A stretch of 64,000 bases of DNA, taken from NCBI GenBank assembly GCA_028753945.1, contig JAPNXP010000008.1:1674001-1738000 (forward strand), in the 5' to 3' direction. Made by a program: the position numbers and the translations under genes. Positions 1 through 64,000 of this stretch are shown here, piece after piece. How positions within the stretch are numbered: position 1 is the stretch's first letter; each line of letters opens with the position of its first letter. The stretch comes from Hexactinellida sp. DTS-2022. Taxonomy: Eukaryota > Porifera > Hexactinellida. The notes below the pieces were generated by a model, which was not told where the DNA came from, made no database searches, and worked only from the letters and a program-made list of their open reading frames with translations.

Positions 1-1129
1 CAATATCTATTCCTTTAAGTTTTCTAAATTTGACTAAAACTTTTGATCGTTTAGGAGCTGGAAAGTATACATCGCATATCACGTAGGAGTGGTCCGATGG
101 TGTATCAGAGAGAAAACGCTAGTTGTAATGATTGTAGCACTATGTGAGCGTTTCGTAATAACTAGGTCTAATAGATGACCAGAGCATTGGGTTGGAACTT
201 TTACGTGTTGTTGCAGGTAAAAAGTATCGAGAAGAACCATAAATTGACTAGCTTGTGATCCTGATAACAGTTCAAAATGTATATTGAAATCACCCGCTAG
301 AATAATCTGTGTTTGTGAGGTAATTATACATTCAATTAAGTTTGAGAAATCCGAAAGAAATTGACTGAAAGGTGTTTTGTTTTTCGAAATAGATAGAGGA
401 CGGTAAACTGAAATTATCCGACAGAATAAATTTCCAGATGACAAAGTCAGGTCTAGATACTCAAAAGAAACATAAGACTGACCTCCATTTAGTTTAGCAT
501 TAAAATCACGCCTGTATAATAATGCTAGTCCCCCCTCTCATGGCTCGTGGAAGATTTTTCAGTTTGTAGCCTGGAAGTAAGTGACGCAACATGCATAGTG
601 AGTGTTCTTTGCCTTGAGTAATCCACGTCTCCGTTATTGTAAAAATATCAATAATATTCAATATTGTTAGAAATTACTATATCTGAAATAGAATCAACTT
701 TGTTGTTAACAGAGCGGGCATTCCATACAGCGAATTTTATCCTATCTTTCCGATTGATGAAAGAGATGTTTCTAATGATTCTGTGACCCCAGAGGCAATC
801 CTTCGGTCGGAAGGAATGACAGTACTCCTTGTTCTCATCCAGTAGCTTGTCACATGGGTTGGAATTTATTTTGTAGATTTCCTGGATTTTACTGAAAGTC
901 CAGACCGCCTACCTCTAGTTTTTCTTCTATATCGACGATCAGGTAATTGCAGAAAGTTCCCCAGATATTGATAAATTGAGTGTAAATTTGGAAAAAATAG
1001 TAGATCAGAAAATATATCATGAATAATCAGAAACAAGTAGTAAGAAGAAAAATTAGACCACTCCACAAACAAAGCAGCCATGAGGCGCTTAGAGATAAGA
1101 GAGAACAGATACAAACAATAAACAGTCAA
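1..1129 (-). pseudogene. LINE (non-LTR retrotransposon) 5' part with apurinic-type endonuclease domain, broken
   Basis: Minus-strand reading frames encode the endonuclease of a CR1/L2-like LINE, running off the left edge, so the reverse transcriptase should lie outside the window. Motifs in order: FAVWNARSV (about 736-706), TETW (633-622), EGGLALLYRR (about 537-508), SVYRP (about 406), the catalytic GDFNIH (295-277), LDLVIT (about 172-155) and SDH (97-89). Upstream, 1129-866 gives a basic stretch RRKTRGRRSG, typical of the region before the endonuclease. The gene is dead: frame changes near 870, 650 and 115, and an in-frame TGA at 540-538 just before EGGLALL, where family members usually have Arg, fitting a CGA to TGA transition. 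The endonuclease would nick target DNA for target-primed reverse transcription. Confidence 0.85.
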
Positions 1130-1189
1130 GTATTAAGGAGTAGTGACTGTGCTCTACATCTCTGTAGTTTAGTTTTATGAAGTTTTGAA

Positions 1190-1310
1190 TATTTTTTCAG
1201 GGTTCTCGAAATGTGACAATGACGTCATAACTTGTCGAGGTGTGAGAAATTTTAAGTGGAAACCTCAAATTGTTGTAGGGTGCCAAAGGTTACCCCTATA
1301 TGAAAAAAAT
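1190..1310 (+). repeat. Dispersed repeat segment, also at 62.5-63.1 kb
   Basis: The stretch beginning GGTTCTCGAAATGTGACAAT and ending near CCCCTATATG is nearly identical to 63024-63125 and to the reverse complement of 62530-62640. A diverged copy lies near 22240-22340 and a partial reverse copy at 24620-24690. No coding capacity is credible; a short open frame at 1185-1418 is just this repeat plus flank. Confidence 0.7.
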
Positions 1311-1429
1311 CGCCCACTTTATCCAATCAACTCTGAACATACAAACAAATATATACCCTTGTGTTTCAATAGTATAGATAGATCAGTAGACTGTAGTGTT
1401 AGATCAAATCTTCATTAATTACTATTAGG

Positions 1430-2079
1430 GAATTAATGAATATCAGAAGAAAACCTAAGAAATATGCATCAACAATGTAACCTGACTATAAAACAGAGAC
1501 AAACATTATTACATAATGTATAATAAGGTAGATTATTGAATATACCATTTACGAACTCGTTTAACCAATCCATGGCCTAAAAAACAAGAGTGCCATTGCC
1601 TTAGTATATTATAATGCTATGATACAACTATCGATCAGATTATATCCCAAAGTAGTCCATAGACTTACAATCTTATTCAGGGTTTCATCTAGGCGTAAGC
1701 GACTGGCCTCCAGGTGCGTAATTTAGGAAGGAATTTTTTCTAGGAACCCGAAAATCGAGAGATGTTCCCATAGACGTAATACAAATTGAGTATTTTAGGG
1801 GCGTGTGAACGAGCTCAAACTTCATCTAGGTGCAGAAAATTTTGCCTAGATGAAAGCCCGATCTTAACCTTTTTTTAATTTCGTTCTGGTATTTTATTCT
1901 CACTAGCTTCTACAGTAAAATCGAAAGGTTTTTCAACAACAGGAATTAAAATGCAGACACAACATTCCTCTGTAAACTCTTTATTGGCTGTATAAACTAC
2001 TCTGAAATGACTATAAATATCTCACTATAGTAGTTATAAATTAAAAATATTCTGATTTCATGTCATTTTAGCCAATATC
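1430..2079. other. No gene seen
   Basis: AT-rich sequence without a convincing reading frame or terminal repeats. The last about 100 bases resemble 45310-45410 and belong to the repeat described next. Confidence 0.5.
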
Positions 2080-2375
2080 CATGAAGCCACGTACCACTTG
2101 TGGCAAAAATTGGAAAGTCCCTGTATCTAAGGATAAAATAATCATAATGAATTGAAAAAATGCAAATGGAGTATGTCTACCATGTGGAATTCAATTGTGA
2201 AATCAGAACTTGTACATTCTCATTGCCTCATAATGATTAGAAAATTATATATTTAATTAGCTCAATATTTAGTTAATGAGTCTAACACCGCCATAAAATG
2301 TAAATTCAAAGATTGTATCATTATATTACTTACATATCATTATATATAGATTGCCATGCTGAAGCATCTATTAAC
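2080..2375 (+). repeat. Dispersed repeat shared with 51225-51510
   Basis: Shared landmarks with 51214-51510 include the CCACTTGTGG motif, ATTGCCTCATAATGAT, AATGAGTCTAACACC and CATGCTGAAGCATCTA-type sequence, in the same order. The 5' continuation (1990-2085) matches 45310-45412, so this copy shows the uninterrupted form of the site into which the 45.4-51.2 kb element inserted. No coding capacity is seen. Confidence 0.6.
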
Positions 2376-2384
2376 GTTATTATG

Positions 2385-3010
2385 CAGCTATGAGCCTGAA
2401 TGTAAGAGCAACTACAAACCGGATGAAAATTTCCTCTTTTTTATCAACCCTGAATCATGCCTTGACATGTGCTCTTCGTCGTGAGGAAAATGGTGACCTG
2501 AAGGTGGTCTATGAAGGAATTATGTATTAATCATTTTCAGAAAGAAGACATAGACTACACTTTCAAAATTCCAAAAAGTGATGGTACTTTTACTGAAGTA
2601 CTGCGGGCGAAGCCAAAACTGAAGGAAGCAGCTGTTCCAAGTTTACTATTTGGCACACAGCGTTTTTCTCAACCAAACAAACAGAATGGAATCGCTTGTC
2701 ATACGATGCTAAGAGGAAGACTTGATGAACAAGCTTGAGATCCGATAGTCAAGAGAAAGAGAAGTTTGTCGTCAACACTCTACAGGACTTAAAAGATAAT
2801 TTAACCTTCATTCTATATCTAATAGTTGGTTGGTGTGGTTTCGTAATGAGAGTGACATCACGTTTGTTCCCGCTAAAATGGCTGAAAAAATCTCAGATTT
2901 GTACCTTGCATCAATGCTTATTTAACCACCTCAGATATTTTAAGGACATAGTAATTGCGTTCCCATTACGAAAATCAATGACATCCGACAAATTGAAATC
3001 TGTTTTGTAG
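2385..3010 (+). pseudogene. THAP-type zinc finger protein fragment, decayed
   Basis: The first frame has a CKSNY-type N-terminal Cys context near 2400. The frame at 2511-2738 then carries ELCINHF, about residues 3-9, followed by LKEAAVPSLLFG. This is the second half of a THAP domain (Cys...Cys-x-x-His-Phe...AVPS). After a stop at 2736 the continuation IVKRKRSLSSTL and, in another frame, WLVWFRNESDITFVPAKMA can be read to about 2930. THAP domains bind DNA and occur in host proteins and in P-element-type transposases; the broken frames cannot tell which this was. It stands alone, upstream of nothing recognisable. Confidence 0.5.
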
Positions 3011-4437
3011 GAAATTGCTTTAAAATACAACTCTAGTTCTAAAAATACCAAGGCGTCAAATAAATTAGATCGAGCCAAAGGAGGTCATCAATGAATAACT
3101 ACTTAATAATGAACTTAATAATGAACATAATATTTATACACCAGAATAAGCGCGTTTGCAATTCATACTCGGTCAATAATTAAATACATTAATTCCCAAG
3201 AAAAGACGAAGGTATAACATAAGTACACAAAAATGGCGATTAAAACTCATTTGATTTCTCCTGATTGTCATTAGTATCTTAAGAGTGTAAACTGTATCTC
3301 TCTTTCTGATGAACATACCTCAGAGAAACTGTATGCTTTATTAGGTCTTGAAAACGATTTGGTACATACTTCCTGCTTTTTCCAGAAGAAATAAATGTAC
3401 TTGTTTAATGGACGAGATCTATCTTAGATCGGATATTGCCATCATGGTGGAACAATCTTTAATCCAAGGCTCCAAGCTTAACTCCCGATATTCCCATGAG
3501 AACTGTATTCGCGATTGTGGTCACTAGGTCTACACCAAAATAACCTTGTATCCATGAATAAATTTGCCAACTTCTGACGCATCCCTGGTGCATCTACTGT
3601 GAGGCCATATATAGAGTAGGCTATGGTTAGAGATATTGCAATAAGGTATTCGATTCAGGAAACCATTCAAAGATTTATCTTTACATTCATTTCTGTGATT
3701 TGTTTTGGCATATAAGTTATAACCACTACATTTTCGTTTCAGAATCTAATAACCCTAACGAAGGTAAATGAAATAACCAATTCGAAAAAATAAGATCAAA
3801 AGATGATTTTTAAATATAGAATTGTTGATATCACAGTGTTCAATAAGTTTTTACATTTGTTTGTCGTTTGAATATGAAGTGCAGGATAAAAGAATGATAT
3901 TTGATGCTAACAAAAATGGTTTTTTAAATGCGAATAGAGCCAAAAATATCTAGAGAATGATTCAGAGAAATACGGTTTGTAGATTAATGGTGGAATATTG
4001 TGTTTCTTGCAGAGTGCATCAAATTTATATACAGAAAACGGTAATTTTGGTTGCATAAATTTATTTCTCTTAAACATGCTGCTTTCTAAGCTATTAAAGG
4101 ACACTGATGATAGTCCATCAACATCCCGACAAGAATAATCAAATATTAATTAAATAGGAGATTAGCAGTGGATAATTCAGGTTTGGGTTTGATTGTCTTG
4201 CTGATCATTATTATGGTAAACAATTATGAGAATCAGAATAATGATTATTGACAAGAGTAAATTCCAATAGTTTATTAAATTCTGTTTATAGATAGGCAGG
4301 AACGAGTTCTAATAAGGCATCTAAGATAAACAGCATTTTTACATTCTCTAAATTTTACATAACGTAAACCTTGGAATTCATAATTATTTGAATTCAACTT
4401 TTTACCCCAAAGTATATTCCATATGAATAGATGTATA
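3011..4437. other. No gene seen
   Basis: AT-rich non-coding sequence. Short open frames (for example 3907-4104 minus) show no family motif and have the composition expected by chance. Confidence 0.5.
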
Positions 4438-4439
4438 TA

Positions 4440-4540
4440 CAGTCAACATACGGTAACTCGAATGCCCGTTAAATCGAACATTCGTTATCTCGAACGGATT
4501 TTTCATTCCCCTGAGGGTTCGAGTCACCGGATGTTGACTG
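4440..4540. mobile_element. MITE, pogo/mariner type, TA target
   Basis: A 101-bp element with inverted ends CAGTCAACATACGGTAACTC and, on the other strand at the right end, CAGTCAACATCCGGTGACTC. It is flanked by TA at 4438-4439 and 4541-4542. No coding capacity. Confidence 0.85.
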
Positions 4541-5722
4541 TATATTAATAAAGCTAAAACTACGATTGCTATCAGGGAGGCGCAAAAAATTTGTTTATTC
4601 TGCTTATTCTGCTCGCAGGAACTAGGCAATACGAGACGGTCCAGACCAGATAGGCCTATGAAATATATTATCTGCATATGGGTTATCCATATCTAGGAAT
4701 CGATAGACGTACTGGAACAACTCGAAGGAGTTCGTATGTTTTAGTTATGACGCCATTTGAATTGTTACACGCCCATATTTTCAAACTTAGATATTTGGTT
4801 CATATGACTCTTAGAAGTAAATAATCGCAAGCAAAGTGCAACTCTAGCGACTCTTAGTGGTAAACGGAACTTTCGTCTCTGGAATTTTTTCCCAGGAATA
4901 TTCGTCCCGGAAAACTCGTCCCCGGAAAACTCGTCCTCAGAATTTTCGTCTCCGGGAATTTTAATTCCTGGAAGTTTCGTCCGGGAAAATTCGGAGAGAA
5001 ATATAATAATATTTGGAGTTATAATTTAAATAGATATACTTAATTGATAATTGAAATGAGATAATTGATGATGAATAAATTAGAATCATGATTTGAATCT
5101 TCAAAAGTCGAAGTTTTGTGCAATACCCTTAAGATATGTTAATGTTTCTCGATTCTCATAATCAGATACTAGAGCTCTAATGCGCTCATTACGCTCAACA
5201 GTCTTTATTGTGTGTTTTTGTGTGTGTCTCACCAGCCTCCCATTTTGTGACAAATGCTTCCTGTGGAGACTGTTCACGTTGTAGAGCTTTGAGGAATTTA
5301 CCAATTGTTGGATGAGAACATGCAATACAAGTTTGGTATGCATGGTGCCATCCTTCTATAGAATTTCACAGTAGTTTAGAAACAAAGAATAGGGAAAAAT
5401 AGAATTCGTTTCTAAGCGATTCAATTGATTACTTATTGTTTGAATAAAGCCCATTTCAAAATTCTAAGCAATTGAGTGCCTAGAAGCAACACAATTGCAC
5501 TCCAAATATGCATGATCATTTTAACTGAAATTGTGGTTCTAGATAATTCTAAATTTAGCTTCACTTCAAATATAAGCGAGAACATTTTAGAACTATCCAA
5601 TACGACAAATTAAGTTTAGTTTATACATTTCAAGTATGCTGCAACCTAATAACCTGTTTTCATTAATGTATTTTCAATATTTCGTTTGAGAAATCAAATT
5701 CTATATCTGTTGTTACATTAGC

Positions 5723-5746
5723 TATATATATATATATATATATATT
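5723..5746. repeat. (TA)n microsatellite
   Basis: About twelve TA units in the 5' region of the RAG1-like transposon. Confidence 0.9.
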
Positions 5747-7150
5747 AGCATCAAATTTTAATTGATAAAAACTCAAAAGTGCCCGTAAAAGTAAACTTCA
5801 CAAAACTTCAATTTGAAATTGATAAAGATATCCTTAACAATATCTAAATTCATAGTCTAAACTGACACGCCCCGAAACAGTGCGCAAATTAAGATTTTTA
5901 CTGAATTCCAAAGTCATATTTCTGTTGCTAGGCAAATTTCATAGGCTAGGCAAATTTCATATCTTACAACCACATTCATCGTATTTCAACTCAAATTACA
6001 AATTCTATGCCGATATTAGATATCTATGATGATATAAATACTTTAGTATTTTGAATATCTTATTAATAATTATTCATTGACACATCCTCATGGCTGAGAA
6101 GTTAACTTTCACAAACACCCGTATTGAATTTGCAAGAATCCTGAGAGAAAACAATAATTGTATCTTAACAACGATAAATGACCTAGAACAAAACTTTGAA
6201 CTAGACTTCGATAAGAAGAAAAGTTTGGAATCAGTGGTAATTAGAATTCGAGATAAGGTCAAGAAGGCTAAGAAATCTTTAGATTGTTTAGATGGAGAAT
6301 GGTGGCACTCTAACATTTCCATGGAGCCAGAGGTGAAGAGAAATCGAATTTCTGATCCCCATGAGTTGCCTTCAGACGATGAAGCAGAAGTAACCACACT
6401 TTCTGTGATGCATAGGAAGAGCCTTGATAATCTTTCAATGCAACAGCAACGTTCGCGACTCTCAAGTGTGCTGGAATCTATCAAGTCACTCGCATTTATT
6501 GAGAATACCTCTGAAGTCAAAATCGCGGCACTTGCCTTACAACTCTTCTCCAATCTAACAGAAAATCGTGGGATAGCAAAAGTTTCCAAATCAATCGTGT
6601 ACGACAAGTTCCCCTGTAAAATCGGGATCACATCGAAGAAAGAACTGGATGTTAGCAAAGCACTTTTCCTTGTAGATATGTTAGAGATTGGAGGAGAAAA
6701 TACACTAACCTACGCCATCACTTGCTATCTAGCGATATTTCTTTCCCTGCATATTATAAGGTAGTGGAACAAAGGAATAGCATTATTTTACGAAATATTA
6801 TTCAGCTATACCCAGGCCAGGATTAAAGCAGGTTCAGAATGTTCAGCTGAACAGGGCCGCCCACCACCAGAGTGGGACCGCCATGTCTAACATGAATTGG
6901 TCTCACTGCATCTTTTGTTGAGATATAGAAGAGCTTATTGACATTATAGTAATCTTAACTATCTTATGAGTATATAGTAATCATTGTCGATTAATGTGTT
7001 AAACTAATTTGTTGCCAAAAAGCGTTCAATGGTCAATGTGTATTTGATATTGATTTCATTTACAGAATTGTGTATGTTATTCCTACGCAGGAACAACATA
7101 AATCTACTTGAATCTACAGTTTCTTTTATAATAAATAAAGGAATTATGTA

Positions 7151-7942
7151 CAGGGTTGCCAAACCAATCCAATCGAGAAGATTTTCGATTTCCGATTGCT
7201 GCTTTTTTCATCGATTGGATTATCGGTTGGATTGCTGAATATTTCATCGATTGGATTGTCGATTGGATTGGTTCGATTTGTATCGATTCAGTGCTCGACA
7301 AAAAGAAATTTTGATGGTGGCTAATAAGCCACCACCTTCTTTTTCTGGTGGCTAAAGAATAAACAACGGCCGGTTTAACAAACCACTGATAACTTAACAA
7401 AGTAATGATGCCGTAAAACAACACTAATGTTAATAACAAATGATGCAACGAAAACTATAATCTACATAAAGTCAAATAATCCACAATATATGGTAGATTA
7501 GTTAAGCCACCAAAGACAAAATTTGGTGGCTTAAATAAGATTTTTGGTGGCTAGCGCCACCAAACCACCTAATTTGTCGAGCACTGATCAATTGGATTGC
7601 AATCGATGAATTTTCATCGATTTTTTCGATTGTTTGATTTTTCAATTTCTAAATAATGCCAAAATTTAAAATGCTCAATTGCTCGTCAATTAAACCCAAT
7701 AATATATGTTTTAAGTTTGAACATATGATGAAACATAACTCTTTTTGATATAATACTGAGGAGTAAACGATCGAAAAAAATCGGAGAAACAAACCAAAAA
7801 ATCGATGATATATTGGATTGTCGATTGCGATTGGATTGTCATCCGAATAATCGATTGTCCAAATTTGGCTCGATTGGATTGGATTGTCGATTGGATTGGA
7901 TTGGATTGGATTGGATTGGATTGGATTGGATTGGCAACCCTG
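7151..7942. mobile_element. hAT-type MITE built of GATTGGATT repeats
   Basis: Ends are CAGGGTTGCCAA and TTGGCAACCCTG. The flanks ATTATGTA (7143-7150) and ATTATGTC (7943-7950) are an 8-bp duplication with one mismatch, as for hAT elements. Both termini consist of many copies of GATTGGATT/AATCGAT. A second copy in opposite orientation is at 31935-32343. This copy is longer because a second element sits at 7289-7586. It lies in the RAG1-like gene. Confidence 0.85.
7289..7586. mobile_element. MITE with CAGTGCTCGACAAA ends, nested
   Basis: Inverted ends are CAGTGCTCGACAAA and TTTGTCGAGCACTG. The inner sequence carries repeated GCCACCAAA/TTTGGTGGC hairpins. Flanks ATCGATT and ATCAATT are a weak candidate duplication. 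It splits the 7151-7942 MITE; the other copy of that MITE (31935-32343) lacks it. A fragment of the same family is at 18092-18183. Confidence 0.75.
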
Positions 7943-8149
7943 ATTATGTCAAATTAATTTTGCCTACCATAAATAAAAACACGAGGGGGCCGGCCACCAG
8001 CTGTCCGATCGGGGCCGGCCACCTGCTTAATCCGGCCATGGCTATACCCCAATTCTGCTACTCCAGTTGGCGCGCACGTCTTGCTTACGATACCTTCTCC
8101 TGAAGCTCAAGACTTTCCTCTGCGATTTCAGATAGCGGATGGTTTAGAT

Positions 8150-9797
8150 CAGAGATGCAGCGGTCCGGAAATTTCATGGACGGACCGGACCGTCATGATT
8201 TTAGTCTGGACGGTCCGGACCGGTCCAGACCGTATGATAAAAATATTGGATCGGTCTGGACCGGTCCAGACCGATCAATGGTCCAGACCGTTATATCCTT
8301 TATTTGGACAGTTACAGACCACATAGCTAGCTAGCTAGCTAGCTATATACACAGTGGGCCAATAGGGGGAAGTAGGAGTATTTTTCATACTCACGAATAT
8401 AGGGCATATTATTATTATCGAATTAAGCATTGTCTAAAACCTAGAATGCGAACTTTATCAAGTCCTATGACTTCAAAATTTTGAATACAGTGAGTCTGAA
8501 TGAATGATGTGATATAATTGGAATTAGAGATTGAATATTGCGGTTTCACAATCGGAAAGATTCTATTTATAAAGTCGTTCTGCATAGTATAATGATTGAA
8601 ACTGAATAGGTATTTCATTTTCTAAGTATTCAAGCTTAATCTCATTGCTATAATGGGAATGCTTATGAATGCTATTCACGTAAAATTAGATATCTAATTT
8701 TACGGTTTACTCCGGATCGGACACAAATTTATTTGCCAATATAGTTGGAAATTATGTCTTGGGTGCTCTTGGGTAGGAGATTTTATGTTTTCTAATAGTA
8801 ATTTATCATCTTAACTTTAGTTTAAGATAATTTTCAGGCCCGCACAAAGCCGCACAGTATATAATTTATTCAATTTGGTATTGGCCTCTAATGAATCTCG
8901 TAAAAATGAGTAAAAATAAAATAATTGATTGTAGTACATTTATTGATTATTTCAAATAACTGATGGTCTATAATAAGCAACGAAGAAGCATCTAATCATT
9001 TGAATACAAAATTAGCATTCAGCGCATCAACCTATGAACACATCCAGGCTTTTGAAACTCCGGTAAGTAACATTTATAAGATTCGGAGGGGATTTAATGA
9101 ACTAGCTATTATTCCCAATATACGACAAAGCTATAAAAAACGATCTAAGGTCCCAAAGAGTAGTTGTACTTGCGATAATGACACTCAGTAACCATCTATC
9201 CTCTTTGTATCCAATGTAATATATTGATTTCCAGGCATTTGACTAGGCTTTCATTATTTTTTCCCATTGTTTAAGTTTTTTTATCAAATATCATGGGTGA
9301 CTAATAAAAGATTGTTAACAAACCAAAATTTAGTTTTTCATAAAATTAGAACAAATTACCCAAAACTCAACTTTAGAGACTGCATACATAATTTTTGATG
9401 ATGCCATTCAATTTCCTGCTATCAATAACCTATATGTCAATAATACTTCACAAGTGGCTATCTGCTAACAAAATGCCTATTTCCGCTAAACTGTCTTTTT
9501 GGCCCACTGTGCATAGTAGAGTGGCTAATTATATCCACTTGTGTTTATAAGATACTTATTACTTATGTGCTTGTAAACAATAGGAAATAACGGATTGGAG
9601 CCTGATCGTTTGTCCAATCTAGGATGAGTACAGACCTATGAACGGTCCAGACCGATGAACCGGTCCAGACCGTTATATCGTGAATTTGGACCGGTCCAGA
9701 CCGCACTTGAAAATAAGCGGAACGGACCGACCTGAGGCCGGTCGTCCGATCCGGTCCCGGTCTGGACCGCAGTCCGGTCCAGACTGCTGCATCTCTG
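8150..9797. mobile_element. hAT-type non-autonomous element with GGTCCGGACC repeats
   Basis: Inverted ends are CAGAGATGCAGCGGTCCGGA and, from the right, CAGAGATGCAGCAGTCTGGA. The flanking GTTTAGAT (8142-8149 and 9798-9805) is a perfect 8-bp duplication. About 200 bp at each end are dense repeats of CGGTCCAGACCG. The interior is occupied by a further element (8350-9511). The insertion point lies between codons D and G of DGLDGSGSH in the RAG1-like transposase. Confidence 0.9.
8350..9511 (+). mobile_element. Non-autonomous RAG1-like-family element with CACAGTG ends
   Basis: The ends are CACAGTGGGCC and GGCCCACTGTG. The right about 200 bp (landmarks CCATTCAATT, GATAACCTATATG-like, ATCTG, CACTGTG) resemble 11260-11434 of the RAG1-like transposon, and more strongly 43655-43863. 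A frame at 9000-9191 ends in SSCTCDNDTQ, and homologous but broken sequence is at 43400-43530; I do not recognise it. The flanks next to the heptamers do not match, but CATAG occurs right after the right end (9512-9516) and at 8322-8326, 23 bases of CTAG repeat away from the left heptamer. Confidence 0.65.
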
Positions 9798-12700
9798 GTT
9801 TAGATGGATCCGGAAGTCACAGAATATACAACCATTCTAACACGAATACAGAGACCAAATCATACATCATATTCTGATTTAAGTCAGTGCAGGTTACAAC
9901 CTATAGTGGCCGAGAACTCTGGAAAAACACCAGTCCGAACTCTCCCTACACCCAGCGACCCATTTTCCTTCTCGCTGCGAAAGGAAATGAAGAAAATATC
10001 AAGCAGTTCATGACCGATTTAATCAATCCGGAAACTGAGCTTATGAAAAGTGAACGATTCTCTCTTGGCGATAATCACAAAGTACATGTCGACATTGTTC
10101 GGTCAATGTTTGATGGGAAAATGTCTGCAATTCTATCTGGAGCAGGTAGGGCAAGTTGCCAATTATGTACCGCTACTCACAATTAACTGAAAGATCGTGA
10201 ATTGATAATACAGGGATTTCCTATAAATAGACACATCACTGATGCCATCAACTATTTGGAGAAATCGAGGATAACGATTATTTCTTTTCTCTACCCTCAA
10301 ACAAACGTTATAACCTCAACACGAACCAATCTCCACTATAAATATCCTTCCAGCATCTCCTTTACACTCATACACTAGTGTATGCCGGTGGTTTACTCTG
10401 CTCGTTCATCATTTGAACTGTGGTAAACTTAAATGGTCACCAACATCAAATGCAGTAAAAATTCGATGGTATTTGTCAGAACTCTTGTCAAGAGAAGACT
10501 GGTTTGAAGATAGACCAGCCTGATCCTAAGGGGGGTAATACCTCTACTGGTGGTGTTGCGCGTCGAGCTTTCTCCTCTGAGTCAAAATTTATTGATTGTG
10601 TTTCGTCATGTGTTGCGATTGAGTCAAGGAGACACTTTCACAATTATCAGCTATTCTTAGGATAATAAATTCAGACAGGAAGATATGTACCGAAAAATTT
10701 GGCGATCTATGCACCAACACTTATCTCTTAATTCTCGACACTCTTCCTAGGGAAGGCATTACACCGACATTACATCGGGTATTAGCTCACTCGGAAGAAA
10801 TTTCGAAAGAGTTGAATTTTGGACACGGCTTGAAATGTTTCTCTGAGGAAGGTTCCGAAGCATGTAAAAAGCTAATAAGAAAGTACAGGGAGAATCTTGC
10901 CAGAAAGTGCTCATTTGAAGACAATGTGGTCGACATTTTTGTGAGATTGGCTTCTGAGAGTGATCCCGTATTAAATCGATCCCGATCAAAGTTAGTTTGC
11001 GAAAGATGTGGAGAACACGGACAAACAAAAAGAGCTAAATGCTGTAGAGAGAATACTAATAATATTACATTACATTAATCAATTAATATAATTGTTGATT
11101 CACTTATAATTAATAATTAACCTTGAAAGAATTAAATCTAACATCCATATAATAATCATTTCTATTGTTTAGAGAGTATCAACGTATTTTTCATCTATCA
11201 AGAATAATCAAGTTAGTTTATAGTGATAATAAATTTTTGAACAAATTTTATTGAAAATAAAAAAAATCGAGATGTGAAAATGACTTCATATCCGGATATT
11301 TTGAAGCCATAGAGTATTTATTATTACACCATTCAATTCCTAGGGTACGATAACCTATATGCATTTAACACATTTCATATGTCTATCTGGTACCAGAATA
11401 CCTATTCTTACTAAACCCCATATAAACCACTGTGAATTTGTAGTGCGAGCAAGTTGCTGAAGGACCCTTTGATACATGTTCCAAATTCTAGTAGGAAATG
11501 GTGGAACTCTTCCACTTTGATCAGGTAAACGTTACCCAATGTATGTTTCTCTCAAAATATTTCGCGACGTTAAGAGCGGATTCCGGGGAATCTGTCATCA
11601 GGATAGTGAAACAATCAGGAAGATCTTCTTCAGGGACGAAAGCTAAGCTAGGTAGCATCTTCAACTTCAAGACAAATTCTCTATCGGTTTGATACTGAGA
11701 AGTTAGTCCCTCGGATGAATCTTTTTGTAAATATTATGTAAAAGATGAAAAAAACATCCTGAAATTACAGTAGGAAAAATATTTTCGAAATAATTCATCG
11801 CAGTCTTCTCAAAATCAATCATTATGTTAGTTGGGTTTAATCGTTGTTCAAATTCACAAAGTTTGCTGAGAAGCTTATTGTAGGTAGTTTCCTTTTATTT
11901 ATTGGATAGTAGAGCAAAAACACAAGGATAAACGAACCCATCTTTTTCAGCGTGTATGGTGTATAATTGAAAAATATATACAGGGAAACCTTAAATGTTC
12001 CGTCAGCAAACCAGGTGCTAGATTGTTTGAGAATTTAAAAGAATCTTGGATTTGAAAATACTATAATTCGGTTGTGGTCACCATAGCCTGAATCATATAT
12101 TAAGAATGGCTAATCTTTAAGAGTTACTTTGTATAGTTCTTGTATTTTTTAACTTCTGCAGCACATGTTGGATTGCCACAGTTCACGTCAGAAACGCTTT
12201 TGTAATTTCGGATGGTTCTCTTAACGGAACTTTAGCTATAGTTGAGGAGCTCATTGTCGCAATCCCACTAGACAATATGACCCGGGTACTTTCTTCAGAG
12301 TTTATTGAGTGTTGTTTGAGAGCATTGTACCCTTTAAGCAGATCGATGCATGCAGGATCTGAGCCATGGTTATGACTAGAGTGAATCTGGTCGATAAATG
12401 TCGGCTTAATTACTTGATTAACTCTAGTATGCAATCGTGCTTTACACACCCCTATCTTTTCACAAACCCATTGCTCTACATCTTGTGAAGACTTGGTCAA
12501 TGTATAAACAAACCCTTCGATAGAGGGTTTATCTTTTCCTCTAGTAGTCCTGATTAATTCTATTGTGAGTGACGTTGACATTGCAGAATTGTAAAGTGAT
12601 ATTACGAATAATAGTATTTTAGGTTTTGAAGACCATTCTTATATACTACAGTGCCGGGAATTTGTACACTTTCGACAAGATTGTGCGGCTATTGAAGATT

Positions 12701-12865
12701 TTAAACACACTATTTATGTTATGAAACAACAAGATAGGTAATGAGTTTCTGGGCTTCTTAATAATTAGAAAGACAGTGAATTACTAGAAAATATATGAGT
12801 TTTCCGTTGGACGAAAATTCCGGGTCAAAAATTCCAGGGATGGAACTCCGCCATTCACTCTTAGT

Positions 12866-14892
12866 ATAGGCACGCAATAAGTGGTGTACAATGGAATTTA
12901 TAAATCATAGTAATATTCTATTAACTAATTAATAATATAAGTAGTAATCTCATATAAAGGTTATTATTCTACAATTTATTTGGAATTTATAAACAATGCA
13001 ACTATTCTCAAAATAATGTCGTTCAGAAGAAATATTCGAAGCGTGCAATAAATTTATTCAACAAAAAAGAGAACATTTATCAAGAAAAAATATATTCTCG
13101 CAAAATATTAAGGTTGTATTAACTCGACTACGTTGCCATAGTGGTCCGATACTTTGTAGACTATCGTCCAAAAATACTCCGTAAATTGGGGACAAATAAA
13201 TCATCCATGGAATGAGAAGTGTAATAGTGTAAAAATACCTCTATTAGTTCAAGTTGTCGTACCCAAACTTTAAATGAAAAAGTTAAATAAATTTCAGTTT
13301 GATATTTTATAATCTATGACGTCAAAATAAATAAGAATGGAGCCAAACGAGAAAGTATTTTAATCAATTTCTATTATCTGATAAATATATATTTAAAGAT
13401 AAATTATCCCTATTTAGAGTATATCTGCCCTATAAATGCGAAATTTTCTATGAATTGATAAAATAAGGCATGATTCACTTTCTTCACTAAATTAGATTGT
13501 GGAGTATGTGAAAAATAAAATGGCCACCGACGCAGGGTAGCGCGGTGCTGCATATAGTTTTAAATTCAAGCTAACTATATAGGCTCAATTTCTAAACTCC
13601 CCGGCCAAGAGTATTTGAACAACAAATATCATTATACAAACAGAAAATGTTTTTAACATCAATATTACGTCTGTAGATGCATTTAATGGATATTTATATA
13701 ATACGATATGTTCAGGTGATAAATAGCAAATTTTTGTAATTATAATCATTATAGAGGTAGCAAGGGGGTATTACTCTTAAGAGAAAAATTCTAATCATTA
13801 CAGTTATCTCTACCGAGATAGAGCACATTCCCATGTGAGCCACCTCATGGATATTGGCTGAAAATGAACTAATACCAGAAAGTTTCAAAATAAAAAAATA
13901 GCAATATACTTGAAGTCATTTCAGGGAAATGGCCTTCATTCATAGGGTGTTTTAAGATTATCGTATCTGCATTTAAATTATTAAGGTTCAAATTCTTTCG
14001 TCCCGGGTGTGTAAAAAAATAGAAAAAAATGCAAGAGGCTGCAATATAACTTTGGATACTTTCAATACATATGGACCACCTGTCCGGACAAATAATTATT
14101 GACCATTACTTAGATAATATAACTGGGCTAAAATCATTCGGCCCTTTGCTTTAAAAAAATTAGAACGATGATTTGAGGCATATGGGCAAACTGATTGCAA
14201 TAAATCATGAGAATTCATGCAATACGTATATATAGCTAATTGGAAAAGTACAAACACCATTATATATATTACGTATATGAATTCCTTAGTAAATTGAATA
14301 GTAATACGTATATTCTGTAATTTATTATTTGAATACATTTTCCCAGGTTTATGACTAGTTACAAACTGAAATCATTATAAATAGCTACTAGATCGCTACT
14401 TATATAAAAACTATGCGTAGTATGTAATCATATCCTTCATTGAGCAATTCTAGAGACAATTCAGATATGGCATAATTCGTCTGTATTAATGATTTGAATG
14501 AGTGTGATAAACACAACTTTTTTAAGTCTTTCCATGCATCCAGCCAATTATAAAAAACAAAGAAATTGAGTTTTTTAATCATTTGAAACTAAAGCGTTTT
14601 CTTTACTTAAAGGGTGAAACTTCACTTTGGAATTGACACAAAGCCACAAAACCCGAATTAAGTTAAAACAACAGCAATAGTGTCTTCTTCAGGAAGGTAT
14701 AAAAGAGTATATTATAAACTTTCACATCTAGGAATTGCATAATTCTGAATTTTACTCGAAAATAGAAATTTCGACCTGACAGAAGATACGTTCTTTTGGT
14801 GTCAGAAGTGATTTAGTTGGAACGCTAGCCTGGCTGTTAGGGATTGATTCAGGATGAATAGTCGGATAGGATCTAAATGGTAATTCAATATA
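12866..14892. other. No gene seen; repeat remnants
   Basis: AT-rich. The sequence GCCACCTCATGGATATTGGC near 13840 is the reverse of a motif in the 2080/45300/51225 repeat family, so part of this stretch is an old reversed copy. Minus-strand open frames at 14096-14338 and 14400-14582 show no family motif. Confidence 0.4.
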
Positions 14893-15042
14893 CAGTCTGT
14901 TCTCTCTAATTGTCCACTTTTCTAATAGTCCACTTATTTACTTGTCCAATCAACTATTTATATATCTGTAATAGTCCATATTCTCTAATAGTCCACTTTG
15001 AACCAATTGCCCACTGGTGGACTATTAAAGAGAACAGTGTGT
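14893..15042. mobile_element. MITE, TA target, with GTCCAC repeats
   Basis: The left end CAGTCTGTTCTCTCTAATTG is inverted at the right as CACACTGTTCTCTTTAATAG. TA flanks both sides. The interior repeats AATAGTCCAC several times. About 150 bp, non-coding. Confidence 0.75.
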
Positions 15043-15946
15043 AGCAAGATTTGTATCAGTAACTTTAAGCTATGTTGGCTCAAAGTGCCGTGAACAAATG
15101 AATTGTCAGTCAAGCATAATCTACTGGTCTGTTGAGAAAGAGTAACCATTTAGCAATAAGTTCTTTGTCACGAGGGAACTTGAAACGAGGATAATCTGGT
15201 CCATCTTTATAACAATTAGAAAGTAAACTGGCCTGGAAATGAAATGGGCAATTAATATATAGTAGGCATTGAACTACCCTAATAAATATAAATTTATTTT
15301 ACTAAATATGTCTCCCTGATTCTGGTAATGATTCATATGATATTCCAGATAACTAATAAGCCTCCATATATCAGATCGTGATTATGATTAGGTGGTAAAT
15401 CTTACTACATAATGTAAACATTAGAGAATAATTCCTACATTTGAAAAGATCTTATGGATGCGATTTCAGCTTGTACTATCAAAGCATCCAAAAAGAAAAA
15501 CTACCTGGCATTGAAGTAAAGTAGAAGCGATCAAAACACTTCAGAAGAATTTAGGCATGAGAATTAGAGCTCTAGGGAGAATGTTTCAGTGTGGAAAGAG
15601 CCAAATAACACAATTACTCCAGAACAAAGTGTCTACACTACATTAGAACTCGGTTAAGAAATACCACCATGGGAAACAAGAAAAAGTACGCAACAACCGA
15701 TGTACGTCTTAACCGTATGCATGATCCCCAAGTCGAAATACTGACTTCTCCAATGATATGACTACGATGTAGGGTATTCAGGTAAACATACTTAATGAAA
15801 AGATTTAAGATATTTTTGTAGTCACCTACTCACTTAAAACCAAATATTAACTGAGTACGTAAAAACCGAAGTAAATGATACATTTTATTCAATTGGGAAT
15901 ATGATTTGGTACGTTTTATCCGAGTACATATCAACCGAATCATATA

Positions 15947-16122
15947 CAGTTGAAACCGGATATTTTTAACACATTCTTTTCACGAAAATTTGTTAAAAAT
16001 ATCCGATTGTTAAAAATACCCGATTTTACAACAACAACAATAATTAATTATTTACAAGAAAATGTGTTAAATATATCCGATTGTTAAAAATATCCGGTGT
16101 TAAAAATATCCGGTTTCAACTG
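15947..16122. mobile_element. MITE, pogo/mariner type, nested
   Basis: Inverted ends are CAGTTGAAACCGGATATTTT and AAAATATCCGGTTTCAACTG, with TA on both sides. The interior repeats TGTTAAAAATATCCG. 176 bp, non-coding. Confidence 0.9.
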
Positions 16123-16151
16123 TATAATGGAATCAGATAGGAAGAAATATC

Positions 16152-16348
16152 CAGGGCTTTTCATGAGTCACCGAGTCATGTGAGTCGAGTCACCGAGTCA
16201 TTTGACTCGTGATAAAATTCAGTGACTCGAGTCACCGAGTCAATTGACTCGTGACAAATTTCGGTGACTCGAGTCACCGAGTCTGACTCGCTGACTCGCT
16301 TTGACTCGCGACTCATCGAGTCAATCAAGTGACTCGTGAAAAGCCCTG
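16152..16348. mobile_element. hAT-type MITE of GAGTCA repeats, nested
   Basis: Ends are CAGGGCTTTTCATGAGTCAC and GTGACTCGTGAAAAGCCCTG. The 8-bp flanks GAAATATC (16144-16151) and GAAAAATC (16349-16356) differ at one base. The whole interior is a variable array of GTGACTCGAGTCAC-type palindromes. Confidence 0.9.
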
Positions 16349-18091
16349 GAAAAATCGTTCATTGGAGGTAAGTACATATTATCCGAGAGTACGTTCTAAG
16401 CCGAGTACGTACTGAGCGAGTTCCAATGTATCTGTGTTCGAGTCTAATGAATCGGAGAACATCAGCAAGACACCTCGTAAATCAGAGTATGTTGAAATAA
16501 ACAAAGACTTGTACGAGTAGTACACCCTTGCTTGCTCCAATAATATCTAGCCTAGGGGCCCATAACTAGTAGAAAAGGACAAACAAATTGCTACACTTTG
16601 TGGAATATCTAATTATACGGGTTGTATTGGCTGGATAGCGAAATGGAAATACAGTTAACAGTCTGTGGAGATTCAGAAATTTAACAATTCATTACTGCAA
16701 AGAGAGGGTTCCTGAAAATGGTCAAAATTATGCCAAAGATAACATATGGAACGAAAATGGTGTTTTTGGCAGGCTATACCTGATCGTGGGTTTTGTGAAA
16801 TGGTAAACACTCTTAATGATGCAAATAAAATAAGTAAAGGATAACCGTAGCTATTTTTGTTACTGCAGCAAGTTCAAATGAAAATCCTGTGGTATTATGG
16901 AAATCCGAAAATCCACGATGCTTAAAAGAGTTTGATATATTACTGTTGCCAGTTCATTATTACTGTCAGAAGAAAGCCTGGATGAATGGGAGGATAATTG
17001 AATCTATTTTACGAAATGAAATCATCAATTGTCATCTAGCAATCGTTCAATTATTTTTATTGTTAGATAATGAAGGCTGTCATCCAGAGGATATAAGAAC
17101 TAAATTCAGCAACATCAAAATTTATACTAGCCTTTATTACATCTAAACTTCAGCCTCCCGAACTAGGTGTAATTCAAAATTTTAAAGTTCAGCATCGTCA
17201 ATTGTTTTTCACATACGTTCTTTCAAATATATGTGAATTAAAACTGCCTCTCAGGTGTTAGTGAATATTCTTGCAGCAATTAGCTGGGTGGCCAATGCTT
17301 GGTCGATGGTAAGAGCAGAAACCATTACCAAATGTTTCAGGAAGGCTGGAGTCCAAGATAGTACAATGGATGTTGTGACCCGTGGACTTGAGGAAGATGA
17401 TCAAGATCCATTCTTAGATTCTGATGAATGTATGCTGCAGAGCCTTATTGACAAAACAACGACTGCATAATAATATTGTACATTGATCGAGTACTTGCAT
17501 GGGGAAGACGATCTTGCAGTGTCTGTGTGGATTTAGATGACGACAACTCGGCGGATTACTTTTAGCACAGCTAGGACGTGAGGGTAAAGAATTAAATGAG
17601 ATAGATGAGTCAGATAAAGAGATTGAACTAGATGACGACCCTCTCTTCTGAAAGTGCAGAGTTTTAAAGAAGCTATACAGTCACTTCAAGATGTTGGACG
17701 ATTATTTGAAAGTCTAGGTTATATTCAAGTAATTATGGTCATTAGCATAACAACAGATACTGTTACTAATCTGTAAGTATCATCAACTATACAAAGTCTG
17801 CTTCCTGACTTCTTTGAGCAACAATTATAATATCTAAATATAATTTTGAATTAGTTGGTTTGTGACTGATCACTCAATATAATAACTCTCAATCGTATAT
17901 TATCACTTGTATCTTTCTCCTGAAACTAAATAGCAATAATTTTGGAAAATATTACATTCAAAATGATGTTAATGAGGTATTTAAAATAAATAAGCACTAT
18001 TACCCGAGAAGCGGACATCTCCAAACAACGGACAAAGCCCATGTCCCCAGCTTGTCCGGTATTCGGAGACTCCATTCTAATCCACAATTTA

Positions 18092-18183
18092 TGTTGGATT
18101 AGTTAAGCCACCAAATGCAAAATTTGGTGGGCTTAAATAAGATATTTGGTGGCTAACCCACCAAACCAAAAAATTTGTCGGAA
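18092..18183. repeat. Fragment of the GCCACCAAA MITE family
   Basis: Matches the 3' half of the 7289-7586 element (GTTAAGCCACCAAA through TTTGTCG) in the same orientation, without the CAGTGCTCG end. Confidence 0.7.
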
Positions 18184-18194
18184 ACAGATAGGAA

Positions 18195-18425
18195 GTGGGA
18201 GTAGCAAATCATATGAACGTTACCTTGACATTGCATCATAAAATCAACACCGAAAACGTTGTTAATATGGTGCAAACAGATCTGTCAGCAGCGATCGCAA
18301 TTCTCTACTTGACATACCGAAATTACTCGAATAATAGCCACCACTTGAATAATGCCACACTAAGGGGTTTCAAATTAATAATTACGAATAACTACAAATA
18401 TCGACATCTACCTAGGCAACAATAA
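18195..18425 (+). pseudogene. Possible LINE reverse transcriptase fragment
   Basis: A 76-residue frame includes MVQTDLSAAIAI, resembling the first catalytic motif of LINE reverse transcriptase (LVQTDLSAAFD), although the catalytic Asp position after Phe is lost. Downstream NNYKYRHLP could be the segment before the next motif. The evidence is one motif only, so the call is weak; chance similarity is possible. Confidence 0.3.
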
Positions 18426-18949
18426 ATTCGGGATAAATAATCAGACAACAAGAGGTGAGGAGAGTTTGTGAACAGGTTTAGGGCATTTAATATAGTTCCT
18501 CAATATAGCAAATAGTAGGTCAACAAAAACAATAACACCCTGAGGTAGGCAAAAATAGATAATTGTCTACATAAATAATAGTGGCGAAGGGATAAAATTC
18601 AGAATAGCATAAGCATATATACGAAAAAGACAGTAACCAGCGATACACAGCCTACATTTATTTTAAATATTAATTTTATGCGTTTGAGTTACCACTGTGT
18701 ATTTGATTTCGGTTTGCACATATTTATGTCACTATAGACTGGTTGGAGAAATGGACATCTGTTTTGAAAATTAAAACAATTATTCGAAAGCTATTAACAG
18801 TAAATCATTGCATTGCGGATACTGACAATTTGTTACTGTATTTATTGCTTGAATTAAGTAGTTGTTCACCCTCTGTATCGAATTCGACATCTAAAACAGG
18901 ATTATAATAAGAAAAAGAAATTTTAGTTCGAAATAAGCATTCGGAATAA

Positions 18950-19273
18950 CAGGGGTTCTTAACCGAAACAATCATGTTACCCCCCTTTCGAAATTTCTAG
19001 ACATTTCCCCCCCCCCCCCCAATAATTGATAAATGTAAATTGTATTATATTATTCATTCCAAACAAGAGAGAATATGAATAAGAATCAGTAGTAAACTTA
19101 TCGTGTTGTATAGTAAATAGGTTACTTGTATATTTTGGTCACTTTTGTAAGTATTTATGTAATTTTAATTTGTAGAGATATTATAAGGTATGACCAAATT
19201 GTTAAAAGATTTCCCCCCTAAATCCTCCAAATTCGCCCCTAGGGGGGAATTCCCCCCCGGTTGAGAACCCCTG
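18950..19273. mobile_element. hAT (Charlie-like) MITE with poly-C tracts
   Basis: The ends CAGGGGTTCTTAACC and GGTTGAGAACCCCTG are inverted copies of the common hAT-Charlie terminus. Internal homopolymers of C (about 19005-19020) and CCCCCC blocks occur. I could not fix a clean 8-bp duplication. Confidence 0.65.
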
Positions 19274-22200
19274 GTTTATAATGATGCAACACAACTGTAC
19301 AAGGTTGGTGAGTATCACTATCGTTGAATAAAAACGGACAAAACCCATAACATCGAGTTTTAATAATAGTGGTTAAATCTAGTGTTATTAGAAATAATTA
19401 AGTTTATCTTGCGATAATAAAAATACTATCCAGAAAAATATTTGTTTCTTCTAAAAATACACTGTTTATAGTGTAACATGCTAGAACTGGCACCCAAGGG
19501 ACTGGACAAAAATAGCCGTTAAAGAAAGATAGCCATATAGACAGGTATGATCAAGTCTATTCGGGTTCGTATGTGTGATGTGATCTACAGTATAAAGCTA
19601 TAAATGTAATGGAAATACCACCAGTTATTTTTTAAGGATTTGATTCGCCCTTCCAACAATTTGAGGCCCTCACCCCAAAACGTAAATCTATTAATTTACT
19701 GCTGAGGTGGTAATGAATTTACTATATGTCACATCTTATATGCTTTACTTGCAGAAGAACTATAAACACACAACTATACGATTTACAAATGTTTACAAAA
19801 GGAATGTCCCCAATTCCACTTCTTCGAGTGAAAATTAGAGATTAGAGTTAAAATTAGAGGCCCATGGAGAAAAATAGGAGAACAATTTGGGCCTCTAATT
19901 TGGCTTAAAAAATACTGTGTACCACATATTACATAGTCGCTTAATCCGGAGACGGGTAATCGGGAAATCTGCTATTTCGGAAGAAGTTTCTTTAAAGCAA
20001 CTCGTATAAATTGTATAATTTAGCTAACGGGATAAAAAGCATGATCCCAAGCAGGAAGCCAAGGGGCGCGGGGGGATATATTAACTTATCAACTTTGTTG
20101 CATATACTTAGCGTTTTAATAAAATAAAATATTAGAGTCAACATCCCTAAATTCTCACAGCCATACCCTATATAACATTCTTGCTACAGGCCTGATCCCA
20201 AGGCGTCCAAATTAAGCGGCATATCTGTATCCTTAGCTGATAAGGACACAAATACGTATAATTAAATCAAAATTACTACAAACTATGGGTATAGTGGAAA
20301 CGGCCAAAACCCAAAACCGGAAATAGTTCGAATAACAAAAATATAAAATAGTTCAAATTTAGTGTGGCTGGACAATGGATATGAGAAAGATCCAGGCTTG
20401 GATCCATAGTCCTACAATACAAATTAAAAGTGGTACTTTTTGAAAATTCGAACCATTTCCACATTACCAAACTATTTGACCATTTTGTGCATTCAACGAA
20501 CCAAAAAAGGAATTCGTTGGCCGCGTTGAGCAGGTGATCTCTATACACAGGTTCAAATTAATATGAATAAGACGGCACGTATTAGGTGACAGCTATAGGT
20601 ATAGAGCTGGCCCTTCGGAAAGGTTAAACCGTGTCAGGAATGAGCTAATGGTTCCAATCTGATTTAACATTTGGCTGAAGTATTTGAAACTAATCTCATA
20701 CAACAGTCAACTACAAAATAGTTGACATTTCTACACACCAAATAAAATGCGACTATCCTGGTGTTTATATTAACCAAAGTACGTATACTGTAATAGGTAA
20801 ACAGATATTAAGAGGATTAGCTGATTAGTTAAGAAACATTTTGGCAACCCCGAGGGGATTTATGTTGTTCACTTAATTAAAATAAAACATTTCTGTGGTA
20901 TATCATATAACTGCATAATTGGTGACTGACAAGTAAATGTCAAAATAAATAAAAAGAGAGGCTAAGTATCAGTAAATAAAAAGATAGTATTTAGTGGAGT
21001 AATTGTAACAAAAAATGTGGTTCAATATAAATTGAAATATGGGTTAAAATATTGTGGTTAGTTAAATATTACAATCTATTAGTACATCCCTTATCCACAA
21101 TTTCAAGGTTACTGTTAGGCCTGATATTAAATAAGCTATGGTTTATTGAAATTTGAACATGCAAAATCGTGTTCAGCATACAAGTTTACAAATAAAAATA
21201 TTTGGAGAGTCAGTCTCTAGCTCAAGTAATAATCTGCTTATAATCTAGTACAATTAAAGGCTCGACAGTCGACACCCAAGTTGATAAAAATATTCCTTTC
21301 TCATCCATAGTTACGTATATCAGTAAAGCCTACTCTATACTGATAACAAATCCAAGTTCAAAATTGATCCTAATAATATTCGTTCGAGTGATTGGATATA
21401 GTTCTATATTGTATAATATTAAATTCCTATACCTGAATGAAATACGTGAGCTCCTGTGACAATTTAACCACAGAAGATTTTAGCGCTGATCAAGCTTTAT
21501 TTATTCAATAGACAAACTATGAAATATCTAAGCTGTAAAAATGTGAAGTTAATGCATACTCTATGAATTATTAGTTTCGAAAGTGAAATCTAGCCAATGA
21601 CTCAAGGTTATTTTGAATTTTTATTTATTGAAAATCTTAGAACAATTAATTAGATCTAGTGAAACGTTATTTATAGCTTTCACTTATCTACAAGGATGTA
21701 CTGAATAATATTGCTAAATAAATAAAACATCAAATATCTGATAGGATTTTTGTAGCCTAGCGAAAGTGCCAAGTTTTTGCTCTCAAAATGATTTCAAAAT
21801 TAGTGGAGAAGAATGTGCTTATGCTGTTAATATTTCCTAAAGTATTCGGAATTTTGAACTAAAATTTCAGTCAACTCTCTATATACATATAGAGCTTGCT
21901 AAATTTGCTATAAAAGAATAAAAGCTTGTTTTATGGAAGGTGAGGGTCGAGCCTTATACAACATTAGCATACATTAGATTAGACCATAATTAATAGATTA
22001 ATACTAATTAATTATATATTTATAAGCAGCTAAATGAAACACGGTGCGAAGAATTGAAAATAGTGGCAGCTACATAAATTATTTACTAGTCTGTGTGAAA
22101 TATCAAAAATAATATAAAATCCAATAATGCGTATTTATTAAAATAACATGGTCGAACTAAGATGTCCGCATTATGAATGCACAACCTATAATAACTTCTC

Positions 22201-22505
22201 AGATTTGAATTGGAAATTGGAAAGAAGAGTAAATGTATTTTGACGATCATGAGAAATTGAATGACTTCATAACCTTGCGAGGAGTGCGAATTTCAGTTAA
22301 ATACGTGAAGATGTTAATGGGTGCCAAGTAGATAATGTATAAAAAGTAAGACAGATTGGAGACTGTCCACTTTCTATAATTAATTCAGATTCAAAGAAAT
22401 ATAAACATATATACACACAAATAGACTAGTGTAATGAATTGCAGTAATAGTTTCTATTGCGCCATTGGTAAGATTATTGAGAAACACATTTCAGAAATAG
22501 TTTAC
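19274..22505. other. Intron or intergenic sequence, no gene recognised
   Basis: About 3.2 kb of AT-rich sequence downstream (on the minus strand) of the DDOST exon, so probably its intron. I looked for the next DDOST exon (the motif after ALQ is usually a RNNAR-SGS stretch) and did not find it. GTGTTCAGCATAC at about 21173 matches the 30.7-31.0 kb tandem repeat. Confidence 0.4.
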
Positions 22506-22858
22506 CTGAAGTGCACTAATTAGAACCGTTTCCGACCCAACTGAATGAGGATAATAATTAATTGGCTCGTAAGGGAGATTAGTAAATGTAGTAGTGAACC
22601 CTGACAGGATTCTAAAAAGTAATGGATTTGAATCATTCATTCTCAATCCAACACCATTGTATATAAGGAAATTACTTGAAAATTTCTTGTATGAAGGGCC
22701 AACAAAATGTTCTGAGAGAATGAGCTTGGAATTAGGAATTAACAATGATCTTGGAACATCATGTAAATTAATAGGATTGAAGTGGTCACTAACTAATATA
22801 TCTCCCTCATCTATATTAACACCACATTTTAATGAAATATCACGCATTAGCGTAGAAA
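22506..22858 (-). CDS. DDOST: DDOST (oligosaccharyltransferase 48-kDa subunit) internal exon
   Basis: The minus strand encodes about 117 residues running from STLMRDISLKCGV through RILSGFTTTFTNLPYEPINY and YPHSVGSETVLISALQ. This follows the order of DDOST/OST48/WBP1: the ECG segment, the 'VGVGM..DNPL' stretch (here YNGVGLRMNDSNPLL), the LTG-ST segment, then 'I..YPHAVG..TLLIAGLQ'. DDOST is a membrane subunit of the ER oligosaccharyltransferase, which N-glycosylates nascent proteins; this region is lumenal. Exon limits come from an acceptor TTTTATCATTTAG before 22858 and a donor CAG|GTAAAC after 22506. Identity to the animal consensus looks low by eye, but there is no stop in the exon. The first and later exons were not found. 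It could be a diverged paralogue. Confidence 0.8.
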
Positions 22859-24358
22859 CTAAATGATAAAATTTGAAGACATACATAAATCGTTGAAATA
22901 ACATGAGTTACAGTCCATTTATAATGGATTCAAAATTAAAGATGAAAATAAGTTTACAAGAAAATTTAATGGTATAATACTTAGTATCATGGAATTATGT
23001 GTTAAGTATAAATTATAAAAACTGTCTTCTATATTCTTCATAATGTATTTAGTGACTTCATCTTTGATGAGTTAATGTTATAGAAATATTTTTCCACATT
23101 TAATGGCAAATTATATAGTGTACATATTTCAGGAAATAGAGAATTTCGGGTGTAAGCGTATAGCCGAGTTTTTATCGGGTGTACATGTAAACCCTAAGCT
23201 ATTCGGGAGTATGCGTACATATGATGCAAATATCGCAAAATAACCTTTTCTCGAAAAATTAATGCTTAATAGATAAAAATTTGAAAATAGCACTGTCAAC
23301 ACCGCTAATAGAACCACCGGTTAATATCTTTCTCCGCTTAATGGGGTCAATATTTACAGGATTTATAGGACGGAATGATAGTTTGGCTTAATAGATTTCT
23401 CCGCTTAATCGGGTCAAAGCAAACTAGTCCCGAGGTGACTCTATTAAGCATAAACTACTGTAATAAATTAATATCATTAGTCGTGACCTACGTTGTATAA
23501 GGCCTATGCATCAATTTTGTGAAACTGGACCATGGATTAAAGGAAGGCTATTGATAAATAATTTATTTATCGTTATCTAAATAACTAGTAATGAAAGACC
23601 TCATAAATGTTCTATAACTATATAGGAACATGGTATCAAGGTATACATAGCACCCTTCAGAATTGAGCTATGTCATCATTTGATTACGTAATCGATATTT
23701 TAGGTGGGCATTATCGTATTTTTATAGCCCGATTTTAACAGTTAGACGCGTTATAAATGTTCAAAATTGGAACCTGAGGATGTCCATAACTAGTTGAATG
23801 AAATATATCGAAATGATAAATGGAATGTTGACACATTCCTCGGTTGCCAGGGAAATGCAATTTTAATAAATGAGCCATAACTCAAAAACTATTGATTTTA
23901 TGTGAACTATGCTAGTACTGATCTATCCGCAATAGGTACCTTCCTATTCATTGATAATACATTTTCTAGGCCTAACTTTAATAATTTTTGAGATAAACAA
24001 CTGGTGTTGAAATTTGTGTTGAAAACAACACCAATTATAAAAAGCGATTTAATAGTTATTTGTCAAGTAAACTAGATACTGAATTTATCCTAAATTGTTG
24101 ATAACATCCATGGTCTCATGGAGCACAATATGCCCTCGAATTTTCAAAAATGGAACATGAACCATAAAAATTGAAAAAAGGATAACTGATGCATAGATAG
24201 AGTCAGATTACGCACATTGAAGATTGCCTCACTAAATGATGATCCATATTTGACAATGAATAATGAATGGTGCCATTTTTGTAGACTAATTGGAGACAAA
24301 CTAACACAAGTAAAAGACTGCCTAACTTAAAAAACATTACAACAAACTTACCTTCAGG
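22859..24358. other. Intronic or intergenic sequence with pogo-like remnants
   Basis: No further gene. About 23300-23456 contains TTCTCCGCTTAAT repeats and ends in GACTCTATTAAGCATAAACTACTG followed by TA, resembling a decayed pogo/Tigger terminus; no partner end was found. Confidence 0.35.
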
Positions 24359-24492
24359 GTCAGGGAGTCGTCCAGCTGTGGAAAGTTTCCGGACAAACAG
24401 TTTAAGTAATCCGGCCAAATCTGGATCATCCTTCAAAATAGGTTTGGACAGATGAATAATGGTACGGCATGGCCAGACCGGTGGAACTCATG
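24359..24492. repeat. Diverged MITE copy related to 58460-58604
   Basis: The blocks TCCGGACAAACAGTTTAAGT and AATCCGGCCAAA match TCCGGCCAAACAGTTAAAGT and GGTCCGGCCAAA at 58485-58520 in the same order. A minus-strand open frame ending in a GTAAGT donor-like site across this block is therefore probably not an exon. Confidence 0.6.
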
Positions 24493-24614
24493 TTAGCCCT
24501 ATTATTGGAGCTCCAGCATAATTTTATCAAGTTTATATAACACATCCGATCTAAGTAAACAAAACGCTCAAATTAGTTCCGAGTTGATTGAAGAAACCAA
24601 ACGGTTTCGAAATC

Positions 24615-24975
24615 TAATTTTTGGCATATAGGGGTAATTTTGGCACTCTCACTCCTCGGGAAATTGTGACGTCATTGTCACAATTTGAGAAGAATCAAAT
24701 TCACTTAATCGCACATAATTCGTTCACTCTAAGAGATAATCTGAAATTTAAAATATACAGTAAGAATGAACACATGTTGGTCACACTAGATTGCCAGTAT
24801 TCCTACTCATTACCGCATGATGACGTAATCATTCAAATTTCAAATGTTATATTTGAATTTTTTGGCCTATTTACGCTTTATTATAATCAATGTTAGAAGT
24901 ATATAAACCACACACCAACTACGAAGCGGTTGGTGTGTGGTTGTGTTCAGCCGCGAAGCGACAAAGCAACCGAAG
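24615..24975 (+). repeat. Dispersed repeat shared with 62530-62920
   Basis: Shared with the loop of the 62.3-63.4 kb palindrome: CACTTAATCGCACATAATTC, GATTGCCA, CATGATGACGTA, CCTATTTACGCTTTAT, TATAATCAATGTTAGAAGT and the CACCAAC...GAAGCGGTTGG hairpin. Non-coding. Confidence 0.75.
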
Positions 24976-26451
24976 CTCGTTAGTATGCTGTTAAACACAA
25001 TTAATCTTAGTGTGTATATATGTATGTTATTGTATATATGTTGCAGTGTATTCGAAACTTTTGTGGGTTCACGAACACACATGTGTATTCGCGAACTCAC
25101 AATATTTACTGTGTGTTCCCGAACACACAGTTTTCAAACTTTGTGTGTTCGCAAATACACAATGTTATTGTATGTGTACGAGTTTTTATTGATTATGGGC
25201 GCACAAAAAGAATTTTATTCAATAGTTTATGCAATGCCAGGGACTTCTTTAATATAGGGACTGTAATCTTCGTTTTACGGTAAAATTAGCGTAGGCCTAA
25301 AACAGTATTGTTACTTATTGATATCCCGTAATCCGCTAATGCTAGACATAGGAAATGTATTATTGTAGTATAGGAAGTCATATTTTGGGAGTCCAACGGT
25401 AATATTGGTTTATCGAAAATATTTGTGGAATGTAAGTTATGCGATTTTCACACCCTTCCATATATGCTAATTTTGTTAAAATCTCGAGATTACTTAACTT
25501 TATCCATATGAAATGTATCATTTTCGTACAGGAAATCATATTTTGGGAGTCCAACGGTAATATTGGTTTATCGAAAATAGTTGTGGAATGTAAGTTATGC
25601 GATTCTCACACCTTTCCATATATGGTAATATTGTTAAAATCTCGAGATTAGTTAGTTTTATACATATGAAATATATTATTGGCGAATGGGAAATGGGAAT
25701 TCATATTTAGGGACTCAGTAGATCACATTGATTTACCTAAGGCATTCCCATTAGCCTATATTATTATTTTGGCACTCTCCACAGGAGGATTGCACCGACC
25801 CTGTTTTGTAGTTTAGCTAATTCTTACATTATTAAAAAATCTTGATAAGTTTCTTTCAAATCAAAATTTAAATCAATGTTGTCCAATAAAATGTATTAAG
25901 TGGTGATGAGAAATGGATTTAGGACTACATATTCAGATAAAATTCAAAAAAATTAATACTTTATACATTAATTTCCCAATAACTCTACTGTTATTCAACA
26001 GACCGGCTACCTGGTTAATAAAATCTCTAATCGTTAACCGATGTCAGCAACGGTAACCGGTTAACCGAATCCAGCCTTGTTGTTTTTTAATAAACAACAT
26101 AATGACAGATATCTGGGGCCTTATTCACTAAACTACTTAAACTTAAACTTAAACTTAATTTAAACTTAACTTATACTTAAACTAAGTAAATACTTAGTTT
26201 ATGCTAAGTTTTTTCATCTTTCTTATACTTAATTTAATACTTAGTTTTTACTTAGTTTTGACTAAAACTAAGTAAAAACTAAGTATATACTTAGTTTAGT
26301 ATATCATGATTAATGGTTTGAATATTAACAGATTTTATTATGCCTAGCGGATATTTAATGAATAATTACCAAATTCGCAGATTCTTGAAGTATTTGAGCT
26401 TCATCATAGAAAAACGGCTTAATATATTTTATATACTTTGAACTATTTTGA

Positions 26452-27498
26452 ATGGCACTTGCACTTTTTCTACTTGAACTCGATACAGATCACAGTTTAG
26501 CCCTTCAGAGAGTGTTCCGAGATAGATTAAATCCTCTCGACTCATACAACGATACAGAATTTATCAGTCGATATAGGTTTACTCGATGTATTTTCATAGA
26601 ACTACATGACAAAATTGTCGGACGCATTCACCGATCTACTATTAGATCACATTCGATTCCAACCATAACTCAATTGGGTGCTGCCCTACAATTCTTGGCA
26701 ACAGGATCTTTCCAGACTGTCATTGCAACTACACATGGTATTTCTCAACCTTCCGTGTCAAGATGTGTTGCTGCAGTATCTGATGCTCTCTGCTCATTTG
26801 CCAAGGATTATATAAATTTTCCTACTCAACAAAAACAAATACAAGTGCAACAAGCCTTTTTAGAGAAGGCTGGATTCCCCTTGGTACTGGGATGCATTGA
26901 TTGTTCACATGTGCCTATTCTTGCACCATCAAATAATGAAGAAATTTATGTAAACAGAAAAAACGAACATTCGATCAACATCCAAGCTATTTGTGACAGT
27001 GATTGGAGATTCATCGATGTTGTCGCAAAATGGCCAGGATGCACACATGATGCATTTATCTGGAGACAGTCTGGGATTAACAATAAAATTTCAAGCGGGG
27101 AAATACCAATCGTCAACGGGTGGTTCCTCGGAGATAGTGGGTATCCTTTACGCCCTAATTTATTGACACCGATCCATTCTCCAACAACACCTGGCGAAAG
27201 AAGATATCAACGTGCATTCCTGAAAATTCGCCAAACAATTGAATGTGCATTTGGCTTATGGAAGAGCCGCTGGAGATCTATGGACAGGAGTGGAGGTATA
27301 CTATGTTACACACCAGAGAGAATCTGTAAACTAGTCATTGCAACGATGATATTACATAATATTTGCATTGATCATGGGTTGCAATGGGAAGAAGAATCGC
27401 TTGTTGAGATAGAAGAAGATGAAGAGATCCTACCTCTTGATTCCATGACTAGCGGACATGCAGTTCGCCTAAAAGTGATTGCTGATTACTTTAATTGA
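26452..27498 (+). CDS. PIF/Harbinger nuclease (HARBI1-like), intact
   Basis: A single 348-residue frame, normal length for the family. A helix-turn-helix-like region lies at about 75-110 (FQTVIATTHGISQPSVSRCV). The DDE_4 catalytic triad appears complete: Asp150 in LGCIDCSHV, Asp228 in WFLGDSGYPL and Glu264 in RQTIECAFGLWKSRWR, with WPGCTHDAFIWR between. The C-terminus has the usual VIATMILHNICI motif and an acidic stretch. The enzyme excises and inserts the surrounding transposon, and in known Harbinger elements it needs the Myb-like partner for nuclear import and end recognition. The partner is next door in convergent orientation, 98 bp away. No stop or frameshift is seen, so it may be young or recently active. 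ATG at 26452 gives the only long frame. Confidence 0.93.
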   Translation: MALALFLLELDTDHSLALQRVFRDRLNPLDSYNDTEFISRYRFTRCIFIELHDKIVGRIHRSTIRSHSIPTITQLGAALQFLATGSFQTVIATTHGISQPSVSRCVAAVSDALCSFAKDYINFPTQQKQIQVQQAFLEKAGFPLVLGCIDCSHVPILAPSNNEEIYVNRKNEHSINIQAICDSDWRFIDVVAKWPGCTHDAFIWRQSGINNKISSGEIPIVNGWFLGDSGYPLRPNLLTPIHSPTTPGERRYQRAFLKIRQTIECAFGLWKSRWRSMDRSGGILCYTPERICKLVIATMILHNICIDHGLQWEEESLVEIEEDEEILPLDSMTSGHAVRLKVIADYFN

Positions 27499-27596
27499 AT
27501 ATAACTATCAATTAATTAAGTAAACTAAATAGCAATGGTTCCTAACTCTCCTAGTTTGAAATAAATACTTAGTAAGTAAACTATAATAGTGGTATG

Positions 27597-28421
27597 CTAG
27601 TCTTTATCAGGATAAAATGGTGGTAGTTGTGGGTAATAATTTGGCTGGAATCCATGTGGAATGTGTGTGGAAGAGGGAGCTTGAAAACAAGGTAGTGGCT
27701 GAGGTTGCATCGTCGAGGATGCATTATAAACTAACAGCTTATTTTGGTTTGAGACAAGTCGCTCTAAGAGATCCACAATCCTACCCGTATTGGCATGATA
27801 ACTCTCAACAAACTTGCCCAGTTTGCAATCTATTCTCTTTAGAATATTGATTTTCTCTTCTTCATGTTCCAATATTTTCTGTTTGACTGAATCGGGTGCG
27901 ATTAAAGTATCATCTAATAATTTTCTTTTCCTTGTTGCCTTTAACTCTAATTCCGACGCTGAACTTTGAGATGGAATCTCAAAAGGAGTAGGGCTAATAA
28001 CCATATCACACGCACTAAATGGACTGGCAGGTGGTTCCATGGAAAGATCTAATCCGCCAGTAATTCCTTCAAATATTTCTTTCCCCTTGATTGACTTTAT
28101 CTTAAGTTCAAACTCCGTTAGTCCGGCTTCTGCAGGTCCACCACCTGTTTTCCTTATAGATTCTAATTTGTCACTGATAATCGGCTTGTATTTGACCAAG
28201 ATATTACACCACTTTTTATATACATCATCCTTCGTCCTGACAGTCTCATGCTGTTGAGAAATGGATCGAGCTATTTCTTCCCAGATAGTGTTTTTATCAT
28301 CGAAAGTTAATGACGAACTGAACGAACCAAAGAGTTTAGATTTATTGTCCAAGACCAAATCAACTAAAGTGGTAATTTCTTCGTTTGTAAAGTTCTTCGC
28401 TCGGGTTTTGATCATTGACAT
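27597..28421 (-). CDS. Harbinger Myb/SANT-like DNA-binding partner, intact
   Basis: A 274-residue frame. Residues about 8-85 form a Myb/SANT-like (MADF/NAIF1-type) trihelix: FTNEEITTLVDLVLDNKSKL, then TIWEEIARSI, then VYKKWCNILVKYKP. The middle is Ser/Pro-rich, and RKRKLLD (about 164) is a likely nuclear signal. A charged helix ILEHEEEKINILKRIDCKLG follows, then a Pro/Gln-rich tail. In Harbinger systems this protein binds the terminal repeats and brings in the nuclease. It is the convergent neighbour of the intact nuclease gene inside the same terminal repeats, which supports the role. Not every residue of the fold was checked; the assignment rests on motif order and context. Confidence 0.85.
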   Translation of the reverse strand: MSMIKTRAKNFTNEEITTLVDLVLDNKSKLFGSFSSSLTFDDKNTIWEEIARSISQQHETVRTKDDVYKKWCNILVKYKPIISDKLESIRKTGGGPAEAGLTEFELKIKSIKGKEIFEGITGGLDLSMEPPASPFSACDMVISPTPFEIPSQSSASELELKATRKRKLLDDTLIAPDSVKQKILEHEEEKINILKRIDCKLGKFVESYHANTGRIVDLLERLVSNQNKLLVYNASSTMQPQPLPCFQAPSSTHIPHGFQPNYYPQLPPFYPDKD

Positions 28422-29730
28422 TTTTCTTTACGAATATTAATTATATTTTAATGTTGTATGTAGAATCGATTAAATTCAATGTAAATTATATTCAAATTTA
28501 TACTCACAACTAGGTTAATGATTCGCTATTATCATCATGTTTAATTACATAATTCGTAGTTTATTACACGCTGAAACTAGAAACCACCATTCCTTTACGT
28601 ACGAGATTCACTATTACCACAATCACCTTCAATTTGCGTAAACTATAGTGCGCATGTTGCAGAATATGTGAAGCCAAATTATATACTGTTATGAGCATTT
28701 GTATTATTAGCAAATAGAAACCATAATTGATATCTTAGTTAATAACAGTAACAACAAGACAACCTAGTGTAACCCTAATTAATGATTGTTTAACAGTCTG
28801 CATCTTCAGTTTCCAATGAAATTATTTGTAGTAATACCAATATATCCCATGATTTATTGAGTTAAGTCACCTTCCGATTCTACTCAAGTAAATCCATAAA
28901 AAACTAAGTATTGAGACAAATACTAAGTAATACTAAGTAAATACTTAGTTTTTGACTGAAAACTAAGTAAAAACTAAGTAATTACTTAGTTTTGCTTTGT
29001 GAATACCAACTAATTTTTGCTATCTAATCAGGGGAAATACTAAGTATTTACTTAGTTTTCAGTCAAAACTAAGTATTTACTTAGTTTAAGTTAAGTATAA
29101 GTTTAAGTAGTTTAGTGAATAAGGCCCCAGATATGTAAGTATTAGCTAAACTACAAAACAGGGTCGGGGCAATCCTCCTGTGGAGAGTGCCAAAATAATA
29201 ATATAGGCTAATGTGAACGCCTTAGGTAAATCAATGTGATCTACTGAGTCCCTAAATATGAATTCCCATTTCCCATTCGCCAATAATATATTTCATATGT
29301 ATAAAACTAACTAATCTCGAGATTTTAACAATATTACCATATATGGAAAGGTGTGAGAATCGTATAACTTACATTCCACAAATATTTTCGATAAACCAAT
29401 ATTACCGTTGGACTCCCAAAATTTGATTTCCTGTACGAAAATGATACATTTCATATGGATAAAGTTAAGTAATCTCGAGATTTTAACAAAATTAGCATAT
29501 ATGGAAGGGTGTGAAAATCGCATAACTTACATTCCACAAATATTTTCGATAAACCAATATTACCGTTGGACTCCCAAAATATGACTTCCTATACTACAAT
29601 AATACATTTCCTATGTCTAGCATTAGCGGATTACGGGATATCAATAAGTAACAATACTGTTTTAGGCCTACGCTAATTTTACCGTAAAACGAAGTTTACA
29701 GTCCCTATATTAAAGAAGTCCCTGGCAATG

Positions 29731-30606
29731 CATACTGCATAAGCGTCGGCAAGGAGCAGGGGCGTAGGGCCCCAAGCCAAGGTGGGAGCTCCACAACTTC
29801 AGCTCCGACGAGTTTATATCAATCCAACCTAACCAATGATTACTAAAACATAATCATTAAATAGGTTACATAATCGAGTTTACTAACCAAAACTACTCAA
29901 AATATATTGTGTGAATAACACATTTAAAATGATATTTATAAATGTTTAATACATTAACATATTTTCACGGTATTTATGATGCGAAAATGAGTTGATGAGC
30001 TCATCTATTCGATTTTCAATGATGAATTCAGTAATGTTCCTTTCAATATTCAGAATTGCAGTGCTTAGACTATTTATCAAAAAGATCAAATTGACCATTC
30101 TAACTTTTTCCACTCATTCTAACTATCCCCCCTGAACTTAACTATTATTTTCCTTCCTTCCTTCCTACTCTAGTTCCTCCGACGAGATCCAGTTGAGCAC
30201 CGACTGGAGGCTCCATGGATCCCCCGTCAAATAAGCCCCTAAACTAGGTGTGGGGATTGGTGGGGCCCTTGAGATTCGGACTTAGGTTTTGTTGTCCCAT
30301 TTTTATTTGAAATAACGGATGATAACTTAAGTTAGGGCCATTGGCTGATGACCCTGCCAACCATCCCGGAGCAAACGCATGTATATGCGTTTGCTCGTGT
30401 ATATATAGGCAGTGATGTTTGGGGGGGGGCTCGGGGGGGGCGCTTATATCCCAGGGGGGTGCGCTCCTTCCTATCAGTTATCTATAGAACGAGCCCTTCG
30501 GTCTCGGTCGCTTTGCGACAGATCGGTGTTACACGCCTCAAGTTAACGACCGCGAAGCAGCCTTACTCTTCACTAAACAAATGATTACATAGTTAGGTAA
30601 TATTTG
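29731..30606. repeat. Large dispersed repeat, part
   Basis: The block 30265-30362 (GGGGCCCTTGAGATTCGG ... GACCCTGCCAACC) is the reverse complement of 33712-33815. Together with 24985-25236 on the other side of the foldback element, this is one repeat copy split by that element; the other copy is 33590-34100. G-rich runs at 30420-30440 are a low-complexity patch. A 78-residue frame at 30348-30584 has no recognisable motif. Confidence 0.6.
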
Positions 30607-31110
30607 TCATAGTTATATACTTATAATACTCGTTGAAAGCTAACTTCTGGCATGATTTTGAATTTTAATTAATTTGTTTACCTATTTGTGTAAACAACAA
30701 CAATAAAGATTCAAATTAGGACTTTAGAAATGCGAAATTCGTGTTCAGCATACTTGTTTACCTATAATATACGTTGAAACCTAACATCTAGGTCGATTTT
30801 GAATTTTTATTAATCTGTTTACCTATTTTGTTTAAACAACAACAACTAACATTAATTTTAGAAATTTTTAAACGCGAAATTCGTGTTCAGCATACTTCTT
30901 TACTTATAATATCCCTTGAAAGCTAACGTATAACATCTAGGTCGATTTTGAATTTTCATTAGATTATTTACCTATTTTGTGTAAACAACAAGAACAAATA
31001 TTATTATTAGAAATTTTTAAACGCGAAATTCGTGTTCAGCATACTTGTTTACCTATAATAGCAATTAATTTGTTTACCTTTTTGTGTAAACAACAACAAC
31101 AAATATTAAT
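30607..31110 (+). repeat. Tandem repeat, unit about 142-149 bp, a little over three copies
   Basis: The landmark CGTGTTCAGCATACT recurs at about 30740, 30882 and 31031. Each unit contains GAAAGCTAAC, GGTCGATTTTGAATTTT, TTTACCTATTT and AACAACAAC blocks. It is followed by a run of TTCGCGAATACACC-type motifs (31125-31205) resembling 25040-25170. Diverged single units occur at 33530-33640 (reverse) and 21165. Confidence 0.85.
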
Positions 31111-31934
31111 GTTGCAGTGCAAGTGCGGATTTGGTGTATCCGCGAATACACCAGTGTATACGCGAATACACCAACAACTTGGTGTGTTCGCGATTACACT
31201 GGTGTAAATCCGAATATGTATTTTAAATTTCTAACAAATTTCTATTACGTTAATCTACGCGAAATTTTAGTTTATGGGTCATTTTAATATTGTTAACATT
31301 GGGGACATTGAAACTAATTAATTCCGTATTTGTTATATACGTATATAGCTAGACTTATATATTTAATTAATTCCGTATTTAATTTCATTAATTCAGTAAT
31401 CTTGTGTAATTTAATTCTAACTTTTCATAAATTCCGCCGGAAATCTTTCCATCAAGAATAGAAATACCAAAAGGATATACAGTACATACACCTTGCTAAT
31501 CAAAACGGGAGATCTTAGAATATATTTATAATAAAGGGATATCTTAAAATAGGTATTTTACATGGAAGTATAAAAGATAAGTCAGACAAGTGGCATACAC
31601 TAGATGTTTTTGTTCGGATGAAAAAGGTTGCATAAGTTTAATTCAGATTACAGAGGCTCTCACTTTATAGAAGCAAATGTATTACCAGAAATGTATTACT
31701 TCACTAATCGGAACAGAAAGTTTGGGAATCGGAACACTTCTGTTCGTTTAGCGAATGTGTGCAATATCATTATATCATACAAATTGATGGACAGAGAAGT
31801 TACTCTCTTATCCATATGTATATTATGAATACTTGACCATTGGGAATTCAACCATTTTATATGAGCTGTAAACCATATTAATAAACCAGGGTTCCTTATT
31901 GAGGGAACACCGAAGGCACATCACACCATAAAAG

Positions 31935-32343
31935 CAGGGTTGACAATCAATTCAATCCAACCCAATCGACAATCCAATCCAATCGAGCCAAATTAGGACA
32001 ATCGATTATTCGGACGACAATCCAATCGCAATCGACAATCCAAAATATCATCGATTTTTTGGATTGTTTCTCCGATTTTTTTCGATCGTTTACTCCTCAG
32101 TATTATATCAAAAAGAGTTATGTTTCATCATATGTTCAAACTTAAAACATATATTATTGGGTTTAATTGACGAGCAATTGAGCATTTTAATTTTGGCATT
32201 ATTTAGAAATTGAAAAAACAAACAATCGAAAAAATCGATTAAAATTCATCGATTGCAATCCAATCGATAAAAATCGAAGCAATCCAAAAGGCAAACCAAT
32301 CGATGAAAAATGCAGCAATCGGCAATAGAAATTGGCAACCCTA
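31935..32343. mobile_element. hAT-type MITE of CAATCCAATCG repeats, second copy
   Basis: The same family as 7151-7942 in reverse orientation, without the nested element. Ends are CAGGGTTGACAATC and ATTGGCAACCCTA. The AACTCTTTTTGATATAATACTGAGGAG core is shared (as the reverse complement). Confidence 0.85.
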
Positions 32344-32460
32344 CTTAAAATTAATTAAACATAGTTAGTTGTGACAAGATTTTCTTGCAAAGAATATCTT
32401 CATTACTAATTGATACAGCAGCGCTACAATGAATTCAATATCAAATATCAGTTTTATTTC

Positions 32461-33190
32461 TCAAGCCTTCCCGTTATGGCACCTTGAATTACACCGTTTA
32501 TTGTCTCTCCTGCAGAGGCATCTGGAGTTTGAACTGTTCTTGCATTTACAGGATTGCATAACGAACAGAGAGGCATTCTGAATAGCTGTTGTTAGAAATA
32601 TAGTCTTGTCTGGAATAGTGCTAATCTCCAGAAACTTGGTTTGGCAAAACCAAGTTTCTGGATTCCTTGAATACAAAGATGTCAATATCCATTGATCTAT
32701 CCCAATTGAATAGAGATCATTTTCGATACTCATGATTACACCCATCAAGTTTTACTTCCGAGTGGTATCATTACATCCGGTTTAGCAATGGAGATTATCA
32801 CCGTATCGCCAACATTTTCAGGAGGAATTTTGCTAATACAAGCCTTAAGCATTCGTTGGTGAAGTATATTTTGCCTACGCTTAATTCCAATTCGCTGGAC
32901 TTCACTTTCATTTTGAAACTGTTGTAAGTCACACCTGGTGCACCATACTCCAGCTCCATAACCTTCTTCAGTTGAACGACTGCAAATGATGCGCATGTAC
33001 TGGTGGCAACCTGGACAACGATGTGCACCTGATGTTTCAAGGTGTCATTCAGCACAATTCTTTCAACGAGGGATTCTGAATAGTATCTTGTGAATGGGAG
33101 TGGGTTGGTTCTTGTGTGGTAACTTGATTAATTGAAGGTGGAGGTGGGCTATGGGTATCATAAACTGGTGGAAACATCATTTAAAAAATT
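32461..33190 (-). pseudogene. Ginger (KRBA2-like) integrase C-terminal part, decayed
   Basis: On the minus strand the C-terminal region of a Ginger-type protein can be read. It has a Cys/His cluster (SGAHRCPGCHQ, with a TGA in place of the preceding Cys codon near 33027) and EEGYGAGVWCTRC. GDTVIISIAKPD, LTSLYSRN and IPDKTIFLTTAIQNA follow. It ends in a Cys-rich tail, CKCKN, RCLCRR and CNSRCH, at 32461. The same order is seen in the plus-strand Ginger gene at 39.9-40.7 kb. The catalytic integrase core is missing upstream. Frames change at about 32745 and 33020, so the gene is dead. Confidence 0.75.
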
Positions 33191-33589
33191 CCTAGATTTT
33201 TGCTTTGGCATGAACTTATTGCATGTACATGGCCCCCCCTTTAGTATTGGGGCCGTTTTCACCTATGGTTTTCTAAGAAAATGCTAAATTTGATAAGGGA
33301 GGGCCCCCCAACTCTTTTTTTGGCAAAACACCACTGTATATAGGTTTAGTGCTTATTTCGTCTCCATCCCGTTATATATGAAAAATTGAATAATATTCAG
33401 TTCCTATTCTAAGACTACGTACGTTCAAACTATTTACAAGTCACATTAAATATTTACTCATGTAACTTTTGTCCGGATTGTATTAAAGTGATAGGGAAAT
33501 ATAAACCGCACTTATAATTGAGATAGAGGTTAGCTTCCAAATGTTATAATAGGTAAAGAAGTATGCTAAATCTGAATTTCTCATTTAGA

Positions 33590-34100
33590 AATTACTAATA
33601 TAAATATTTATTGTTGTTGTTGACAAAAAAGGATAATATATTGGTTAAATCCAAAATTATGAACTTATATAATTAATGGTTTGGGAAAGCTTAAGGCCGC
33701 ATAGCGGCGGTTTTGGTTGGCAGGGTCATGAGACAATGTCCCTAACAATAGTTATCTTCCGTTATTTCAAATAAAAGTGGGCCAACCAAACCTAATTCCG
33801 AGTCACAAGGGCCCTACCAAACTCCACTCATGGTCCACGCTTATGCAGTATGCATTGCATAAACTAGTGAATATAATAGTTTTTGTGCGCCCATAATCAA
33901 TAAAAACTCAAGCACATACAATAACATTGTGTATTTGCGAACACACAGTAAATATTGTGTGTTTGTAAACACACAAAGTTTTCTAATACACTGCAACATA
34001 TATACGAAAAAAGAATGAAGTGTTGATAGGAATAGTTTATTAGATGGCATGGAATTATCAATCTTTCGAGTATAAGCACATCAGATATATCACTAATAAG
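33590..34100 (-). repeat. Reverse copy of the large dispersed repeat
   Basis: Contains, inverted, the GACCCTGCCAACC/GGGCCCT block of 30265-30362, the GGGCGCACAAAAA and GTGTGTTCGCAAATACAC blocks of 25100-25210 and a diverged tandem unit. No gene. Confidence 0.7.
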
Positions 34101-37100
34101 GTAGTATACTAATTATTAAGGAGTATCATTCAAGGTTAAGAGATTTGATTCAAGGTAAGAGATCAAGGTTAAGAGTTTGATTCAAGGTTAAAAGTTCATT
34201 ATGAAATTTTAGCAATTTGTCAACTTTTTCATGCAAACAACAACAAGAATATTAATTAGAAAGTAATAAATTATAAATTATTCTGTGAACTTGTTTACCA
34301 TTAAAAACTTCTGAAATTAGACCAATATATCGAAAATAAATTCGGTATTTATTCCCTTATGATTATATTACCACGAAATGTATTGGTAGCGCAGGAGATA
34401 GTATGAGAAGTTGAAGCGGAAGTCATGCGTTCGATATCCTGATAATTTTATGTCAATCAAAATATCGAAAATAAAAGATATACTTGAGCAAAGGCCTAAT
34501 TTACGTTTAGGTCAATGTACACATGGGCGTTGAATTTATATTAAAATCGAAGAAATCCGGGGGGGAGGGCGAAATAAGATTTTTCTAATAACGATTTCTA
34601 TTAATTTCACATCTTAAAAAAAAAAAATGATATACCTAGTGTTTATGCAGTACAACCTCGGTTATCCGAACTCGTTGGGACCGGTTAAAAATGTTCGGAT
34701 AATATACAATTCACAAAGAACCAGTTAGGTTTCTACCAAACACCTTCGTTATAAAGGTTTCAACTTAATTGGGTTATTTTTAATGGGTTGGCATCAATAC
34801 ATTTTTTGATTAATTTAGTTTCCTTCAAATACTGAGGATTCGTGTAATATTTTACTACACATTGGAGAGAAATGAACCAAATATTGGGGGGGCGGTGGCA
34901 TGGGCGCCCCCCCCCCCCCAGCTTAAAAATCCAGGAGGGCGCGCCCCCCTCGCCCCCCAGAATTATACGCCTATGAATGTACATACTTAGATAATCCTGG
35001 ACTGACATTTCTATTGACAACGAAGACTATTTCAACCCTCTGATTGATACTTACATCTTGCAAAGTCAAGTACACTGATCTCAAAAAATATCGAACTACG
35101 AAATGGGATCAAAATTCCTTGGAAACCATTGCAATATTTCAAAAACAATTTCTCCAAATAAATACATCGTGCAAGATAAATGATTAACGAAGATTCCAAT
35201 GAACTGTAAAGCAACGATCTATTCAATACCTAGTCTTAGATGGAAATTTTGGAGAACGTTAACTTTATTTCTCAAAACACCATTTTTTTCTTAATTTAAA
35301 CCTTTAACATAAGATCCACAGTGAAAATCCCTTTACTTAATTTAGTTTGTTTTCATCCATTTACAGAAATTATATAAAAAATCAAAGCATACTCGAATTC
35401 ATATGTTAAATCAATATAATTATCGCGGTTTGAAACAAAAGACTAAGATCTAATAATTGGAATCAATACAACTATCAGAAGTGGAAACAATGCAATTAGA
35501 TTTAAGTGTTTCGCAAGCGCGCTCACTTGTCAGATAGAACACAACAAATCAGCGTCATAATGCCTGCTGTTGTGTAGTTAAATAATTACAAGAGTTGACC
35601 TATAAGAACTGATTAATATAGAAGTACAAAATTAATGTGCTGCAATAGTAATAACTTGCTTCACAAATTTTACTTATTTTCGATCGAAGCATTCTTAAGG
35701 AGGAAAACGCTCGTCAATTGGTCAGTTCAAGTTGAAGGATGCAAAATTATTGTTGTTGTCTCTAAAGATGCAGACACTGTAGGTCTGTACCTGCATAAGA
35801 CACTGGGGGTTCACTGTATTATAAATCCCAATAAAGTGAATTTACGATGAATATTAAAAAAATATTCAGTAATTGGAATTAAATTGTTTCAATTTTGTCC
35901 AAACTATTTGGCTCTGTGTGGTTTAATAATTCATTAAAATGACATCATCAAGTATTAAAAATGCCATCACCGCCTTACAGAGATAAAATTGCCTCATCTG
36001 CTGTAGCTCCTTTGTTAGAATAAATTTGATAGTATTCTAATACTATATAAATAACTTGCAAAATAAACATGGGTCGCTGATCAATTCGACAAGCATCAAA
36101 ATCGTAGTGTATAGTCTACAGTGATAGCTACTAAATGTCACAAGGCCCCCGAGCCCGGCCCGAGTTCATTTACTCAGGCTTGAGCCCGGCCCGGCCCGAC
36201 CCGACTCATAGAAGCCCAAGTCTGGAATAATAATAAAATTGTTCGCAATTTACTTAGATATAACTGCCAATTTTGTGCATAGTAATCAAAGAAGTTTCGC
36301 AATGCTCAAAAAGTTCCCCGTTTGGATCAAACTCAAACACAAGATGAAATCTACAGGAAATTAAGAGGATCAGGAGGGGAAATAAATTATTTTGTTTAGG
36401 GTAACTTTAAATAGAGCCCTGTAGGATTAACTCCAGATGCCACCCAATCTCTGCAATTCAAGAAAACGGGGTCGCTGCTGGGTACAGGACTATAATAATT
36501 AGTCCAGAATTTGTGCTTTTAAGGTCACTTACTAAGGTATATCAAGTAGTTTTCCCAACAATTTTTAAAGTGCAGACGCCACAGCATCCATGAAGCTAGG
36601 CCCCTCATATAATAAAATACATATATACTATTGGAAAAGGATAGACAATCCAATTTCTGAAAGCTGATAATAGTCAAGATAGTGTAGTATTGATGATGGG
36701 AACCGAAGATTCGTAACTTGATGGGTAGCAACAAAATGTGTTAAAATTTGGTTACATCCCTAAGACATTCCGTGAATGATAGGGGGAAAATAGTTCAAAA
36801 TATGTGATATCTCAAATAGTTGGAAAGTCAATTATGATTTCCAATGCTGTGACTTAATTATTTCGACGATTTATTACCAAACAAGATCATCGCGGGAAAC
36901 TAAATTACTAAATTCATAATACTCCTTCTAATAAAACCAGTCAAAGAAAATTGGCAAATTGCCGAAAACTCGTTTAAACTTGCGAATTAGCATATATTTT
37001 AGACACTGCACATGCACCACCACTTTGTTCAGTACAAAAGTGCTCAAATTGTTCCTAATACTAGAGTGGATTCCGGTAAAAAGCACATCGTCGGGTACTG

Positions 37101-38093
37101 AACTTAATGTGCAAAAAACCGGGATGTTCTTATTACCGACATAAATTATATAGGATAAGTGGCAATCGTTTTCCAAATAGTGTTCTATATTCGATATGTT
37201 CTAATAACCGGCGTGCTTATATCTGACATCTACTGTATAAGCTAATACTACGTATATGTAAAACTTAAATTGTGATCATTTAAGATTTGTAAGATCGAAT
37301 TATAATTAAGCAAACTTGGTAGTTCCAGTATCTAAATGGCATCCAATGTAAGGTGTGCGGGAAATCTTTGTTAACAAAGCTGATCAATATTCTGCCAAAT
37401 CAGGATTACTATACGTGGATATTTGTTGTAGATGCCAAAAAGCTATCAAGTAGTTGATGTATTGTCTGTCCCTCAGTGTGGAAGTTGAACCATGGAGATA
37501 TAGATCAAATTTTGACATATCTGAATGCAAATTAAATGCATACATTCGATTCTACAATATTGAAAGATTAGAAAAATGTCATTATCATTTGCCTTGGCTA
37601 AATATACCATGCTTACACAATATTCAAAGTTATGCATAAAATTGGAAAATTAAATTCCTGAAAAACCACAAATATCTATTGTTAGCGTAAGTTACTCAAT
37701 ATAATTATGCTTGATTATTTGATTATTTGGTTCTAAACATATACATATGTGTATTATATTATTATACATTATTTCAGTGGTTTTCAACCGGAATTCCGCA
37801 AGATTATTGGAAAATCGATGTAAATACACCAGAGACTCATAATAGTCAATCGGAAATACAATGTTTAGCAACTTATTGACTACAATGTAATTTACCAATA
37901 AAGGTATGTGACTTGTAGGTCATAATAGTAGTTAATGAAAGACATACAAGTTGCTGAATTATATTCATTGATATTCTCAATTACTACGTATATGTATTTC
38001 CAATCATGTTCATAAGGTGTAAATTTAAACTTTGGTGTGAATCTTAAATGATGACTATTATTATTAATATATTATTATAATACTATATATATA
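34101..38093. other. No intact gene; scattered transposon ends
   Basis: Visible pieces are a pogo-like terminus CAGTACAACCTCGGTTATCC at about 34648; a G/C-rich hAT-type MITE fragment about 34875-34975 ending near ACGCCTATG; and an AGCCCGGCCC-repeat MITE fragment at 36140-36215. A decayed element at about 36904-37232 has a right end reading CAGTAGATGTCAGATATAAG inward. An open frame with CKVCGKS at about 37335-37450 is too short to assign. Confidence 0.45.
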
Positions 38094-38493
38094 TGTTGCA
38101 GACCAAATGCGTTTACAGGCTAAACGCGTTTAGCCTAGGCCAAACGCGGTTAGCCTGAAAATATACGCCAAACGCGTTTAGCCTAGGCCAGATCGTTTCA
38201 ATTAATTTATAAATAGAATGGGTGTACTATATTTATCACTATTAATTAAATGCATTTATTTCTCATTCTATCACGCGATTATTGTTATTTATTTACCAGA
38301 ATTGGTGTACGTGTATTGTATAATTACAGTAGATGTCGGATATAAGCACACTGGTTTATAAGAACATATCGGGTATAAGAACACTATGTTGGAAAACGGT
38401 TGCCATATACCCTATATAATTTTATGTCGGTTATAAGAACATGCCGGTTATAAAATGTATTGTATTATATAATTTATATTATAATATATGGTA

Positions 38494-38662
38494 CAGTCGA
38501 AATCGGGTTTTTTTGCCACGGGTTTTTTGCCTTATCGAGTTATTTTGCCTCCTTGCTTCTCCTTGTTTCTTCATAACCTCATAGAAATCTATATTGTTAA
38601 ATACGGGTTTTTTTGCCTCTTTTCCATGCATTTAGGGGGGCAAAAAAACCCCGTTTCGACTG
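38494..38662. mobile_element. MITE, TA target
   Basis: Inverted ends CAGTCGAAATCGGGTTTTTT and AAAAAACCCCGTTTCGACTG with TA on both sides. TTTTTTGCC recurs inside. It is present only next to the left Ginger arm, so it inserted after the arms formed. Confidence 0.85.
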
Positions 38663-39281
38663 TATTGTATTGTATTATATTATAATATAATGTCATTAAT
38701 GTGTTGCCAAGTTAATATACAGTATTGTCGGAGTCATTTTGAAAGTACTGATTGGATCTACCTAATAATGTCATTTCGTGAGGTGGAAACACAATGAAGA
38801 CAAGAATAGTTAGTTCAACTAAGAATTTACATGAAATTTAGCATATATAACTAAGAGTATTACTGCCCAATTCAATAAATGTGATTACCACATAATATAG
38901 ATAGATAGATAGAATGATAAACTTATAATTCACATTCGTCAGTATTCATTCAAACATCAAATGGTTGGGAATTTTGCCCGTAGTCTTTGAAATAGTATGA
39001 AATAGCTTTTTGAAGGTGATGAAGATTTCCTTTAGGCCCTAAGTAATACTCCTTTTCCTGATATAAGAATGAAAATCACTATAATTTGAATAAACGAACA
39101 AATACCGAATTGTGTCTTATTGTTTACTTCAAAATGTTGATGCGAACAGAATTTCAATCAAGTTCTAGAAGAAAACCCCTGTAGCTCCGTTATTTCTTCC
39201 GAGGAAATAGCTCACATGATGGATATATATTCTGGTCCCTGCCCTTCTGTCCACGGTGCATTGCGGCAGAGATAGTATCGA

Positions 39282-40740
39282 ATGAGAAAGAAATATATTG
39301 TTAAGAATAATACTATTTACCAGTCAGACACTCCTACAGGCAATTTATTGCAAGTTGTCCCTAAAGATAAATTATTCTACCTCTTTGATAAAATGCATGG
39401 CGAGGATGGGAAGCACCTTGGAAGGGATCGCTTGTATGTCGAGCTGAAAAAGCGATTTACCGGATTTTCTAGGAAAGTAGTACTTGCCTTTGTAGGATTG
39501 TGCCAAGAATGCCAACTACAAAAATCGAAAAATCCATCAAAAGCGTCGTTACCAAACCGATTCGTAGTAATGACTTTGCATCTAGAGGTCAAGTAGACCT
39601 CATAGATATGCAGGCTAGTGGAGAAATAAACTCACCATATAACTTCTTGCTAGTATATCAGGATCATCTCACTAAGTTTGTGGTCCTTCGCCCTCTAAAA
39701 TCAAAAACCGCTATCGAGGTTTCATCTACGCTCCTGGATATATTTTGTCACATTGGCTCACCCCATTTATTGCAAAGCGATAATGGGAGAGAATTCAAGA
39801 ACGTTAATGTAGCCACCATGATAAGAGAGCTATGGCCCAGCTGTAAGATAGTGCATGGAAAGCCTAGACATCCTCAGAGTCAGGGTTCAGTAGAGAGGGT
39901 CAATCGAGAAATCAAAAAGGTCCTATTAGAGACTGCTGTACCTGTATGCACAGTTTGTAAGGGTGAGTGCACAGGTGCTCACAGTTGTCCAGGTTGCCAT
40001 AGACCTATCCATACGATTTGTGGACAGACTGTTGGTGAGGAAGGCTACGAATGTCCTGTCTGGTGCATCTCCTGCTCATTAGAGAATAGAGCTGATAGCA
40101 TCCAGGATGGAAGAGTAGCAGCTAAAAGGGGACAAGAAAAGCAAATCAAAAGAATGGTAAAGCAGTGCAACAAAAAGATTAAACTCGTTGACGTTGGTCA
40201 AAATGTACTTGTACCTATCCCCTTAGTTGATAGAAGACAGTAGCGTAGCCATCTTTTTTATTCGGGGGGGGGCAAGGTAGTTCCAAACCCATAGTCCCTT
40301 GGGTTTTCCACTGATTTGGATATATATATATATATAATTGTAACTAATGAGCAAATATTTCGGGGGGAGCCATGCCCCCCCCCCCCTGGCTACGCCACTG
40401 ATAGAAGATCACCTTTTGATCCTCAAAACCTTCCTGGAGTAGTATTGCAAAGGTTAGTTGATGGGATGTATCAAATAGGGACTACCCACGGGATACTCGA
40501 TCACCTATATACATCGAGTCAGTTTGAATCTTCCCTTTCTTACTTTCTATCACCCGAAGATGTCCCAGATAACCGAGTAACCTTAAGAGAATCAATTCTT
40601 CATAATTCCTTTGGTAAGAATAAACTATAATGTAATTGTACAGCTGGCTGCAATTCGAATAGATGCAAGTGCAAGCGTTCTAACAGAATTTGTAATTCAA
40701 GTGTCATAAGTCGCTTATCTGCCATAATAAATAGGACTCT
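39282..40740 (+). pseudogene. Ginger (KRBA2-like) integrase-type transposase, nearly intact
   Basis: The first frame (39282-39596) starts the integrase with its H2C2 zinc domain (HLGRDRLYVEL...CQECQLQKS). A one-base shift near 39540 moves to 39500-40243, the core: VDLIDMQ (Asp1), LLQSDNGREF (Asp2) and HPQSQGSVERVNREIK (Glu), a complete DDE triad of the retroviral/Ginger integrase type. A Cys/His cluster follows (CTVCKGEC, GAHSCPGCH), then LVDVGQNV. A hAT MITE (40238-40400) interrupts at VDRR. Removing it with one ATAGAAGA copy continues in frame to SPFDPQNLPG, TTHGILDHLY and, after a stop at 40628, the Cys-rich tail (CNC..C..NRCKCK). The enzyme would integrate the surrounding element. Confidence 0.87.
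40238..40400. mobile_element. hAT-type MITE in the Ginger gene
   Basis: Ends CAGTAGCGTAGCCA and TGGCTACGCCACTG, with a perfect 8-bp duplication ATAGAAGA (40230-40237 and 40401-40408). It contains a (TA)n run and G/C homopolymers. Confidence 0.93.
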
Positions 40741-40936
40741 TGATTAAGAGATTCATAAAGTTCTCTCTATAGAAACAATCTAGTTCTTGTATAAGAAATA
40801 AAATGCATAACACAATGTATTGATAATCATTGCAGGTCCGTAGGTAGAGATCACTGCCAATATTGCAATAATATTAGGTAGATCCAATTCATTACTTTCA
40901 AAATATAATTCAATACAATATAAGATAGGGAATCCT

Positions 40937-41097
40937 TATATAGAGCTGAGCTTTGTAGATATCAGATTTTATCCCATACTAAAAGCCCAGGCTTACTTTC
41001 TAAAGGTCAATTTCGAACTCTGGAAAAAAACTGACCTTTCTCAGTGCATGAATACACATAGTGAAAAACTGAACTCTATAAAGCTCAGCTCTATATA
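40937..41097. repeat. Palindromic 160-bp repeat, copy 1
   Basis: TATAGAGCTGAGCTTTGTAG near the left is inverted at the right (CTATAAAGCTCAGCTCTATA). The core is AAGCCCAGGCTTACTTTCTA. The next copy starts 63 bp downstream. Confidence 0.8.
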
Positions 41098-41159
41098 AGT
41101 AATTTCTATAATATATTATAACCTAAATTATACAATACCATATATATTATGGGAATCCT

Positions 41160-41318
41160 TAAATAGTGCTGAGCTTTGTAGAGTTCAGATTTTATCCATA
41201 CTAAAAGCCCAGGCTTACTTTCTAAAGGTCAATTTCAAACTCTGGAAAAAATTGACCTTTCTCAGTGCATGCATACACATAGTGAAAAACTGAACTCTAC
41301 TAGAGCTGAGCTCTATAT
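41160..41318. repeat. Palindromic 160-bp repeat, copy 2
   Basis: Same orientation and over most of its length the same sequence as copy 1, so probably a local duplication. Copy 3 is at 55257-55417. Confidence 0.8.
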
Positions 41319-42525
41319 AAGTAATTTCATATATTATAATTTATATATTATAATATAAATTATATAATATAATACATTTTATAACCGGCATGTTCTTATA
41401 ACCGACATAAAATTATATAGGGTATATGGCAACCGTTTTCCAACATAGTGTTCTTATACCCGATATGTTCTTATAAACCAGTGTGCTTATATCCGACATC
41501 TACTGTAATTATACAATACACGTACACCAATTCTGGTAAATAAATAACAATAATCGCGTGATAGAATGAGAAATAAATGCATTTAATTAATAGTGATAAA
41601 TATAGTACACCCATTCTATTTATAAATTAATTGAAACGCATCTGGCCTAGGCTAAACGCGTTTGGCGTATATTTTCAGGCTAAACGCGTTTGGCCTGTAA
41701 ACGCATTTGGCCTGCAACATATATACACCTCAGTGTCCTAATCTAAACAAAACTTCAATTCAACACATAACTTGCAAGTAAATCGTGATTTCAGTTTTAA
41801 ATTTAATACATATGGATAGGTTTCTAAAATAACCCCAATTAGATACTTCTTTTGAAGAATATATTAATAGCAGCCTAAATGAAAGTGAAACAGCACTACC
41901 ATGTAAACGAGACAGAACACGTCATTAAAATGTAAGTTACCTAGCTATGGGTTTTAGCAGGACTGGAGACGTTAATTGTCCTCTGCCTGAATGCATTGTT
42001 TGTGGGGAATAGCTATCGTACACTGCTATGGCCCCAGCTAAATTAAAGAGGCATTTTTCTACTAAACATGGCGACCTAGGAAAAAAAATGTGGACTATTT
42101 TAAGAGGCTAAAGGAGGAAAATGATACAGGCTGTAAATTTCAAATCTAATTTTAAAGAAAGTGATAAAGGTCAAGAGGCTAGTTATCTAGTCGCTGAACT
42201 CGATGCTAAAGAAATGAAGGCTCACACTATTGCCGAATCTCTAATCTTATCAGCTTGTCAAGCAATGGCAAAGACAATGTTTGGAGATTAAGCAGAGAAA
42301 GAATTAGGAAAATTCCTTTTTCTGATAACGCCATCAGTAGGAGGATTAGTGACATGTCAGAGGATATTGAAGCAAACGTAATAGAAAAATTGAAGGGTTT
42401 CCAGTTTGCACTTCAAGTAGATGAATCTACAGATATTAGTGGGAAGGCACAGCTTCTGAGTTTCATTCGTCTTATAGATGACGATGTGATAATTGAACAA
42501 TTTTTGTTGTTGTAAAGAGCTGCCT

Positions 42526-43863
42526 AGCACAGTGGGCAAACCAGAGGAAATAGAGTTATTTGTCAACACCCTTGGATTACGAACTTTTATATTTTTTCAG
42601 ATTCACCATTGTTTCAAACCTAGAAATACTAATTTTCGAAGTCATATACTAGCGGGGTAACGAATAATATGAATTGGAATGACTGATCTAAATATATTTT
42701 CTATCAATAATTCTGTTGTGATATTACGATCGTGATCAAACTTGTACGATTTCTACCCATATGATGATTCATACTATCAATATTGATTTATATCAAGACT
42801 CAAGACTGTAACTTCTTGATGTCATTGCTATAAATACAATTTCATTGTGGAATTGAAGCTAAATTTACAATATCTTATGGAAGTATTTATGGATTTCGGA
42901 CGGAAATTTATATGCCATTTTGGTTCAAAACATTAGGTGCTCGGTCGTGGCATATTCTAATGCTTTTAAATCAGTGGCGGACACTATGCTAATTATTGGG
43001 GGCGCTCTGACCTAAATATCCTAGTTTGTTATTGTAATAATAATTAAATTATATATCACCTTCTCTAATGAATACACAATTTCGTTGAATATATTGGGGG
43101 CGCTTGAGCGCCCCTAGCGCCTCCTAATGTGCGCCACTGTTTTAAATGTTACATAGACATATTAGCAAAATATTTATATTAGTTTTGCATCCGCCCAAAC
43201 CCGCCCCGGAATGATTTTTTTCAATTTAACATTGTCCCCTCAGAAAATTCATATAATGTAAATTGAATTGCTCCACTAATTATCCAATTAATTTAGTTTT
43301 TTTCTTCCATTAACTGATAGTGATAATGAATAACAAAGCAGTTTATGATATATTAAAGTCAAATCTCTCAATCAGCATACCAAGTTAGAAATTCATCCAT
43401 GCTTTTGAATTTCAGTAAAATAATTTTATGAGATCCGGAAGAAATTTAGGCGCTAGCAATGTTCCATATTATACAACTATGCTACCTAAAACTATCTAGG
43501 GCTTCCTAAGAGTAATTGCACCAGCGATAGTTACACTCAGCATCCATCTACCCTTCTATAAAATCAATGAGATATAGAATACCTAGGGATAAGACTAACA
43601 TTTCAATTATTTTACCCAAGTTTAAGATGTATTATCAATAATCATGGGTGATTAATATATGATTGTTACAGAACCAAAAATTTAATAAATCATGAATTTA
43701 CCATTGATCGTCCAAAACTACAGTTAGGAGACCACATATATCATTTTTGATATTGCCATTCGGTTTGCAGCTACCGATAACCTATATGTCAATAATACTT
43801 CATTAGAGTCTATCTAGCATAGTTTTCCTACTTCCCCTTACACCCTTGAAAATGCCCACTGTG
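42526..43863 (+). mobile_element. Non-autonomous RAG1-like-family element with CACAGTG ends, second copy
   Basis: Ends CACAGTGGGC (42528-42537) and GCCCACTGTG (43854-43863). TGCCT flanks the insert at 42521-42525 and 43864-43868, a 5-bp duplication, with two extra bases (AG) between the left duplicate and the heptamer. The 3' half is similar along its length to 9030-9511 of the first copy, and the last about 170 bp more weakly to the RAG1-like transposon end at 11434. It contains a younger hAT MITE (42972-43139). No intact gene. Confidence 0.75.
42972..43139. mobile_element. hAT-type MITE, nested
   Basis: Ends CAGTGGCGGACAC and GTGCGCCACTG, perfect 8-bp duplication TTTTAAAT (42964-42971 and 43140-43147). 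GGGGGCGCT blocks lie near both ends. Confidence 0.93.
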
Positions 43864-45267
43864 TGCCTGAAACAATAAAAGGACATGTTTTTGAAACTTT
43901 GACCTCTTATTTGGGATCTTGGAATTTGTCATGGGAAATGTGTGCAGGGATTTGTACTGATGGTGCTCCCTCGATGATTGGATCTTTAAAAGGGTTTGTG
44001 TCACTTGTGAAAAAAAAGAATGCAAGTGTCATCACCACCCATTGTTTCTTACATCGTGCGGCCCTGGTTGGTAAACGATTGAGTTTATTTGAAAATGGTA
44101 TTAGATCAAGCTGTAAAAATGGTCAATTACGCGAGACAAAGACCAGTCAAATCACGTCTTTTTGATAAACTTTGCTGCAAATCCATGGATTCAGCACATA
44201 TAAAGCTCATAAAACAACAAAAGTACGATGGATCTCGAGAGGCAATGTCCTATCCCATGTTTATGAACTTAGAGAAGAAATGCTCATTTTCTTTATCAAA
44301 ATGATCGAATGGAGTATTCCAGCTTACTCAGTAATGAATCACGGTGTTCAATGCTAGCATACTTAGCTGACATTTTTCAGCACTTAAATAAATTAAATAC
44401 TAACATGCAGGGAAGAGCAGCAAATGTCCAAAGTTCAACCGATAAACTTCATTCGCTCAAGCAAAACTTGGAATATGGAAAAGCTACGCATTCAATGGGA
44501 ATTTAGATATGTTTCCTCTTGTCGCCCAGACAAAATTCCAAGAAATTCTACCTCTCATTTTTAATCATCTGACCTTACAGGGGAGAATCGATCACTATTT
44601 TCCTACAATATCAATTGAAGATTATGATTGGGTCAGGAACCCATTCTTAGAGATATTTTCCATGGAAGGAATATTTACCCTTAGAGAAGAAGATCTAACG
44701 GATAGTCGTCATGATAGGACTCTGAAGTTAAAACACCGTGATTATAGTCTGGACTGAATTTGGGTTAGTATTGAAAATGAATATCCTAGCATGACAATTT
44801 AAAAAGAATTTGTTGCTATTTTCAACAAAATATATGAGCGAATTAGGGTTTTCTTCTCTTACAAACATAAAGAGTGTCAAAAGGGAACACCTCTTGTCTG
44901 TTGAATATTAAATGTGAGTGTGCATATCCACTATCAGACCACTAATAAAAGAAATATGCAAAAGTAAACAATCACAGATATTGCATTGAAACTGTACCTG
45001 ACAACAAGGAATTATTCAGTAGCTCGAGAAGCTCCTCTAGGAGCATGATTTTTGGAAAATTTGAATTTAGGAGCGAGCAAATTTGGAATCCTCTCCTATA
45101 ACGTAACATTAATTTGTGATTTAGGCGTATTAAAATTGGATCAGACCAGGATTAGGAGCGTATTTACAAATGGCAGTATAATACAATACCTGACAATACT
45201 AGTTAATTAATAAATGTACGTGTAATTAAATTTGTTCTAAATATATTCGTAAAGGAATTAAAAGTGT

Positions 45268-45413
45268 AGCACAGTGGTCAAACCAGGAGAAAAATTCGAA
45301 ATTTTGACATCACATGTTTTGGGTAATTTTAGCTTCATAAAATTCTGCATTGTTACAGTGTAAAAAATTCATAAATTTGTGATTTTGAATCATTTTAATC
45401 CAATATACATGAA
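45268..45413 (+). repeat. Dispersed repeat with AGCACAGTGG start, split by the 5.8-kb element
   Basis: Begins AGCACAGTGGTCAAACCAGG, like the left end of the 42526-43863 element (AGCACAGTGGGCAAACCAGA). It continues into sequence resembling 1990-2085. Its downstream part resumes at 51214-51510 beyond the inserted element. The right end of this repeat was not identified. Confidence 0.5.
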
Positions 45414-46582
45414 TAGTGAGGTGGCTTAGGGATATATTTAACGATTACGGTTACATGGTGGATAAAGCACCAAATTTGGCATGAGGAACCCTTAGGGCAT
45501 ATTGATAAATGTTAGCCTAGGAGCCCTCGGGAGATTCAATTTTTATTGTGTGTAAAATGAAAAAGATGGCCGACAAATATGAAAAACCCCAACAACACGG
45601 ACTACATTACAATACAATTAATGTGCAGTAATTGTATTGTGTATGATGACTAGTGGTAATTTGTGTTCAGTAATTGTGTTGTGTTTGTATAACTAGTTGG
45701 CTATATCTTAGGAGTAATTGTATTGTGTTAGCAGATAATAGGTTTTCTTCTCCTTTCAGAGTGTCAGCATGGAACTGAACTGGGATCGCTGTGTGATTTG
45801 CCAGCAGGAGACTGGTGAACACTTGAAGTGTCCCTTGCTGAGCCCTGGATCAAGTCGTGAGAATACAGATGCCTACATATCATTCCTTACCAACGTAGAA
45901 CAGTTCCGGGCCTTTGGTGCTCTTCCAGGTGAACTATATTTTGGGAGTGATGAAACTTTTGCCAACTTTGCTTCTCATTCTGCTTCCTGGCACAAATCTT
46001 GTCACTTGAAATTCAACAATTCCAAGTTAGCAAAGGTAAAGAAGAAGAGAGAGCGCAACCATGATGATGAAGAGAAAATGCCCAGTAAGCGCAAAGCACT
46101 TGACGTTCAAAAATGTATATTCTGCGAGAAAGGGGAAGAGGAACTTGTTCTTCATGAAGTTTCAACATTTGATGCAGACAAAAATATCCGGGAAATAATC
46201 ACAGAGCTAAACGACACCCAGCTCTTGAGTAGAATAGTTGGAGGAGATCTAATTGCAATGGAGGTCAAATACCATCTGACATGTATGGTCAAGTTGAGAA
46301 ATCGCTACCGTAGTCTCACTCGCAAGCTAAACCAAATACCTGAAGACACAGATGCGAAAATGAACGAGTCTCGGGCATTTGAAGAACTCACCAGATACAT
46401 TGCGGAATCTGTGAACTCTGGAACTCTCCTCTTCAAACTATCGGAGATCCATTCTCTGTATGTGAAACGTCTAGAAGAACTGAGTATCAAGAATCTAGTC
46501 AACAAGACCAAGCTGAAGGATCATCTGCTAGAACGATTCCCAGTGGCACAAGCAGTGGCGGCGGAGGCTAATAAAAAGTATG

Positions 46583-47602
46583 GGGGCTAACCTGTGTAAC
46601 TATGTCCACCTTCAAATAGGAGAACGAAATATTTGGACGACATATATACTCTATGACTATGACTCTATGAGTATTGTAAATCTTACGATTGGCCACAAAA
46701 TCACAATTAGTATTCGAAATAAGTATTTGCTACATTAAGTATATCAATGTATTTACCATTGTTTAAAACTTTAAATAATAAATATTCCAAGATCATAGGA
46801 CTGACATTTCTTAGTCATATTATAGTTTCATGGTGAATGAAGTGATATTACAAAATTTCAATATTCAATTAATTTCTCAGATCATTCAAATAAATAACAA
46901 ATCGTCAAATAAATTCCAAAAAACAACATAAAATAATTTGAATTAATTTTCAAGTCATTTCCAGATATCCAAATAAATAAAGTATTGAGAAAACATCATC
47001 AACAAACAATACAAAATTGAATATCAAGTGGCTTGTGACACTCAGTGGCGTAGCTAAGGTTTCGGGGGCCCCGGTTCAAACACATTTTGACGAAGTATGA
47101 TTGAAGTATATCTGATATCTGCATATAGATAATTTTGGAACCTTTCAGCATACCTGCCAACCGTGCAGGGATTCCCTTTACAGTATATAATTCAATGCTT
47201 TCTCCTTTCCAATGTGATAATTTTTTATATACTAATTGTATAGTAATTCCCTGGACGAGCGAGGGCAGCGAGCGAGAAAGTTTTTGGGAGGTGTACAGGG
47301 ATTTGACCAACGTACAGGATAAAATTGGAGCCCTGTACAGGAATATGACTCAAATAGGTGACAGGTATGCCTTTTGGGCCCCCGGGACATCGAGGGCCAT
47401 GGTTCAATGAACCGCCTATAGCTACGCCTCTGGTGACACTCACTAACGCAGATAGTACTGAAATGTCCTTTACTAGTATTATTTTAATTAGTATAATGTA
47501 TATGAGGGGGAAACTATGGGGGCTGAGCCCCCCCCTATTTCAAAAGTAGGGGGGATATAGCCCCCCTACCCCCCTGCTTCCGCCGCCCTTGGGCACAAGA
47601 AC
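46583..47602. mobile_element. Unclassified 1.0-kb insertion in the FEN-like gene
   Basis: Flanked by the direct repeat AGTATG (46577-46582 and 47603-47608). Removing the insert with one repeat restores NKKYVGRNTVLVF in frame. The ends lack clear inverted repeats. A younger hAT MITE (47043-47432) is inside, and a CCCCCC/GGGGGG-rich hairpin lies at 47520-47590. Confidence 0.6.
47043..47432. mobile_element. hAT-type MITE
   Basis: Ends CAGTGGCGTAGCTA and TAGCTACGCCTCTG with a perfect 8-bp duplication GTGACACT (47035-47042 and 47433-47440). Small open frames on both strands inside are chance. Confidence 0.92.
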
Positions 47603-50600
47603 AGTATGTTGGAAGAAACACTGTTCTCGTTTTCAAGGAAGGCATGAGAAATATGTTGAAGGATGCTCTGAAGACTCGAGACTTCTCAGAAGATGCTCTT
47701 ATCCTGGCCAAAGCTGCTACGTTAGTCAGAAAAGACATCTTAAGCCATCTAGGCTTCAATTTCACTGGTTGCTTCCCGGCTCAATGCCAAGAAGACTCAA
47801 TACCCTCAAGCCTCAAGTCTCTTATTTCCATGATCTTGAATGGCTCCAACTTGAAAGATCAAAACAAGCGTGACTCCCAGGCTTGCCTAACATTCGGCCA
47901 GAGCATCATTTACAACACAAAAGGAAAAACATCTCGAACTGCTGTGAAGATCAGGCACACTCTGGAGCGTGAGCCACCCCTCCCCATCTACATTGGCATC
48001 AATGTGCATGCACTGAGCAGAAGCAAGACACTCATCCAGCAGTGATACCAGATGGGCATCAGCGTTTCCTATGACAGGATTATGGAGATCGAGGACTGGA
48101 TCGCCACTTCTACCTGTGAACGCTTTATAGAAGATGGAGTAGTTACTCCTGCATGTCTCCGGAAAGGGTTGTTCACTGTGGGCGCCCTGGACAACCTAGA
48201 CCACAACCCCAGCTCAACCACTTCCCAAACATCATTCCATGGGACTGGAATCAGCCTTTTTCAGTTGCCTACCAAGACCAATGCTGGTGTGAGTAGACCA
48301 CCTATTACGATACCACCCTCTGGAAATGAAATTAATTCTCTTCCAGACAACTACGCCTCTGTCCCAGCCGTTGCAATGAAGACCACTGCTGTCTCGGTGC
48401 CAGAGTGTGATGTATTTAAAGACAAGGTCGGCTGCTTAGATGAGGCCAGAGAACTGAAGCAAAGCTGGGCAGAGCATGCACTACCACTTCTAGAGAGAGA
48501 AGACTCACCAGTGTAGATGCCATTGCATGGACGGCCTACTTTGCCTCTATGCAACCTCCAGTAGAAGACCCTCCAGCACTATGTGCACTCCTTCCTCTGT
48601 TCTATGAGAAGTCCGCCAGTCCTGCTATGATCAAGCAAGTCATGGATGTCGTGAGACAAGCTGTCGAATTTCTGAATCCTGGACAAATCCCAGTCACTAC
48701 ATTTGACCAGCCTCTGTTTGCCCTGGCAAAATTTGTACAGTGGAGATGGCCAGACACTCATGGTGAGAGAGTTCATGTGGTTATGCTAGGTGGTCTGCAC
48801 ACAGAAATGGCCCTGTGGAGTACACTGGTGATGTCTTGGATGGTTCTGGCTGGACAACGGCCCTCACACAGGCAGACGTAGTATCCTCTGGCACAGCTGA
48901 TTCTTATCTGAAGGCAGCACACCTAACTCGAACCAGGCATGCCCACCAAGTTACTCTCTTGACCCTGCATATTCTCCAGGAGGCTTTCATGCTCAGCGAG
49001 GGCACCAAAGACAATGCATCTGCCATGACCTGGAGAAACGACATGCAGAAGAAGAGTCCTACTTTCATGTACTGGGAAATGATCATGAGATATGAAACCC
49101 TAATTCTCATTTTCGTCAGGGCTTACAGAGAGAAAAATTTCCCTCTGTATGTGGAGGTCTTGGAGGAACTCACACCGCTCTTCTTTGCCTTGGATCATGT
49201 TAATTACTCACGGTGGATGCCTATCCACATCAGGGACATGAAGTCCTTGCCTGACACTATCAATGATGAGTTTGAAAGGTGTTCCCACTGGGTATTTTCC
49301 AAGACCACCAACAAGTTCTCTGCATCCCATTTGATCAGGCTCACGAGCAGGAGATCAAGATTGTGAAAGGATCGTGAGGTGCTGTTGGGCTCACACAAAA
49401 CCCGGGTGCTTTTCGACGATGGATGCTCTCTGGCCCAGAGACTGCCAGACTGCTGAAACAGTTTGAGGAAGAATACCCTGCTGATGATGATCCACAGAAA
49501 TCCAAGAACTTCCAGCACCACGAGCAGGCTCTCTCGACACAGAAGTGCTTACAGAGACAGGTTACATATCTATGCAGAACAGGGAAAGTGACTTGGCTGA
49601 GCTCTTTGCACATGAAATACAGTCCTTCCCTCCTTCCCTCTCAGACTTTGGCAAGCTTCATCTACCAAACACGAAGTCTGGCCTGCTGCAATGTCTTGAG
49701 GAGCCCGGGCTGAAAGAGCCACCCTAAACTTACGACTGCAAAGTCATGGATGGTGCCGTCATCGTCCACTTCCTACCAACTGCCAGCGTCAGCACCTTCC
49801 ATGAGTATGCAGACATTGTATTCATACCGTACCTGGAGAAGCAGATGCAGACTGCCACGAGGTTGGATGTTGTGTGGGACACATACATATCAGACAGTTT
49901 GAAGGAGTCTAAGCGGGAAAAGAGAGGCAAGGGCGTGCGCAGGAAAGTCTCAGGCAAGACGAAACTGCCAGGAAATTGGATGGACTTCCTCCGTGACCCA
50001 TTGAACAAGAGCTGTTCGCCTTTTTGACTTCCAAGGTTGAAGAGTTAAAATTGCCACCAGCCAAAGCTGCATATGTTACATCAGGGCAAGCTGTGGTGTC
50101 TATTGGTGCCAGCAACTCCATGAAAAACTGCAATCATGAAAAGGCGGACACCAGAGTTGTGGTTCACATAGTGCATGCACTGGAGCAGGGGGCAAAGACT
50201 ATTCAAGTGCGAACTGTAGATACAGATGTTGTAGTCATCCTTGCAGGCACATTCCATGATCTGATTGCGAATATTCCTTTGGCAGACATCTGGGTTGCCT
50301 TTGGCATGGGAAAAATTACAGGTTTTTCCACATAAACGCCATCTGTTCAAGCCTGGGGGAGCCAAAATCACGAGCATTACCTGTATTGCATGCATTTTCA
50401 GGTTGCGACACAACCTCTTCCTTCAACAGTAAGGGCAAGAAGTCAGTTTGGCAGGCCTGGCATGTTTATGAAGACATCACAGAAACATTTGTGTATCTCG
50501 CCAGTCACCCCTTCCAGCTGCTGGATGTCGACGATGACCATTTCAAAAAGATCTAGAGATTGACTGTTATCCTGTATGACAAAACCAGTCCTTTGAGATC

Positions 50601-51213
50601 CATCAACGATACAAGGGAACTCTTCTGTGACAAGAATCGAGCAAAGGACAAGCTCCCACCCACAAATGATGCGCTACTCCAGCATGTCCAACGTGCAGTG
50701 TATCAAGCAGGAATCTGGACGACCAGCACACAAACACAGCTAGTGATTCCTTCTCCACATGATTTTGCCTGGACCAAGATATCAGATTCGTGGGTACCAG
50801 TTTGGGTGACAATTCCAGAGGCTTCCAGAGCGTGCAGGGAGCTGATCAAATGTTCTTGCAAAGGGGACTGCTCCATCTGCCAGTGTGCCAAAGCAAATCT
50901 TGACTGCTCACCACTTTGCAAGTGCAAATGACTCCATAGATCATATCAAAGTGTATGTAAGTAACTGTGACTGTTGCTATAGTAGGTATTGAATTATATT
51001 CAAAAAAGTTCATATTTAATTCTATAACATTGTATTTTAATAACATCTTCATATGAAATTTTTTCAATAATTCAATAAATTGATTTTGTTTTTTCAACGT
51101 CGGAAGGGAGGGCTCCTAGGCTAACATTCATCAATAGGCCCTAAGGGAGCCTCATGCAAAATATGGTGCTCTTATCCGCAATGTAACGGTAATTTCACTA
51201 AGCCACCTCACTA

Positions 51214-51510
51214 GAAGTGGAATAAGTATCCCTGCCACCTGCCACTTGTGGCTGTACCTCAGTGGAAAATAATCGTATTCATTAGAAAATATGCACCTAG
51301 AGTAATTCGACCATGTAGTATCACAAATCTGAAATCAGAATTAGTAAATTATAATTGCCTCATTATGATCATAAATTATATATTTAAATATTTAATTATA
51401 TAATAATGAGTTTAACACCTCCATGAACATGCAAATTGGAAAAATCTTTTTTTAAGTTAACATTACGTTTATGGCAATATCCATGCATAAGCATCTACAA
51501 ATACTATTAT
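51214..51510 (+). repeat. Second half of the dispersed repeat interrupted by the 5.8-kb element
   Basis: Matches 2085-2375 over its length. See the entry at 45268 for the first half. Confidence 0.6.
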
Positions 51511-51654
51511 TCTGCTAGGAGCTTCAATGTATTAATTCAAATTATTGATCAAATATTTTTGGCCGTTTGGTGTATATATCTCTGAAAACAATCAGTTAAT
51601 GAATAAAGTCCTCTGACTTAACTGTTGAATCCCACCAAGAAAGTGTATATATAT

Positions 51655-51865
51655 TAGAAGTCGCAAGCCCGAGCCGGGCCGTAAAGTTTCAATAGCATCG
51701 GGCCTTGTCGGGTCTGGCCTACCCTACGCATTAGAGTTTAGTGATTAGAGGTCGCAAGCCGGGGCAGAGCCCGAAGCCCGTGCGGGCCAGGCCGGGCCTC
51801 GGGCCTGGGTTGAGGACTTCGGGCCGGGCTCGGGCCTAGAATTCAGGCCCGTTGCGACATTTAAT
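51655..51865. mobile_element. GGCCCGGGC-repeat MITE
   Basis: Starts near GTCGCAAGCCCGAGCCGGGCC and ends GGCCCGTTGCGAC. Arrays of GGGCC/GGCCC run throughout, and GTCGCAAGCC recurs at 51752, suggesting a partial tandem duplication. A related fragment is at 36140-36215. Target duplication not determined. Confidence 0.6.
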
Positions 51866-52378
51866 ATATATCCACCTAGTATTACTAATGTAAGTAGGAA
51901 AAGATATTAAACGGTAGCTGGTTAAATATTTTCCCATATGGCTTGCCCATTCTGAATACTTATCGGTCGCATTTTGTAAAATATGTGTAATAAACAAACA
52001 ATAAATAACAATAAACAAGTGGGTCAAGGAAGAATGCAAAAGTAGGATCCTGAGTAAATTTCCCATGACCGACTACAAAAATGCCATATATACATTTAAT
52101 TAACGCTCATAGTCCGCTTGCTAACCATAAAAACTGTAGTGTGAAGAGAGAAGATGTAACGGTTTAACAGATATGTATTGACAATAGTCCAATTTTATTA
52201 ATCTTGTCATTAGTCCGAATAATCATGCTAGTAGGACCTCATTAGTACGAACAAGTAGTTTAATTGCAAGATATGAAATTAAATACAATAAATAATGGAA
52301 ATATTAAGGATTGAAAGTATTAATTAGAAATGGAAAAGCTTAGGCAAAATTGAAAATATAATTGGTAATATTGTTTAG

Positions 52379-52736
52379 TTTAGGAATAGTTGAAACGTCT
52401 CCACAATTGGACTTCTGAATGTTGGACAAATATTTCCAGTTGTGAAATGGCAGGAGTACATCGATTGCAACAATTTGCATGTTTACATGGAAGGAATTTC
52501 CAGGTATCATCCCGCACACCAAGACAAACAACACATGCCATGAGATTTTGTGAAAGCTGTTTTGGATCTTCTTCACCTACATCAGAGTCATCAGTGCCAT
52601 CAAAAACAGAAGAATTATCAAATGAAACAGTTTTTGTCAATGTTCGGCTAATGGCATCCAAAAATTCCCATGGATTATAGATTCCACTTCTGACAAACAA
52701 TCGTTCGTTTACTTCCGTGTGCGAACACATCAGATA
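52379..52736 (-). pseudogene. RING-finger C-terminus of a RING-bearing MULE, truncated
   Basis: Minus strand: an acidic stretch (FDGTDDSDVGEEDP) leads into CVVCLGVRDDTWKFLPCKHANCC, a C3HC4 RING. After a frameshift it ends CPTFRSPIVETFQLFLN, where the usual CPxC has lost its second Cys (Phe). The same arrangement ends the MULE at 59.2-60.2 kb (CPVCRSIVQSRFQIFLD), so this is probably the last part of a related element. The transposase part upstream is absent; the P-element remnant begins about 120 bp away. Confidence 0.65.
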
Positions 52737-52859
52737 CCGAAATAATACCCACTATCAAAGGTGTCATTGGTGATGTTGAATCGTGTGGACTATTCGTTCA
52801 ACTTCTTTGTACGGATAACAATCCAATGAATCTTATTTTTTAAAAAATTTCTCACCAAC

Positions 52860-53690
52860 CCGAGCTTTGGAACTTATTGTCCCTCACCCATCAGACTCAT
52901 ATCGAACACTAGCTTTGCTGTTTGACTTCGTGCATATCATGAAATCTACTCGCAACAACTGGCTTAATCAAGAAGATTACAATCGAACTTTCATTTATCC
53001 TAATTTTGATATGACTAATAAGATGGCAAACATTCGGTTGCAAAGTTAACACCACGCCCTCAACCTTCGAAAGGCAAAATGGTAATTTAGCATTAAGAAT
53101 TTTCGATGATTGTACAGCTGCTGCCTTAAATCTTAAACACTTCGCCTACACCATTTATTTACTAATTCACAAACAGCAGAATGCAGAATTATTCTCTATT
53201 TTTTGTAAACTGTGGAAGATTTTCAATTTAAATACTCCTAACAAAGGGTTCATTCTAAAAGACGATTTTTCATCTCCACTAACTTACAATGATCACAGGT
53301 TTGGTTTTATACAACATGTTATCGATTGGACAGAATGCTGGGATGTTCTCCCGAAAAAAAACGGTAAACTATGTTCTCAAACATTTACTAGTCTGTGCCA
53401 CTCTTGTATAGCATTATCTGCTATAGTCAACCATCTTACTCAGGATTGTGGTTTTCTTATGTTCTCTCCTTGTTCCTGCAAAATGATCCTCAGGAGCATC
53501 ACTTTGGCTTGTACCAACATTCTAAAATTATTTTCGAGAGAGTCTTCAGAGCGTCAGACATCATTGAAGGCGTTTTTAGATTCTTGTACCTCAAACTTGT
53601 CCCTCTCTCAATCTTGAATTGTACCTCTCAGCGATTGAGGTTAATTTTCAACTGGAATTAAATACTCCATTACTCCAATCATTGGCATTC
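52860..53690 (+). pseudogene. P-element/THAP9-like transposase fragment
   Basis: Successive frames read FDFVHIMKSTRNNWLNQ (52930-52980), the P-element 'vHi.K..RN.wl' region. KLWKIFNLNTPNKG and TSLCHSCIALSAIVNHLTQD follow, then DPQEHHFGLYQH (about 53488-53523), matching the 'D..E..FG.yR' motif near the P-element C-terminus. P elements transpose by cut and paste with 8-bp duplications and normally start with a THAP domain, which is not seen here. At least four frameshifts or stops; ends not located. Confidence 0.7.
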
Positions 53691-53917
53691 ATTGTAGGGT
53701 AGGCAGTAGATGTATATTATAAGCATACTAGTAAATGTAATACTGGTTTATCACTGCCCACAGAAGAAAAGGAAATGGAAATTGAAATACCGTCCTTAAT
53801 CAATTAGAATATTCCTGTGATGGAATATTCTAATTGATAGATTCTTTTGAACTTGAACCTCGTAAATTCAATTCATCGAACAAAAGCGACTATCAAAAAT
53901 CTGTTCTTAGATGTTTT

Positions 53918-54108
53918 TACTGTGCCAACTATAGTATAGTATAGTGGCCCAGTTCTAATCTTAGTGCTTTGGTATATTATAATTATTACTGTGCCGACTA
54001 TACTATAGTATAGTATAGTGGCCCAGTATTGGTCATAGTGCTTTGGTATATTATTACTGTGCCGACTATACTATAGTATAGTGGCCCAGTTCTAATCTTA
54101 CTGCCTTG
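53918..54108. repeat. Minisatellite, unit about 60-75 bp, three copies
   Basis: Each unit reads ACTGTGCCGACTATACTATA...GTGGCCCAGT, then TAGTGCTTTGGTATATTA, with copy-to-copy variation in the number of TATAG repeats. Non-coding. Confidence 0.85.
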
Positions 54109-54637
54109 GTTATTATTATTCGTTCCTTAGCTCATCCACTGAATAGAGTTTAATTAACTAAGAACCCAAAATTTCAGGATATGTGTCTCATGGGTTACAG
54201 ATGTGCACCTGGGGTCACGATTTTTTATTACAAATTTTTAGCCACATTTTTGCACCTGTTTAATATTAGAAAAAGAACAATAAATAGTACCCGAATATTC
54301 AATTTAAATGCATTCGATAGAGAATTAAATTCTACACCTTTTCACAGTGCACGAATTTTCAAATTGCGCTTCGTTTGTGCCACAATTGAGTTGTAAATTC
54401 CCTTTGTCTACTAACACTTCAGTTCAATTGAATGTGTTAAATCTAATTCTATTGTTTCAACTCGTTATTATTATGTTGATTCCACTTGTGAAATCGAGTA
54501 GGCTTCTAATTTCTATTTGAAAACTAATATTTTACATTCCATAACAACGACAGTTATGTGACTATAATTCCATCTGCAAGAATACTCTTGCACTGTTAAT
54601 TTACTGACGTAATTAAATATAATTAATTAAGTCAGTA
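54109..54637. other. No gene seen
   Basis: AT-rich. The open frame at 54181-54396 has no motif. Confidence 0.4.
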
Positions 54638-55082
54638 CAGTAGAACCTCCCCAATCCGGGCAGCCTCGTCCGGAGGGTGCCCGGATCTTAGAATTTGCCC
54701 GGATCTCGGAAATAATCATAATTTATATCGTATAATCAACTAGTGTTTATGTTCTGATGTCTAATACCTGTTGTCTGACCTGATACGCACCTCCGACATC
54801 TAATCTTGGTATAAGTTTACCCAAAGAGTTAATAAATTTCGAATATGAATAGTATATAAAGTAGCGAGATTACCATATGGCCAAATCCAAACCAATATTT
54901 ACCGCCCAGATAAGGTTGGTTCTACTTTAGTAACATGTTTGACATACAAATCTGCAAAGATAAACTATATTTGGGGCTAATTCCCATAAAAATAGCGAAT
55001 AAATTTTGAACTTATACAAAAATGTTGCCCGGTTTAAGGAGGTGCCCGGTTCTGAGAGGTCCGGATCTGGGAGGTTCTACTG
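54638..55082. mobile_element. Pogo/Tigger-type MITE, TA target
   Basis: Ends CAGTAGAACCTCCCCAATCC and GGATCTGGGAGGTTCTACTG, with TA on both sides. CCGGATCT and GCCCGG motifs recur near both ends. Non-coding interior. Confidence 0.88.
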
Positions 55083-55256
55083 TATATGACTTATATAGAT
55101 GCTTCAAATATATTTATTAGGGGTTATCGAGTGTGCGGAATTTAAATTTGATAGCCAAATTAATTAATTAATTATTTATGACAAAATAATTTAACTAAAT
55201 AATTATAAGTTGACATTGAAATTGGTGTTATAATATAAATAATATTAAGAAATTAC

Positions 55257-55417
55257 TTATATAGAGCTCAGCTCTAGTAGAGTTCAGTTAATCACTATGT
55301 GTATTCAGGCACTGAGAAAGGTCAGTTTTTTCCAGAGTTTGAAATTGACCTTTAGAAAGTAAGCCTGGGCTTTTAGTATGGGAAAAATCTGAACTCTACA
55401 AAGCTCAGCTCTATATA
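55257..55417. repeat. Palindromic 160-bp repeat, copy 3 (reverse)
   Basis: Reverse complement of the copies at 40937 and 41160. Shares AAGTAAGCCTGGGCTT and the AGAGCTCAGCTCT ends. Confidence 0.8.
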
Positions 55418-55835
55418 TGGATTCTCTAATATTAATATTTATGTATACTAATTAAATAAAAATCATTAATCTCAGAGATTATAGAAGAAAGAAACAAACT
55501 TCCAATTTATCAATTGATCCTTATGCCGCCACATAACACCTCTACAAATGGGTCTTGACGCCTTGAGGTGATGATGATATCGTCAAAAAATGTGTTTTTA
55601 CAATTTTGTGAATTCTATATTTCGAATGGGTTGGTTGGTGTTGGCCCACTGTTGGGTGATCACCCAACACGCACATAAAAAATGCTGACTCATCACTTAT
55701 TATATTCTACTGAAACTTGAATATCTTTGAAATGAAGTGAGCTAAAACGATACTTCCAACTCACTAAGGGTCGATGCCTTTTGAAACACCTTTCAGAAAC
55801 AATTTAACACCTACATAGTGATGATGATGACATGG

Positions 55836-55967
55836 CGAAAAAATCCAAAGACTGCAGCTGTGCCGACAGCATGTTCCTTTGGAGGCACTATCAATAAACC
55901 ACCATCAAAATATAGTGCCACCAAAGGAACATGCGTAGGCACAGCTGCAATTTTGGATTTTTTATAT
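55836..55967. repeat. Near-perfect hairpin (foldback, precursor-like)
   Basis: The arms GCAGCTGTGCC, CATGTTCCTTTGG and GGCACTA (left) pair with TAGTGCC, CCAAAGGAACATG and GGCACAGCTGC (right), extended by AAATCCAAA/TTTGGATTT. Arms are about 50 nt and the loop about 22 nt with few mismatches. No protein is encoded. It could be a MITE or a small-RNA precursor. Confidence 0.75.
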
Positions 55968-55990
55968 TTCGCAAACTTATACCAATTAAA

Positions 55991-56186
55991 CATAGGCGTC
56001 GGAAATGGGCCCGCTAGATTCAGGGGACGCTACGTTCACGGCATGCGTCTCGCTGCGAGTTCATGCAAGAGTTTATGTCATCAGTGCATGCGGGCGGGTG
56101 GCAGGGTTAGCCGGACGCTTCATCGATCTACACGGTTCTAGGACTTTGGGAATGTGCCGGGTAGCCGGGTCGATCCGACGCCTATG
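55991..56186. mobile_element. hAT-type MITE
   Basis: Ends CATAGGCGTCGG and CCGACGCCTATG. The flanks CAATTAAA and CAATTAGC agree at six of eight positions. G/C-rich relative to surroundings. Confidence 0.75.
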
Positions 56187-56248
56187 CAATTAGCATTATT
56201 GAAAGGAATGATAATATGATAATCGTATTCCAAACTACTAATACAGTG

Positions 56249-56375
56249 CAGTGGTTCCCAACCTAGGATACGTGGAAGCTAAAACGGCTACATTACTGTT
56301 AATGGGAGGGGTACGCGTATCCCCTACATTTGTATATAAGGGGTACGCGCCTTAGAAAAGGTTTGGGAACCCCAG
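56249..56375. mobile_element. hAT (Charlie-like) MITE
   Basis: Ends CAGTGGTTCCCAACCT and AGGTTTGGGAACCCCAG, the common Charlie-type terminus. Internal GGGGTACGCG/CGCGTACCCC palindrome. A further G-run hairpin (56435-56500) follows. Confidence 0.7.
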
Positions 56376-56840
56376 TAGTAGTAAATATAATTTGAGTGGG
56401 GATTACGTAAATACTTTAGGGTGATCCATGGGCGGAAAACTGGGGGGGGCAGGGGGGGCGCGCCCCCCCAGATTGTAAATCTGGGGGGGCCGCCCCCCCA
56501 AATTTTATGTCTAAAAACTGGATTTTCCATGTCAGTTTGTAAGTAAAATTGGTCTACTAGGTTTAAAAATTATATCATCCCGGTATTCCCGAACTGAAGC
56601 TTAATTACTTAGCTTTATCTTTGTTGTAATGTCTATTATGCCGAATGTAGTAATGGGTTTCCTATTATATTTGATCAATATGGTTTCAATCTAAACCGTT
56701 TCTGTGAAAACATTTAACAAATAATAGACTCAAATTGAACTTTCAAGGTTTAGTTTCTAGCGATAATCTATAATAATGTGATTTATAGGTCTTAGGAATT
56801 AATAAACCTTAATAGCAATAGAATCATATAATTCTTACCA

Positions 56841-57660
56841 ATGTCTAAACGAGACTATGAATCTTCCTCCTTTGGTGACCAACCCTCGATTCAGGCCTAC
56901 TTCCAATTCCAAAAGAAACCCAGAAACGACGGAGCTAGTTCTATATCCACCACTGCCCAGACACAGCATGAGGAAATTCTTTTGCCGTCTATACAAGATC
57001 CGGCCACCTTGCCTAATCCCATGTCGAGGTCGGCTACTGGGCACTCTATACAGAAGAGTTGGTTCGAAGATTACGCGTGGTTGCAACTGGCTGCCGACAG
57101 GAAATCCCTTTACTGTGGTAGCTGCTATTGGGCGTTCCAGAATCACCGCCTAACACCTAGCGATATGAGTACGTGCAGCAACAATCTATTTCCCTGGAAA
57201 AACAAGGAGGCAGGGTTCGATAACATCAAGAAAGGGAGAGACGGAATCAGGAAGCACGCCGGGAGTGCCATTCATCGAAGCGCAGAGTGTGCACTCAACA
57301 TTCCTCGGAATCTAGCAGGGCATATACTTTTGGTCGATAAAAGCGTGAAGGAGGGGTTTTCACTCAACCGAACTGCCCTAAAAGCGATTTTTGAAAGCGT
57401 GAGATTCTGCGGTCAGCAAGGAATCGCTCCACGCGGTCACCGCGATGAGGAGAACACTGCTAACTTCCACTGCCTGATGAACCTCATTGGAAAGTTCGAC
57501 CCGAAAGTCTGTAAGTACCTTACTTCGAACGAAAAGTCTAAATAACTATCAAAGGACATTCAAAACGAAGTGTTGCAATGTATGTGTCATTCAGTTTTGA
57601 GGAATCTCGTAGACAGAATCAAAACGGAGTCGATTGGTAAATCAAAGGAGCCTCTTATTT
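56841..57660 (+). pseudogene. TTF-type zinc finger hAT transposase (DUF4371/ZMYM1-like), 5' part only
   Basis: A 234-residue open frame from ATG 56841. Residues about 70-145 form a TTF-type finger: WFEDYAWLQLAADRKSLYCGSC, NLFPWKNKEAGF and the H..S..H ending HAGSAIHRSAE. Residues about 190-230 have GIAPRGHRDEENTANFHCLM, the DUF4371 start. A TAA at 57543 follows SK; the frame then continues LSKDIQNEVLQCM and VLRNLVDRIKTE to about 57655, where homology ends abruptly before the catalytic region. Such proteins are hAT transposases or domesticated relatives. The truncation with no terminal repeats suggests a deletion or a split insertion. Confidence 0.8.
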
Positions 57661-58459
57661 ATAGTGCATATTGATACTAATCCAGGTTATATATTACTAA
57701 TATGTATCAAAGGCACGGTGGAAAGCATATGGAGAATGTATGCTTGAGGTTATGGGTTCGAATCCTTGTAGTGACAATTTTTAAATTATTTTTGGACATA
57801 CAGCAAATTCAATTGAAAGATTCTACACATATACATGGTGCATACATAGTAGTTGAAAACATTGCTGGAATGAACACTCTGTTGAATTTTGAACAATTCT
57901 CACAGCCAATTTATCAAATTCCATTTCCAGCGGGTGTCGCAAAAGAAAGTGGACTTGTATAAATGAAGAGATATCAAGTTTAAATCAAGTCATTGAGTTA
58001 CGAACAATGTTTGAATACATGTAAAGTTTATCGTACGAATAGAAGCTTATATGATTATAACATACAGGGATGAAAGACTTTATAATAGTTTAATTAGAGT
58101 GTTTTATTCGGAAACTTTGACCTTTAATAACTCAGAACAGAGATTTCTGACTTTTGACCACATATGCTTTAAAAAATAGTTACCAAAACACATCAAAAAT
58201 TTGGCATACAATAGTATATATCAGTTTCTATATATTTGACCATTTTTTAACAAAACGAAGTTATAGTGCGTGACCAGACATGAAAGAATGGTTAAAAATC
58301 GTTATTTTCGTCCTAATGTCCGCTTGTTTAGACAATTTATTTCCAAAATAAATATTTGTGAATGTATCAGTCTGAAAATGGTCAATTTTTTACCTATAGT
58401 AGTGCTGCATATACTCAGCAAATTTTAGAACAAGAGCTCTAACTGTTTTTATGCTATAT
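57661..58459. other. No gene seen
   Basis: AT-rich. Open frame 57702-57962 has no motif. I saw no terminal repeats. Confidence 0.4.
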
Positions 58460-58604
58460 CACGGGCGTCGCACGGCACTGAAAACTCTCCGGCCAAACAG
58501 TTAAAGTGGTCCGGCCAAAACCGGACCCTCCTATATAATATAGTAGAATAAATGAACACTGGTGCGGCCATAGCCGACCAACCGGACCGCGTGCTACGCC
58601 TATG
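58460..58604. mobile_element. MITE with CA[C/T].GGCGT.GCACG ends
   Basis: Ends CACGGGCGTCGCACG and CGTGCTACGCCTATG are inverted with few mismatches. TCCGGCC repeats inside. A diverged copy is at 24359-24492. TATAT flanks both sides; a full duplication was not established. Confidence 0.7.
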
Positions 58605-59176
58605 TATATGTGTACGCCTATACAATATTTAGTATTACGGAGATAGGAAGCCATGCGCTACGTAATAAGATGGAATTCTGAAAATAGCTCATCAAAAGTT
58701 CAAAAGTCATGATTATATGCTTAGTTGACTATTACAGGCAATAATGGAGAATTTGAGCTCAATATTCAAAATAACCATGAAACTACCCATAGGGCTAATA
58801 CACTTTTGGCGGCAAGTCCCCTTAAGATAAGATATCAATTTTACATTAAATAACTGAATTCTCGAAATGGAAAATTGTTTACTACGCGCCTCAAAATACT
58901 ACAATATAATATGAGGTGCCTGCATTAGTTAGAATTTTGAAGTTGCCACAAGTTAGAATTTTATCAACTGTCACTAGTTAGAATCGTTTATTGGGACTAC
59001 TGTCACAAGTTAGAATCGATTATTCAGACTACTGTCACAAGTTGGAATCGATTATTGAGACTATTGTCACAAGTTAGAATCGATTATTGAGACTACAAAT
59101 TAATAACATCCAGTTCGATGGTACGTTTTTCACGGTACCTATTCAGTTCTTTCAGCTTTAGACTATATTCGTAGCG

Positions 59177-60158
59177 GTGGGAAAACATTCTCTACCTGCA
59201 ATTCATTGTTTGATGAGAGCAAAGAGTCAAGATGTATACCAAGCAGTATTGGAAAATATTAGTATAAGACTACCCAATTTCAAACCTTTAGCATCGATGT
59301 CAGACTGGGAACCAGCTGCTCGAAATGGCATTAAAGAAGTATTTCCTCATATTAAAGTGTACGGTTGTTGATTCCATTTTACTCAGCGTATTTGGATGAA
59401 GACACAAAAGCTAGCACTTAGCCAAGGTTTTAGAAATAACCACGGATTAACCAAATATATTAAACAACTGATAGCGATTCCCTTTTTGCTTTCATCACTA
59501 ATTAACACTACCTTTGGTTTCCTTCAAATTCCTACATTAGAACAGACAGAAATGGTAAAGGTCGAAAAACTGGAGAAATACTTTCAAAAACGTTGGTTAA
59601 GTCAAATTAAACCAGAGAACTTTCAATCTACGAAATAAATATTACAACGAATAACTCAGCAGAGAGTTATCATTCAAAACTAAATCAATTATAAAGACTG
59701 GTCATCCTCGAATATGGACATTTGTCAATACACTCAATGAAATCATACAGGATATTGATAATGATATTGGTCGTTTACTCCAAGGTAGAGAAATAAGTCG
59801 GCCAAGGAAAAATAAAAATATTAAATATGAAGAGCCCAGAAATCTCTTGAAACAAAAATTAAAGGCTGGAAAGTGTTCGCCATGAGAATTCCTCCAATCA
59901 ATCAGCCATACAATAGGGAGCATAAAAATTTAAGACATTTCTCTCTCGAGTGATTCTGAAGGTGAAGATGAAGAAATTGACACATCTGAAAATACATGTG
60001 TTGTATGTCTATTACCTCGTATAACTACTTGGATTTTCATGCCTTGTCGGCATGCTTGTTGTTGCAGAGAATGTAGCGAGAGGCTAGAAGAATTGGAACA
60101 ACCTTGCCCGGTATGTCGCTCCATTGTTCAGAGCAGATTCCAAATTTTCCTTGATTAA
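59177..60158 (+). pseudogene. MULE transposase with C-terminal RING finger
   Basis: The catalytic part reads IHCLMRAKSQDVYQAVLE and then ASMSDWEPAARNGIKEVFP, which carries a conserved MULE Asp. IKVYGC-x-FHFTQRIW follows, the MULE CxxH motif with its Trp replaced by TGA (59369-59371). YIKQLIAIPFLLSSLI follows. Frameshifts occur near 59640 and 59880. An acidic linker (SDSEGEDEEIDTSE) leads to a C3HC4 RING at 59997-60120 (CVVCLLPRITTWIFMPC, CCCRECSERL, CPVCRS), ending at 60158. RING domains usually act as E3 ubiquitin ligases; here it might modify host repressors or the transposase, which is speculation. A second RING tail of this type is at 52379-52736. Confidence 0.8.
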
Positions 60159-60472
60159 TTTATGGATCTTTCTTCATGTTATCATTTAATATCTACATCT
60201 CTTTTATGTTATTCTTTATATTATTACTTCCATTTCATTTTATTTGTCTTTATAAAACAATATAACAGTGACAATAGTCCCAATAAACGATTCTAACTTG
60301 TGACAGTAGTCTCAATAATCGATTCTAACTTGTGACAGTAGTCTCAATAATCGATTCTAACTTGTGACAATAGTCTCAATAATCAATTCTAACTTGTGAC
60401 AGTAGTCTCAATAATCGATTCTAACTTGTGACAGTAGCCTCAATAATCGATTCTAACTTATGACAGTAGTCT

Positions 60473-60650
60473 TGTTAAGAGTACGTCAATGACGCTTCTA
60501 GTACTCGGACCACACACTATGTGTAGTAGATTAGGCTTAGTATATTATAGCTATATATCCGTACTTTAGTAATAGTTAGTAGACCAGTACAACACAACTT
60601 AATTGTATTTTCTATATTAATAAACTATATTATTTTGTGAACTCGTAACA
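60473..60650 (+). mobile_element. Solo LTR, 178 bp
   Basis: Starts TGTTAAGAGTACG and ends ACTCGTAACA (TGTTA...TAACA). Flanked by GTCT (60469-60472 and 60651-60654). An AATAAA signal lies near 60630 and a TATA-like run near 60560. Removing it restores a tandem unit of the MULE arm, so it inserted after the array formed. Small Copia- or TRIM-like LTR is the best guess. Confidence 0.75.
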
Positions 60651-60865
60651 GTCTCAATAAATGATTCTAACTAGTAACAGTAGTCTCAAAAAATGATTCT
60701 AACTTGTGACAGTTGATAAAATTCTAACTTGTGACAACTTCAAAATTCTAACTAATGCAGCATCTCCTATAATATTAATAGCGCATCCATGGTTCACTTA
60801 TGCAGAGTCTAGAGTTCATGATATAATGCATTAAACGAAATCACATTTATAGTAAGCGTCTAAAT

Positions 60866-60975
60866 CAGCGATTACCAAACTTTTTAGTGGACCCCTATAG
60901 TAAATATTAGACATTCTGTGGACCCCCTCCCATTGTCCGTAATACATCCTGTGGACCCCAGGTTGGGAACCACAG
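60866..60975. mobile_element. hAT (Charlie-like) MITE, 110 bp
   Basis: Ends CAGCGATTACCAAACT and AGGTTGGGAACCACAG, perfect 8-bp duplication GTCTAAAT (60858-60865 and 60976-60983). GTGGACCCC blocks repeat inside. Confidence 0.92.
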
Positions 60976-61181
60976 GTCTAAATCTACCGCGCCTAGAGCT
61001 AAACCGCCTCAAAATACCACAGTATAATTTGTAATAGCATATCCATGGTTTATATTGGTGTCATATAGCGCCTAAATATACGATAGCGCCTCAAAATACG
61101 ATACAACAGGCCATAGCCTGTTATACATAATGCCTAAGAGTAACTTGTAGATTTTGGAACAGGGATGCGTCAGCCGATATA

Positions 61182-62421
61182 CAGTTTAACCTCGCAAACC
61201 GGGGAATTTGGGACTACAGATTTTGAAGTTATTCCCCAGTCCCCGGTTAGAGGGTGTCTCTATTTATTGATTTTGCTATGGTCTTGACTTTCTATTAAAA
61301 CTTATATTTTAGCACAATAAATGGTTCCCAAACCTCAGATGACACTGAAGAGGAAGGTTCAACTCGCCAGGGATCTAACCAGTAGCATGACTAAGAAAAC
61401 TACGCAAGAGAAGTATACTTGTGGTAAGGGAACCATCTATCGGATGAAACAGGACACAGTGTCACTTTTGCAGATTGACGAGGACCTGTTGAGTGAGACT
61501 AAGAAACGAAAAACCGTTCCAAGTTCGAGATACTGGACGAGTCTATCCTAGATTGGATAAAAAAGGCCCGCGATTTGAACTGCATTGTAACTGGACCCAT
61601 CATCCAAGCTATTGCGATTAAGCTGGCCAGACACAATAACATCTCCGAAACAGATTTCAAGGCGTCCAACGGCTGGCTTGAACACTTTAGAGATCGGAAC
61701 AAGATTATCAGTAGGCTTCTCGAGGGCGAGAGAGGTGGTACCCTACAGACGTAGCAGACTATTTCAAGCCTCGACTTCCTGGGCTTTTGACTTTATACGA
61801 GTCTAAAAATATAATGAATACCGACGTAATCGGCATATTCTATGAACAAACAGGAAGAAAGACTTTAATCCTTCAGGGCAATGATCTTGCTGGTACAAAG
61901 CAGTCGAAGAAGCGCATCTCCATCATGATTGTTGCTGCAATGGACGGGCACCTCGAGAAAATGATTGTATTAACAACGCTCGCTGCCCGCGTGCCTTCTG
62001 AGCAATCAAAGGGGATAAAACTCGGCTTCCGAAATGTATTTCTTGGAAGTAGAACAAGAAGGCCTGGATGAATTCTACAATTTGCTCGGATTGGCTGCAG
62101 GAGTTGGACACTAAGATGCGCCATCAAGGTCGCTATGTTCTCATGTTTCTGGATAATTTTTCAGCTCACAAGGCTGCAGCTGATTTGGTGAGCCAAACGA
62201 ACATTCGGATTGAATTCTTACCACCTAACTGTACGACTTTGATTCATCCTGTGGACCAAGGAGTGGGTAATGCTATAAAGATTAGATACCGCAAGTTTCG
62301 AATCGAGCACATGGCCAATATGGTATTTCTGGATAAGCCTCCTAATGGGGGTATTGATGTGTTGAGAACCTGTGTCTGGTTGAAGAAAGCATACAACAGC
62401 TTGAACCATAGACTCATTTAG
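61182..62421 (+). mobile_element. Tigger/pogo transposon, 5' end present, 3' end rearranged
   Basis: The left end CAGTTTAACCTCGCAAACCG after TA (61180-61181) is a typical pogo/Tigger terminus. The transposase gene follows 139 bp later. A matching right terminus is not found; the 3' part runs into a palindrome. Confidence 0.75.
61321..62421 (+). pseudogene. Tigger/pogo (DDE_1) transposase, frameshifted
   Basis: Start VPKPQMTLKRKVQLARDLTS (CENP-B-type helix-turn-helix) with YTCGKGTIYRMK. The second DNA-binding helix set follows, in another frame: GPIIQAIAIKLA and KASNGWLEHFRDR at 61590-61700. The DDE_1 domain has NTDVIGIFYEQTG (Asp codon 61823), LAGTKQSKKRISIMI, FLDNFSAHKA (Asp codon 62152) and PPNCTTLIHPVDQG (Asp codon 62254), so all three catalytic Asp residues are readable. 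The stop is at 62419. Three frame changes make it non-functional. Unlike the Tigger at 15.5 kb it has no nested MITEs. Confidence 0.8.
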
Positions 62422-63375
62422 ATAAGGACTGGAACGTCGCGATCTCGGGGTTTTTAACTTGAGTCTGAGAGGCTCCAATTTTAAAAATTGAAAAAGCATT
62501 AGATTTCCGGTTTCCAAATGTGATTTTTGGCGAATAGGGATAAGTTTTGGCACCCGTCAACAATTTGAGGGTTTCACTCAATATTTCTCACACCTCGACA
62601 AGTTATGAAGTCATTGTCACATACCGAGAATCCTGAAAAGTCACTTAATCGCACATAATTCGCGCACTCTGAGATAAAAATTTGAAAATTTAATAGAACA
62701 TGCACATTAATGATGCGGACACTTTGGTTACACCAGATTGCCAATATGATTACTCATTATCACATGATGACGTATTCACTAAATCTCACATTGTTAAATT
62801 TGACTATTTGAGCCTATTTACGCTTTATAATCAATGTTAGAAGTGTATAAACCATACACCAACTCGAAGCGGTAGGTAAGCGGTTGGGTTCTGCCGCAAA
62901 GCGACCTAGCAAACGAGGCGCCCTAGTCTATATAGATATACTGTAGGATCAATCTATATTAGCGCGCTTCGCGGCAGAACCCAACCACACACCAACCGCT
63001 TCGCGGTTGTTGGTGACTTTTAAGGGTTCTCGAAATGTGACAATGACGTCATATAACTTGTCGAGGTGTGAGAAATTTTGAGTGAAAACCTCAAATTGTT
63101 GACGGGTGCCAAAAGTTACCCCTATATGCCAAAAATTACATTTGGAAACCGGAAATCTAATGCTTTTTCAATTTTTAAAATTGGAGCCTCTCAGACTCAA
63201 GTTAAAAACCCCGAGATCGCGACGTTCCAGTCCTTATCTAAATGAGTCTATGGTTCAAGCTGTTGTATGCTTTCTTCAACCAGACACAGGTTCTCAACAC
63301 ATCAATACCCTCATTAGGAGGCTTATCCAGAAATACCATATTGGCCATGTGCTCGATTCGAAACTTGCGGTATAA
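62286..63375. repeat. 1.1-kb palindrome duplicating the Tigger 3' end
   Basis: The left arm 62286-62648 and right arm 63014-63375 are reverse complements with few differences. The left arm includes the last about 135 bp of the Tigger coding sequence, so the right arm carries it inverted (minus-strand reading at 63375-63240). The outer limit is sharp at TACCGCAAGTTTCG. The 365-bp loop matches 24690-24975 and contains a CACCAACCGCTTCGCGG hairpin. Confidence 0.9.
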
Positions 63376-64000
63376 TGTATCCATTAATAATCTTATCTCA
63401 TGAGTTGAATTGAAAGTTTGTTTCTAAAAATATACAAATATGTATTTCCCTCTCCCTGGATCTTAGACTACTTTAATAAAGGACTGTAGGCTACCATCTC
63501 GGGACCTGGAACTTGGGTCCATTGTTATTGATTTCTCGTAATCCGCTAATGCTAGACATAAGGAATGTATTATTATCGTATAGGAAGTCATATTTTAGGA
63601 GCCATTGGTAATGTTGCATTATCTCAAATATTTGTGGAATGTGAGTTTTGCGGTTTTCACACCTTTTCCATATATGGTAATAATCTCAAATATCGACTTC
63701 AGTTAGAGTTAGACAAAATAAATGTATTCTTGCTACCTAGAATGTCCATGTGTGATAATAATTCTGTTTGTTGACACATCACATAACTTTACAAAAACGA
63801 ACCTACTATCTACAAGTTCTTGTAGGAAGACAGACAGAGGTGCCCACTTCTAGATCCGCTACTTAAGAGGACAAATCGAAGAGTGTACAAGTTATAGTAC
63901 CGTAAACTGGGGCGACTCAGGCCCATAAGGTTGATTTGGCCCAAACAAGGTCTCATGACTGAAAGTTCATATTTAGTCGTTGAGAATTTAATTTGGAAGA
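63376..64000. other. No gene; copy of the foldback arm repeat at 63535-63705
   Basis: 63535-63705 (CGTAATCCGCTAATGCTAGA ... TCCATATATGGTAATA) is a diverged copy of the arms at 25320-25640. GTACCGTAAACTGGGGCGAC near the right edge may be the start of another element that leaves the window. Confidence 0.5.

Follow-up and report, generated by a model that had tools for sequence, protein, structure and literature searches.

A decayed Transib element in a glass sponge genome and its RAG2-free relatives, with CACAGTG ends and a second box at two distances

The window analysed here is a stretch of 64,000 nucleotides from Hexactinellida sp. DTS-2022 (contig JAPNXP010000008.1, positions 1,674,001 to 1,738,000), and it holds a transposon bounded at 5367-11434, with the termini CACAGTAG...CCACTGTG and with AATTT copied exactly on both flanks. 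The top-scoring CAC/GTG pair of the flanks is this 5367/11434 pair, with its 5-bp duplication, and the AATTT copies abut CACAGTAGTTTAG... (starting at 5367) and ...TAAACCACTGTG (ending at 11434), so that the ends and duplication claimed by an earlier sequence-only reading are indeed present at the exact flank points. The features are listed below by window position.

5362..5366, no strand: target-site duplication AATTT, left (flank comparison)
5367..5373, plus strand: left terminal heptamer CACAGTA (the family form is CACAGTG)
5385..5393, plus strand: second box (AAGAATAGG) at the left end, with 11 bp between it and the heptamer (left positions 19-27)
6090..6814, plus strand: 5' part of the transposase, in one frame to about 6692 and in another to 6814 (frameshift)
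6414..6605, plus strand: stretch coding for an NBD-like domain (RKSLDNLSMQQQRSRL..., by sequence comparison)
6814..8041, no strand: nested insert A, 1228 bp, with the 8-bp duplication CTATACCC at 6806-6813 and 8042-8049
8042..8149, plus strand: transposase piece ending in ADGLD (translation)
8150..9797, no strand: nested insert B, 1648 bp, with inverted ends CAGAGATGCAGC and the 8-bp duplication GTTTAGAT at 8142-8149 and 9798-9805
9797..11114, plus strand: 3' portion of the transposase, spread over three frames and carrying stops
9803..9805, plus strand: first catalytic Asp codon, the second D of DGLDGSG (aligns with RAG1 DGMGD)
10112..10114, plus strand: second catalytic Asp codon (MFDGK)
10847..10849, plus strand: catalytic Glu codon (SEEG)
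10998..11045, plus strand: zinc-knuckle-like tail CERCGEHGQTKRAKCC, with Q in the window copy and H in relatives
11401..11409, minus strand: second box (AAGAATAGG) at the right end, with 18 bp between it and the heptamer (20-21 in relatives)
11428..11434, minus strand: right terminal heptamer CACAGTG (end-pair scan)
11435..11439, no strand: target-site duplication AATTT, right (flank comparison)

The catalytic residues can be read directly, and all three RAG1 contexts previously claimed for the gene are there: DGLD and GSGSH, split over 8138-8149 and 9797 onward, RSMFDGK...CQLC at about 10100-10168, and SEEGSEACKK at 10841-10870. The same reading had spliced three segments as exons, and this part has to be given up, since the gaps between them are nested inserts with 8-bp duplications and the nine intact relatives described below are uninterrupted there. 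Insert B is presumably hAT-like. A spliced, functional three-exon RAG1-like gene would account for segments that encode successive parts of a transposase, but it is set against the 8-bp duplications and inverted ends at the gaps, the lack of introns at these sites in intact relatives, and the frameshifts (near 6692 and within 10249-10320) and stops inside the segments themselves, and we give it practically no credence; introns in the window copy are ruled out by the duplications at both gaps together with the intron-free relatives. With two nested inserts, frameshifts and stops, the window copy is dead.

When the flanks were rejoined by script with a single AATTT, an 87-aa minus-strand frame spanned the junction, and a FLYWCH zinc finger adjoins this frame (12183-12638; PF04500, E 1.7e-8 in Pfam). 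The junction frame and the zinc finger fit a MULE-like gene as the putative target of the insertion, in line with the claim that AATTT breaks a MULE reading frame, although the 84-aa frame piece left of the element matched no Pfam family on its own.

Relatives were searched for in the whole genome (112 Mb, 18 contigs). A query with the N-terminal piece found at least 151 matching places (150 of 265 candidates scored) and one with the C-terminal piece at least 150 (150 of 423 scored). Twenty relatives were retrieved as whole regions (L061-L080), and 9 of these hold an intact single frame of 708-743 codons counted from the first ATG (L061-L065, L067-L070). The frame of L066 has 751 codons and an odd tail. 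Eight intact elements have both ends (L061-L065, L067, L069, L070) and measure 2975-3665 bp; no second gene of RAG2 size was found in them, and no other stop-to-stop frame exceeds 123 codons, which bears out the proposal of a RAG1-only element, including the check for a RAG2-like gene in intact copies. Where protein relatives of the transposase are named, they belong to the glass sponge Oopsacas minuta (43-63% identity). In the text of PMC4411706 drawn on here, animal genomes carry one or few autonomous Transib copies each, whereas this genome carries many intact transposases.

Nineteen elements with both ends could be compared, after L066, L068, L072, L075 and L076 of L061-L080 had been left out of the pair counts for an incomplete end pair. 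The heptamer is CACAGTG in 36 of the 38 ends (17 left, 19 right) and otherwise CACAGTA (the window copy) or CACATTG. Base 8 is G in 38/38 ends; CAC likewise starts 38/38, although the scan sought CAC-type ends and the first three bases are therefore partly a matter of choice. An exact 5-bp duplication flanks 15 of the 19 end pairs (all but L078, L079, L080 and L071), the match is no longer than 5 bp in 10/10 pairs tested, and a separate pairing of left and right loci gave a terminal pair with the exact duplication in 6/14. Because both recur in relatives (15/19 end pairs), the ends and duplication of the window element lie far above chance. These counts confirm two expectations of the sequence-only reading, namely that other genomic copies would have CAC...GTG ends with 5-bp duplications and that the terminus resembles the V(D)J heptamer, the consensus family end being CACAGTG and the window copy having CACAGTA and CACAGTG.

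Inward from the heptamer lies a second box, separated from it by 11 bp at one end and by 20-21 bp at the opposite end. In a blind best-match search between the two ends, the offset was 9 or 10 bp in 12/19 pairs, and in 10/15 when families were counted once (leaving out L005, L024, L071 and L073, near-duplicates of L004, L061, L069 and L077). Eleven pairs beat shuffles at <=0.005, and the offset is 9 or 10 in nine of them, the exceptions being L064 (0) and L073 (14); when offsets between -5 and 21 are scanned, the maximum lies at 9 and 10. The offset in the window copy is 7, and the boxes of its near relative end at 26 and 36. Box sequences differ across families (GGAAATAG, GGAAGTAG, TCGATTAG, TTCGAATAG, CGTAATAG) and are matched inside one element at 9-10 bp: a left box agrees with its own right box at 10.3/14 positions and with foreign right boxes at 7.4/14, a value as high as the former arising in 0/20000 partner permutations (from which the window copy and the same four near-duplicates were left out). 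Matching within an element despite drift among families looks like constraint. An A run resembling a nonamer (AAAAAAATC) lies behind the left box in L062, L063 and partly L065; it is not general and was not used.

Three box classes have 105, 517 and 40 matches genome-wide, whereas the reversed pattern has 2, 0 and 1. The matches listed (100, 100 and 40) form two groups by length: ends of the short type (24-27) number 44, 45 and 16, those of the long type (33-36) 54, 54 and 19, and others 2, 1 and 5; the two types correspond to heptamer-to-box distances of 11 bp and 20-21 bp. One family (L007, L026, L033, L034) is symmetric, with terminal repeats of about 570 bp that are 96-99% alike, both of the short type; its C13 copy has TCATG on both flanks. 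Because this family exists, pairing of short with long is usual rather than universal, and a strict rule is doubtful.

The transposase core, with its DDE residues, is homologous to Transib and RAG1, and its best solved relative is HzTransib, followed by RAG1L and RAG1, consistent with the superfamily proposed earlier. For the window piece 10623-11075, HzTransib is the top structure match (E 3.6e-7), RAG1L and RAG1 match weakly, and the Pfam RAG1 score (16.5 bits) lies below the cut-off of 25; the intact relative L062 matches HzTransib (4.9e-22) more strongly than BbRAG1L (5.4e-11) and mouse RAG1 (from 1.2e-7), and Pfam RAG1 exceeds its cut-off in 4/5 intact sponge proteins tried. The N-terminal domain of the sponge transposases resembles the nonamer-binding domain (NBD) of RAG1, the match being weak for single sequences; Pfam searches with individual N-terminal pieces gave weak, mixed matches only. 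A tree of 339 columns separates RAG1 and BbRAG1L from every sponge protein (support 100, with three outgroups only), which places the transposase outside the RAG1/RAG1L clade in this small sample. L076 lies outside the main sponge clade, grouped with a Hydra protein and environmental ones (clade 99, inner node 88). HzTransib pairs with the protein P0166 (support 94, with long branches and three outgroups), a grouping that may reflect long-branch attraction.

An alternative origin of the sponge element is the loss of RAG2 from a RAGL (RAG1L-RAG2L) transposon, which would make it closer to RAG1 than to Transib. The NBD-like domain speaks for it, as do a zinc-knuckle-like tail of variant spacing in 5/9 intact proteins and the stretch from CxxC to the zinc His, which measures 65-66 residues in 9/9 intact proteins, near the 60 of BbRAG1L and unlike the 30 of HzTransib (the last two counted by eye, and lengths only compared). 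Against it, the tree separates RAG1 and RAG1L from the sponge proteins with full support, HzTransib is the top match, and the exact RAG1L tail motif (CTT1, Cx2Cx3GHx4C) occurs in 0/9 intact sponge proteins, with 2/122 among close homologues, many of them fragments, and 28/47 in the L076 set. A RAG2L gene lies in none of the eight intact elements. We hold such an origin to be improbable, and the window element is, judged by its sequence, a member of the Transib superfamily.

Taken together, these results make it likely that the window element is a dead Transib of cut-and-paste type whose working relatives encode one protein, a RAG2-free, NBD-bearing transposase of RAG1 type, with short and long ends paired as follows. 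A dimer of the transposase core would grip CACAGTG at both ends, while the NBD would grip the second box, 11 bp inward on the left and 20-21 bp on the right, that is, about one helical turn further. This would bring a short end together with a long one, by analogy with V(D)J recombination, and the enzyme would cleave at CAC and then insert with a 5-bp stagger. The ends, the 5-bp duplications, the catalytic residues, the box spacing and covariation and the NBD resemblance entering this scheme are observed in the sponge sequences; the chemistry of cutting, the binding of the box by the NBD and the preference for unlike ends are carried over from relatives. Ordinary Transib transposition may instead suffice, the two ends differing by descent, the box offset being an inherited accident and a pairing rule being absent. 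In favour of this, there is kinship among the families, a short non-autonomous copy takes over both ends of its parent, the 5-bp duplication of the symmetric family suggests that it has moved, and invertebrate RAGL are proposed, in the part of PMC7204232 used here, to be rather insensitive to asymmetry. Yet the box drifts among families and is still matched within each element at 9-10 bp, and 54/54 facing end pairs among the matches listed (21, 22 and 11 per class) join one short with one long end, many of them being duplicates of a handful of short non-autonomous elements and hence not independent. Inheritance alone is in our view a real possibility that falls short of being probable. The stronger proposition, that a RAG2-free transposase of RAG1 type obeys a 12/23-like rule with 11-bp and 20-21-bp ends and that its RAG1-homologous NBD tracks a fast-evolving box, we put forward tentatively.

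Whether the 12/23 rule stems from RAG2, from vertebrates or from Transib ends is posed as a question in the portions of PMC8355894 and PMC8289069 considered here. The end matches, which number in the hundreds and fall into several box classes that all show the one-turn offset, and the many intact transposases free of RAG2 are natural replicates for testing that origin. If a 12/23-like rule does operate here without RAG2, then CACAGTG, the NBD and the short/long logic would predate RAG2 and adaptive immunity, and the family would offer a high-copy natural system for study. Our literature search found no paper joining Transib and Hexactinellida among those listed, and the listed ones on Transib and Porifera were, by title, not on this subject.

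Compared with V(D)J recombination signals, the sponge ends share the heptamer CACAGTG and a second element at two distances (12/23, a difference of 11), but the nonamer ACAAAAACC is unlike the sponge box, the sponge spacers are 11 and 20-21, and the RSS acts with RAG2; ACAAAAACC was not found 12 or 23 bp past the heptamer, sponge boxes such as GGAAATAG lying at 11 or 20-21 bp. As excerpted from PMC8355894, some Transib heptamers are already identical to the canonical RSS, and Drosophila Transib5 and Anopheles Transib2/N1-N3 have a 12/23-type asymmetry as in the sponge family, although their second element is nonamer-like and unlike the sponge box. The sequence-only reading proposed that the window terminus may stand closer to the vertebrate heptamer than the usual Transib end does; the ends compared for this are those of RAGL transposons. 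The protostome RAGL end is CACTWMC in the consulted part of PMC7204232. AanRAGL of Aureococcus (PMC9435367), with the end CACACCC, likewise has two conserved end elements and 4/13-bp spacers, also a 9-bp difference, but its element is the 13-bp CACACCCAAACCT and RAG2L is present. ProtoRAG/BbRAG1L differs in carrying RAG2L, in spacers of 27/31 and in its end sequence (PMC8289069, in part). HzTransib (PDB 6pqn, 6pqx) aligns with the sponge proteins from model residue 178 only, leaving the NBD part unmatched; its CxxC-His stretch is shorter, and its ends are reported as symmetric in the same portion of PMC8289069, against asymmetric ones in the sponge.

The closest description is that of Subgroup I Transibs by Tao et al. 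2022 (PMC9435367), which have asymmetric TIRs, alpha11-alpha12 (the RAG2-binding region in ZnB) and CTT1 and include Hydra Transib-9_HMp and ctenophore and bacterial Transibs; an NBD occurs in both subgroups. The sponge family, compared here by published description, resembles them in its RAG1-type transposase without RAG2, its asymmetric TIRs and its NBD; its ZnB stretch may be a further likeness, the 65-66 residues fitting in length the RAG1L-like stretch that Subgroup II lacks. Asymmetric TIRs and an NBD are both found in it, save that one family is symmetric and single sequences match the NBD weakly. It differs from Subgroup I in its sponge host, in CACAGTG at nearly all ends, in its hundreds of end matches and seemingly in its tail, which has a zinc knuckle in 5/9 intact proteins, spaced otherwise than Cx2Cx3GHx4C. 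Because asymmetric ends and an NBD are already described for Subgroup I, the sponge family joins a known kind, to which it adds the exact heptamer, a box that drifts yet stays matched with an offset of one turn, and a very high copy number.

Besides the main Transib copy, with its RAG1-like transposase gene on the plus strand, the window holds a further Transib fragment on the same strand (13017-13172, SEEIFEACNKFIQQKREHLSRK..., identity 50-52%). Within nested insert A, which interrupts the main copy, a further inverted-repeat element, GATTGGATT-rich, was observed at 7155-7945. Two adjoining frames were also found in the window:

26452-27495, plus strand, DDE_Tnp_4 transposase frame
27600-28427, minus strand, Myb/SANT frame

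Such a pairing of genes is characteristic of PIF/Harbinger elements, to which we assign these two frames (26452-28427).

Elsewhere in the genome, facing end pairs among the matches listed revealed many non-autonomous copies, of ~1.15 and 1.8 kb, each of which carries one short end (second box 11 bp from the heptamer CACAGTG) and one long end (20-21 bp). The loci L007, L026, L033 and L034 form one Transib family with near-identical terminal repeats of ~570 bp, and its ends are both of the short type. The matches L009 and L043 (C5:2061447-2062523) belong to a single copy, and the placement of its N-terminal and C-terminal halves on opposite strands is an internal inversion.

A second, divergent Transib lineage is represented by locus L076, whose closest relatives are environmental proteins and one Hydra vulgaris protein; the exact Cx2Cx3GHx4C tail, the CTT1 motif as in RAG1L, is present in 28 of the 47 proteins of this relative set.
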